Source: Antitrichia curtipendula
Taxonomy: Eukaryota; Streptophyta; Bryopsida; Hypnales; Leucodontaceae
Direction: 5' to 3'
Length of the DNA: 64,000 bases
Assembly: GCA_951230915.1 (NCBI GenBank)
Contig: OX579635.1
Location: 21,514,001-21,578,000, forward strand
A program made the position numbers and the translations under genes. Positions 1 through 64,000 of the stretch are shown here, piece after piece (position 1 is the first letter of the stretch; each line of letters starts with the position of its first letter). The notes beneath the pieces were generated by a model. It did no database searches, was not told the DNA's origin, and worked only from the letters and a program-made list of their open reading frames with translations.

Positions 1-2
1 AG

Positions 3-1295
3 CGTACGTTTGGTACAGGGCCAGGTATGGCCTTCATTATAGTTCCTGACAACGTCACCTTAGGAGCTTCCGGAGACTACATGGGACTCATAACCTCCGA
101 AACCTCCGGACCCGGAAAGAATTATGAATCTGATAAACATACCTTCGGTGTGGAATTGGACACCTACAGGAACACGGAGTTCCACGATCCCAGCAGTAAT
201 CATATTGGTATTAACTTGGCCAGTATGAAATCTACTTATTCGTTTACGCCTGCCTACAGCTTGGCTTCAAGAAGCCAACTCCAGCAAATCTGGATTGATT
301 ATGATGAAACCGACTCTCGTATGGATATCTACTTTGCAAACTATAAGGAGCGCAAGCCTGATAAGCCACAAGGAACACAGAGCGGACTTGATTTATCGCT
401 TTTAAAGGAGAAGATGTGCACTGGTTTCTCATCTGCAAATTACAACTCAAAACATTCCGATTTTCCCTATGTTTGCGCATGGAGCTTCAGCAACGACGGC
501 AGTCCAGCGCCATCAATTCTTACGGCCCAAGACGAGCGGAAGAAGAAGCACTCGGGGATACATGTGGGAGTCCCTGTATTGCTAATAGTGTCTGTTGGAA
601 TGATTATCTGCATAATTGTTTCACTATGTTGGTGTAGATTTGTGCGCCGTCCTCTACGTATTTTCATATCCCATGCAGGTGGTCCGGATGGATCTCAGAA
701 AAACTTTCCAACATGGCTAGACGAAAGAATGAGGACATGGCCCTGGTCCGTTGCCAAGTCTCGTGTCCGAATCTTTTTTGACACAGAAGATGTTGAAATG
801 GGCAAATCGATTGCAAAGGAAATCTTAAGAGAGTTAGCAAGATTTGATGTGGGGGTCGTGGTGGTGACCAATGCTTTCTTTGCAGCGAAGTGGCCTATGA
901 CAGAGTTGATTGCTTTTGTGGAAGCTCAGACGAAAGATCCTACGGATAGAATTCGAGTATTACCTCTGTTCTACGAGCTCTCACCAGAAGAAGTAAGGGC
1001 TCATCTGGTCGGAAACACTTGGGAAGGTCGTTGGGAGGCAATGAGCAAGGGTAATCACCCTCTCCCGGTGGAAAAGTGTAGACAAGCGGTGACTTGGCTT
1101 TGCCAACAAAGAGGTATTCCATATGGTTATAAGAAACGCCATCAAGACAAAGTCTACATAGAGACCATCTGTAAGGAAGTCGATGAAATTCTGTGCAAAG
1201 AGGAGGGCTTTGCATCGTACGTCATCGGGGCTGTGAAGACCTACTGCGGTATTCCTACTCACTCTAAACCGGGAATGACAAGTCCACGAAACTGA
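3..1295 (+). CDS. L-type lectin-TM-TIR receptor-like protein, copy 1 (5' end outside window)
   Basis: The open frame enters from the left edge at base 3 and ends with TGA at 1293-1295; the first ATG, at 27, is internal. Against copy 2 at 48582, about 120 N-terminal residues (signal peptide and first lectin strands) lie outside the window. Counting from the ATG at 27, residues 1-155 are legume-lectin: GPGMAF at the start and the metal-site block ELDT...N...D...NHIGIN at 43-63. Residues about 179-202 form one hydrophobic span followed by basic residues (RFVRR), giving an outside-lectin, inside-TIR topology. The TIR domain runs from RIFISH (211) to about 340; Glu293 in KWPMTEL sits where TIR NADases have their catalytic Glu. 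A kinase would be expected after the membrane span of a lectin receptor kinase, and there is none. The visible part has no intron. Role inferred: cell-surface glycan sensing linked to TIR signalling. Confidence 0.85.
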   Translation, partial: RTFGTGPGMAFIIVPDNVTLGASGDYMGLITSETSGPGKNYESDKHTFGVELDTYRNTEFHDPSSNHIGINLASMKSTYSFTPAYSLASRSQLQQIWIDYDETDSRMDIYFANYKERKPDKPQGTQSGLDLSLLKEKMCTGFSSANYNSKHSDFPYVCAWSFSNDGSPAPSILTAQDERKKKHSGIHVGVPVLLIVSVGMIICIIVSLCWCRFVRRPLRIFISHAGGPDGSQKNFPTWLDERMRTWPWSVAKSRVRIFFDTEDVEMGKSIAKEILRELARFDVGVVVVTNAFFAAKWPMTELIAFVEAQTKDPTDRIRVLPLFYELSPEEVRAHLVGNTWEGRWEAMSKGNHPLPVEKCRQAVTWLCQQRGIPYGYKKRHQDKVYIETICKEVDEILCKEEGFASYVIGAVKTYCGIPTHSKPGMTSPRN

Positions 1296-2135
1296 GATGA
1301 CCCCCCTGTGACTTTAACCTCCATGTCTTCAGGGAGTAATACTTTAGGATCCCTTATTTGTGACACTGAGTTTTCCCAGCTGCTGCTTTTCCCTTATTCC
1401 CCTCGTTCCTCGTACGAAGTACTTTGGGAAAGTTCTCATATTCCCGTAAGGAAACAAGGATAACCTCTCTGTGAATGGTGGGTTCTAGATCGCCAAAAAA
1501 TTGTGACACCCTGTTGTGTTACATTAAATTCTCACTTGTGCTAATTTTGCATATCGGTCTGTTTTTCAAGGGTCGTTGTGCATATTTTTAGTAGTTTTGT
1601 GAGGGCTTTTTTTAGTCTATACTTCGCCACCTGCAATGAGTCAAGCTTGTTAAGTCTTTTGAAATTTCTAGGTGCATGATAATTTGGGAAGTAATACTAC
1701 AACCTAATAATATTTAGATACATTTCTTCTACAAGAAATGACCGTACAACTATGTACAGAAACTCTGGAAAGTAAGACTGATGTGAATCTGGTGTTTCAG
1801 TTGAGCGGCTGAAACAATGCCAATGTCATGGAAATCCTCCATTTTGACAAATGCAATTGAGTTTTCCAGCCTCATGATGTAGCCATTGGTTCCAAATTTC
1901 AGAATTTCCGGGCATTAGCTGCTCAGGGTGGTCCATTTAGTTGGCTTTCTTAGAGTCTGTTAGCATAGATGTGGAAAAGAGGTGGTTGCGACTTAATTCA
2001 AGATCATGGAGCTAATTGTGGGTTATGTAACTTCAAAGATACACTGTAATTTTGGCCTTGGGTGATGTGTATTGAGTGCTCAGCATGTCTTTTTCATTGA
2101 GAAATTCAGATGTGAGCGCTTTCACCTTTCCCAAG
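1296..2135. other. 3' flank of lectin-TIR copy 1, shared with copy 2
   Basis: This stretch is non-coding, but matching islands recur downstream of copy 2 at 50520-51240. Examples are TTTGTGACACTGA, the run around GTAGCCATTG.TTCCAAATTTCAGAAT, and GAGCGCTTT. The duplication that made the two genes therefore extended about 0.8 kb past the stop codon. I see no other gene in it. Confidence 0.6.
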
Positions 2136-2590
2136 CTACACCAAAGATGATATTTAGTGTTGAGTGACATTTAGTGTTTTTACCCCCCTACTAGTTACAA
2201 CACTAAATCTGAACTTGTCCACAATTAGTGTTAGACTTGAATGTGCCGGCTGCAAACTTCAGAGCCTTGTAACTTTTGCAAAAATTCTTCAAATAAGGAA
2301 AATGAGATGTTTTTCGGCATCTACAAAAACTGTAGATGCCGAAAAACATCTCATTTTCCTGATTTGAAGAATTTTTGCAAAAGTTACAAGGCTCTGAAGT
2401 TTGCAGCCGCCTAGCCCTAATCGATCCGATTCTGTCCGTGAACAGTGATATTCCGTCTGATATGACAACTCTGGTTCACATTTAGTGTTTGAATTGACAT
2501 TTAATGTTACTTATTTTCATAGGGTAATTGGCTTTTAGTGTATGCCTTCGTATTTAGTGTACAAGACACTAAATATCATCTTTAGTGTAG
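2136..2590. mobile_element. MITE with 25-bp TIRs and a 78-bp-arm internal hairpin
   Basis: The ends are inverted repeats of 25 bp with one mismatch (CTACAC[C/T]AAAGATGATATT...). The motif TTTAGTGT recurs through both subterminal regions. At 2248-2408 lies a near-perfect hairpin: two 78-nt arms with one mismatch and a 5-nt loop. The corresponding place beside lectin-TIR copy 2 (near 51230) lacks the element, which supports these boundaries. I see no clear target-site duplication, so the superfamily is undecided. No protein is encoded; short open frames are by-products of the hairpin. Confidence 0.75.
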
Positions 2591-3113
2591 TCAGGATCGT
2601 TTGATTTAATTGCACAATTGAATTCATGATGGGCATTCTAATGTTTTGCTTCTGGGTATTGAATATTACACGCATTTCCAAAATACAATCTCCTGACGCG
2701 GGTTCTGATGTTCTTAATCAATTGTACCCTGTAATTATGGCGTGAAGGAATTTTCAGCTAAGGTAGAAGGCTCAGAAAGCGCTCATCTAAGGGAAAAAAG
2801 ACCTCTATACAAAAATGGGCATAACATTCAAGAGCTGTGAGAGCAGCTGCCTTCCGTCTGACGGAATGATGTGGTATATTCCACATCCAACATTAGCTAT
2901 TAAGCCACGCGTCAATAATGTCAGACTTCTGCTCAGTGCCAAGGTCATGACTGCACAATCAGGTTACTGGGAAATTGAACACCCCCAATTCAGGTAATAC
3001 AGAAAAAAATAGCTTTAAACCAATCAATTCATTGTGGTCAGTAATTTCACTATTTGAATTCCGTCACATTGTTTTGTAAGCCATTCATGCTCTGTGATTT
3101 GGAATTAGAAGAC
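2591..3113. other. Intergenic, no gene seen
   Basis: AT-rich spacer between two mobile elements. A 60-codon open frame at 2815 has no recognisable motif. The first 30 bases still resemble the flank of copy 2. Confidence 0.5.
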
Positions 3114-3702
3114 AATTCTTTATGTACATATGGGGTGGTAAGAGGTAGAACAACCCATGTGGGATATGTAATTTAGAGTTTGTAATTTCTCAACCGCTCA
3201 TAGTTAAGTCTAAAGTAGGAATTGTGTTAAAACTATAATTTTAGACCTCATTTAGGCATAGTAAAATAACTTTTTCCAAAATACTTTGAACTAAAATAAG
3301 TTGGAGAATCAAGTTAAATTTCATCTCCAAAAATCCGTTTGAGATTTTAATCTTCCACTCAAAAGTTATAGACAAATTTCATAGAGGGGTTTGAAAGGAT
3401 TTTTTTTTGACATTTTCATACATCCTCTCTGAAATTTGTCCATAACTTTTGATTGGAATATCTAAATTTAAAAAGGATTTTTGGAGATGAAACTTAGCTT
3501 GATTTCCCACCTTTTTTTAGTTCAAATTTATAAAAAAAAAAAGTATTCCACTATGCCTAAATGAGGTCTGAAATTATAATTTTAGCATAATTCCTACTTT
3601 AGACTTAACTATGAGCGGTTGAGAAATTACAAACTCTAAATTACATATCCCACATGGGTTGTTCTATCTCCTACCACCCCAAGTTTACATAAAGAGCTTC
3701 TC
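3114..3702. repeat. Foldback element with promoter-like ends
   Basis: Almost the whole segment is a large inverted repeat of two arms of about 260 bp. The left arm reads TATGGGGTGGTAAGAGG then CCCATGTGGGATATG; the right arm is its complement with scattered changes. Each end, read outward, carries ATCCCACATGG followed 28 nt later by a TATA-like TACATAAA. Related sequence occurs at 7150-7240, 40140-40200 and 53041-53490. No coding capacity. Confidence 0.75.
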
Positions 3703-4290
3703 TTTTCTATGTAAACAATCAAAATAAATTATTGATGACATATGGTTAGAGTTATTTGGTAGAATACTCAATGAATTCTTTTGGGTTCTGACAGACCATC
3801 TATTTTATAATTATTTGTTTGTATATTTTGTCCTAGAATTAGCCCAAAAAAAAGATCGCACCATAAATGTACTGCCATTGTCTCGGTCCTGAAGCTTACA
3901 TTAATAATATGTGGATGCATTTCGTGGATGAAGACTTCAGAGAGGCAAAGGCAGACTCTCTGAAGGCTCTTGAATGTTGTGGGTGGATCCAAAGTTTTTC
4001 TTAATTTTTGTGGGAGAAAGAAAAATGAGGAACACAATTGTAAAAATTTTAATTTTAATTTTCTGATTTGAAATGAATAAGATATGATTTTTCAAAGTCA
4101 GAGGTGCATAGGTCCCTATTAATGCTCATAGGTGCAACTATAATCAATCAAAACATGCCATTGAATGGAGCGAGTGAGTTTAAGAATGATCCTAACCATG
4201 CCTTTAAATGGATACAGTGATTCCAAGAATGATCCACTGTACGTTTCCATTCAATTCACTCCCGATTGTAAATCAAAATTTATTGTAATT
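3703..4290. other. Intergenic, no gene seen
   Basis: AT-rich. An 89-codon minus-strand open frame at 3768-4037 shows no family motif and is not supported as a gene. Confidence 0.4.
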
Positions 4291-5110
4291 GCTAAACACC
4301 CCAGGGGTTCTTCACATAGTTTCAAATCCAATTAAGAGTGCTGTAACTTTTGCATATGATGTCCGAATTCAATAAAAGATTATTGAAAAATTTGCGTTCT
4401 CTCTTCTAGTTTGTGTGGTAAAATTTTCAAATCAATACAAGATGTACTGATTTTTTGGAAGCCAATCAAAGCTCACAGATTCAATTTGAGACCACAAAAT
4501 TGCATTTGATGGCTGAAACTTCGAGGGCTTGTATCTTCTTCATCAAATGTTATTTTTCAACAAAATTTGTTGGGTTATGTTTCCCTTGAAGTCTAGTTGT
4601 TGTAGTAAGATTTTCATGTCAATCCAAAATGTTTTGAATGTTTGGGAGCAATTCAAAGTTTAAAATCCCGACATTTTTGGATTACAGTGAACTTTGGCGG
4701 CTTGTTTCTTCTTCATACAATGTCCGTTTTTAATTTAAAATTTTGGAAAAGTTGCGCATACTAGTCTAGTTTGTGTGTTTAAAATTTCACATCGATCCAA
4801 GAAGATATGAGTGACTGAGAAGCATTTTAATAGAACACTAGTAGAAAACACAGGAATTTTGACAGAATTCTGTTGATTTGGACGTGTTGTCCCGGTCACT
4901 GTTTTGTTGATTTCAACAGAAATCTGTTAAAATTCACAAATTTCTGTTGAAATCAACAAAACAGTGACCGGGACAACACGTCCAAACCAACAGAATTTTG
5001 TCAAAATTCCTGCGTTTTCTACTAGTGGAAGGAGGTTCAGCCTCAGATGTGTTTTTGCAATTTTCCTTACTATTTTTTGACATTTCAAAGTCATTTTGAA
5101 GAACTCACCA
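4291..5110. mobile_element. TTAA-family element, subfamily B, fragment
   Basis: Sequence from about CCCCAGGGGTTCTTCACATA onward aligns through most of its length with the intact element at 40249-41209 and the fragment at 51467. Shared landmarks are GTGCTGTAACTTTTGCAT, TTGAATGTTTGGGAGC and GAGTGACTGAGAAGCATTTTA. The right end is missing. A CACTA MITE is nested inside. Confidence 0.65.
4836..5027. mobile_element. CACTA-type MITE
   Basis: A 192-bp near-palindrome beginning CACTAGTAGAAAACACAGG and ending CGTTTTCTACTAGTG, flanked by GAA at 4833-4835 and again at 5028-5030. A 3-bp duplication and CACTA ends are the CACTA (CMC) hallmarks. The related copy at about 52015 has the unoccupied sequence TTTTAGTAGAAGGAGGTT, with GAA once, confirming the insertion. 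Arms are about 85 bp, so a transcript would fold into one long hairpin. Confidence 0.88.
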
Positions 5111-5310
5111 AATTCAGGTCTTTATTATGAGTAAAATCACACATGATGATGAACCATGTCACCTATTCAATAGCCTAAAATCACACACATGGGTTTGCAG
5201 TTTCTCACCACATGAAGTAATTTCTATTTCTACATCCCATGTGCACTGTTTTGGACACTCCTACAAGGGCGGTTCTTAATGCCCAAACTGTTTTTGAGCC
5301 TTCTCCTATA

Positions 5311-5603
5311 AGGTAAGGGGTTGTAAAAGCAACCTGTCTCTAAAAGCGATCTGGTAGATTTTGCCTCTAACATGTACCAGAAGTGTACATTTCAGGAGGG
5401 GGTCGCTTTTAGAAACCACTGTTTTTCAACTTCAAAAATTCATAACTAATTCCATGAAGGTCCAAAAAATATGAAACCACTTGGGTTAGATGTCAATTCC
5501 ATTTTTCTTACCATGAAAATTTACTGAAAATTGTTTTAAGGAGTTTAGCTTCTCCAAAATGCAAATCAGCTCGTAAAGGGTCGCTTTTACAGCCCTTTAC
5601 CTT
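5311..5603. mobile_element. MITE with TIR AGGTAARGGGYTGTAAAAGC
   Basis: AGGTAAGGGGTTGTAAAAGC at the left is matched by its complement at 5581-5603 with two differences. The inner sequence also pairs partly (AAAAGCGA, TCGCTTTTAGA). The total is 293 bp and non-coding. The target duplication cannot be decided because the flanks are TA-rich. Confidence 0.6.
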
Positions 5604-5933
5604 ATTTGTAAATCTTCTCTTAAAGAGTAACCGAAGTTGTTGAGTTGTCTTAGGGTTGCTTCACACTACGGCAAAGGGTCGAAAAGCAGTCGATTTCCAC
5701 CAATCAAATTGCAGGATTCCATGAATCCTTGATATTTCGGCCTCTCAACCTTTACGCTAGAAGGCACAGTTGAGAGCCCGTTGCCCTCCAAACTTACATT
5801 TATGGCAAAAAATTAACTACATGTTGACGAACTCTCGACCATAGTTTGGGTCGAGCAAAAATGGAGACCCATACTATGATCGAGAGTTTGTCAAATTTTT
5901 TTCTTAGAAAATCAGATTTGTTCTCTCTTTTCA

Positions 5934-6055
5934 CGCGCTTTGTTATTTGTTATTTGTTACTTGTTATATGCTATTCACACACTTTTTATGTGTTATTGTT
6001 ATTTGTTATTCACACACTTTGTTATTTGTTATTTGTTATTTGTTATTTGTTATCA
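5934..6055. repeat. Microsatellite (GTTATTT)n
   Basis: Runs of the 7-mer GTTATTT are interspersed with two copies of ATTCACACACTTT. The 105-codon plus-strand open frame over it is a low-complexity artefact. Confidence 0.8.
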
Positions 6056-6389
6056 GTGAATGTAGTTCCTTTGACCTACTTCCCTTCAATGGCCAATGCC
6101 ACTCTTCTATTCCATTTATATCCTTCATATTCCTTGTTTGATGGTAAGAGCATGTATGGATAATTTCGTTAAAATGGCATATGAAATCCGCCACTTTGTC
6201 TGAACATCTAGGACAAGTATAGATGTAAACCCGCCAAAGTTCTGGAATGCTGCCATTTTAATGAAATTCACGTTATGTGCTGTGATTTTTTTTCCAAGGC
6301 AATTTTGGACTCCTTTCTCATGTTTTTTTATCTTTTGCTTGAAAAAATTGACACACGAGTGAGGTTTGGACTTTGGGCTTGACTTTTGG

Positions 6390-6546
6390 AGGCTTCACAC
6401 TATAGCCGTCCAAGTTGAGAGGCCATGTCCAAACTATGGTCAAGAATCCAACGAAATGGGCTCTTTAATGGACATTTCTTTGGACTTTCACCCAAAGTTT
6501 GGGCACAGCCTCTTGACTTGGTCGGCCATAGAGTGAAACGGCCCTT
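6390..6546. repeat. Imperfect inverted repeat, hAT-like MITE candidate
   Basis: AGGCTTCACACTATAGCCG at the left pairs with the complement of CGGCCATAGAGTGAAACGGC at the right, with several mismatches. A related half occurs near 5650 (GGGTTGCTTCACACTACGGC). Superfamily uncertain and no coding sequence. Confidence 0.4.
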
Positions 6547-6599
6547 ACGTTTATTCCTCAGGCTCTTTATTCATGCCAATGTTAAGGTGAGCGCTTTGC

Positions 6600-6910
6600 T
6601 CGTCAAGTTTCTCTAAATGTCAAATTTCAAGAAATGGGCACGAGTTTAATTTCCAGATGCCAACTGGAACCTCAGATTTATATCAGTATGAGTTTTTAGA
6701 GCTTTGAGCACTCGAATGCCACAGTTTTGGAGCTCTCAAATACGTGATTTGGACAAGTTTGAGTACTTGACCATAGTCTGAAGCCTGGAATTCCGGAAGA
6801 GGCATGGACTCAAATCTCTACCCAAGGAAATCATTTAATCGTATTCCGGTGGAGAGCTGCAGAAATGCAGTGAGGAAACCTTGCGAATCAGATGATGTTG
6901 AGAGCATCCC
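6600..6910. repeat. Dispersed repeat, copy A (unoccupied TTAA site)
   Basis: The order TTTCTCTAAATGTCAAATTT, ATGCCAACTGGAACC, GGAGCTCTCAAATAC and GGAAGAGGCATGGA recurs at 52595-52635 plus 54353-55010. There it is split by a TTAA-family element and by a Tourist-like MITE. Here it is continuous, with one TTTAA near 6648-6652, so it serves as the empty site for both insertions. Confidence 0.7.
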
Positions 6911-7149
6911 CAGTTCCCCATGGCAGACTCAGCAGATAGGGATGGCCAGTGGGGGCTTGCCGTGCGGTTTTGAAGCCCGAGGCTGCCCGCTCCTGTGACC
7001 ACGGCTGAGAGGGGGTGCCAATTCAAGTATTCAATTCAACCTAAAGAAGTTATTTTGCTTGGAAATTGAAAAATAAAATAATTCTTTTTTGAGCGCATTG
7101 AGAACTACCTCATCACTTCATCTGCGTTATCAACTTGTTAGTTGATTAG

Positions 7150-7240
7150 CCATGTGAGAAGTGAAGCTCTTCATATATATGGGGTGGTAGGAGGTTGAAC
7201 AACCCGTGTGGGATATGTTAATTTGATTGTGGGCATGTTT
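7150..7240 (-). repeat. Solo terminus of the foldback family
   Basis: Read on the minus strand, ATCCCACACGG (7204-7214) is followed 23 nt later by ATATATATGA, matching the ends of the elements at 3114 and 53041. No opposite arm is found nearby, so this is a fragment or an independently mobile terminus. Confidence 0.6.
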
Positions 7241-7273
7241 TGTATACTCTCATGCAAGTACACCCGATCATGA

Positions 7274-7471
7274 CTACGAACTCATTAATGTATTTTGAAT
7301 AAGTCGTTGAAATTTTCTTAAAGGTGATTCTATTGCTGTTGAATCTTCGGGACTTAGTAGGTTTTCTGATGGTGAAAAACAAGGGTTAACATAGGTTGCA
7401 AGAAATCTTCCATCTTTTTGTAGTTTGCATGTGGCTTCCCTTATTAAACGGTCAGGGCTGTGGCTAGGCAT
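7274..7471 (-). pseudogene. Unidentified coding-like open frame, possibly retroelement remnant
   Basis: A 65-codon minus-strand open frame with a balanced, non-repetitive composition (RLIREATCKLQKDG..., ...ESPLRKFQRLIQ). It stands out from the AT-rich surroundings and lies about 290 bp downstream, on the same strand, of the decayed retroelement frames at 7759-9060. I do not recognise a family. It may be a further piece of that element or chance. Confidence 0.3.
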
Positions 7472-7758
7472 TCAGACTTCAGAGAGGCCATAGATAGATT
7501 TCTAAAAAAAAGCAATTCTATGTTTTTAAGACAAAACTTGACAAATATTGATAATTTGTTATCTCAAGAAATTGGGGTAATGGATTACCACTGCTTACCA
7601 AGTTATAAGCTTTCAACAATCTAAGCTCTTATAATAGCGAACTCAATCGTGACCAATCGATATGGGATTTAGTTTTCTGGTTTACCGTCGGGTTGTTTTT
7701 AAGGACAAATTAGACTAAAAGAAGGGCTTAAGGGATGTTGTTTTTTACTATATATAAA

Positions 7759-8192
7759 TTATGGGATTAAAAATGTCCTTGATGGATCGATTGGTCTATA
7801 TGTAAAAATATAAAATTTTCTATCTATTTGATGTCCAGTCCAACCAGCATATATCCTTGGAATTCTTGGTTTCACTATATGCTTCAATTTTCCAAATTGA
7901 ACAAACAGAAAATGTAATTGCAACACTAGGTGTAACTTTCCGATTTTTACTACTACACCTTTAAATGCTTTCCCTTGGTTCCAAATTTTACTTAAAATAA
8001 TTTTTTTAATGTCTAAAGGGAGTTGATCTATTGAATTTTTAAATTCTTTATTTTTGAATATGTTCCACTTAAACGGAATCCTTGTCCAAAATAAGCTCCT
8101 TTATAAAGTCTATATAGTGCCATAAATAGACAAGGTCTAAAATAGTAATCTTCTAACAACTCTGGAACTTCCCAAGAGAATGAATAACTCAT
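7759..8192 (-). pseudogene. Frameshifted unidentified protein next to decayed gag
   Basis: The minus-strand ATG at 8190-8192 opens a 54-codon frame starting MSYSFSWEVPELLEDYYF and stopping at 8028-8030. From roughly 8050 downward a second frame stays open to TAA at 7759-7761, with coherent composition (for example IDQLPLDIKKIILSKIWNQ). One frameshift thus seems to split a protein of about 145 residues. It directly follows the gag-like remnant on the same strand. I cannot assign a family; an extra open frame of a retroelement or an old pararetroviral insertion are both possible. Neither half has a protease or reverse-transcriptase motif. Confidence 0.4.
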
Positions 8193-8388
8193 TTTGATTC
8201 ATTTGGAATAATTTATATTTTGTTTAATTTAAACTATTTCCGCGAGGTTTATTCTGAGTTGGATAATAGTAGATTAGGGTATTGACTATGGTTCTTATTC
8301 TAAGTAATTCTTCTAGAGTTATTTTTGGATTTCTTAATTGTGTGAGTCCTTTAGCACTTTCTAAAAATTCTTAGGTCAAAAGAAACTA

Positions 8389-9060
8389 TCAATTGTGTAG
8401 GAATTGGTTGTTTGTGTGCAATTCCTTTTGTACTATCGTAAGCTTGTTTCTTAAAACAAGTGTTTTTGATGTGTCCCATTTCCCCACAAAAATGACAATG
8501 AATCCCTTCTCTATGTCCTTGAATTTTTCTTTTAGAGTAGTATAAGTCCTTGTCTTTCTAAAGTTCAAACTATTAAAAGAGGTTTGATTAGTTTTAGGTG
8601 TTGGTCTTAGTCCTTCCAAGAATGATCGATCATAACGAATTGTAGGTTTAGGTTTATTCTAAATTTTCAATTTTTGGAAAAATTTCCGCTAACATTTCTT
8701 CTATAATTTCTTGACTTATTTTCTCGCACAATCCCATCTTTTTTTCACAAATATACTATATGTATCTTTGTTTTTGTTTTTGTTTTTTTGTTTTTGTTTT
8801 TGTTTTAAATTTTTCAATAATTGTCCAAAAATTAGAGTAAGTATTTCTTATAAAGGAAATTTATTAAAATCTTGACTAAGGAATAAGAAAGAAAGTATTT
8901 AGGAAAAATACATGTCATTCTTGAAGAGTGTTTTCTTCAAGAAGATACATATTCTATTTTTCCTAATTAGTTCTTTTAAGTATGTCTTTGTCAAATTTAG
9001 AATAATTAATTCCTAAATCTGTTCTACATTTTAGCCACCATTAGTCAAGACCTTTCCTTG
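8389..9060 (-). pseudogene. Decayed retroelement gag with CCHC zinc knuckle
   Basis: On the minus strand at 8456-8497 one frame reads CHFCGEMGHIKNTC, a perfect C-x2-C-x4-H-x4-C knuckle. The neighbouring frame holds the upstream part (RPTPKTNQTSFNSLNF...), so at least one frameshift separates them. Further upstream are gag-like stretches interrupted by stops (SQEIIEEMLAEIFPKI, KCRTDLGINYSKFDKD). A TTTTTG simple repeat at 8768-8805 gives a KQ/KN-rich run. Downstream, another open stretch continues to about 8240. One CCHC motif after a gag-like region fits a Ty1/copia or related element. No reverse transcriptase is found nearby. Confidence 0.6.
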
Positions 9061-10769
9061 GCAACGGCTGATACATTATGTGAGCTAGGTTTTGCTCTTT
9101 CACAAAACCCAGGAAACATTAGTATAGGGGTTCTTTGTTTTAGGAAAAGGTTTAATTAGTCTAATGTTTTGTGACTAGAGTCACTTTCAAATAGATTTAT
9201 ATTTAAAAGTTTAGAATAATATTGTAACACTCTTATTTCCAAGTGTGTGAAATTTGTGTGGTCAGTCCGTTATCAATGTATGTGACATAATGCATGAAGT
9301 CTCAGTCTTATATAGTATTCTAAAAGGAAGTCAAATCATTATTTGTCAAATAAATCAGGATTGGTCAAATGATTCTTATGCAATGCATACTATAGGACTT
9401 AATCAAAACAAGATAATACTTATAAAATAATACACATAATTCATTAATTATTCCTTTTTATGTTTAGGTCAGATTGTTCAGTTAATCTGCAGCTATCTTG
9501 TTCATGCAAGAATGTCAAGCAATTTTGTATTCTACATCAAATTGTTCCCAATTATGCAAAGTATGCTGAGTTTTGATTTTACCAATGGTCAAATTTTTCT
9601 TATTCCTTTTTCTTTCGCTTTTGCTTTTGGTCAAATTATTTCAGGTCAAATGATCCAAACTAACATTGTTAATTCCTAAAACATACAAACATAACATTGG
9701 AACAATTTGCATTTGGACCAAATATATAGAACCTATGACCAAAATTTTAAAACAAATCACAATTCATACAAACATACAAATCCTAAGACCAAGACTTGAA
9801 TAAGAAAATAACCAAGTTCCAAGGACCCCAAAGTATAGATGGATGCCCAAGCCCATGCGACCAGACTTATGATTGTGCTGTACCTCCAAGACCAAACTGC
9901 TGCACCCTATGTCCGTGGTCAAAATCCCAAGACCGTGGATCGGTCTCCGACTAGGCTTTCAAATTCCTAATCAAGAATTCGTTGGAGTCGGAGAGACCGT
10001 GCGCTTGCTCCGACTAGCGCGTCAGCCGTGTCTCCTTTCCTGGCACCAATTCCAACTCAAATTCTATCGATTACAAGAGCTAGACAGAAATGTGTTTGTA
10101 ATTCATATTCAATTTATCAATTGTATCTTATATCTTCACAACCCCACAAGTAATTGGATTCAAACAAAGTTTTGAAATTTCAGGATTTGGTGGAGAGACT
10201 GCAGTGATACGCTTGCACCAAATTCCGTTTTCAATTTACAGCAATTTGATGATCAGGATTGATCAACTTGATCTTTACACACCAACAACTCATCTCCGAG
10301 ATTCCTACTATCCTTAAGTCCTAGAGCCCACATCTTCAATCAACTCTGTAAAATTTTGATACTTAAAAAAAATAAAATAAAAAAAATTAACGCCGCTCTC
10401 ATTGCAACTTACAACTTTCCGATCACCCTTCTTTGCTACTCTCCATTGCTAGTCGCCTAAGCTCCACGTTCATTGTCTGCAGACGCGCCTTCCTCAAGCA
10501 CAAATTCTTCACAAACGTCGTGATTCATGATACTCTCGTCTTTTGACCAATTCTATTGTACTTAAGCTCAATCCAATTTCTGCAGCATGCTCTCTCTACT
10601 AAACTTCTACGCTCATTTTCAATTGCTTCCAATGATCTTCAAATGGCCATTACATAGATCTCTGTGTTGAAGGTTGAGGCAACGGCACTGCTTGCTTTTT
10701 CTTTGCAAATTTCATAGCACTCCCAATCTCTTGAATCCTTGATCGCAAAAACAAACAAACTATATCACC
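9061..10769. other. Intergenic, no gene seen
   Basis: AT-rich with no convincing coding frame. A 100-codon plus-strand frame at 9873 in a slightly GC-richer patch has no recognisable domain. Confidence 0.4.
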
Positions 10770-11155
10770 TGTAACGGACGTATAAGACACAAGACAAGAC
10801 AAGATTAGTTTTTAGATAACAAGATTTGATATTAGAGTTCAAGAAGGACAAAAATAGAGCTTGAATCAAGAGCTAAGGTCAAGAGAGGTGTTGTCAAGAC
10901 TGAGGACTACCTCAGCCTTGATTGCTATATATACTACCAGCTAGGAGGGTCTTCCAGAAACTTCCATTGCTTGGGAAGCTTCTCAAGAAGTTGCCCTCTA
11001 GCTTGGATGTCTATGAGGTTCTTCCAGAAGCTTCCGCTACTTAGAAAATTTCTCAAGAAGCTGCCCTCTAGCTTGGAGGTTCTCTTAAAACCTTTTAAAA
11101 CCTTCTTGCTATTTAGAAAGCTTCCTAGAGAAGGTTTTAAACTATATCTGTTACA
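10770..11155 (-). mobile_element. Solo LTR with 5-bp TSD (TCACC)
   Basis: On the minus strand the segment starts TGTAAC and ends GTTACA, the usual TG...CA inverted ends of an LTR. TCACC lies immediately outside on both sides (10765-10769 and 11156-11160), a 5-bp target duplication as made by an integrase. Length is 386 bp. In minus orientation heat-shock elements come first, then a TATA box (10926-10933), then about 155 bp of R/U5-like sequence. No internal domain or second LTR adjoins it, so it is a solo LTR left by recombination. The parent family is unknown. Confidence 0.88.
10926..11034 (-). promoter_or_regulatory. Two perfect heat-shock elements upstream of an LTR TATA box
   Basis: Plus-strand TTCCAGAAACTTC (10952-10964) and TTCCAGAAGCTTC (11022-11034) are perfect three-unit HSEs (TTCnnGAAnnTTC, the same on either strand). 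They lie in a 70-bp tandem duplication within the LTR. On the minus strand they are about 20 and 90 bp upstream of TATATATA (10926-10933). Looser GAAGCTTC pairs lie nearby. The arrangement predicts HSF-driven transcription of the element. Confidence 0.7.
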
Positions 11156-11160
11156 TCACC

Positions 11161-11949
11161 AAATTCGGCTGCAAAACTTGATCAACACCTCTTTCCACAC
11201 AGATTTGGTCACGTCGCATCAATCGATCAACGAAACAGCAATCCAATCCTTAGTCCACTTCTATAGGTTTGTCTCTCACTTCCTCAGATTGCCAATTCTT
11301 CTATTTTCCAATCAAGACAAATTTTCACAATAATACACAAATGCTATCAAATTCTCACAATAAGAAACATATGTTCACAAAATCACAATGCAAATCTCCT
11401 CTCAAACAATTACAAAACTCAAATCACCTATACATACACAATTTGAACTTACACCAGAATGCACAAAAATTCACATTAAAAAATATATATAAAATAAATG
11501 GATCTTATATTGCCGTCATGTTCATTTCTTTTTACCTTTTTATATTTTTCTAAAAAAATGAACGGGTATAATTTTGAAGAGGTGTGACCTAAGTCACATC
11601 TCATTCATCCTAATTTTATTTTTATTTTTATTTTTCATCCATCCTTATGCATGTAATCCTATTCACACTTTTAAATGTATTTTAACACTATTTTTAACTT
11701 TATCTTTAACCTTTTCTAATAAGGGCCCCTAATAGCTATTTTTTTTTTTAAATTTACTAATTTTTTTCTAAATTTTTTTTCTACACATTACAAGTGTAGG
11801 CAACTAAAATCACAATTCATGAAATCATACTTTATTATATTTAAAAGATGAAGTCATTTGACACAGTGCAATGGACTGACATTGTAATTGGGACAACGTT
11901 TTTGGATATCCCAAGCCAACCTTTGCCCATCTTTAACATTTGGACAATT
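11161..11949. other. Intergenic, no gene seen
   Basis: Low-complexity AT-rich sequence with T and A homopolymers. I see no coding or RNA gene. Confidence 0.4.
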
Positions 11950-12575
11950 AGAAAGGAAAGTTTTAATTTAAATATCTCTGGACTTCTAATTTTTAGGTTT
12001 GAGGTCAAGGTAGTAAATAATATATGAGTATGATGATGCTTAGAGAGTAGATAAAATCAAATGGAAAAATTCTAACTAAAATCTCCATCCATTACTTTGT
12101 ACTTCAAAATTCACTTGGTAAAATATACACCATTAGAATGATTCTTTGACATTTGCATAAACCAAGAGGTGAATTTGTAATTTAAATCTTCTTTTTAATT
12201 TTTGAGTTTGAGATCAAGGTGGTAAATAATACATGAGTATGATGAATTGATGATGCTTGGAGAATAGTGAATCTCAAATGGAAAAGTTCTTACTAAAATA
12301 TCCATTTGTTATTTTGTATTTTAAAATCCACTTTATAAATAATACACTGGTAGGGTGACTTATGGAGGTTTGCATAAATCGAGAGGGAAAGTTTTAATTT
12401 AAATCTCTTCCTTCTAATTTTTAAATTTTAGATGAAGGTGGTAAATAATATATGAGTACCATGATGCCTAGAGAATAGAGAAAATTAAATGGAAATGTTT
12501 TTACACAAATCTTCATTCATTTCTAAAGATTTTAGAATTTAATTAATAAATAATAATACACTAGTTGGATGTTAA
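11950..12575. repeat. Three diverged tandem units of about 210-220 bp
   Basis: GTCAAGGTAGTAAATAATAT (about 12004), ATCAAGGTGGTAAATAATAC (about 12213) and GATGAAGGTGGTAAATAATA (about 12431) mark three successive units. They share AAATGGAAAA.TT.T.ACTAAAAT and TTTGCATAAA further along. The third unit is cut by the TTAA-family element starting at 12576. Confidence 0.75.
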
Positions 12576-13620
12576 CCCCTAAAGTCTCATTGTCTCTACA
12601 GGGAGCAAATGGATTTCAAACAAGTTCCTATAAGGTCAATTGTTTAAGAATTTTTTTGAAACTTTCTCATAAAATAGAAAAGCTTATTAGCTTTTTAGGA
12701 ATGTAATATTTATTTTAATTGGTGTCTAGGTGCAAAAGTTATACCACAATAAGCCTAGATCTAAATTAGGCAGGCAAAAACAAATCTCCAAAAACTTGAA
12801 ATAAGAATTAATTTTTTTTCCTCATAGATTGTATTTTTTTCTATATGGGCATATTTTATTCATTTCAATTGTATTTATGATGTGAAGAGGTTATGGTACA
12901 TCTTGTTTTGTAGGCAATCATAATATTTTTTAAAGAAACTCAAATATAGGATTTGTTTTTAGGCTCAATTTCAAAATAAATAGTTCCATAGAATTGAGTT
13001 TGATTGATAAAACAATCTCACCATTGAGATTAGTGTGTTTAAATTCCATCTTAGAGCTATTAATGGTTTAGTTTTTCATGACATGATGTACCTTCTTCTA
13101 CTTAACAATTTTTTAAGGAATGAAAACCACATTATTCTTTTAACTTTTGATTTTTCCTATAATTTCAATTCATTTTGAATGATGAAAATTTTTATTCAAT
13201 TTCTATAGTGCAAACTTTTTAAATTAAGAAGATTCAAAGTCTCTTAAACTAGTTTGTCATTGTGCCAAAAGAACCATAGTTGTCACATTGGACAAGTTAC
13301 TATTCATTTTATGTCCTGTAGGACGAGTTACTATTCATCAAATGTACTCAAGAAGTACATTTGATGAATAGTAACTCATCCCACAGGACATAAAGTGAAT
13401 AGTAACTTGTCTAATGTGGCAACTATGAAAAAAACCCATAATTTCTTCACTTTGAATGCATTTATATTGCAATCTACGTGGTAAAAATGTCTGAAATTTT
13501 TTCCATACATTTTCATACTATTCTACTGCAAGATCCTATGGTTACTTATGCCAAAAAATACCATTTTATAAGTTTTTTCTCTTTGCCCTAGAAATGGCAG
13601 TTTTGAGTGTTTTTTGACAA
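12576..13620. mobile_element. TTAA-family element, right end lost
   Basis: GTTAA precedes the left terminus CCCCTAAAGTCTCATTG. The interior matches other family members, including ATGCATTTATATTGCAATCT and AGAAATGGCAGTTTTGAGTG near 13600. The usual CCTTTAGGGG end is absent; the sequence changes abruptly after about 13618. No coding capacity. A hairpin is nested at 13275. Confidence 0.6.
13275..13427. repeat. 75-bp-arm hairpin nested in the TTAA-family element
   Basis: CATAGTTGTCACATTGGACA...AATGTACT pairs with AGTACATTTGATGAATAG...AACTATG. The two arms of about 75 nt differ at about five places, with a 2-4-nt loop. Each arm contains GTTACTATTCA twice. It could be a small MITE or a small-RNA precursor. 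No target duplication is obvious. Confidence 0.65.
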
Positions 13621-13629
13621 ATGCAACAA

Positions 13630-13800
13630 AGAGGTCACTCACCCGAGGTCACCCTTGGACCCAAGGTCGCCCCTAAACCTATAGTTGCCCTAATTCTAAG
13701 ACCCGCAATTGCCCTAGTTGCACTTGTAGGCGCCCCCATCCGTAGTCGCCCAAGGTTGAATTGCACGCGCCCCCACTCGCAATTGCCCAAGTTGACATGG
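13630..13800. repeat. Cryptic simple repeat, GTCGCCC/TTGCCC
   Basis: Irregular repetition of GTCGCCC, GTTGCCCTA and ATTGCCC makes a GC-rich island in an AT-rich region. The overlapping 61- and 70-codon open frames are low-complexity and rejected as genes. Confidence 0.5.
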
Positions 13801-16329
13801 TTTTGACAATCAAAAGGCCGCCATGCAGATCAAATTTGTTTTATTGTGGGGTAAAACGCTTTGAAACCCTAATTTTTGTTCAATGCTTATGGGCAGGCTT
13901 ATTGAACACATTGTCCATCAGACACGCAACATCACCCGTCCAACACGTCACCAAAATCCAAATATGTATCTGACAAAACAACCTTGGCTTAGAGGGTCAA
14001 AGTCTAAATTAAAGCATCTTACATTGAAGGTGTAAGAGGTGTTTAGGAGGCTATAAGAAGTAGGTGGGTCAAAGTATCCAAAAATATCCCCTCTATTGTT
14101 TTAGTATATTTTCTAAATAGGCATTTCATCTAATGAGTTTTTTTTAAATGATTGACTCATGAGCCATTTACCATAAGGGTCTTCAAAATTTGCATCAAGT
14201 CCACATCAATAGGCGGGCTTGATGCAACTTCGGGAAATTCAAAAGTTGTGCATTTTTATTCCCACAATCTACAAAAGTGTTGTCTACATGAATCTTTCCT
14301 ACAAATTGAAAGTTTCAAGTGTAGCTCTTTACATTTCTTACATTTCATAAATTTCAAAGCATTCTTTGCTCAAAATTGCTCTTCACAACCTCTCTCATGT
14401 AATGATTGCCAATCTGGTGGTTTTGAGCTATGGAAGTGTTATTTCAAGCCCATTTTTTGGATGTTGGAGAATAAGAAATGTTGCAATTAGGTGTTTGATT
14501 CTATTTTAATCTTGGACAATGGAGTTACATTCACAAATCATTGCAGTAGTAAGATTTCAAAGAGACACAATCATTCTTCATTTATAATATCCGGGTATAA
14601 TATTTTGAAATACATGGTTGCACTTTAAACAAACCACATGTGATTGTGTGGTGGCAAGTATGATAAATAAAAATAATTGAATGTTACTATAGATGAATCC
14701 TTCTTGAATCCTTTCTTCAATTGAAGCAACACCTAATTGTGACCAATTTATAAAAACGTCCAATAGAAATTTTTGCTTAAAATGTACGAACTAGAACAAA
14801 GGGGCAAAAATTTAACCATTTACAGACAATGTGAGGTTAAACAATATGTATGGCCTTGTATGAGTGGAATCAACCCATTACAAGCAAAAAATCCATTACT
14901 GAAATACCTAAGCAATGACCCATTAAAGACTTACAAGTATCAATCCATGACAAAATAAAATTAATAAATGAGATTTGGACTATATTAGGTTGAGTTAGCA
15001 GCCACAATCAATGTCTTGAATGAGTGATTAATGACCACAAGAGGAACTTTCATCATTCTTATGAAGTTATGATACAGAAGCTTATTGGTTTAGGTTAGAG
15101 GAGAAGAGCATCAAACCATGAATTCATTGTGCCAATTTATTGCAAAGGTGTAAGAACTATTGAGTCACTCTAACATCACCAAATCAATAGGAAACCACAG
15201 TTATCACATCTGGTGGATTAGGCCCACCCTTCTACCAAAACATGAGTGTTAGAAGTTTTTGACAAATGATCCAGACAAGTATGTGTTTTTAGAACTCACC
15301 TTTGGATTTTGGGGATCAAAAACCTTACCAATAACTTGTATAATATTCCTTAGTAGCTAGTTGCTTATGCAAGATCATTTTGAATAATGAACATATCAAT
15401 GACAAAATTGGACAAGATAGGCATTTTTTAGGTGGTGAATTTGTTGAGTACAACGTTTGGCATTACTTTGGGCGAGGCCCCAAGCAAACAAGTGAGTGTA
15501 TTGGCTGGAACTTCCAGGCAAATTGACAACCTACTCTGCAAGAATTTGATATACCTTGGTGAGTTTTTCTTGAGCATTGGTGTACTAGCCAAGAGAAGCC
15601 CTCCTGCGTTGGCCCTGGGGTAGGGCTCTCGTAATGGACGGACAGTCCTTGCATGAATGATTGTTGATGTATTAGATGGATTTTAATGTATCATCCATAT
15701 TCTACATGTTTCACCCAGATGCATGGATGTCAGTAGATTCATCACCCCACTGACATAGCAGCTTGTGCTACTTTAAAAGTTGTTGAAATAAAAATCACCA
15801 CTAACAGACTCCAGTTGCAAAATTGCCTTGGGAAGGCCACTGGTTTGTCCATTGCTTTGACCGGGTCTGCGGTACCTAAACCAGCTCAAAACAAAAGCTG
15901 CAAACAGATATGATTCAAGCAGGGCCACCCCACCACAGTCCAGACGTATCTGAGAACACCCCCACCAACATGTACAATCTGGCATCACCCCACACCAACA
16001 CCAGTTTGAGATACGGAGTACTTTTTTTTATTTCTCAAAGAATAGTGTGTACTACAGTAGCTATAGTACTACAGTATACACGACGGTTCCATTGCGCCCT
16101 TCAGTAAAATGGGCCAATGCAACTCGCATCCCACTGATCTAAAGCAGGGGAGCTGAAGCAAACAAAATTAAACAGCTTTTTCTTGCTGCAATTTACACAT
16201 CAATTAAAAAGTGGTTTAAGAAAAAAGACTTTCTCGTCCACGCCAGTAACTACAACTCAGCAATGGTCATGCAATAATTACAAAACGCTGTCGAACAGTT
16301 TAATCGACAAATTAAGTATTAATCAGCAA
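13801..16329. other. Intergenic, no gene seen
   Basis: No open frame with recognisable domains on either strand. From about 15400 the sequence becomes less AT-rich on approach to the MYB gene. The last few hundred bases probably include the MYB 3' untranslated region. Confidence 0.4.
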
Positions 16330-18401
16330 CTATGACCAGAGGGCATCGGCCGGCCACGACATAGCCACCAGATTTTTGTGCTGCAACGGAGACATCGGCA
16401 TCGACATCAACTGCAGTAACATCTGGAAACTGGTGTCCCCGAGATCCGCCAAGCCATTGGTGAAGCTAGTGAAGTCTGTGCTCAAGAAATCATCTTCTGA
16501 ATCTAGTCCTTGTGGCAAGACACTCTCGGGTGAGTAAGCATACGACGATTCATGCTTCACGGAGTCGTCTGCAACACTAGTCTCTTTCGCAACAGATGTC
16601 GACCAGGTAGAGTAGTACCCTGCTTCCAGTGACTGGTGGTCGGAGCAATCGTCAAGACAAGCTGTCCCTTCGCTGCTGCAAGGCTCCGATGGAGTGGCTT
16701 CGCCGAGAGGTTGGAATCTGGGGTACTCGGAGAACATGGGGACTTCTAGTGATGAGGACGCCGCTAGGCCTTCAGCATATTCGGGAAATGAAGAGGCGCC
16801 CGGGTTTGTGCTTAAAATTGCTTCAGAGGCGAATCTTGTGGTATTACTGGAGCTCGGTTCCAAGGCTAAATTCAAGGCTGAATCCCGAGCTGAGAAGGAC
16901 AGGGGTATGGCAGTGACTTGATCGCCTGGCGTGGTGTTGAGCTTTCGCCGCAAACGAGAGTTCCAATAGTTTTTGATCTCGTTGTCTGTGCGGCCTGGAA
17001 TGCGACCTGCGATCAATGCCCACCTGCACATTACACACCCGGAGTTTGTTAGATTAAGTCATTTAGAGGTACCGATACGATTGCAAGAAAATATTTGTAG
17101 TGCTTGTACTATTCCTAGCGTACGTTTTGATTCATTGTTAGAAATAGAGCGGCAGTTGTCACTTCTCATCCCTCATCCCTTATGCATGGATGGATGTTAA
17201 TATTGTTCATTAGCATGTCATTGGTGAACGATCAGCATGTCTCGACAGCCATCTTGCTCTAATACCAATCCTTTTGACTGCTGCAACATCTTGCAAGCAT
17301 TGCACCTCCGAGACACTGATACTGCAATATATTTTTGAAGAGTAGTTTCAAAATAGTTAATGTTTTTTTGGTAAGAAACGAAGATTATAATCAGCGACTA
17401 GAAGATTTAACCCTAGGAAGATCGAGTATATAATAAATCATTAGGATACTGAGACGAATTTACAACCAAGAATTATCTGACAGTGAAAATTTGTTTCAAT
17501 TTTCAATTGTGTAGAAATACATGTGCATGGAAATCTATTTTTGATGCTTCTTATGGCTAATTAATCTTAGTAGAAGAACTTACTCTCAAAATTTCAAATC
17601 TTGGAATTTCATAATTTTAGTACTCAAAGTACTCCAAATCATGGAACTCCAAAACGTGAAAAGTTAGCACAATTTTGTTTGTACACAAGATTATTTTTCA
17701 AATTATGAAGATTATGAAGTAAAACTGAAGATGTGATGTGTACTTTAATCTTTCACTCTTTTCTGGGCTATATAGGATCACTACTGCAAATTTCTTGGAA
17801 ATTGGATTAACACACAACCTATGAGATCAGCATAGTACAAGTGTTTCTTGTAATCACTCTCATGTAGACGGCTAGGAGGTTATGGATTCTATCTTGGCAA
17901 TTTAGAACCAACCATGATTTAAGCTTCCGAAAATGGCCATGGTTTGCTAGCTAGAGGTGTATGTCGAATCAGGAAGATGCAGTACCTGTTTCCCAGAAGA
18001 GAGTGTAATTTGGTGATCAGCTCATCCTCTTCAGGCGAGAAATTGCCCCGTTTGAGATCGGGTCGCAGGTAATTCATCCAGCGTAGCCTGCAGCTCTTCC
18101 TACATCTTTGCAACCCTGCAATTCAACCACGCATTCAACCTCCATTAGACACCACTGCACGCAACCCCTGTCTACACTACGATTGACCAAGTATTGGAGG
18201 ATACGTGCATTCAAATGTAATTATTCTGTAATTAACTCGGATCATCTTCATTGCAACACCTGCTAGTTTGGGGAGGGTGCGCCAGTTCCCTTCTCCGTTC
18301 GCTTTGATGAAGGCAGTCAGAATGGCGTCCTCCTCTTCAGTCCATGGCCCTTTGTTGAGACCTCCTTCGGATACCCTACTTGGAATTGGAGCCCTTCCCA
18401 T
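16330..18401 (-). CDS. R2R3-MYB transcription factor, bHLH-interacting type
   Basis: Three exons on the minus strand: 18260-18401, 17986-18115 and 16330-17023 (142, 130 and 694 nt), joined by GT-AG introns of 144 and 962 bp. The joined frame is exactly 321 codons plus TAG. Intron positions and the 130-nt second exon are the standard R2R3-MYB pattern. R2 spans about residues 15-65 ([11 protein letters not shown] to RSCRLRW-type end) and R3 about 68-116, ending [16 protein letters not shown]3 contains the bHLH-binding signature [DE]Lx2[RK]x3Lx6Lx3R (ELITK...GR), typical of flavonoid, proanthocyanidin or epidermal-fate MYBs. R2 has [10 protein letters not shown] rather than RCGKSCRLRW, a variant also seen in PAP1/AN2 anthocyanin MYBs. 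The acidic, Ser-rich C terminus lacks a subgroup motif I recognise. Nuclear DNA-binding regulator; exact pathway inferred. Confidence 0.93.
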
Positions 18402-19873
18402 CTTGAGCTTGAAATCTGAACCTGAACCTGGCTTAATTGGAATGGAATGGAATTCCGTTCTACCGAAACCTAACTAGCTAACTATCACTGAAACCTTGAG
18501 TTCTTGAACTCTTCAATGGCACCCCAATTGTCACGAAACGATCAATGTTCACCCACCGGCTAGCACCAGACTGCATCTGCAAACTACCTACTAGTAGAGA
18601 TCGATCATCATTCTATTTGACGCAGAAATGTCCTCTCGAATAGTAGCAAGCTAGTAATACGTACTTCATGAAAGAGCTCAGGAATGTAATAGTAAGGTGG
18701 ACTTAAATTCAAACAAAGCTGAAGCTTCCCAATTGCATCAAGCTCTTTCAATTCTATATGCACAGAAGGGCGCGGCTAAACTGAAACCATGCGTTTACGA
18801 AAGCTTCAATGGCACCCGAATTAGTGTGACTTTGAACACTCTCCAACTATCAAGTGACGGCGCGCTAGCACAATATATACACGGAGTACTTAAGAAGGAA
18901 GGTCCTCCCTGGTACTTGACGGCAACTTGGTCCTTTCAAGTACGAGCTCGCTGCCACTCCCTTCACGAAAGAGCTGGGTAGGGGCGCTCGGCTGGGTTGA
19001 ATATGCGCAAGCAATTAAGTTCAGCAAGCAACCAAGCTAAGAATCCCAAATGTGTAGCTAGGATCAGAAGGTTAAGCCGTCTTCACCGAGTGGACTAGCC
19101 TCGGAGAGACCTGTCAAAGTGAAAGAGCAAGCCGAGTGGTATCCTGAGTTAGTCTACGTCGCCGTGATGCCCGCAGCGTGGAATCGCGGATCATTGATCG
19201 ATCCCAGCTAGGAGCCTAGCTAGGAAAGGCCGCACATGCGTGAAACCATCCCCTGCCATGACGCAGGCGTTGCATCACCAAAAGGGTGGGGTGACGCCTG
19301 CACGGATTACGTCGGTATTACAAGCCGCAAGAATCGATGTGGCCGGTGTGCATGCTCACTTGCGATTGGATCCACAAGATTTTATTTTGTTGATTTGGAC
19401 ACCAAGGAAAGTTAGAGATTGCATTGCAAGAGTAAATGCAACAAACCTCAGCGGTATACGGTCGACATGGAGCGGAGGGGTCTGTAACGAGATTCATAAT
19501 TATACAAGAATCACGGATTTACATACTTAGATTATCGCATGTTTCTAGCTGGAATCAGGGATGGGAGAATCTACCCTAAGCTCGACCACGTCTAAAATAT
19601 GCTACTGTAGAATTTGTCGTTTGCCAAGGATGAAATTTTGGATTTCATACCGGTATTTGAAATTGGAGATCCATGATATTAAAGGTTACGACGAACAAAA
19701 CTAATCAACAACAAACAGGAGCAGGTCTTGACTTGGAGACTTGGGAGGGCTCTATGGCTATGTGCATGTAGGGGCTGCTTTGTCACTAATGAAAACTAAT
19801 TGTTCATATGTGAATTTTGTAGACTAACACACACTCTCATTCTACAAAGTTTGGAATGTAGTTTCATAGTGAA
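18402..19873. other. MYB upstream region and intergenic spacer
   Basis: Less AT-rich than most of the window, which fits promoter or 5' untranslated sequence. At about 19263-19302 GCAGGCGT and ACGCCTGC form an interrupted stem. Short plus-strand frames at 18697 and 19240 show no domain. Confidence 0.4.
18872..18879 (-). promoter_or_regulatory. Possible TATA box of the MYB gene
   Basis: Minus-strand TATATATT lies about 470 bp upstream of the MYB start codon in an otherwise mixed-composition region. It is the best TATA candidate there; the transcription start is unknown. Confidence 0.3.
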
Positions 19874-20522
19874 CTCCTAAATGCCCGAGGCCTTTTTTGA
19901 ACTTCTAGGAATTTGCTCTAAATTGAACAAAAAGCTAGCTTTTTGATAAGTTGTATCATTTTTTTAAAATTGTAACTGTATAAATTCAAACTAGAGATGT
20001 TAGAGATCACATAGAAAAAGAAAACACAACAATATTACTTATGGATTGAAAGATTATAACGTTTAATCATGAGGGTGTTAAAACTACAAAAGTGAATTGA
20101 AGTCTTCCAATCTTCTTTTGACATGTCAAATTTAAAAAGTTGGTCACCAAAAAAATATGTGGATAAAGTGCCTAACCGATGCATAACCCCAATTAATTTA
20201 TGGCTTCTTGGAATCTATTTTTCAAAAAAATTAAATGAATTTCTAATGTGATTTTTCCTCCAAGCTCTAGTGTATTTGAGGCTCATTTTCAAGAGCCCTC
20301 AACACTACAAAAAGTCAAGATTGCAATGGACAACCCTTGCACAACATCTGGAATAAAAAATCATAATCAGTCATTTTGATAATTGAATTTTTGATGCTAA
20401 AACTAAGCTTCAAAAAGAATCTTTCAAAAATATAAACTACTAAAAATAAAAACTTGGTAAGGTTTTATTTTACCTTCAAAGTTTCTGCAACACCACATTT
20501 TGGTGCCTCGGGCATTTCGGGG
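19874..20522. mobile_element. TTAA-family element, short subfamily C
   Basis: Starts CTCCTAAATGCCCGAGGCC and ends GGTGCCTCGGGCATTTCGGGG, inverted ends of about 19 bp. TTAA follows on the right (20523-20526); the left flank is TGAA, one base off. It is 649 bp and non-coding. Related starts (AAATGCCCAAGG) occur at about 31505 and 32130. Confidence 0.7.
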
Positions 20523-21639
20523 TTAAATATCTGAAAGCAGATGAAGGGTAGTTAGTTGGATGAAAAACATTCAAATTTACTGCAAATGGTCACTGAAAGA
20601 ATTCAGTTCACCACGATTGAGCCCTTTTTAACCCCTAAATGACGTCCTGCTGTATTCTAGAAGTTCACATGCACAGGGCTGGGCCCGCTTTCCCAGTACT
20701 TTCAGGATCAGTAATAATGCAAGCTAGAGTGAGTCAATCCGCCTATTCTATGCGTTGTACTACTGGAATGGATAGTTGGGTACGGTACTGGGGAGGGGTA
20801 CTTGATACGGCTTGAATAGTCGATGAGCATATCATTGTTTACTAGCTTTGGCGTCGTTGAAAAGAGGACCCACCCGTAGAGTGAAATCTCTGATTAAAAA
20901 ATCATTTTGTTTTACGTGAGAGAGCTTGCCATGTACGTTCGTGAAAACTTGTAACTTACTTGTCCACTTGTATGTAACTTGTGCACTATAGAAACAAAGA
21001 ATGCACCTATTGGTCTCGTAATTGGAGCATTTTGGTGACTTCCTTGGTCACGTGGGGTTGAGTTCTTCAAGAGTTAGGGGCTCTCACGTATCCTATAAAA
21101 GATGATATTTTCTTTTCCCAAATCTAAGGAAGGGAGTTTAAGTATAGGGCAATGCCCGAGGAAAAGGGCTTTTTGATATAAAAAAAAAGGGCCGACGAGG
21201 AGGGCAGCGCCTGACAAGGAGGCTCTTTTTTCCCCAAAATGTCTAACAACGAGAGGCATTGTCCAACATAAACCATAACCGGGTAACAAAATATTTTTGG
21301 ATGACAGAACATTCTTGGATGAAAAATCTGTAATGCTGGATTACGCGGGCAAAATTGCGTAATCGGGCATTATGGGTGTGGAAACCCTAACTGTTGATCA
21401 AAATGCTCCCGTAGAATGAACAGGAGGATTTCCGCCAGTGGTTTGCGGAGTAGGTATGCAATGTTGTGGAGGATTAAGGAAAACCAACTCCACATGTTTG
21501 ACTAAATTTTTTACTATAGGAAAATCGTTGGATCTTGTTATTTGCCATGGTTGATCAAATTTTGGAACCATTGAATTCATAAAGTTTTCGAATTAGATAG
21601 AAGTAGTTAAGAAATGATTGGGGTTGCGGATACGCTTTT

Positions 21640-22185
21640 GTGATTTCAATTTTTGGCATGATTTTTTGAATTTTTTTTTGAATATATAGTAAATTAGATT
21701 AGCGTTTGGAAAATATAATTTTTTATTTCAATTGGTGTTTGAGAGCAAAAGTTATGCCATCCTAAGTCCAAAAAGTAGTTCGAGGGGCAGTCCCAAAAAA
21801 TCCCAAAAAATTGAATTTTTTTAATTTTTAATTTTTTTTTATCAAGTATCAAAAAATAATTCTACATTTAAAGCTTTGAATCATTCTATTTGGACTAATG
21901 ATGAAAAAATTATGGACAATCTTGTTTTTTGGGCAATCTAAGCATCTTCTTGAGAAAATTTGTTTTCTTCACTTTAAATGCAAATATCTTGCAATCTACA
22001 TTGTCAAAGAATTTGAAATTTCTTCCATGCATTCTTATACTAGTCTAGTTTAGGATTATATGGTTAGATATGTAAAAAATAAAATAAAACAAAATAATAA
22101 TAAATTTAAAGTTTTTTGCTCTTTGCCAAAGAAATGACAGTTTTGAGTGTTCTTTGATGGAAAAAAGGCCTTGGGACTTTAGGGG
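21640..22185. mobile_element. TTAA-family element, right-hand part
   Basis: The interior and right end match the family (AATGCAAATATCTTGCAATC, GAAATGACAGTTTTGAGTG, GACTTTAGGGG). It is followed by TCAA, a one-base variant of TTAA. The left end is not identified; the CCCCTAAATGAC terminus after TTAA at 20628 may be its remnant, with unrelated sequence between. Confidence 0.5.
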
Positions 22186-22646
22186 TCAATCAACAACTAA
22201 ATAGGGGATGACTTTTATATTTATCCATAGATGAGCATAATTACAGGTTGATTTTCCTAATAAGATCCTCAATTACAAGGCTCATTTTGACCAATGCCCA
22301 TTTTGAAGTCAAGATAAAATCTCTAAATTGCTACAAAACTTTAGAATAGTATTGCTCTTTTTTTAATGTATACAAAAAAGAGCATTACCATTTCAAAATG
22401 AATAAATGAATTTTCATTTACAAATTACTTTTTCATCCATTCTAGTGTCTAGTTGAATAGCTTCATCACTTCTGTAAAGATTAATTTAGGCACTACGCAA
22501 AATAAATGAAATCTAGAAAACATTGCTTAGTTACTTTGGCAAAGTTTTATATATTTGTTTTAAACTGAATCCCAAAAGATCAATTGTTTTGTAATGTGTA
22601 TTTAGTATGATTCTGCTAATGGAAGAATTCAATATTTTATGTATCT

Positions 22647-22989
22647 AAGTGGAAGGGTGGTCTTTGGGCACCAATGAATAATATTACAGCATACTGCCCA
22701 AGGCCCATAGTAATACAAAGCTACTAAGATAATGCCAAACTGGGTCTCAAGCACTAGATGAACAAATGAGTTGTATTTGTGCACGTAACAATGTGCCATA
22801 TAAAGTATAGATAAATAGGAATGGTTTGCACTAGTAGAAGGGTGGTCTTTGGACACCAATGAATAATATTACAACATATTGCCTAAGGCCATAGTGACAC
22901 AAAGCTACTAAGATAATGCCAAAATGGGTCTCAAGCACTATGTACTACCACTATTCATTAGTGCCTAAAGACTGCCCTTTCTACTAGGG
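22647..22989. repeat. CACTA-like MITE with a duplicated left half
   Basis: CACTAGTAGAAGGGTGGTCT at 22829 is mirrored by AGACTGCCCTTTCTACTAGG at 22970-22989, a MITE of about 161 bp with ends like the CACTA MITE at 4836. Its left 110 bp also occur at 22647-22764 in the same orientation (GGAAGGGTGGTCTTTGGGCA). No clean TSD. Confidence 0.6.
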
Positions 22990-23089
22990 ATTTTAATAAG
23001 TATTGTATGTATATAACACTTATTATGAACATGATTAGATTGATAAGAAAAACAAAATGTATTGGTTTCTTCAATGAATGTGTATTCAA

Positions 23090-24814
23090 CCCCTAGAAGT
23101 CCAACCTACTATTTTTAGCAACAAAGCAATTTTGGGTAGGTACTTGTGACTATATATTTGCATATTTTAGGCCCAAATTTTAATAAAAGTTGTATACAAG
23201 GAATATCTTTCATGTGAACAAAATTTTATGGCATTTGGAAATATGAGTCAAAAGTTATGGCCTAATATGTTAATTTTTTCATCAAGCAGGCAGTCCCGGC
23301 AGATTTTTTTAAATCACCTTTTTTTTTTTAAAATTTAAAATTGATTTTTTAGATTTATATGTATGTGGAAATCTTTGAATCATTCCATTTTGATCAATGA
23401 GTCAAAAGTTATGAGGAATTTTAGTTTGCGGACAATTATAGATTCTCTTCTTTAAAATAAACTTTGAAGTCAATTTATTGCATTCAATTTTCAATATTTT
23501 TGGAAAAAAATAAAATTGTAGGATGCAGATTGTTTATTACAACATTATGACCAATGGGATTGGCATTTTTTAATTCCATAATTAACTTCTTAACAATTTA
23601 GTGTTTTGAGTCATTCTCTACTTCTTTCTGTTTACTATTTTTTTTCTTATATGTTGTACAATTCCAAATTATCTAAATTTTTTCAAGCATGTAGACAACT
23701 TGCCCTGAAGAATGAATCCAAAGAGTAACCACCATTTGGAATATTTTTTCATACAAATGTGACCTTGTGAAGTGCAGCTATTTGTTTTTTCATAGGGACC
23801 AAAAAAGGATTTTTATTAATTCAACTGCTAATATCTTGCAATCCACATGGTGAAAAATTCTGAAAATTTTTCCACATCTTTTCAAATCAACGTACTACAA
23901 GGTCCTACGGTTACATGTGTCCAAAAATGGTTTCTTTACAAAATTTTGTACTTGTGCTCAAAATGGCAGTTTTCAAGCGTTTTGGAGGAAAACATAGTCA
24001 AGATATTTAAGGGGTTAATAATTTTGTAAATGAGAAATAAATGATTCTAAGTTAGAAAAACTTGAGTCACACTAAGTATGAATAAGTCTATTCTCAACAA
24101 TAACACATTCTATATTTAAAGCTTGTAATTATTTCCATCTTCCCGTGAGTAAGATGACCATTGTGGATACATTTTTTGTTGGTTTGGGGGTAGTCGAGGG
24201 ACTTTTTTGGCCAATTGGGTAGCACACTCAAAAATTCATAACAAATTCATACTTTGTCAAAAAAATTATTTATTTATTTATTTATTATATATATATATTT
24301 CAGAAAAAAATTGTTAGACAAGGTTGAATTTGCTTGCCAGAACAATCTCACCGTTGGGATTATGGTATTTCAATTTTGTCTTAGAGCTATTAACAATTTA
24401 GTTATTCCTTCAATCTTGAATCTACTTCTATTTAACAATTTTTTAATGAGTAAAAATTTAGTATTTTTTTCTTGAATTTTTTTTCCTAGATTCTCGACTG
24501 AAGTATTCAACATAAAAACTTAGAAAATCAAAATCAACAATACAAAAAATTTAAGTTAAATAGGTTCAAAGCCCAAAAATCTAGTCAAGCAGGGTGCAAA
24601 AAAACTTGTTTTCTTCACTTTGAATGCAAATATCTTGCAATCTATTTGGTCAAAGATTCTAAAATTTCTTGCACACATTCTCACACTAGTCTAGTATAAG
24701 ATCCTACGGTTAGATATGCAAAACCCCCCAATTTTTATAGTTTTTTGCTCTTTGCAATAGAAGTGGCAGTTTTGAGTGTGTTTTGATGGAGAAAAGGCCT
24801 CGGGGCTTTAGGGG
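23090..24814. mobile_element. TTAA-family element, long form
   Basis: Left terminus CCCCTAGAAGTCCAACC after TCAA; right terminus CCTCGGGGCTTTAGGGG before TTAA (24815-24818). The right-hand module has AATGCAAATATCTTGCAATC and GTGGCAGTTTTGAGTGTG, as in other copies. Length is 1,725 bp with no long open frame, so it is non-autonomous. Confidence 0.7.
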
Positions 24815-24818
24815 TTAA

Positions 24819-25217
24819 GAGCAGAGGGTAACGCTTGGGAACACATTGAAAATGACGGAATCTACTACCCTTGCCGATTCAGTTGCAGAATCGGCCATCT
24901 TCCTTGTACAGCGCATTCGGCTTCCAAACCGTGCATTCAAACGTGCCGAATCAGCTACCGAGGCTCTTAACGGCTACAACAGGGCAAACCAGTCATCTGC
25001 CTGTCGGAGCCTGCTTTACCTTATCAAGTTGGACCCAATTGACTCCCAAAGTCGTTCCTGCAGTTCGTAAACTTCCAAGGCCAACTCTGCAAGCCGGCAT
25101 CTTTTTGGACGAAAAGTTGGAACTGACGGAGACCTGCAGTCCTTTCCAGTGCACAGTCCTTATACAGCTTGAAGTCCAACTAAGTTAACCCGGCCGGTTC
25201 CAGTCCAACAAGTTAAC
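24819..25217. other. GC-richer island split by a TTAA-family insertion
   Basis: This stretch and 26162-26740 are much richer in G+C than their surroundings and lie on either side of the element at 25222-26157. They look like one formerly continuous low-copy segment. Two overlapping plus-strand frames (74 and 105 codons) have no family motif. It could be a decayed gene or regulatory DNA. Confidence 0.35.
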
Positions 25218-25221
25218 TTAA

Positions 25222-26157
25222 CCCCTAAAGGTTTTTGACTATGTTTTCACCAAAACCGCTCCAGAACTGCCATTTCTAATACTAGTGCCAAATTTTAGAC
25301 AAAAAACATTTTTGGACACTTATAGCCGTAGGATCTTGTATTAAACTTGTTTAAGAAGATGTGGAAAAAATTTCAGAATTTTCCACCAAGTGGATTGCAA
25401 GATAGGAGCGTTTGAATTGACAAAAATCCTTTTTTTGTCCCTGCGAAAAAACGGGCAGCTGCCCTCCACAAGGTCACATTTGTATGAAAAAATGTCCAAA
25501 ATGATGGTTACTCTTTGGGTTTATTCTTCAAGGCAAGTTGGCTACATGCTTGAAAAATTTCAGATCATTTGGAATTGTACAACATATAGGAAAAAAATAG
25601 CAAGTAGGAAAAGGTAGAGAATGATTCAAAGCACTAAATTGTCAAGAATTTATTTATGAAATTGAAAAATGCCAATCCCAACGATTGTAATGTTGTAATA
25701 AACAATCTACACCCAATGTTTTTATTTATTTTCAAAAATATTGAAAATCGAGTTAAATAAAGGACTTCAAAGTTTATTTTAGAGTAGAGATTCCATAACT
25801 ACCCTCAAACTAAGAATCCTCATAACTTTTGACTCATTGATCGGAATGGAATGATTCAAAGCCTCCCACGTACATATAAATCTAAAGAACCAATTTCAAA
25901 TTTTAGTTTTTTCTTAAAAGTGATTTTTAAAGATGTTTTTTTTGCTGCCCCGGCTGCCCGCCGAACAATGAAAATGACATATCATGCAATAACTTTTTAA
26001 CTATGTAGTCAAAAGTTACGAAAATTGTTGGACCTTAAAGCTACTCCTCGGGCACATCTTATGTGAAAATTTCAAAGAAAAAAAAGAAAAATTCCGGTCA
26101 TAGTGAGCTGCCCAAAATCGCTATGTTGTCAAAAAACGGTGTTTGGTCCTTTAGGGG
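25222..26157 (-). mobile_element. TTAA-family element, inverted, TTAA on both sides
   Basis: TTAA at 25218-25221, then CCCCTAAAGG; right end TTGGTCCTTTAGGGG, then TTAA at 26158-26161. The interior is the reverse complement of the right-hand module of the copies at 12576 and 23090 (AACTGCCATTTCTAATACTA, GGATTGCAAGATA). It is 936 bp and non-coding. Confidence 0.85.
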
Positions 26158-26161
26158 TTAA

Positions 26162-27681
26162 TCCGGCCGGGAGTAGAGTATAACATTTAATACCAAAGGC
26201 AGTTTCCAAACTTCAACACACCAGGAAAAAAACGTGTGGAAATATGCCCCTCCTAACATACTCACATGCCGTTACAGTAGTGGCAAAGTGAAGTGAAAGT
26301 CTCTCTTGGCAACAAGGATTCCGAGCATGACTCAGCTGCAGCTTCGTCGGAAACCTCTTCATCTAGACACGACAAGTGTGACTCCAAAAATACCGACACT
26401 GTGAACTTCGGCAAGATCGTGCATCGGATGTAAAAAGTTTTATCCCCTGTTGCGGCGCTGCATTTTGATGTTTGAATGGACATGGACATCAACTATCGTG
26501 GCACGAGATTCTTATTATTTTAATATTGTTTTGGCTGAGACAGATTGCAAAAGGAACTGGATGGAGCTTGGTGCGAGCTTTGAACAGTTCTTGGACGGTC
26601 CACGAGATTAGAGTCGGTATCTTGAAAAAGCTTGCTGAAGGTGCTAGGGTGTTCATCACGACTTCGTGAGTTGGAAGGTTCCATGGACGTTGACACCCTG
26701 ATCAGTGAACCGGGAGTTTATCGGGTGACTCAGCTTTCGGCTCTTCTTTTCACATGTCAATCCATGCTTTTCCCTACCAGTTTTTGTTTTTTTAATTTTG
26801 AGAAATGATGAAGTGGCAGCGTACGAGAAAATGATGTAGACAAAATAGCAATTTCATTTGAATTATTTAAAAAAATTAGAACAACTTGGCATCATAATCC
26901 AATTTTTCTTCAAATTTTTCCTTAAGGCTTGGTGTTCCTGAATGATTTTTGGTGCTTTTAGGCATTTAAATGCCAAAAGAAAACATTCTCCCCAGTCATT
27001 TGGTTGTTGCCTAAGCTTATTAGTTTAATTTGGTAAAAATTTGATTTTCTTTTTTTGCATTCCAATCAATTTCTTTGGGTTTGCAAAAGCAATTGGTTTT
27101 AAAAAGCGACAAATAAAATTACAACTTGGTTCAAATACTAAATTGAAGGCACATTCACCAATTCAAGGCACTTTACACATTATCATATTTAAATAACGGG
27201 TTTGGCTGTATTTATTTTTAAAGAGCCAAATTTTTCTGCTAATTCTTGGACTAAACAACAAACTGCAAATAATATAAAGATGGTTTGTTGAAAATCCAAA
27301 GAATTCAAAAACAATCCACTCAATCAAATAACAATCTATCATTTGATCATCTGCCATCAAGTGATTTTTTGATGGCAAAATGAAGGAATTACTTCATTCA
27401 CATTTTTTTTAGGAAAAGAATAATTTTTTAAATAATTTTTTTCTCCTACCTTGTTGTTTCACAAAATTCTAAAAGACATCTAATATTTAAGACCCTTCAC
27501 ATAGTTCTAATTTGCATACAAGTTTTTATTTGGTAGGATATGTTACTTATAAAATTTGGCCTGCAATACCTCTACACTAGAATTATAGATAACATTTAAT
27601 GCATAGGAATGATGCTTTGATGACATAACCAAACTCTAATAAACCCTTACAAACAAAATTCTACGTATTTCACTTAGTGCC
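26162..27681. other. Intergenic, no gene identified
   Basis: The first 580 bp continue the GC-richer island. A 76-codon minus frame (26262-26492) and a 65-codon plus frame (26472-26669) lie there without recognisable domains. The remainder is AT-rich. Confidence 0.35.
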
Positions 27682-28587
27682 TTAAGATCTTTGACTATAT
27701 TTTCGCCAAAAATGCTCCAAAACTGTCATTTCTAGTACAAGTACCAAATTTATTTCTTAAAACTTTTTTTGACATATGTAACCATTGGATCTTGTAGTAT
27801 ACTGTTTTGAGAAGATGTGGAAAAAATTTCAGAAATTTCCACCTTGTGGATTGCAAGATATTAGCGTTTGAATTGGCAAAAATCCTTTTTTTGTCCCTGC
27901 AAAAAAACAGGCAGCTTCACTTTTCTATGAAAAATGTCCCAAATGGTGGTGCTTCTTCGGTTTCTTTTTTCTAAATAAGTTGGCTACGTGTTTAAAAAAT
28001 TTCATGTCATTTGGAATTGCACAATATATAGGAAAAAAATAGTAAGTAGAAAGAAGTAGAGAATGATTCAAAATACTAAATTGGTAAGAATTTATTTATA
28101 GAATTGGAAAATGCTAATCCTAATGGTCTAAATGTTTTAATAATCAATCTCCATCCTATGATTTTATTTTTTTCAAAAAATATTGAAAGTTGAGTAAGAT
28201 AAAGGACTTCAAAGTTTATTTTAGAGTAGAAAATCCATAACTACCCACAAACAAAAACTCCTCATAACTTTTGACTCATTGATCAAAATGGAATGATTCA
28301 AAGCTTCTTACAAATATATAACTCTAGAAATCAATTTCAAATATTTGTTTTTGAAAAAAAGTGATTTTTTCTAATTTGCCTGGATTGCCCATCTAGGGAA
28401 AAAAGTAACATATTAGGCCATAACTTTTGACTTGTATTTCCAAATGTTGTGAAATTTAGTGCATATGAAAGATATTCTTTGTGCCCACCTTCTATTAAAA
28501 TTTCAGCCTAAAGTATGCAAATCTCTAGTCACAAGAACCTGCACAATTTTTTTTGTTGCCAAAAAATGCATATTGGTCCTTTAGAGG
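27682..28587 (-). mobile_element. TTAA-family element, inverted
   Basis: Nearly collinear with the element at 25222-26157 (TTTGACTATATTTTCGCC, ATTGCAAGATATTAGCGTTT, TATTGGTCCTTTAGAGG). TTAA follows at 28588-28591. On the left, CTTAAG marks the site but the first few terminal bases are lost. About 905 bp, non-coding. Confidence 0.75.
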
Positions 28588-28591
28588 TTAA

Positions 28592-29502
28592 GGGGGTTAA
28601 AAAAATTTACAATTTCCCCAAGAGGAAGAAGAATTCGCCATCTCACACATATAAGGCCTTAAATGATATAAGGACAAGGAAAAAATACATAGTAGTTTAG
28701 GGTTTACCAAACTTTGTCACAATCTTTCATACAACCTACTGTCTATAGTGCGTCATGTGTCAAAAATGGGGACACTAAGGATGCAAAAGGTACCATCCAC
28801 TTGCATGACCTCTAGATAAATTAGCAAATGTCTCAATAATTGAATAAAAGGGTTCCTAAGTTACTTCTAACATTTTTTATCTTAAAGCATATCTTGTTCT
28901 AGTTTCAATACTTATCTTCTCGATCATACTACACCATCTATATTATTTCTAATGATTTTTAAATTTTTACTTTCAAACAACAAAATGCACCCTATGTTAT
29001 AATCCATGCTACTTTCAAAAGCAGTGCACAATGTACCATGAGATAGTGATCCATATTTTGGAAATCAACATTTCTCTAAGAATATCGTTGTCATCATTCA
29101 TTGAGTTATTTGGTGTCTAAAATACACATGCATATTACTCCTTCCAAAGTTTTTTTTGAAACTTGAGAAGTGAAACAAACATATTGCTAAAGGAAAGAAT
29201 ATCTTGATAAATACAAAAGTAATAGGCCATTAGAACAAGGTGTGCACAAGACAAAGACAACATATTTAGGCATAAGATTATCCTTGAAGATTTTAAAAAC
29301 TATAGATTTGTAAACATTAGTAAGGTTGGTTGGGATGTTAATCTTGGTAGGAAATTTTTTGTTAAGTATTCATGAAAAAAATTGTCATGTAGTGGGATAT
29401 TGAATGTGAGCTAAAAATAAATTGGTCCTAAATTTGATCCAACCACTTCTACTCACAAGATTTATAAATATGGTTTGAACTCTCATTTAAATATTGAGGC
29501 CT
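28592..29502. other. Intergenic, no gene seen
   Basis: AT-rich, with no coding frame above chance. Confidence 0.4.
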
Positions 29503-29506
29503 TTAA

Positions 29507-31272
29507 TCCCTAAAGGACCAAAGGTTCAAATTTTGAACAACAAACAAATACATACACGTCCCAAGCAAGCAATCACATAAAGCTTTAGTTTTTTTTATCC
29601 ATCTAAATGTTTTTAGATTCTTGTATTAATTTTTTAACATTTGAATAATATAGATTTTAAGAACTAGACTTTGTAAATTTTCTATATTTAAAGGGCTCAA
29701 GTCTGTTAAGCCTTGAAATCTAATTTCTTTAGTTCAAAAAATGGTTGTTAAAAAACAATTTGAATAATTTAGTAAAATAAAAACTTAAAAACATCATTGT
29801 AATTAGAATTTAACAATTAGAACTTAATAGAATATATATTTTTTGAATATTACAAGTATCCAGTTTAAATCAATTTTAGAAATTTTCAAATTTTGGTTTT
29901 TAAATTTTATTGAAAATATTGGTTAATGTAGAAATTGATTTAACTATATGGATATGATCTATATATTATATTTTACAACTATTTTTTGAAAGTCATCATT
30001 AAATTATTATTCAAAGTTGCAAATTATTAATACATCTTACAATTTTGAAAATTTATCACCTAGCCCTAGACTTTAACCCCACAAGACCCAAAATTTGTTT
30101 GACAACATTTGAAGGTTTTCAATGAATTGTCCCACTTTAATATTTTTTTGCACATAGATGTGCTTGAAAATTTTAATTTTAACCATACAAAAGTAAAGAT
30201 TATTTTATCTAGTATGCATGGAATCAATTGTAAAAAATATTGACCATTTGATTTTTAGATTATAAAATTTTGGGATGATCAATTTTACAACGGTGCCAGT
30301 ATGTAAGACTAAGAATGTGAGCTTGTGAGCATTGAGCCTACAATATAGCCATTTAGGTACCTATAATATAGATACTAGACAATATAGAAGGTGTATGTAT
30401 CATAAACACTTATACTATGGGTATTTTTAACATATATATCCTATAATCATAGATTGTTTTTATAATATATATATCCCTATAACATAGGTGTATGGTATTC
30501 TAGGCTTATGGGCTCACACTCCTATGCTCACATAGTAGCAATCCTCATCAACTTTATAGGCAAAAAATGCAGCTTTTGAAGAAGAAAAATTATAAGAAGA
30601 TGAATAATGTTTTTTTACACCCCCCAAAAAATTCTATTTCAATTTTAAGCAAATATGATATTTAATAATTTAAAATTTAAAAATTTAAAACTCTCTTTAA
30701 TTTGTGTATATTTTCAAACAAAATGAATAGAATTGAAGAAAGTCAAAACTAACCAAATTGGATCCTACAAAATTAAAAAAAATTAATATATGCATTGACT
30801 TCTGAAATATAATAAGTGATATTATTAGCATATTTTTTGGAATATCTTCAAAAAAATTGGAATCATTCTAATTATTTTGTACTCTTAATAACACCAAATT
30901 GAACTTTGTATTTTTAAAATTGCTAAAAATAAAAGTTTTAAAAAAATCTCCAAAAACAATTTGTTTGTGCAAAGTTAAGCTAGAAAATTTGTGCAAAGTT
31001 AAAATGTCTAAGATTTTTATTTCATCCCTAGTATTCCTTTCACTAAAAAAACATTATGTTTTCCAATTTTTTCTATTAGACTAGATTTCCTAAATAAAAT
31101 TTTAAATACTTTTCATATTAAATTTTTGAATATCAAAAAATGCAACAAGTTTTTCAACTTATTACTTTATAAGGTTCTAGTTATAAAATGTTGAGATTTG
31201 TTTCACCCTACAAAAAATTTGCCATTGAAAATTTGAGGACATATTGTATCCTCTACCTTGGTCTTTGAGGGA
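29507..31272. mobile_element. TTAA-family element, long form, TTAA on both sides
   Basis: TTAA at 29503-29506, left end TCCCTAAAGGACCAAAGG; right end CCTTGGTCTTTGAGGGA, TTAA at 31273-31276. The terminal repeats match over about 16 bp with two differences. Length is 1,766 bp, extremely AT-rich and without a transposase frame. A second family-like terminus (TTTAACCCCACAAGACCC) near 30072 suggests nesting. Confidence 0.75.
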
Positions 31273-31499
31273 TTAAGGGACTAAACTCTAGTATACGAAC
31301 TTTGTTAGCACTAAGTGTAAATATCCTTTTAAGGTAAATATATCCCAAATAAATAGAATTAGAAAATCAATAATAGAATTTATCCTAATGTCATCCATTT
31401 GGATTTTTTGTTGATTTCTTATTTTAAATTGCACTTGAATTCTTTTCAAATTATATTTTTTTGTAAAAGATAAGAAGGTACAATTGCATACAATCTAAT

Positions 31500-33470
31500 T
31501 ATTAAACCTCTAAATGCCCAAGGACTTTTTGAATTTTGAGCTTCTCCAAATTCACGCAAAACTAAATGAAAATCCCAAGTTTTTATAAGTTTTATAAATT
31601 ATTTTAGAATTGCAATTGTATGAATTCAAACTAGGTGTCTTATAAATCATTGATAGGAAAAGAAAATACAACAATATCACTTATGAATTGAAAGAGTGTA
31701 ATGTTTGATCAAGAGAGTGTTAATCTTTAAAGTCCCATTGTTTCTATGAGGGACAAATGGATTTTAGGCAAACTCGTATAATCCCAATATTTGTTGTAAG
31801 TTTATGAAATCTTTGTAAATATAGAGAAATACATTAGCTTTCTAGAAATATAGTTTTTATTTCAATCAGTGCCTAGGAGCAAAAGTTATGATACAAAAAG
31901 CTCAATTTTAATTTAGCGGGCATAACCATCCCCTTCAAAAACTTATAATTATATTTTTAATTTTTTTTCTCATAGGCTGTATTTTCATCTATATGGAAAG
32001 ATTTAGTTCATTCCATCTAGATTTATTATGTGAACATTGTGGACAATTTGTTTTTTGAGCAATTAGAGTATCTTCTTGAAAAAAAATAACTCGTAGGATA
32101 CATTTCTGAACTCAATTTTCACAAGGTTAATCTCTAAATGCCCAAGGCCTTTTTAAGAGCTTCTAGGAAATTGCTCTAAGTTGAACAAAAAGCCAAAATT
32201 TTGATAAATTGTATCAATTTTTTTTTGGAATTCTAAATTTGTAATTGTACTAATTCAAACTATATATGTTAGAGATTTATAGAAAAAGAAAATACAACAA
32301 TATCACTTATGGATTGAAAGATTTTAATGTTTGATCATGAGGGTGTCAAAACTGGAATAGTGATTTGAAGTTTTTCAATCCTCTTTTAACATGTCAAGTC
32401 TAAAAATTTGGTCAAAAAAATATGAGGATAAAGGGCCTAACATGTCAAAACTAGCACCCTAATGTTATGTTTGATGTCCAAAAAATTTGACGTCCAGTTT
32501 TTGGACGTCAAAAAAAACACAGGTTTCTTCTAGTGTCTACTTGAAATGTGTTTGTCCACCATTTCGCCCAAAATTTGTGTGGGGTTGCCACCCTAAAACT
32601 ATTAGTACTATGTCTATAAGTTAACAATTCACCAATCCCCACTAATATAATATTCTTTTTCATTCCTTTACAAAAATTAAATTAAAACAAAATACCCCTA
32701 ATTCATTATCTAGGTACCTTAGAGAAGCTATTTGTCTATTACCAAGCAAATTCATTGTCTAGGTACCTTAAAGAAGCTATTTATCAAATCATGTATTTTT
32801 TAGAGAATGAAAATTTTGAGAGAAGCCATTAGCAAGTAGAATCACGACGTTCTAAAAATAAATAAAAATTCTTTTGTGATTTTTCAAAGTTTGTTGGATC
32901 TAAATTGATAAAGCATAGGTAGATCCATGCTAAAACACGCTAATATATTCTTCTCCAAGTACATTGTCATGATGCTAAAGGGTTGCTAAGATTGTGGTAA
33001 TAGGTGGATGATTGATGCAAATGGAATTTCAAAATTGGGTGACTCACATCATTAGGTTATTCTACCACATATGGATTTTCAATCAACCCCAATCCTTGAA
33101 TTAGCTGAGAAGTCCCTCCTTAGTATCTAATAAAATATAATATCTTCCCAACATAGGGAGGACCGTTACTTAGTTGTACAATATTATATCCCAACTTGAG
33201 GTTTAGATTTCACCCCTACCCAATCTACAAAGATTGAGTCAAACAAATTTAACCCCATAAACAACATTGCACTTGTTTTTTGACCAATGATTAACAAAAA
33301 AATATTTTTGTGTGGGACAAAAGTGCAACTATTCATCTTCCAAATTTTGTGTGAAAAGGGGAGGTCTTCAACAATTGTTTGACTTCTAATGAGTACTTTT
33401 GGATTTTTTTAAACTAATGATTCACAACTATACCGAAATGGATGATTTCCACGGTCACTGGTCCATCCTT
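31500..33470. repeat. Nested fragments of TTAA-family elements
   Basis: Left termini occur at about 31505 (CCTCTAAATGCCCAAGG), 31725 (TTAATCTTTAAAGTCCC) and 32130 (TTAATCTCTAAATGCCC). A right terminus, ATCCTTTAAGGGTTAA, lies near 33463. At 32491-32514 there is a 10-bp-arm hairpin (TTGACGTCCA and its complement), perhaps part of a small MITE ending near 32541. No gene is seen up to the SFR2 3' end. Confidence 0.5.
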
Positions 33471-34067
33471 TAAGGGTTAATTACCAAGCTATGGATTGAG
33501 CTTGAGAGGCACTTTGTATACACGTGTAATATATTTTGACGCGATGAAATTAGTCACAACCACGTGAACTGCAGAGTGATCTCACAATATCCAGTGCACA
33601 TGTAAACCTCCAAACTCCAATGCATGCTCCGCATCATCGCTGCTTCTAGAAGGAACTTTTCCCAGTGAGACCGAAGTCTGAAACTGATAAGAGAAAAATA
33701 AGCTGGGACATAAACTCCAATCAACTCTACAAGCTCTCAGAAATGAGAAAAAACAAAAGCCTTTTCAACTGACTGTACATTTTTCAAAACCTAGTTATGG
33801 CTGGGTCTGTGCCTTGAAAACTCAGAAATTAACTGAAAATCTGCTGAAAGGCAATGCCAAAAGAGAGACGAGTTCTCCCTAAATCTCCGCAACCAGTACA
33901 CTCGGACCTCCTCTTTATACGACCTCTAATACGACATTCGGTTCTGCAATATCCTGCACTCTTTCACACTATCATTGACTGTAGCAAACTTGCCACACAT
34001 TCAAACAAAATCATTTTCTTGGGACCCCAGGCAACCAGATTACAGAGATCAGGGTGTACCAAGGAAA

Positions 34068-37000
34068 TTAAAGCTCCCCAGAGACAATTTCTGGCGGAAG
34101 GCTAACATCCATTAGCCTTCCACCCAAAAGTAAACGCAAAAGGTCCTTCAAGAGGATCCCAGCCACTTCAAAGGAGCGCTTTACATACTCCAGAAGGCTA
34201 GGTTGTGTGTACTTCGTAAAACGCCAGTCTTTGTTGGCAATGGCCCTCGGAAGTGGCGTGTCAAGCGACTCTGTTCACAACGACAGTTAGGCATTGCAGG
34301 GAGGGCAAAAGGAATGTAGAAGCTCAATGCTGAGACTAAACCTCACTAACCCCTAAAGGATCAAGTATTCATGACGAAATCAAATAAGGCCAAATTTTAC
34401 ATCCCCAGAATAAATGAACAACATTGCATGTGTTGATGAGAAAATAAACTAAACAAAACCTACTCAAAACTGCAATAAAGACATGAGGCCCAATTTGGGC
34501 CTCTTGATCCTTCCACTTAGAACTGAATATCTTGGTAAATACATATGGTGCATCAAGCCATTTGTGGAACTTACCAGCCCACATACGCTTATCTTGAGCA
34601 GCAGCACGACAGAAAGGGCGAACCCCACCCCTCTTTATCTCTTCTTGTAATGTTTGCCATTCCCCTTCTCGTTGCTCTCTGGTTATGATACCTGACTTCG
34701 AGATCTGTAGGCATCACCTCTAATATATTCAAATGCTGACTAAAGCTAGAGTACAAGAATTCTAAGGATATTTGCATGCAGACATGAGGAACAGCTAAAG
34801 GTCGTTCATTTTAAAATATAGGAAGTGGAATATACCCTCAATCTTCAAAACGTTCAAATATTTCAGAATAATACCTGCTGATACAAATAGTAAGATGGTC
34901 GAGGAATTCGAGTCAGATTATTTGATCTATCAACGTCAACAAGGCCAAACTTAGGGCAATAACCGTCGGCCCACTCCCAGTTGTCTGAAATGGTCCATTG
35001 CAGATAACCATCTACTGGGACACCCTGCACACAATCCATCCCTCATAGTAAGTGTGGTGGTAACCATCCTTAAAATGGACACTAGCAATGGGATTTGTTT
35101 ATCTTGGGTGAATATAATGCATTTGGAATTTATCTTCAACGAGCAACTACAAGTCCAATTCATGAGTCGAATTGCATGATTCAATGCCAAAACGAAGAAG
35201 ACAGACTTTAGTCCAACCCCAAGTTGAAAGATGTAATTGAAGGAACTATCAAACCTGCTGAATAGCGGCATGGATGGCAAGCAAGTGTTCAACAAGGTAT
35301 GGCCGACGAATGATGTCACGGGCATCTGCAAACCCATTCTCGGTGACAATGTAACGAAGCTTCGGATGCTTTGCCTTGTAGCGGTTATGGAATTGGACGA
35401 GGACCTGGAAGAGGCCGTCAGGGTATACACCCCGCCCGGCCTCACTGTACTCTTCTTCTGGAACTAAGATGAGCCCTGCTCCTGATAATATTTCCTGCAT
35501 CCGAAACTCAAGGATCAATGCTCTGAAGCTGGGATTAGCTCAGTAATAAGGAATCGAGAGAATACAGACCGCGAAATAGACGACAAATACATGAGGTTAT
35601 GAAGCCTGACCTGGCCATAGTAATTGATTCCACAGTAATCCAGGTACCCTTGAATAGAATCTATCCAGTGGAACTCTGTCAGAAGTTTTGTTATGTAAAC
35701 AATGGGAAGATCAAGAAGGCCATAAGGTTGAATCACTCCCACGTGATGTGCCACCCCAACAACTGCCTTCTGCGCCCTGCAAATTGAACGGAAGTCAGAT
35801 CTTTGAACCCCTAAAGGACAGATTTCATGGGTATTAAGATGACCAACTTGATTGATCATAGTGCAAAAATACAATAGTGAAGAAGCTAAAGCACATACCA
35901 CCAAAATCAATGAAGAGCATTGCATGTGTTGGTGAAAGAATAATTAACACTGAACAAAAAGAAAATCCTCGAATGAGTCATTCAAAAGTCCCAAGAAAAA
36001 CATGACGCTCATACTGGGCATTCGAGAAGCTTAAGACAGCGTAATTACAGTCAATTACTTTACTCCTATAGCATTGTAGAGATTACATGGAATTTTCTGG
36101 TTAGCAGATGCCCTTCCCCGATTCAAAGAGACAAAAAGTTACAGCATGAACCCACCCTTCATGGAGAGCCTTGTATGCAGCTATGTGAGCTTCGGTGATT
36201 GAGACCATGGCCCGGCCATAGTGACCCCAGGGCGTAAAGCAGAAGATTGACTCCAAGATGGATGGTGTGTTACCAGGAGGCCAGGTCCCAGAGCAATGCG
36301 AAAGAATGACGAAGATATGTGGCTCGTTAAACGTGACCCAATAATCCACATACTCCCCAAATTGTTCTTTTGAAAACCTGAGCCATTCAAATTCACGTGA
36401 GCAGTCCAACTCATAACCTTCACTCATCATCAAGAACGGCATATTCAATGAATTCTCGAATCCAAAAAAAGTCCAGTGAGAATCATCAGTGGACACACAC
36501 ACGTCACCTGGCAAAGTCTTCAAAGTATTTAATAGTACGAGGGTCAATCCACCCTCCATAAGTCAGAGCCCACTTCGGCAATGAATGGTGAAAAAGAGTC
36601 AGCATGATTCGCATGTTATTCGCCTTCACCGTCTGAAGAATCCACTTGTAATGCTCCACTGCTTCCTTGTCAACCTTGCCATACAATCACCATATCCAAA
36701 ACCTTAATCCCCTAAAAGACCAATGAATCATATGATCAATTCAATTGATCATATTGCAAAACATATACTCCCTCCGTCCCAAAATGATTGTCCACTTTGA
36801 ATGTCATGTATTTATAAGGTTGTTTTGAGTAAATAAAAAAAATACTTCCTCGTAACTTTATTTAGGTTGCAATGAACGCATGCAATGTTCTTCATTGATT
36901 CTGGTGATATAAACTTTGAAACCTTTCTTAATTATGTTTTCCACGATATGGTCAATGAAATTGGGTCAAAAAAATATCAACAAAACTGTGGACAATCATT

Positions 37001-38486
37001 TTGGGATGGAGGGAGTAACTCAGACGGGACCAGATTTTACATCTCCAGAAATCTGTGAGGAACATTGCAGGTCTGGGTCAAAAAATTAAGAAAATTAAAC
37101 ATAAGAAAGTCCCCACATGACCTTAAAACTGATAAACTAAAGTAAGGCCCAATTTGAGCTACTTCCTTCAGAACCAATTCAGTCCCTTCCAATCTACAAT
37201 AAGAAACATCATCACTCAGGAATAGCTAAGGTGAACAGCGGATTAGAGGGCGTACCACTGCTGGGATTCCATTCACCGGCTCTTGGGGTACAATCCGACC
37301 CCAGTCGATGCCCAGCCGAAACACTGACGAACCCGCTTCCTTCGCCAACTCGATCTCGACATTCGGAGACGACCAGAAGCGCAAACGCTCGGCTGGAAGA
37401 GGAATGTTGTGCCATGCTCTCACCCGCGTTTTCTGCACTCCCATTTAGGTCCATAAGTTCAAGTTCGGCCTCAATAGCATTCTTAAATTTAGGGTATGAG
37501 TGCAGCCACATCTGCCATCATATAAAACAGCCGGATATGATTTGAATTCAATCAACATGAATGAGAATAGGAATGCAACAGCATGCTACTTCATCTTTCT
37601 CACGAATGTCAATCCAAAAGCTTTTGAAGTGACTGATGTCAGCGGCTTCCTTCTCCAAAATCCCCAAAATTCGGGAACTCAAGGAGTAAGAGGATGTGCG
37701 ACAAAGAAGAAGATGTCATAATATCAGAGCATCTTGATTCATCCTTGAATAAGAAAATGGGTCAAAGGTGTTAGGAGTTCCTTTCAAGAATGATATGATT
37801 GAACTCCCCAAACCCAAGAAATAGAAAAAAGAAGCCAAGAACAAAAATCCCGCAATACGAAGTCACTTACCGAACTCTGTGCAAATTCGAGCCACGAGTC
37901 ATTCAAGTTGTCTTCGACATGCGCAGGGGCGGTCGCCAATCCAAAGAAGAAATTCGAATTCTCATCTCTGCAAGCTGAAAGTAACCACAAACTCAAGGGA
38001 CACAACTAGAAAGATTGCGTTCCATACAATTGCAAAATGTCCTTCCTATTAGATATCAGTGTCCTTACAAGTGGTAACACTTGAAATTCAAAAATCGCGA
38101 TTTCCAAGACCACTCACTATGCAAGAAATTGGAAAGAACCCAGCCATTCGCAAACCAATTAGCGTCTTTACTGGTGGCACTACATGAAATTCAAAATCGT
38201 GATTTCCGAGACCACTCACAATACACTAAATCGAAAAGAACCCAACCATTCGCGAACCAAAATTCACCAACCAATATTCACAGGCACTGAGCGTTTCACC
38301 TGAGTCGATATGTGCCGAGCAAGAAGGCTCTCTGTTAAAGTCAGCCACCACGTCTTGGTCTTCTGCAGGTGGGAAAACCGGTCGGGGTGGCCGCATCACA
38401 AGAGGAAACAAGCTCAAGCAGAGCAGCAAGTAGAGAGCTGCGGAAACTGCAAACCCCAGGCACAACAAGCGCACCACCCTCGCCAT
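34068..38486 (-). CDS. SFR2: SFR2-type galactolipid:galactolipid galactosyltransferase (GH1 family)
   Basis: Ten minus-strand exons with GT-AG borders and matching phases: 38300-38486, 37871-37974, 37256-37432, 36508-36674, 36156-36377, 35611-35776, 35255-35494, 34875-35024, 34575-34704 and 34068-34270. They total 1,746 nt, 581 aa plus TAA. A hydrophobic N terminus (residues about 8-31) fits the SFR2 outer-envelope anchor. FFFGLATAPAHVED is the SFR2 form of the GH1 start, distinct from ordinary beta-glucosidases. The acid/base Glu230 (TFNEP) and nucleophile Glu393 (IVTENG) are both present, as is NWEWADGY. The non-GH1 tail continues to a KDWRF block. SFR2 moves galactose between monogalactolipids to build oligogalactolipids during freezing or dehydration. 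Exon 3's upstream border is uncertain: a better-looking acceptor at 37511 would add a linker but breaks the frame. Confidence 0.93.
36704..37130. repeat. SFR2 intron 3 repeat split by a Stowaway MITE
   Basis: AATCCCCTAAAAGACCAATG, GATTTTACATCTCCAGAAAT and GAACATTGCAGG occur in order but are interrupted at 36768-37015. Uninterrupted relatives lie in SFR2 intron 9 (about 34346-34470: ATTTTACATCCCCAGAAT, AACAACATTGCATGTG) and intron 5 (about 35808-35950: AACCCCTAAAGGACAG, GAGCATTGCATGTGTTGG). Their CCCCTAAAGGA start resembles the TTAA family. Confidence 0.6.
36768..37015. mobile_element. Stowaway (Tc1/mariner) MITE in SFR2 intron 3
   Basis: Terminal repeats CTCCCTCCGTCCCAAAATGA and its near-exact complement TTTTGGGATGGAGGGAG, with pairing continuing through GATTGTCCAC / GTGGACAATC. 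TA flanks both sides (36766-36767, 37016-37017). The 248-bp length and CTCCCTCCGTCCC start are classic Stowaway features. Confidence 0.95.
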
Positions 38487-38880
38487 CGATTCTCCTCCAA
38501 CTCAATCAACCCACAATCTTCACACTACCGCGAGGTTCCTCAATTCTCCTCCAACATTAGAAAAAATGCTCCAATTCATGGGCTCTACCGTCGCCACAGC
38601 CCAATTTCTGACCTCAATTTCTATGGAAATGGTGTAATGAAGCTTGTAGCTCGTCGGATTGGCGGTGCATTTGGTGAAATCGGGAACGGCAGAAGCGCAT
38701 TTGGGATTGTATTTGAGTGCTGGCAGCTGTGCCCACTTGGCGGGTTCAAGGGTTCAGTGCGTTCAGCGGCCTTGGATCTGGATGAACGGAGTTTAATGAC
38801 ACGTACTTACTTCTCATTCAAGGCAAACTGTGTAAGATAGCAGTACCTATTTCGGACACCCCCCGTCATGGCTTTTTAGG

Positions 38881-39011
38881 CTCACCTATTGTGGATAATA
38901 GTTGGATGCAGTATTTATTGAGAAAGATTCTTTGTTTGTACTTTCTCGTCCACTCATCTCTCTTCCTTCTTTGCTTAGGGAGAAGTGTCAACGCTAACCA
39001 CAATAGGTGAG
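38881..39011. repeat. 131-bp segment with perfect 14-bp inverted ends
   Basis: CTCACCTATTGTGG at 38881-38894 is exactly complementary to CCACAATAGGTGAG at 38998-39011. It lies about 400 bp upstream of the SFR2 start codon. It could be a small MITE or a promoter cruciform; no TSD is apparent. Confidence 0.5.
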
Positions 39012-39796
39012 TCTATGAGGTCAGAATGGATTCTAGTGAAAAATCCATGTTTATATTGAATAAAATATTCATTCTTGGAAAAAAAAATGCAATTTTTTTT
39101 TTTCAATCTTCCTCATCTTTATATTTGCACACATTGAATTCAGTTTTTCAACAAATTTTCCACAGCATACAAGCTGAAATGTTTTAGTTATTAGAAATAA
39201 GTACTTCTACCTTAGGCCTATAGGAGTCAAGGTGAATTGACCCCCTCGCTCATCCTGCCTAAGCCACTGCAAGGGTGTATAGAATTTTAAAAAAAACTAT
39301 TTTATGCTTGATTAATTTATCTTCTACGCCTCTCTCAATTCATTGAAGGTCTTGGATTGCAAATATGGATTCAAAATTTACAAATTTTATCATGTGTGGC
39401 AAATTAAAAAAATTCAACATTTTTCCTTGGGGACAAGCAAGGGGGTCAATTCACCCTGGTCCTTGTAGGGAAGTGCTCTTTGGGAATAAGATTAACCAAC
39501 CTATTACCACCCCAATAAGTAATCTAAGTACTAATAGAACTTATTTATTTTTCATTGATGTAAGCATTTGACGTGAACCAAAGTCAAGAAGAAATCTATT
39601 TTTCATATCAATGTTGTTGTTTTAATGGGTTTTGTTGTGCAAAGATAGGGCTAGGGGCATCCAAAACATAACGTAAAATCACCCAAAAAATTCTTGAACG
39701 GATTTCACACAATTAAATCTACTTAGAGAGTACAATTACAAATTCTATATACTAGAGCATTCTTAAAAGGTAGAAATTTGGAAAAGTTTGAAAAGA
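39012..39796. other. Intergenic, no gene seen
   Basis: AT-rich. A 68-codon plus-strand frame at 39365 has no recognisable motif. Confidence 0.4.
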
Positions 39797-40247
39797 TAAT
39801 AGAGTTATTCGTAAAGCAAACCTGAGTTTAGAGGTAAAATTGGGGTTTGAACCCCTGCTTTATGTAAAAAAGCAGGTGAAAAAGTAAAAAGCTCGCACAA
39901 TCAACACTAGCAAAACAAAACTTGGGACCAAACTTTTTTTCGCATCGAAATGGTGCCTAAAAAAGTTCGGACCTCAGTTTAGAGGTCAAATAAATTGTAC
40001 ATTGACAATTCGTGAGAATGGAGGGTGGAGAGGTTGTTTTTATAATGAAATCCATTGTTCTTTCTGAACTCTCAAAAGATATGGGTTTATTTTAAGATTG
40101 AGTTCCTCCAAGCTCTTACAACTAACTTACAACTCCAACCATTTACATATCCCATATGGGTTGCTTTACCTCCTTTCACCAGTTTGTATAAGAGCTTGTT
40201 TAAAACTGGGTACCAAACTAGGGATGACTTTACGAATAACTCTATTA
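39797..40247. mobile_element. MITE with perfect 20-bp TIRs
   Basis: TAATAGAGTTATTCGTAAAG at the left and its exact complement at 40228-40247. Inside, near 40149-40193, lies a foldback-family terminus (ATCCCATATGG then TATAAGA). The right end abuts, base for base, the TTAA used by the next element. Superfamily not determined. Confidence 0.7.
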
Positions 40248-40248
40248 A

Positions 40249-41209
40249 CCCCTCACCGCCCAAGGGGACCAAAAGTGTCCTCAGACAATTTTCAAAGTGC
40301 TGTAACTTTTGCATCCAATTTTCAAATTCAATAAAACTTGTTGGAAAATTTGCGCACTGTCTTCTAGTTTGTGTGGTGAAAGTTTCAGATCAATCCAAGA
40401 TAAATTGAGTTTTTGGTGGCCAACTGAAGTTCACAAGTTCAAGTTGAGTTCACCACACTGCATTTTAGGGCTGCAACTTTGGGGGCTTGTATCTCTTTCA
40501 TCTAATGTTCATTTTCAATAAAAATTGTTGAGTTTTGTAACCCTTGAAGTCTAGTTATTGTGGTAAAATTTTCACGTCAATCCAAGTTGTTTTGAATGCT
40601 TGGGAGTGATTCAAATTTCAAAATCCACACATTTTTGAATTACAGTGAACTTCGACAGCTTATAGCTTCTTCGTAAAGGGTCCGTTTTCAATCATTCTTG
40701 TTGGAAAAGTTGCGCATATTAGTCTAGTTTTTGTGGTAAAAATTTCATATCAATCGAAGAAGTTATGAGTGACTGAGAAGCATTTTAGTAGAGAGAGGTT
40801 CATTCATAGATGTGATTTTGTGCTACTTTTTTCACTGTTTTTTGACATTTCAAAACGATTTTGGAGACACATTGAGTCAATTGAGTGATATTTTCTTTCA
40901 TTAATGTGTTTAAATGCTGATTTTGAATCACTTTGCAATTAATTTTTTTTTCATTTGAGTAGGTTTAGGGTTTGAATTTCACCTCCAAATGTGTTTTTAG
41001 GAAAATTTCAGCATCTTATTTCAACACTAAAACATTATAATCTTTCAATCTATACGGTCAAATGACCTCAAATTTGTTCCACACCATCTACAACATGCAC
41101 ACTACAAGATTGTACGGTTGAGATTTTCTTAACTTACTGAAAATTAGACTTATAAAACTGGAAAAGCAAGGTTGTTTTATCACATGGTTAGGCCTTGGGC
41201 GGTGAGGGG
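40249..41209. mobile_element. TTAA-family element, subfamily B, TTAA on both sides
   Basis: TTAA at 40245-40248, then CCCCTCACCGCCCAAGG; right end CCTTGGGCGGTGAGGGG, then TTAA at 41210-41213. The 17-bp terminal repeats are perfect. This is the best preserved copy and hence probably the youngest. 961 bp, no transposase. Interior shared with 4291-5110 and 51467-52345. Confidence 0.9.
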
Positions 41210-41213
41210 TTAA

Positions 41214-44200
41214 GAGATTAAAAAGTTAAAATCATAATCTTAAATCAATATAAGTTTTTGGAATTGTATTTTTGACCATGTCCTTCACAAGAATGGAATA
41301 CAACAATCTATATACATGAGGGTGCATCAATTAGTTGCAAGGTATGTGTTAATTGATGGTGTTTAATATATCAATTTGATCACTACAAATGATTAAGAAG
41401 GTAGTTTTGATTTTCAAATGATAATTTAATTTTAAAAGTGAACTTTTCAACTTTATTTACAATATTTAAACAAAAGCAAACATGTGAAAAACTAAAATTG
41501 AAAAGGAGCCTAATTCAACACATATTCATTTTTAGCTCAACTTCTTTCAAAATGTTGTGGATCATAACTTGCAAATCAGGCAGCAAATACACTTGAGTTA
41601 TTACAATGTGCAATTGACAATTCCAATAATCAATCATATGCTTTTTCATTGCATCCTAATCCTCACAAAGCTCCTACCTTCTACCATTCATTATATCATT
41701 TGTTGCATACTCCTCCTACTAAGTCCTATAGAGCTATATTCAATTTTTGTGAATATAGACAAAATCATCACACATATAATGTGTACTTCTTAACCTCTAT
41801 ATACCTAGGAAATCGCAGTTGTATATTGATAAACTTTGAAGTTAAATAAAATCTTTTGGTATTTTTAGGTGAATATTTTTCAAGCCTATTTTTATCATCA
41901 AATTATTGATTTTATTAAAAAAAGATAATTCTTCTATATAGAATTTTGTTAAAGGTGGACAACCATAATGATTGCAAATCTTGATTTTCTTGTGTTAAAA
42001 GCCCTTAAAGATGAGCCTCAAATACATTGGATTTTGGAAAAAATTGCATTAGAAATTCATAAATAAAAAACTAAATTGTACAACAAATTTTGAGATGTTA
42101 TAAATTGCTTAAGATTATACATGTTAACCTATGTCCTTGACCTCATATTTCTTCATAGACTAAATTTCAGATTGGATATAGAAAAAGAAAATTCAACTAG
42201 ATTTTGAGATTTATGATGAAACATTATGAGCAATCAATCCACATGTTAGCACTTTTGGAGGGTTTTCCCAAGTGCTCCATCACACATCTAGTTTATAATT
42301 GCAGAGTTGCAATTCAAATTTTTTAATCAAACTTATGAAATCTAGCTTTGCCTTCTTTTCTGTTCAAACTAAATTCCAAAAAGCTCAAAAAGGCCCTATT
42401 TATATAGGTACCTCATAATTATGAAAGGTTTTTGTCTGTGTCTAGACATAACATAGTTAACCTTCACTGGAAGGTCTTTTTTGTTCCTTCCAAAGTGAGA
42501 GCCCTTCAAGGCAAGGTCAAGAAAAGTCACAATTGGTTAATTGCAATCCCTTTTCATTTTGAGTTCCCCTGCAACAAAGATTGTAGGGGATTTATTATAC
42601 ATAAGCTCAAGGCTCATATGCTCTCATTTCTATACTCGCATGCAAGCATTGTCAATTGTTTGCCTAATCTAGTATAGACTATGGTATTGTGAGTGGATTC
42701 TTTTTTATTTAGGCATCAGAGCACTAGTGTGGTTTGTGTAGGTTATGGTTTGTATAATTGTCTTAAAGGTAGAGTTTATCAATTTGGCGTCAATAAAAGT
42801 CGCCATAGTATGCATATAGCAAGGTTAATTAAGTGTTGTGTGCATGTTTGGTTTGTATATTTGTCACATGTGTAGAGTTCTTACTTTGGCATTAGATCCT
42901 TTGTGTGATTTGTACAAGTTAACCCCTAATTACCCAGTGTGTAGAAAAATTAGATCCTTTGTTGTAAATCATTTGTTTATGTAAAAATGTCTTCAGTTTA
43001 ACATGATCAACACAACAAATATTCTAGTATGAATAGATTTAAATCTTTCAAACAATGTATTGCAATAAAAAATCCAAAGCAAAATTTTCAATACCTTTCC
43101 AATAATATATTACACGCCCTAAAATTCCAAAAATTGTAGTGAAAAATCTAGAAAAAGTTGATTGTCTTTGTTGGCAGCATGTACAAGATTGTGGATAAAA
43201 GAACTGCACATGATTTTTAGTGCAGTTTTTTTTTTTCCAACTTTTGTAATAGTAGAGGGAAGGAATCTCAACATATGCTTCTTTTTAACCTTGAAGTGCT
43301 CCAACGTCCAATTTTGAAACGGCTAATAAATTGAAACTCAATTTTCATCCTCATTACTACTTGGATGAAAGTCATCCTAATTTGTGGAGATACTTTATGA
43401 AGTTGTTGCCCTATCTAATGGTTGAATTTGGTATTTCTAGAGTACATATTTCTCTAAAATTACAAATGTGGAAGTATACCAAGTGGTTGACCAAGCCCAA
43501 ATTGCATTGACTCTAGTTCAAAATTGAATTTGCAAAAATGAGGTTATAGATTTAAAGAATACAAAAATTTCAAAAAATCACCATGTGAAGAGAACCTCAT
43601 TTCAAGCCCATTCCAACAAATTGCTCTAAAAAAATAATAATATTGTTGGAGGACCTCTTTCTTATTTCCCAAAAGGCATCAACAACCGTCATTGATCCTA
43701 GAGAAGGGTTGACGTTGTTGCATTGTAAATATGTACATGGTGTAAAATCATAAATTAATATGTTAGTTTGATAGGTTTAATTATAATAATTTAGAAAGAA
43801 GGATGATATAATTTTAGTAGTTTTAAAGTAACGCTTCTCATTATAGTGCAATCCATCTATTTAAGAAGAAGCAACCGCTTGAGAGCTTCATCAATTTGAT
43901 GTAGTTTCGTTATTTTTCACTTTAGATTTTAGTATGTTGAACTAAGGGGTTTTTTTGGGTCTCAAGATGATGAGCTTCAACTAGGAGTCAGAATTTGAGT
44001 TTTCTTTGTCACAGTTGTTGGATCAACCTCTTTTATTGTTGAATCTTGCACCGTCACATGAGCGTCTTTAAGATGAAGATGGGCCTTCTCGACCACCAAA
44101 GCAACCTTATGTGGAACAATGATGGCACAAAAACCTTCAGAGTAACACTCGAGCATTGGTGATTTTGTTGCAGGTAAAATGTATTGAGCCCGACAACCAA

Positions 44201-47200
44201 AAAGTGACATTTGAAGGGTGTTTTGAAAGTCTAAACAACGAACAATACTATTGTATGGTTATGTCTATAAGAGGGAGTTGTGACCATCAACGTTGGTTAG
44301 AGGGGCCGATCAATCTTTTAACTAAGACAAATCGTGCAGAGTACATTACAACCACCATAAGATACATTCTCAAGTTTCTGTAGATGGAATGACACTTCTT
44401 TTGAATTTATTTTTTACCTCTACTATACATCTAATAGACATCCTAAGTTATTTATGTATTTTATTTTGTATTTTCAAAGTCACAGAAGAAAAATAATGAA
44501 ATAACTGTCTTTTAGTGATTTTGGGATGATTTATCTTCTTAGTAAGAAGGTGAATTTAGTTGTGTGGTCAAATTTAATGACCAATGGATGGTAGTATAGC
44601 CTTAGGGTCAAGGTATAGGCTGAAGTCCACTTGATTTGTGTGGTTGACGTGGAAGATAAGGTAGAGAATAAAAAAAAACTACTTATCTTCTTCCTTGTTG
44701 TTGATTTAGAAGGCCTAAATGTTTGAGGAGCCATAGTGTATTGTATTTTGAAAATTTTGAAATGAAATTGAAGGATTTGTTTATTATGCTATTGTCTTTT
44801 CTAAAAGTCCTATTCTACTTAAATTGAAGTTGCAAGTTGAGATTTGTGTTAGTTTGAGTAGAGGAAGGTCTGTTGCCTCCTATATGAAGAGACAAAGACT
44901 TTGATTGACTATAAAAAATAGAAAGGTCTTTAGTTTGCAATGAAATTTGGAGAGGATGTGAAATTTTTTGTTAGCTTTCCAAGTAGCTATCATTTGTTTC
45001 ATTTGAATATTTATAAGTGAGTTGTAAGTGTGGAGGTAAAAGAAGGTCTGCTGCCCTAAATTTTAAAAGCCAAAACTTTTAGTGACTATAAAAGATGGAA
45101 AGAATGTTAGTTCAGTTTGAGTTTTGAAGGAGTATTAGATAACTGCAAAAGTTATTATACATCTTTTCAAAAGTTATTACACATCTCATTTAAATTTTTA
45201 AATCATTAGTGGTACCATACCAAAGTTCAGCCAAAGAATTGGAGTTGGAGTTGGAGTTGAAGTTAGAGGATATTGAAGACATGTGTATTGTGCCTTGTGG
45301 CTTTCATTTATTTGTAAACTTTGTTGCTGCGGGCAGCATGGATTAAAGTATTGCTTGAGCCTCATTTTGTGTCATGATGACGAAGTGGGATTAATGACCC
45401 ACATAGTTGAGACTTGCTTTGTTTTCACAGTGAGGTTGGATTGTCCATGTTAGTCACTGGGAGTTTGAAATTTAGGAGCCAATCTTCCGGACGGTTCGGC
45501 TCGTGGTTTGGCCGTCTTGTTTTACGCATTCAAAGTCTGTGGTTTCTTATCACCTATTTTGACTTTTGAACTTATTTAAAGCCAATTTAAAATAGACCAA
45601 TAGAGAACAGTTCCACAACAGTGTAGAAGATTTGAATAACAAGATTCAAGATTTTACACAACTACGATTTCTTTTGTTTCTAAATCATTCTTGGTTGCAG
45701 CCAAGATCCTTGTGATTTTCCGAGGCAAACCTCTCTTCACATCACAAAGTTATGAAAATTGAAGGAATAATTTTAGGCGGCACTAGTATTGTGGGTGTTC
45801 ACACCAACTGCAAGTGTTAGTCTCCAAACCTATGTGGATTCCTTGTTGATAGAAGACTAAGAGTATTATTAGTTGAAAAGGTTTTTTAACAATTTCTATT
45901 ATTTCAACTTTCATAGGCGCTATTATATAGTATCACAATCAAAGGAAAATGAACATCTGCAAAAGTCTGGGGATTGGAGTTGCGGTGTTTTATAATTGCT
46001 AGTGCTAAGGTCCAATACAAAAGAGTGGTGTTACAACTTTTGGCTATATTTTTGGTTTGGTTCACTTCCAGCTCTGCTTCAATGAACATGGTCATCACTA
46101 GCTCATTGTCGTAGTTTTTGAAGGGAGTAGGAGGGCAATGGACATCAATAAATTTAGACTATGTAGTTTCCGGAGGACGTAGGAGAACAACACTATCGCT
46201 ATGGATGTTCAAAAAATCCTAAGTTCACAACATCTAATAGTTTTTGCGGCTACCTTGTGTTTGCATCACAACATCAATCAAGTTCAATTGACTTCTATAA
46301 CTTTTCAACACACCGATTAGTTCCTGATCAAGCTAGTTTGTGGTACTCCGTAGCATTTTGCCTTGCTATTAGAAGATTGACTAGTGGTTTAGGTAGCAAG
46401 TTTTAAGTATTGATGAGTAAGCAAAGTTAGATATGAAGCTCAATGTTTCTGACATTTGTGAATAAGTGCTTTAGCTACAACCTTCCCTTGAATTCAGCTA
46501 TGTGATCTATTGAAACCAAGAACAAGGGTAGAATAGCTAGATCAACTATACTGCTACAAGAATTTATGAATTCAAAGGAAACTCTGCTCCATAAGCAAGC
46601 TCTTTTACTCTGGAACATGTACACAAACACGCAAACAAAATGAAGTAAAACTCTTCCTATCGGCATTTGTGATATCCCTACCGCTGCTAAATCAAAATGC
46701 TAAATCCTGAAAAGGAGAAACGGAAAAAAACAGCACCAAATCTGCCCTCAAATGCAAACAACGACAGTTGCATCAACATATACCTCATATCAACGTCCAT
46801 TACACAACAAAAAACACTCATACCATCAATTCAAGGATACTAAGCCTTAAAACTCAAAAAACATCAAACCTATAATTCTGGAAATGAAGTAATTTCAAAC
46901 ACGCAGTGGCCACCAAAAGCGAAAGCTCAAGCAATGCACAAAATGTGTACAACGAGTCAACGACCTAAAATCCTAACCCCTTCCACTTCCGTTTTGCAGC
47001 ATCAAACCGTGCCATCCATTGCAAACTGATTTCATGAACACAAGTGTTTGAAGAAGAGATGAAAAGGAACAAAGATGTTGATTGAAATCATGTCCGCCAA
47101 AACAAAAAAGAAAGAGAAGTTTTTGTAAAACAGGTCGCTGACTCGCTGGTGTGACCTCCTGGTACTCCCAAGCTGTCTTACTGCCTACTTGGCACTTTTT

Positions 47201-48040
47201 AAACTATCCGAAAACTACAAACCACATTGTTTGTGAACCCACCGTCATTATTTGTCCCCGCATTATACAAAAATTACAAGAACACCCTCCCATAGTGTAA
47301 AACAACCTCGCCCCTAAAATGTGGAGGATTTTTAAATTTTAATACCGCTGCTGCAAAGGCAAATGGAGGCGGGAGCCTCCCTTAACACCGCTGCTATATA
47401 CAACCAGGTGAGAATGGGCCTTCAGTCCACATTTTATGATTCAATTTATAAACCATCATTTGTTTCTATAGTAATAGAGACAGAGTCATCATTCGGACAA
47501 CTTTTAGTCCGCAATGTCGTTTTTGGTTTTAGGCCAAGGGCTTTCTCTCTCACTCTGAGCAGATTGAACGTGGTGTATGCCCAGTTGTCTCAATCGAAAA
47601 TCAACCTTCGAGCTCTCTTCCTCAAGGGGACGCAATTGAAGGGTTATGTACCAAATCTCAATGCCAGGTGTCTTGCAATCTTGGAGCAGGTTGCAAGTCA
47701 GTGGAGAAGGGTACGTGGTGCCTAGTGTTTGATCCTCTCCAGGCACGTTCAATCTGTTTTCTTATCAATTTGTGTAAATACATTGTTTCATGACTTTGAT
47801 TTGATCTGTTGGTCAAGTTTTGGAATTCTTGAAGCAAATCTAGCTACTGTTGATATGTTAGAAATGATGGTACCAACAGTTCCACCGAAAGTCCGGTGTG
47901 CCTTGCAGCTTCCATTCACAGAGGTGTAGATGAAAGTTGTTGAATCTACAAGCTTGAATGCAAATCTAACTATTTAACTTAGATTCAATCTCCTTTCATT
48001 ATTTCACTTCTTGAATTCAGTGTTAGAAATCAGGTTATCC
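41214..48040. other. Long intergenic stretch, no gene identified
   Basis: Mostly AT-rich. Frames that drew attention are an 81-codon plus frame at 42432, opposing 77- and 75-codon frames at 43977-44383, and a 120-codon plus frame at 47363-47725 in a GC-richer patch about 0.9 kb upstream of lectin-TIR copy 2. None shows a family motif. The last could be decayed coding or promoter DNA. Confidence 0.35.
44827..45125. repeat. Diverged duplication of about 175-bp spacing
   Basis: GTTGCAAGTTGAGATTTGTG...GAAGGTCTGTTGCC...GACTATAAAAAATAGAAAG recurs as GTTGTAAGTGTGGAGG...GAAGGTCTGCTGCC...GACTATAAAAGATGGAAAG. Function unknown. Confidence 0.5.
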
Positions 48041-48108
48041 TAGCTCGATCCTCTAGGGGGAAGTGAGACCACAAGTGAATTGTTCATATTTCCTAGAGGA
48101 TCGAGCTA
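48041..48108. repeat. Perfect 17-bp inverted repeat upstream of lectin-TIR copy 2
   Basis: TAGCTCGATCCTCTAGG (48041-48057) and CCTAGAGGATCGAGCTA (48092-48108) are exactly complementary, with a 34-nt spacer. The start codon is about 470 bp downstream. A weaker pair, CCAATTCCCC / GGGAATTGG, follows at about 48131-48163. Possibly regulatory or a small transposon scar. Confidence 0.55.
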
Positions 48109-48581
48109 AAATCGTTCACATACGATTTTCCCAATTCCCCTGCTATCTCAGACAAAGGGAATTGGTGTGAATTTCCTGTCTCCCTTCCCCGTGTGAAATT
48201 GTGGTTTGGTACGTCTAGTCTTGGTTATAAACCAATGCAAAGTATAGTTGCACATGTGGTCTGTTTGCAAAAGGATGGGCGCTAGCTAGCTATTCTTGCT
48301 TGTCTAGTTCTGGATTTTGTGGTAGGAATTTCAAGTTTGTTAATTTGGCGGTATTCCACTGCCTTGACACTTTCAGTCCTCAAACATAAATCTACACGTG
48401 TGCTAGTTTTTAGAGCTTTGCATAGATATATGTCACAATTTCTGCGCCAGAATGACTCCAATTTAATGAAATCGCACAAATGATAACACTTGGTGTTTGA
48501 TGCAGGTTGAGTAGATTGCCAGCAAGTTCATCCAGTAATAAGGAGGCCAAGTTTGAGTTGTGAGTACTCCAAACCTCCATC

Positions 48582-50519
48582 ATGGGAAAATCCCCAAGAT
48601 TGGCGATTGTTTTGGCTGGGGCTCGCCTATTTTGCTTAGGTGTGCTGGCCCTTCTCCTAAGCTTACCATTTGAATCCAGCGTCACTTTCGCTTTTAATGG
48701 CTTTCAGGGGAATTCTCTTCACTTAGTGTCTAATAGAAGCTGGATTCTCAACGGCACTACTAGTTGTTTCAAATTCGAGCCTACAGAATTTGATTTGTAT
48801 TACGGCACAACCTCTGGTCGACTTCTCTATCCATTTGCCATGCAAATGGTAGATCCTGGTTCCACAACTGTAAAATCTTTCAATACATCTTTCATCTATC
48901 AGATACAGTGTACATCTGTTGCCTTTGGTACAGGGCCAGGTATGGCCTTCATTATAGTTCCTAACGACATCACCATAGGAGCTCCCCTAGACTTCATGGG
49001 ACTTGTAAGAGCATGGCCAGCCATCTTGTAAAACGGATGACTTGTTGCCACCGGCTTGCAAAATTGCCCCACCCGTCTTGCATAATGGATGAACTTGTTA
49101 AGAGGCCAAGCCAAAAGTTGCCCATGACTTGCAAAACCGGGCTCTTTTGCAAGCCAAGGGGCGGCTTGCAAACCGCATGAGACAAGTACCTTTTGCACTT
49201 TCCCAACAAACAAGGACTTGATCCGTGAATGTGGACGTAGTTGATTGGGTGGCGATGGCCTCTTAAGAGGCTATGGGTGGGGCAATCCATCATCCCCGGC
49301 TTGCAAATTGGATTGACTGGCTGGCAAATTGGCTTGCATTTTGCCAGACGCATGGGGATGCTCTAACCGAGGAAACCTCCAAAACCACAAAAAATTATGA
49401 ATCTGATAACCATACCTTTGGTGTGGAATTGGACACCTTCATGAACCCGGAGTTCAACGATACCGATGATAATCATATTGGTATTAACTTGGCCAGTATG
49501 AATTCTACTTATTTGTTTGAGCTTGTCTACAGCTTGGCTTCAAGCAGTGCCATTCTATACCAACAAATCTGGATCGATTATTTTGAAGCCGACTCTCGTA
49601 TGGACATCTACTATGCAAACTATAAGCAAGGCAAGCCTACTAAGCCACAAGGATCACAAAGTGGGCTAGATTTGTCGCTATTGAAGGAAAACATATTTGT
49701 AGGGTTCGCCTCTGCGAATAAGATAGGAAGTACCGATGTTCTGTATGTTTGCGCATGGAGCTTTAGCAACGACGACATTCCAACGCCATCAATTGTTGTT
49801 GCCCAGGATGCACCTCCATCGAGTATTCCTTCTGAAGGCCCCAATAGAGAACCTTCAAAGAAAATGAACATGGGGATACTTGTGGGAGTCTTTGTAGCAA
49901 CTATGCTGGTTTTTGTATTTTCTGGACTCTGCATATTTATTTTACGTTGTCATCATAGATTTTTGAGCCATCGAATTTTCATATCCCATACATGTAGTCC
50001 GGATGGATTTGAAAAGAACTTTCTAAGTTGGCTACATGAAGCAATGAAGACATATAAGTGGTCATTTTCAACTCAGTCCAATATCGCATTCTTTTTTTAT
50101 AAAGATCACATTGATTATGGCGAAATTTTGCTGAGAAAATCATTGAAGAATTAGAAAGATTTGATGTGGGGCTCGTGGTTGTGACCGAGTATTACTTTAA
50201 AAGGAAGTGGCCTATGACAGAGTTAATTGCTTTTGTGAAAGCTCATGAGAACTCTCCTATGGGACGATTCCGGGTGTTACCTCTGTTCTACAGGCTCACA
50301 CCAGAAGAAGTGAATGGTCATTTGAAAGGCAAAACTTGGGATCTTGATTGGGAGGAAATGAGCACGGGTAATCATCCTCTCGAGGTGGAAAAGTGTAGAC
50401 ACGCAGTGGATTGGCTCTGCCAACAAAGAGGTATTTTATACGATTTCAAGAGACTCGATTGTAACAAAGAATACACCTTAGTAATTTGTAAGGATTTAGA
50501 TAAGCTTCTACTCAAATAA
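48582..50519 (+). pseudogene. L-type lectin-TM-TIR receptor-like gene, copy 2 (MITE-split, TIR frameshift)
   Basis: The ATG at 48582 starts a signal peptide (hydrophobic residues about 8-28), then lectin strands ending ...DFMGL at 49004. A 355-bp MITE interrupts here. The lectin resumes in another frame (NYESDNHTFGVELDTF...NHIGINLASM), followed by a Pro/Ser linker, one membrane span (about 49870-49950) and TIR (RIFISH at 49973). Excising GT at 49005 to AG at 49346-49347 rejoins the frame exactly. Near 50125-50130 one base is missing relative to copy 1. That frame ends at 50154, before the catalytic-Glu region, while KWPMTEL and the rest of TIR stay open in the next frame to TAA at 50517-50519. 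The product would be a membrane lectin with half a TIR, unless the deletion is an assembly error. Proposed role as for copy 1. Confidence 0.85.
49009..49363. mobile_element. Tourist-like (PIF/Harbinger) MITE inside lectin-TIR copy 2
   Basis: TAA (49006-49008), then GAGCATGGCCA; right end GGGGATGCTC, then TAA (49364-49366). Copy 1 has a single TAA at the same codon position (CTCATAACC). 3-bp TAA duplication is the PIF/Harbinger signature. 355 bp, non-coding, with internal repeats of GGCTTGCAAA. Confidence 0.9.
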
Positions 50520-51240
50520 AGAAGCTTTGCATCTTATCTTCAGGGGGCTATTACGTCCAAGTGTTCCAAGTGACTGTACACCTAGGGATCCACGAAGTGA
50601 GATGGTCTCCCAGTGATTTTAACAAACATGACTTGCGAGAGTGAAACTTTCGGTTCCTCATTTGTGACACTGATTGAGGGTTTCAGCCTCTGTCATGAGG
50701 TAGCCATTGATTCCAAATTTCAGAATATCTGGATACTTGCTGCTCAGGCTAGTCCATTTGGTTGATCTTTCTGAAGTGCCCACAATTGTGCTTGCGTTTG
50801 GCGTGTTGCTTGAGACGACAAGGCACAAGTTTTTGGTGACGAACAAGAAGTTGGTTGCTCTGGACAGGGCCAGTGGAAGTGTTGCAGATCGAGCAATGTT
50901 ATCAATGCTACCATTGCTGAGTAGAAACTTCCCTGTCCAACCCTTATCCAACCATGTACACATCTTTGACTGATTAGGGTTTAGACTATTCTACAATTTC
51001 AAGGGTACTTTCTGATATCAGATAGTTACCAGACTGTTATCAAAAGATGGCCAAAAGAGTATCCGTAAGTTCATCCTCTAGAAATACAAGCCCATGGAGC
51101 TCATAGAGTATTATTGAACTTAAAAGATAAACTGTGATTTTGGTCAGGCTGCTGTATTCTGAGACTGCATAATACTTTTTTCTGATTGGGAAGTTCAGAC
51201 GTGAGAGCGCTTTTTCCCTTCACAAGGAGGGATAATTTGA
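50520..51240. other. 3' flank of lectin-TIR copy 2, shared with copy 1
   Basis: Non-coding, with islands matching 1296-2135 (for example GTAGCCATTGATTCCAAATT and TTTGTGACACTGA). Opposing short frames at 50658-50973 lie in this conserved untranslated or flanking sequence and are not genes. Confidence 0.6.
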
Positions 51241-51466
51241 TCTGATCTCATTGCATAATTGATTCTCAGGTAAGTAGACGCATCTGGCCATTCCCACCAC
51301 TGCACCCAATTCCGTCATCATAGTACAAAGAAAATGTGCACCACTAGTACATGAGGGAGGAGTTCCAAAACTGACGGGAATGGGTGCTTCTACCTTATTG
51401 CTTCTTAGTATTGAATTGTTCCCCAACTTGGACATATACTTTTTAAGCAGGTTCTGAAGTTCTTAA

Positions 51467-52345
51467 CCCCTCATAGTCTGAGAGGACCAAAAGTGCCTTC
51501 ACATAGTTTCAAGTCCAATCCAAAGTACTATAATTTTTGCATTCAATGTCCAAATTCAATAAAACTTATTGATAAATTTGTGCTCTCTCTTCTAGTTTAT
51601 ATAATAAATTTTCAAATCAATCCAAGATGTATTGATTTCTTGGAAGCCAATTGAAGTTCATAGGTTCAATTTGAAATCACCAAACTGCATTTGAAGGTTG
51701 CAACTTTGGGGGCTTGTATCTCCTTCATCCAATGTTTTTTTTCAATAAATTTCTTGGATTATGTTTCCCTTGAAGCCTAGTTATTGTGGTAAATTTTTTT
51801 ATGTCAATCTAAGTTGTTTTGAATGTTTGGGAGCAATTCAAAGTTCAAAATCTTAACATTTTTGGATTACAATGAACTTTGGCGGCTTGTTTTTTTCTTC
51901 ATACGACATTAGTTTCCAACATTATTTTTGGAAAAGTTAAGCATAATAGCTTAGTTTATATGGCTAAAATTTCATATCAATCTAAGAAGTTATGAGTGAG
52001 TGAGAAGCATTTTAGTAGAAGGAGGTTTAGTCCTAGATTTGTTTTTTGCAACTTTTCTTGCTATTTTTTTGACATTTAAAAGCCATTTTGCAGACACAAC
52101 AAGTCAATTTGATAATATTTTCTTTCACCAATGTGCTTGTATGCTGGTTTTGAATCACTTCATAGTTTAAAGTTTTTCATTTGAGTATCTTTATAAATCA
52201 AATTTCACCTCTAAATGTGTTGCTAGGAAAATCTTAGCATCCTTTTACAACACTAAAACATTCTAATCTTGCAATCTACGTGGCCAAATGACTTCAAGTT
52301 TGATTCTTATCATCTACAACTTGTCCACTACAAGATTTTATGGTT
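51467..52345. mobile_element. TTAA-family element, subfamily B, right end lost
   Basis: TTAA at 51463-51466, then CCCCTCATAGTCTGAGAGG. Collinear with 40249-41209 up to CACTACAAGATTTTATGGTT, then it changes. At about 52010-52025 it holds the unoccupied version of the CACTA MITE site seen at 4833. Confidence 0.75.
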
Positions 52346-52635
52346 GAGATATCTATAATTTAGTGACATTTAGATCTATAATACTTCAAAAAAATAATGA
52401 TGCTTTTGAACTCAAACAAGCCTTACGCAATAAAGGTTTCATTGTACCATATAATCATGGAATGAAGGAATTTTTTATTATTGAAAGTTTTTCTCTAAAA
52501 GGGGAATCAAAGTTGATGATTTGCCCTATAAGATCATTTTCTCCAAAAGGCGCTTCAATCATGCCAGTCTTCACATTAGAGGCTTCACTTGTTATATTTC
52601 TCTAAATGTTAAATTTTGAGAAATTGGCACTTTAA
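52346..52635. repeat. Dispersed repeat, copy B, left part
   Basis: ATTTCTCTAAATGTTAAATT leads up to the TTAA of the next element and corresponds to 6600-6650. The 80-codon plus frame at 52363 has no recognisable motif. Confidence 0.45.
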
Positions 52636-54348
52636 CCCCTAAAGGTCCATTGTTTCCTTGGGGGACAATTTGGGGTTTGGGTAGGTTTCTATGAGCTAAA
52701 TTTTCACTTGATTTTTTTGAAACTCTTTGAGGATGTGTAGTTTTGTAAGAGCTTTGTGATTATATAATTTTTATTTCAATACGATGCCAGATGAAGAAAT
52801 TTGTGGGGATGGGAGGTAAGTGAATTTCAACTTGAAGGGTAGCTTGGGCTGCCAATATTTGGTTGTCTAAGGCCAAAGGTAGATGCACAAGCTACGCTAG
52901 TGAGAAGGACGACAGCTAGGGTGGACAACAAGTGAAGATTGGGACCATTGGCACCTCCTAGCATGTCAAAGCCCCTGAAATTTCATGCCATGGTCTCATT
53001 TGATTTCTAAAGATACTCAAATGAATTACGAATTGTATTTGAAGTACAATTTTAGACCTCATTTAGGCATAGTAGAATAATTTTTTCCAAAAAACTTTAG
53101 ACTAAAAAAAGTTGTAAAATCAAGATAAATTTCATCTCCAAAATTACGTTTGACATTTAGATCTTCAAACCAAAAGTTATAGACTAAATATAGAGAGGAT
53201 GTTTGAAAATATAAAAAAAAATTCCTTTTAATACTTCTCTAAAATTTGTCCATAATTTTTTATTGAATGCTAGAAATATCAAACGGATTTTTTGAGATGA
53301 AATTTATCTTGATTTTACAAAATAATTTAATTTAAAGTTATTTTATTGTTTCTAAATGAGGTCTAAAATTCTACTCCAAAAATAATTCCCACTTTTGACT
53401 TAACTATGAGTGGTTGAACTCCTACTAATTCTAATTTACATATCCCACATGAGTTGTTCTACCTCCTACCACCCCATGTGTATATAAAGAGCTTTGCTTC
53501 ACTATTGCAAATTCAAAATAAGTTAAGAATGTTTTTGAACCAAGTGAGAAAGTTCTCAATGGATTTGAATTTAAATTTCTTATAGTTTAATATTCAAACA
53601 CCAAAATTACATCACTTGATATACCTCACTTGGGACCCTTTTTTGGTGGGGCCATCATGTAGATGCCCTAAAGGAATGTGGATGAAGGAAGTTAAGCTCA
53701 ATATTCTCAATGGGGGAAGTAGGCCGGGATCAGACCAAGAGCGGAAGTGAAACCATTTTCCAAAGGTTGCCCCAAGCCTTTGTCTATATATTATTCATAG
53801 TTCTTCTAAATTCTATAGAGTAGAAAATTATTTTTTTCCAAAAAATTTTGGAACTTATAAAGCATTAGTATATTTTTCAATCCACCATTTGGATTTCTAA
53901 GTTTTGAAAATTTGTGGTTTAAAATGTGCTAAAAATATTATGTTGTGCATTGTGAACTCTTAGACATTGTTGCATTGCAATATTTTTTGGATGTACTCCA
54001 TGTCTTTATTTTACTTGAATTTTTTTGAAGACATGATTTACATCATGTTGAATGTGAAATATTTTTAAATTCAAAATCTATAGTGTAAAAAATTTCCACA
54101 ATGAATGGTCAAAGGCATCTGAAATTCTTAGGCACAGTGAAGAAAAAAAATCCTTCAAATGATAATATCTTTCAATCTATAGAGTCAAAATGACACAAAA
54201 ATTTTACTACTTTTTTCTACAAAATTTACTATAAGATCCTACAATTAGATTTTTTTTTTAAATATTTTGTTGAAAATTTTGATGAACGTAGTAATAGGGG
54301 CAGTTTTGAGTGTTTTTTTACATAAAAATAGCCTTGGGCCTTCAGGGG
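52636..54348. mobile_element. TTAA-family element, long form, empty site known
   Basis: TTAA at 52632-52635, then CCCCTAAAGGTCCATTG; right end TTGGGCCTTCAGGGG, then TTAA at 54349-54352. The flanks together match 6600-6700, where only one TTAA is present, so insertion duplicated TTAA. 1,713 bp including a nested foldback element; no transposase. Confidence 0.9.
53041..53490. repeat. Foldback element nested in the TTAA-family element
   Basis: Inverted arms share ACCTCATTTAGGCATAGTAG, and the right outer part carries ATCCCACATGA (53442-53452), then after 28 nt TATATAAA (53481-53488). The left outer part is missing. Same family as 3114-3702. Confidence 0.7.
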
Positions 54349-54352
54349 TTAA

Positions 54353-55021
54353 TTTTCAAATGCCAAGTGAATTGGATCCTTAGATTTAAATCAATTTGAG
54401 TTTTCAGAGTTTTGCCTATATAAATGTCACAATTTTGGAGCTCCCAAATACACCTTTTAAGAGCAGTTATACAGCCTCACAACATGTGGTACAAACCCAA
54501 GGAGTGGCGGGGCCCAACCCCAATGCATATCCCACGGCATGCACATGAAGGGACCAAAAATATTTGGGTACGACCAAATTTGCTAAGTACACGACCAAAT
54601 CTAGAGTCTCATGCATGGTGTGGTATGTGTATTTTTGTCCTTTTGCATGCAATTTTAAAGGTTTCGAACTCCTTCTAGTATTGATTCCATAAGCTAGTAG
54701 TCTTGGGGGGCGCATTGAGATTACACAATGTCACCGACCCGTCTTCCCGTGGGGTGGAAGCGGCACACACTAACCGGGCAGGATCGCAAGGACCGGCAAG
54801 CCCCATCTTGCCGTCCCATCCTCCCATCTTAGGTGTGGGAATGCTCTAATGTATTTGAGCACTTAACCATTGCTTGATCAAAGCAAGGGATTTGGGAAGA
54901 GGCATGGAATTTGGACGCGCATCTCTACTAACGAAAATCATTTGATCATATTTTGGTGGATAGCTACGGAAATGTAATGAAGAAACTTTGTAAATCAAAT
55001 AATGTCAAATACTCCCCTGTG
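54353..55021. repeat. Dispersed repeat, copy B, right part
   Basis: Matches 6650-6905 in order (AATGCCAAGTGAATTGGATC, TTGGAGCTCCCAAATAC, GGAAGAGGCATGGAATTT) but is split by the MITE at 54461. It ends where the LTR at 55022 begins. Confidence 0.65.
54461..54846. mobile_element. Tourist-like MITE, second copy type
   Basis: TAA (54458-54460), then GAGCAGTTAT; right end GGGAATGCTC, then TAA (54847-54849). The corresponding place near 6750 is uninterrupted. 386 bp; the interior is unlike the MITE in copy 2 of the lectin gene. Only the GAGCA ends and the TAA target are shared. Confidence 0.65.
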
Positions 55022-55406
55022 TGTTACGACTCCGTCGTACATCTGGACGTGAGTAACCGACGAGAGTAGTTACAGCGGTTATGGTGAGGCAACGATACTT
55101 AATCCCAGTGAGGGGGGATTGTCCCTCACGCAACATATTGTAATCGAAAGGAACGCAAGTTGGAAATCACGTTGTTCGGATCCTCGAGTTTCCTTTCTGT
55201 TGCTGTCTGGCTATTCAAAGAAATTCCGCTCGGAGATCTTCTCCTCGCTACACTTGGTTGGACTGAATCGTGAGCTTCGTATCTCCCTGCAGGAACCTGA
55301 CATTATGATGCGAGGCTGGTGTTAGCAGACTGGTACGGACGAGCTGAGGGGATCGGGATTGGACCGGATTCAACGGGCGTCGATACTCGATAGTAATTTC
55401 GTAACA
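55022..55406 (+). mobile_element. 5' LTR of a Ty3/gypsy-like element
   Basis: Begins TGTTACGA and ends TCGTAACA, perfect 8-bp inverted ends. It lies about 500 bp upstream of a gag frame on the same strand. A TGG-starting primer site complementary to a tRNA is not visible right after 55406 (GGCAAGATTCCC), so priming is unclear. The matching 3' LTR is not in the window. Confidence 0.7.
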
Positions 55407-55914
55407 GGCAAGATTCCCATAACATTATGTTGCGTCATTGATATCTACACCTGTTGATCGCCAGAAGAATCGCGAGCTGTAAAGTGCGTAGCTTTTGCGG
55501 TTTTAGAAATTTTTGTAAGACCCCGGGTCCACTGATTGACCTGTGGGGAGCCAGATTTGGGTCCACCGATTGAAGCTGTGGGAAGCCGGATTTGCTGCAC
55601 AATTCAGTTATTGAGCATCAGGGGCCCTAGTTCAAGAAAAAACAAAGGAATTTTGTCCTGATTTGTTGATCACCGAGTTTAGGCCTGGTTGGCTGTATGA
55701 TCCAGTTAAGAAGCCCAGAGACCTTGATTAGATCACCATAAAATAATTCAGTTATTTGGAGTTATTCGAAAACCAGACACGCATGCGGATGATTCGCCAG
55801 CCAACCAAGCAACCGATCAATCGTTTGAAAGCAAAACTCTGTTTTTAATAATCCTTCTTCTAGTGCGACCCATTTCCCTTCCTTATTTGGTTCGAGAATA
55901 TCATTAGCGTTGTA

Positions 55915-56940
55915 ATGGATCGTGAGGGGTCCAGGGAAGAAGCAAGTCCTCCATCATTGGAGGGGATTGGGCCTGAATGGGCTGTATTCATTCAACAACA
56001 GGTCCAGTCCATTTTTCGTGAGGCCATTCCGCAACTCGTTCAACAACTTTCAGAACGTGCAGCTACGCTGCAGAACCTTGCATCTTCTTCGGTTCCAAGG
56101 GAGGGGGATGATCGAACTAAGCGTGGGGGGAATGATTTTGAGCATTTGGGGTTTGAGAGCAGGGAGCTTAAAGTGGCCACACCTGATAAATTCTATGGAA
56201 AGAAGGGCGGCGAAATATATAAGTGGTTTGCTCAGCTTCGATTGGTCTTCAGGGGTAAGCCATGAACCTATCGTTGTGATGAGGATAAAATTGCTTACGC
56301 TTTATCCTATATGGCGGGGGCAGCACAAAATTGGGCAATGCCCATACTTCAGGCGCTTGATGAAGGACGCTCCCATGATTTATTACATAATTACGATCGT
56401 TTTCGAGATGCGGTAATTTCAGTTTATGGAGATATGGATCGGAGGAGCAATGCCGAAGATCGCCTTGGGAAGATTCGGCAAACGGGATCGGTGTCAACAT
56501 ATATCTCCACCTTCAATGAGCATGCGGCCCAAGTAGATTGGAATGAGTCAAGTTTGGTGGCAAGATTCCGTGGAGGCCTCAAGGACGAGATTTTGGATTC
56601 GATAGCAATGGCCGAGACTCAACCTTGTAGGCTTCACGAATGGATGGCCATGGCGACTCGAATTGATGAACGATTGTGGTCCCGACGTCAAAATAGGCGT
56701 CCTTCATTCCCCGTCTCCAACTCAAGAGACCGCACCATACGGGCTCCAACGTTGCAAGGGGAGTCAGGTCCCACACCGATGGAGCTTGATGTGGTGCATG
56801 TATCAACAGTGCTAGCAAAGGGTACTGCAGAGCGCCTCGAGTATCAACGGCAAGGTAAATGTTGGGGTTGTGGGCAGGTGGGGCATGTTCGAGCCAAATG
56901 TCCCACCAATCCTTCCAAACCTTGTCCATCTCCGCCCTAA
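55915..56940 (+). pseudogene. Ty3/gypsy-like gag with one in-frame stop
   Basis: One frame runs from ATG 55915 to TAA at 56938-56940, broken only by TGA at 56263-56265. Before the stop are a Gln-rich helical segment and a capsid-like start (KFYGKKGGEIYKWFAQLRL). After it follow ALSYMAGAAQNWA, further gag helices and a zinc knuckle CWGCGQVGHVRAKC (C-x2-C-x4-H-x4-C). TGA could have arisen from CGA by a single C-to-T change, the usual decay of methylated CpG. Length without the stop is 341 codons, normal for a gypsy Gag. The GC content is visibly higher than the neighbourhood. Confidence 0.88.
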
Positions 56941-57718
56941 GGACAACAAGTGAAGAAATGTCAGATCCGGGAAAAGACAAAGCCCGGGACTGAGTGCACT
57001 TTCTCGGTACCCGGGTCCGAGTCAAACGGCAATAGCTACTGCATGGAGATGGGATATAGTAGGAGTTGGGGCAGGTTTCCAACCGAATTTAGACTTGGAG
57101 GATAATAATCTACATCAGTTGGAAGGTGACAAGGTATGGGAAGGTGAGGTAGTTAGCTGTGTCGAACAGCAGGAAGAGCCAGGAATACCCCTCTATCTAC
57201 GAGCTATGACTACGCCCGAGTCACACTTAACTTTGGAGTGCACAATCAATTCGGTGAAAGCTTGCAGCCTCGTGGACTCAGGGGCAACAGGGATCTTTGT
57301 GCATCCTAAATTTGCTCGTGAGTGTCAAGCAGAAATCAAGCCTAAGATCATTCCAAGAGAAGTGAGGGTGATTGACGGCCGAAGAATTAATTCTGGCCTT
57401 ATTACTCACGAAGCTATTTTGAACCTGGACATTGATGGCCATCAAGAGTTGCTTGTGGCTGACATAACGAACACGGGAAGGTATCCTTGTATTTTGGGAA
57501 TGCCTTGGTTAGGCTTTCATGACCCTACTATTCGGTGGGGCCAAAAAGAAGTAACATTTGATTCAAATTATTGCCGAGAGACTTGTCTGCGACGTCCCAC
57601 AGAGGAACGCAATGGCGGGGATCGCCGGTACATCCCGAATAAGAAAAGAGTGCATGGTGGAGGCGGATCTCCCCGACCAACCATGCAGGCAAGCTCGGTG
57701 AAGGCTAAGTGTAGTTAA
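56941..57718 (+). pseudogene. Retropepsin-like protease region of the same element, truncated
   Basis: This frame is open for some distance upstream of 57095 and ends with TAA at 57716-57718; it is shifted relative to gag. SLVDSGATGIF (catalytic DSG at about 57275-57283) and CILGMPWLGFHDP are the two halves of a retroviral-type aspartic protease. The tail VTFDSNYC resembles gypsy polyproteins, especially fungal-type ones. No reverse transcriptase, RNase H or integrase follows, so the element is cut off here. The gag-pro shift may be a natural +1 site or a mutation. Confidence 0.8.
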
Positions 57719-58002
57719 GGTTTTATTATAAATTAATATCAATAAATCCTATAGTTTTAAGTTCGTTCACGGGGAGGTATGGATGCTCTATGGATAATTT
57801 CTAAGGGATCTAATTAATCCCCAAGGTGTGCACAATTGAAGGAGTTGGGAAATATGTCACTTCCTCCCATACAATAGATAAAATTATATTTATTATATCT
57901 ATAGCCAAGGCTGGAAACTTATTCATTCTATTGCTGATTCCATAGCTTTAGCTTTGTTCCCTTGTTTCTTATCAACTTCACCAACCGCATTGGTACAATC
58001 TT

Positions 58003-58200
58003 CTATTGATCTTCTTGCTTGTCCAATCTTCCAGCATCTTCAATTGATTCAGCCTTGACATGGATTGACTCCAGTTTTGCTTCAATTGGACTCTCATTCA
58101 TATTTCTTTCTATAGCAATTCCTTTCTTCTTCTTACACACAGATTTAAGATAATCCAATTGATTACAATATTCACATTTCTTTTGGCTCACTTTAAACAA
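58003..58200 (-). pseudogene. Decayed gag zinc-knuckle fragment
   Basis: The minus-strand frame contains KKCEYCNQLDYLKSVCKKK. Spacing is C-x2-C-x4-Y-x4-C, a CCHC knuckle whose His codon has become Tyr, explained by one C-to-T change (CAT to TAT). Flanking residues are Lys/Glu-rich as in copia gag. It is a short remnant on the opposite strand to the gypsy element. Confidence 0.5.
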
Positions 58201-60716
58201 CTCTTAATTCACTTTTACATCGCTCATTTTCCATATATGTCTATTGATCTTCCTTTACAAATTCATCTCCCATTGTTTCTAATCACACTGTATCTATAGA
58301 TTAATTTCCCAGTTCAACTCGTCAAACGCTCAATAGTAACATGCTCACACTCCACAGTCCATACATAATTGATGAAAACAATTGAAATCAGCCATTGCAA
58401 AATATGAACTCTCAATCACACAATGGTAATATTTCCAAGGACTGAATCTATAGATCTAACATTCACTCAATCCAGCATACAATATAACCAATTGATTTAT
58501 CTCTATTACAACACATTCTCAACAACCACCAAGTTCACAGACTATAGGACTTCCATTACATCACACTACACATCAGCATCAATAGATTCAAATCACACAG
58601 AAACAAACTCGCACACATACACCAATTGAACATCACACAAGCCATCACAATTTCCGCTCAATTCAACATTATATTTCCGCATTGATTTTACAATTGTTCT
58701 TCACCATATTCACAATCTCACTTCACCACAACCATCGAATCAGCCCAGTCAACTAAACACAATTGAACAATCACACATTCATTACCCACAGCACAAAGAC
58801 ACACAAGTTCACAAACTATCGATCACCACTGCCGGCCTCAATATCGCAGGAGTTCTGGCTCTCTCCAGACTGAATCGCCAGCTTCACCAACAATTGATCT
58901 CCACCCACTTCAGCCGATCGGTTGAGTAACCGAATCCATAGATCGCACCCCATTCATTCCAAACTATTCATCTATTGATGACATTCGGTAGAAAAGTCTA
59001 TTGTACTAGTAATATTGACACATTAGTCCTTCAAGTACTATAGAACTAGGAAACTTAGAGAAATTAACAAAATTTTACTACTATCCACATATTCTCTATA
59101 GATACTATGACTACATAGCCCTCTTCCCAGATAGTTGCGTCCCCTATGAGCCCTCAAGTTAGCACTTGAAGCTCTGGATTTATTTTTCGCGATTTATTGT
59201 TAGTTTTTAGTATTAATTCACGCAAAATAGCATGAATTAGTAGTTGAGAGGAGTTTGGTAGAAGTCCCTACCAGATTAGTGAGGAACCTTCCTAAATTCA
59301 TGGAAAGCACAAAATACTATGCTTTTCTATATTTATGTCTTAAGTTCAGTGTCTTAGAGTCTATATTAACGTATTAGAGAAATGGGAGGAAGTGAGAGTT
59401 AGCCAGTTCTAGTGTCTTGTCCATGTAACACTTGACATGTGAATACATGTGACATCCTGGCTAAAGTGCAAGAGTCTATATCAAGGTTTAGAAGTATCTC
59501 GATCCAATTCATGTAGAATATGGATTAGTTACATGAAGACCTATAAATGTTGAAGAATATGAATCAGAATGCAAAGTAGAAGAAATGCGAGGTGATTGGA
59601 GCTTACAGAAAGGTGCTTTTAGGGTAAAAGCATGCCAAGAGATCAACAGCGGAGCTAATCATCCACAACAACCCCGGTACCAGAATAATTTCCCCCCCGG
59701 GCGGAAATTATTAAGGAATTGCTAAAATTAGCATCCTTATTGGAGGTTTGGTTTTGCCCTTGGCCTTTGGACACTTTCCAAAAGATTGCCCAAAAGTTTC
59801 GGGATTTTACAAAACTCCACGATGACTCCATGGGAAGTCAACCGCCTTTGAAACTGATGGTAATTTCTTAGAAATTACCCAGAGTGCGGTAAAATCTCAC
59901 TAAAAATTAGATTAGATTTTTATGTATTAAATGAGCGACCTGTCAAGTTTGAAGACTTTCTGATAGTCAGAAGTACCCGAATCGGCATCGACATCAAATT
60001 TAACAAGAATTTACAACACGACGGCGAGTTGACCGGCGAGCCAGGAGCTAGCGGTGTCCGAATGTCACAAACAAGGAATGTTTTCTTACTACCACAAACC
60101 TTCCAAGCAACCCTAGCCAATTAGTTTTCTCGGGAAACTCAAATTCCATTAGTTGGGATTTTGACTTTTCTCTAGAATTACCGTTAGTGGTTTTTACAAA
60201 TATTTACAGCCTGGAAGAAGGGGGTAGGGGATCCCCGAGACTAATTGGGGTCTTCTGAACGCGATGGCGCAATTGGTTTTCAAATTGGAGTTTTTCCCTA
60301 AAAGATAGATAGGGTCAGCTCTTAGTTTGACTTTTTTAGAGTAATTTGTAGTAATTCGAGGTTAATTAACAAAATATCTTGGTGAAAATCGAAGATTGGA
60401 TTTAGTTAAGATGTCAAATCTTTCCTTTAAAAGCCAATTTAGATTAAACTAAGAATATTTGGATTTGACCTAGGATTAAATTGCAAAATATCTAGGTTAA
60501 TTAGGGTTATTTTCATAAAATCTTTGGGGACAATCAAGGATTTGATTTAGGCAAGATTTCAAGGCTAATTAAAGCCTTCAAGGAACTTGCTTGAGGACCT
60601 TCCTTCCTATTAAACAAAGATTAAATGCAAAATATCTCATAGTAGTTTAGAATTTAGTTAGGTAGTTAGTTAAACGTTTCTTAACCGACAACTTACCGGG
60701 GAGGGCTTGGCTCGAG
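58201..60716. other. Intergenic, no gene identified
   Basis: 58200-58990 is rich in CAATTGA and TCTATAG words. At about 59682-59710 AATAATTTCCCCCCCGGGCG and its near-complement form a GC-centred palindrome. A 66-codon minus frame at 59920 is unrecognised. Confidence 0.35.
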
Positions 60717-60724
60717 TATAAAAG
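60717..60724 (+). promoter_or_regulatory. TATA box of an unidentified transcription unit, perhaps an LTR
   Basis: TATAAAAG stands in a locally GC-richer stretch and is followed by a CT-rich leader with three CCCTCATTCTTA-like units and paired ACACGTTGT motifs. This looks like an LTR or gene core promoter, but I could not find LTR ends or a downstream coding frame. Confidence 0.35.
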
Positions 60725-61179
60725 GCCTTCCCTCGAGGTTGTCAGAACCCTCATTCTTAAACCCTCATTCTTATACCCTCACTCTCATTTTCTTTTCTCT
60801 TTGGTACTGACACGTTGTCAGGCCAAACCTTATTTCCATTTCCTTATTGTTGCTCTGTTGTGCTACCAACACGTTGTTGGAGCACTTTAAGCCAAAAATT
60901 GGCTAATTCCTTCTATTTCTTTGCATTTTCCGCTAATTCTCTTGTGTTTTGAAGGACTAGAGGGTCCCTTCAAAACCTATTGCTTTCTTTTGAATTTGGA
61001 GGTTGAAAGCCCCAAAACTTTGATTCTTTGCTTAAGATTACTTGAATACTAATCCATTGTAGCACGTGAATGCATTTGGTACTAAATACTTAAAGCGGTG
61101 AGGCTTGACCTTGCCAAAAGTATTTTAGACTAATTTCCTACTCAAAATTCGTTGTATAACGGAATTTGAGGTTTAATTG

Positions 61180-61525
61180 CTAATGTTCGGTTAAACACTT
61201 TCATGTGTACCTCCTTTAGCAGTTAATTGATTGACTTTGACTTGAAATTTCGGAAGATTCGTTTCTAATGTTCGGTTAAACACTTTCATGTGTACCTCCT
61301 TTAGAATCTAACTTTCGAAATACTTAAATTGGCTTAAAAAGCTTCGTTTGTCCTGGGGTTGCTCCCGCACGGCGAAGCTTTGACTTTTTGAACCCTGGAA
61401 ACGGATACTTGAAACTTAAAATTGTTCGATTTGACCTGGGGTTGCCCCCGCACGGCGAAGCTTTGACTTTTTGAAAGTTAAGATTTGCCATTTAAAACTC
61501 AGATTTACCTCATACGGCGAAGCGT
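61180..61525. repeat. Tandem blocks with an 83-85 bp period
   Basis: CTAATGTTCGGTTAAACACT...GTACCTCCTTTAG starts at 61180 and again at 61265 (period 85). CCTGGGGTTG[C]...CGGCGAAGCTTTGACTTTTT starts at 61352 and 61435 (period 83), with a third partial copy near 61513 (TACGGCGAAGCGTTGACTT). The shared period suggests one array with two diverged unit types. Confidence 0.7.
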
Positions 61526-61928
61526 TGACTTGGAATCTCCAAATAAGGTTCTTTTGAACCTTATTTAAAGTCCAAAAGTCATTGTTTCATTTCTCTTTTG
61601 CATGGGCACATGGTGAAGGTATTTTCGCCTCCAAATGGCCTTTAATTTGACAATTGTTGCTTTGTTTTTTCTTCCTTTAATTTGCTAGATTCTAGTTTAT
61701 TTTGAAGAAGTCATAGAGTTCATTATTATTGTTTCGTAATTTCAGTTTGAGAATTAATTCGCCTTTTATTTAGTCCTAATCTAGTGTTATTTTCTTTTTC
61801 AGTATTTGATCCATATAGTCACAAATTCAATATCTGAAATTTCCAAAATTTTCAGTCTTAATTGGATTATTTCTGAAAATTTCAGTCTATTAAATTTCAG
61901 TTTAAAGGCCATACAGTTCAAGGCAGCT

Positions 61929-62064
61929 GGGGAACGACTGCGGGAACGACTACGGGAACGACTGCGGGAACGACTACGGGAACGACTACGGGAACGACTG
62001 CGGGAACGACTATGGGAACGACTGCGGAACGACTGCGGGAACGACTGGGGAACGACTGCGGCGG
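61929..62064. repeat. 12-bp minisatellite (GGGAACGACTRC)n
   Basis: About eleven units of GGGAACGACTGC / GGGAACGACTAC, with one TATG variant and some 1-3-nt losses near the right end. It explains the Arg/Glu/Leu-repeat frame on the plus strand and the Arg-Ser-repeat frame on the minus strand; neither is supported as a gene. Confidence 0.9.
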
Positions 62065-62534
62065 TTCTCAGACAAGGGGACGGGTACCAGCGGCCGGTTT
62101 TTGAGTAAGGAGGGTATCGGAAGGTGAGTGCAACCAGCACAACCAGTTCAAAAGTGAAGCCTGAACGATCATTCAGTTGGGACAGATTCTGAAAAGAGTC
62201 TAACAAGTACTGGAGTCCAAAGTCTGATTATTCAAACAACATTGCGGTAAGCAATATCATACAACATCTCTTGAATTTATAAAATCTAAGTGATCATACA
62301 AAACTTGTAATTTCAATTACAAGAAGGGTAGGCCGTTGCTCGCCACCCCAACCTTTGATTTTTAAAACTAAAATTGAACACCGAGAATTTGAACTAACGC
62401 TCTCGGTTCTTGAACCTCTCAAATTCTCTCTCCGCCATCGCCAAGAATTCAAACAACAACAACATCATAAGAAGTGGAAGAAAGCGAGATCATAAGAAGG
62501 TTAACAAGGAAGGACGAAGAATAAAGGAGTTAAG

Positions 62535-62785
62535 GTTAGTATCTTACTATTGAATTTTGGAATTGTTTTGATTATGCTATTCTTTTCGTTAGTATCTTAC
62601 TATTGAAATTTGGATTGTTTTGATTATTCTATTCTTTTCATTAGTATCTTACTATTGAAATTTGGATTGTTTTGATTATTCTATTCTTTTCGTTAGAATC
62701 TTACTATTGAAGTTTGAATTATTTTGATTATTCTATTCTTTTCGTTAGCATCTTACTATTGACGTTAGATTGTTTGGATTGCAAA
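62535..62785. repeat. Tandem repeat, about 52 bp x 4.7
   Basis: GTTAGTATCTTACTATTGAA...TTTTGATTATTCTATTCTTTTC repeats four times with few changes, and a fifth partial copy starts GTTAGCATCTTACTATTGA. Non-coding. Confidence 0.9.
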
Positions 62786-64000
62786 ATTCCTTTTACTATT
62801 CATCGATAGATTTGTTTTGATTATTTTAGCTTATTTTATTAGATTACTATTCATTCGGTTGATTTTAGTTATTAATTAGGATTCCAAAGACAAATTAGTT
62901 GTTGTTTTGTTGTTTGAGTTTTGTTTTATTAGGCCTAATAAGCCAAATAGATACAAACAAACACCAACTAATATCTTGGAATATTTAACAAAATAACTAT
63001 TAAACAATTGGCAATCGAATAAACTACTATTCATTGAAACTTGGGAAAAATGAATTAAATTTATTATTAATTTCCTAAAATCAAAGGATTAGTTTTAAAT
63101 TGCCAAAACTAACAAACTTGGACTTTTTAGATAGGTTTAGAAACAATAATACTAAGATTTCTTCCAAATACATGAAAGGCAATGGAGAATTTCGAGGAGA
63201 CAATTATGATGGTGTTTTGCGATGATGGGACGATCGACATTCTCGATACTGAGGTATAAATTTCCAAACTTTTCTTTTGTTTTCTCTTTTGCTTTCATTC
63301 TTTAAAAATTAGATTAGAAAACTAAAATTAACAAAATTAGAAATCCGATAGCTAGTTAAAATTTTAAATCATTGGAAAACCTTAAAAAACTTAACTATAA
63401 TCGTGGAAGTAATAATTAGATTAACTTTGAATGAATTTGGAAACCGAAATAGTAATTTCATCCAAAGGAATTTTCAAAAGAAATCTAACATAATTTAAGA
63501 ATCTAGGAAATATTAGAATAATTGGGGAGATTAAACCCTAATTTATCCCTTAAATTCTACATAAAACTTATTTGAAACCGAATTCCATCCAACTAAGGGG
63601 AATTTTCATTCATTCATAAGTTTTTACCTAGAAGTTCAAAATTCTTACTTTTTACCATTATAAGAAGTAATTTATCACTTTACCCATAAAAAACCATAAA
63701 ACTATAGGAAATCACTAAATTTAGAATAATAACTTAGAATTAGGCTTAATTAAAGAACAATTAGGAATATTCTCAAGGAACAACTAGGGGATCTTTGGAA
63801 ACCATAATCTTTTAGAGAATCTTTTGAAGATTCCAAATCCACCTCTTACTTTTAAAATTACTTTAATTTGAAAAGATAAAAGTGTGGATGAAGATTTGAC
63901 CTAAATTTGGATGAAAATTCCGAAAATAGGTTAAAATTAGGTTTTTTTCAAAATTCCATTAGTAACTTAATCAACCTTTTAACTCTGAAATTTAGATTTA
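62786..64000. other. Intergenic, no gene seen
   Basis: AT-rich to the window edge; no convincing frame on either strand. A few CCC-starting words occur, but no transposon ends can be defined. Confidence 0.4.

Follow-up and report, generated by a model that had tools for sequence, protein, structure and literature searches.

A candidate plant cell-surface receptor with an L-type lectin ectodomain and a predicted cytosolic TIR domain

Introduction

The receptors known from plant cell surfaces signal by way of kinases, and plant TIR-NB-ARC and TIR-only proteins are intracellular. Passages of two published accounts describe plant TIRs as acting in NLRs or TIR-only proteins (PMC9806590, PMC9153377). 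The locus described here raises the question of whether a single plant gene can place a lectin outside the cell and a TIR domain beneath the membrane. A membrane TIR receptor of this kind would unite the surface-receptor and TIR layers in one molecule, would mean that the Toll-like layout arose independently, and would make TIR signalling in plants without EDS1 testable.

The gene lies at the left edge of the window, the whole stretch of 64,000 bases that was analysed (C3:21514001-21578000, from a genome of 400 Mb in 303 contigs). A preliminary description of this DNA had reported a lectin-membrane-TIR arrangement and interpreted it as a surface receptor; we confirm the observation, and the interpretation is partly supported. 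On balance, and with modest confidence, we think that the gene probably encodes a single-pass plasma-membrane receptor, with a secreted L-type lectin ectodomain, one membrane helix, a cytosolic TIR and an NAD(P)-cleaving output. In favour of this reading are the presence of lectin and TIR in one frame, a second intact copy, three proteins from outside the genome, the membrane span, a conserved Glu and a distinct TIR clade.

Results

Domain organization of the main gene

Within the window, the open frame and Pfam matches define the 3' part of a lectin-membrane-TIR gene at 3..1295 on the + strand. This part comprises 430 of 542 codons and the stop; its 430 residues are open as far as the left window edge, and the first 112 codons precede the window. 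In the genome the 542-codon frame is uninterrupted, its ATG lying 334 bases ahead of the window and its stop at 1293-1295. Pfam supports both families named in the preliminary description, with Lectin_legB at aa 38-283 (E 8.6e-41) and TIR at aa 363-480 (E 1.5e-8), joined by TIR_2 at aa 332-440 (E 3.9e-8), each above cut-off. The window part gave the same three families above the curated cut-offs (Lectin_legB, E 1.1e-31; TIR, E 1e-8; TIR_2, E 2.4e-8), and Lectin_L-type_dom was matched below cut-off in both the window part and the full frame. Only lectin and TIR families matched the full frame at E up to 0.01, with no kinase, NB-ARC or LRR match. The description of lectin motifs, one membrane span and a TIR in a single frame, with the TIR in place of the usual kinase, is thus borne out.

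The portion of the Lectin_legB domain within the window lies at 18..515 (+; aa 6-171). A motif search places the Ca/Mn-binding motif of legume lectins, ELDTYRNTEFHDPSSNH, at 153..203 (+), so that the metal-binding residues are present in the main lectin; the ligands compared are those listed for a legume lectin in part of PMC12355970. A predicted membrane span, VGVPVLLIVSVGMIICIIV, occupies 564..620 (+), with a hydropathy of 2.97 across 19 residues. The TIR domain follows at 660..1106 (+), where Pfam TIR and TIR_2 jointly cover aa 220-368 of the window part and a family profile matches solved plant TIRs. In the full protein, hydropathy, the sole basis for the signal-peptide and membrane calls, gives one N-terminal hydrophobic segment and a single internal one at aa 300-318, in line with the layout first proposed. 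The N-terminal segment is taken as a signal peptide, and the resulting order is signal peptide (predicted), lectin, membrane, TIR.

Elsewhere in the window, Pfam identified a MYB-type gene exon at 16330-17058 (-), a family 1 glycosyl hydrolase fragment at 36101-36562 (-), and retrotransposon gag and aspartyl protease frames at 56266-57718 (+).

Copies in the genome and relatives in protein collections

A second intact copy (L002) of 547 codons, 96% identical to the main gene, starts about 14 kb upstream, outside the window. The preliminary description had pointed to a second paralogue with a signal peptide; in the window this copy lies at 48582-50519. The predicted signal peptide is there, together with the N-terminal half of the lectin, at 48582..49004 (+; Lectin_legB E 2.6e-10), but the copy is decayed and is no intact gene. 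Comparison by blastn shows that the lectin is disrupted at 49004..49363 (+) by some 360 inserted bases whose inverted ends match imperfectly. The remaining lectin, the membrane span and the start of the TIR are traced by frame and Pfam at 49369..50154 (+), as far as a frame change between about 50115 and 50154; the remaining TIR, in a different frame, occupies 50118..50519 (+), with TIR_2 below cut-off and an early stop at its end. The inverted ends of the insert are of the AGAGCATGG... / ...CCCCATGCTCT type; it occurs as a single copy in the window and is perhaps a MITE.

Five further loci were seen in the genome, all decayed, rearranged or lacking the lectin core, in a six-frame search whose locus counts are lower bounds. 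Two loci on C8 have a signal-peptide-like frame, a lectin tail and a TIR, the lectin core being absent. Two on C6 have the TIR ahead of lectin fragments, with stops in one or both parts. The chromosome-9 (C9) locus keeps lectin, membrane span and TIR in order, but with two in-frame stops and a frame change. At the C8 locus L023 (C8:4145001-4154990; L004), the signal-peptide frame passes directly to the lectin tail, so that the locus represents a receptor variant without a lectin, and the TIR frame continues several hundred residues beyond the TIR, with more hydrophobic segments.

Relatives were sought among 5.8 billion proteins, and one of the searches scored the best 7,997 candidates. Both domains occur in a single frame in three proteins from outside collections: P0001 (538 aa, ENA), which is 82% identical to the window part of the main gene; P0010 (607 aa, Logan, six member sequences), with a long proline-rich stalk; and P0012 (558 aa, JGI, nine member sequences). 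In P0012 a short stretch, VEFDDSDVHDTLG, is tandemly repeated directly ahead of the lectin metal site. P0002 (TIR) and P0003 (lectin) each lie on a JGI contig of 4,376 bases and, because of this equal length, probably share one contig. P0005 and P0006 are lectin-only and P0004 and P0011 TIR-only, while the two named matches are a flowering-plant lectin (P0008) and a flowering-plant lectin kinase (P0009). A hydrophobic tail closes the lectin frames of P0003 and P0006; they could represent a lipid-anchored form of the lectin, or the frame could read on into an intron. Together, the C8 loci and P0002/P0003 suggest that an intron separates lectin from stalk, an arrangement that would make lectin exchange easier.

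The TIR domain and its catalytic-type glutamate

A profile of nine family TIRs matched 22 solved sequences, best of all flax L6 (E 9.8e-12), followed among others by AT1G72930 (1.4e-10), RUN1 (1.9e-9) and several bacterial TIRs. In the profile alignment the Glu of KWPMTEL (aa 408-414 of the full protein) falls on the Glu of L6 KWCLMEL, the established NADase Glu, as the preliminary description had held for this site. The residue is E413, encoded at 903..905 (+), and by this alignment the main protein has the catalytic-type Glu of a TIR NADase. The motif itself varies, with Gly for Trp in C8b and Thr for Pro in P0004.

A structure model of the TIR alone, from an 8-row alignment, was of low confidence (pLDDT 48, pTM 0.43), which we count against a functional receptor. 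In a fold search this model matched six solved structures (E up to 0.001): L7 twice, L6, RUN1, Roq1 and one bacterial TIR. Normalized by query length, the TM-scores were 0.36-0.54, and the search lends weak support to the assignment. A full-length model of P0001 (7-row alignment, pLDDT 41) was discarded.

A tree of 31 TIRs separates the 12 of the family, at 100/100, from 19 others of the genome, which are a subset of its 37 further TIR matches. With L6 and AT1G72930 as outgroup, the same 12 form a clade at 98/97. The 31-TIR tree left out L053, L019 and L020, and the outgroup tree L051, L019 and L020 (no domain start matched). Half of the family TIRs (L001, L002, P0001, P0010, P0012 and C9) sit beside a lectin domain, within either one frame or one locus. 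The other rows are two from C8 with a lectin tail, one from C6 with a lectin fragment, P0002, whose lectin is probably on the same contig, and P0004 and P0011, for which none was seen.

The other genome TIRs bear on one alternative, that the receptor exists as described but uses its TIR as a scaffold, recruiting other TIR proteins by TIR-TIR contact as animal Toll-like receptors do. Possible partners exist, in that the genome has those 37 further TIR matches, and of the 19 that entered the first tree at least six (L051, L054, L056, L061, L062 and L066) have an NB-ARC match close by. The NADase-type Glu, however, is kept in all ten family TIRs checked, and we regard a pure scaffold as unlikely; an enzymatic TIR is the reading we carry forward.

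Selection and decay within the family

The two intact copies differ at 35 bases, with a dN/dS of 0.67-0.80, rising to 1.08-1.81 in codons 1-110; against the decayed copy the ratio is 0.60-0.91, by segment. Among these intact and decayed copies there is no strong sign of purifying selection, and the values imply weak constraint or fast evolution rather than proof of function. Both comparisons count against a functional receptor, as does the number of intact loci, two of eight.

They also feed a second alternative, in which this is a young, fast-decaying family of little function, its tandem copies born by fusion and mostly dying. Six of the eight loci are broken, rearranged or without a lectin core, and dN/dS is 0.6-0.9, as such a family would have it. 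Against this stand the two intact genomic copies and the predicted proteins P0001 and P0010, which are uninterrupted at 18% and about 50% divergence, and this suggests selection. Decay of most copies is, moreover, usual in immune receptor families. We consider a family of little function improbable.

The lectin ligand site

The preliminary description had proposed glycan sensing by the ectodomain, and this claim is weakened. At 21..23 (+), comparison of lectins shows a Pro codon in the main gene where the sugar-binding Asp usually sits (GPGMAF for GDGxAF). The Asp of this loop, the usual monosaccharide-binding residue of legume lectins, is found in none of nine family lectins, being replaced by Pro (7), Ser (1) or Ala (1). 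The same genome has it in five of six lectin-kinase frames, the sixth having Gly, and the flowering-plant-type kinases P0007 and P0009 have His at this place; loss of the Asp is thus not unique to the lectin-TIR family. Since all nine family lectins lack the residue, it is doubtful that they bind simple sugars, and their ligand is likely to be something else. The missing Asp also counts against a functional receptor.

An altered sugar site would also suit a protein that dampens other receptors, its ectodomain serving as a co-receptor or decoy and its cytosolic TIR signalling lost. With the Glu conserved, we hold this to be very improbable.

A divergent lectin within the family TIR clade

A tree of 22 lectins places eight of the family's in a single clade (97/99). 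The C9 lectin pairs instead with the genome lectin L046 (99/95), nested in a lectin-kinase-type clade (99/96), and constraining all nine family lectins into one clade was rejected (p-AU 2e-5). Because the C9 lectin falls outside the main lectin clade while the C9 TIR lies inside the family TIR clade, it seems that a single membrane-TIR unit has been joined to lectins of two kinds, the sole witness of the second being the broken C9 locus. This pairing suggests that the receptor family is modular.

The weakest alternative, that the assembly wrongly fused a lectin gene to a TIR gene, has practically no chance of being right and is excluded, with nothing found in its favour, because the identical join recurs in the second genomic copy and in P0001, P0010 and P0012. 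The argument from two copies in the preliminary description thus reached the right conclusion, but the proof comes from the upstream copy and the three outside proteins, the second copy of the window being decayed.

Discussion

We propose that an outside ligand, derived from the wall, a microbe or damage and perhaps no simple sugar, would cluster the ectodomains. Beneath the membrane, the TIRs could then self-associate and generate nucleotide signals by cleaving NAD(P), in the mode of a Toll-like receptor whose enzyme replaces adaptor recruitment. Direct coupling to TIR nucleotide signalling, bypassing a kinase step, is plausible from the predicted architecture. For fern and Ginkgo TIRs, the part of PMC11218826 considered here reports that the Glu is needed for cell death in tobacco relatives.

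The output may be EDS1-independent, perhaps running through RPW8-type NLRs present in the genome. We propose this because EDS1 was not detected: a search of the genome for EDS1_EP gave no matches, a result to be read with its control, which was likewise matched in 0 of 14 genomes. Among 102 NB-ARC matches in the genome, six frames were scanned with Pfam, and three had RPW8 above cut-off. NB-ARC frames at C3:1118711, C3:1150739 and C3:1182767 have equal scores and a spacing of exactly 32,028 bases, and are a recent tandem repeat or an assembly duplicate; L071, the scanned one of the three, has an RPW8 domain. Dynein heavy chains, expected in a plant with swimming sperm, gave eight matches above cut-off, and together with the 400 Mb of genome they make a non-seed land plant the probable source. 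Passages of PMC9806590 and PMC11218826 report one TIR protein in Marchantia and expanded TIR-NLRs in mosses, so that our guess would be a moss.

A wider proposal is that non-seed land plants evolved Toll-like receptors of their own. A conserved membrane-TIR unit, onto which L-type lectins were swapped by domain or exon exchange, would link the surface to TIR nucleotides without a receptor kinase or EDS1. Such receptors would be convergent with those of animals and would constitute a type of plant pattern receptor that the reviews searched do not mention. We see this proposal as evenly poised between right and wrong.

Membrane TIRs as such are not new, since TIR proteins with a transmembrane region are reported, in the part of PMC9153377 considered, within a group spanning prokaryotes, oomycetes, plants and animals. 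Our literature search, based on portions of the sources, found no L-type-lectin/membrane/TIR receptor; supplementary tables of all lectin domain combinations (e.g. PMC6362431, PMC5485960) lay outside its scope and may hold an unremarked entry. New in this analysis are the evidence for a family, the finding that the window's second copy is decayed, the association of one TIR clade with two lectin kinds, and the change at the sugar site.

Other plant proteins share parts of this architecture. A soybean GNA-TIR-NB-ARC gene has been reported. Arabidopsis TIR-Nictaba lectins (PP2-A5 type) also join a TIR and a lectin domain in one protein, but with a different lectin fold and an N-terminal TIR, and the extracts available describe no membrane receptor layout. 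A TIR-NBS-Lectin_legB-Pkinase class likewise combines TIR and Lectin_legB in one predicted protein, whereas NBS and kinase are present there and the class is listed as species-specific in the portion of PMC11126693 considered.

Like the L-LecRLKs, the main protein has Lectin_legB outside and one predicted membrane span, but it carries a TIR where they carry a kinase, and the main family lectins form a clade of their own, the C9 lectin alone lying inside the LecRLK-type clade. With plant TIR-NB-ARC and TIR-only proteins it shares a plant-type TIR with its Glu, the 19 genome TIRs standing next in the tree; unlike them, the lectin-TIR proteins form a separate TIR clade, and NB-ARC and repeats were not matched after the TIR. 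The predicted topology of ectodomain, one membrane span and cytosolic TIR is that of animal Toll-like receptors, but the ectodomain is a lectin rather than LRRs, none of which were matched, and the family TIRs match those of plant resistance proteins best, not those of animals.
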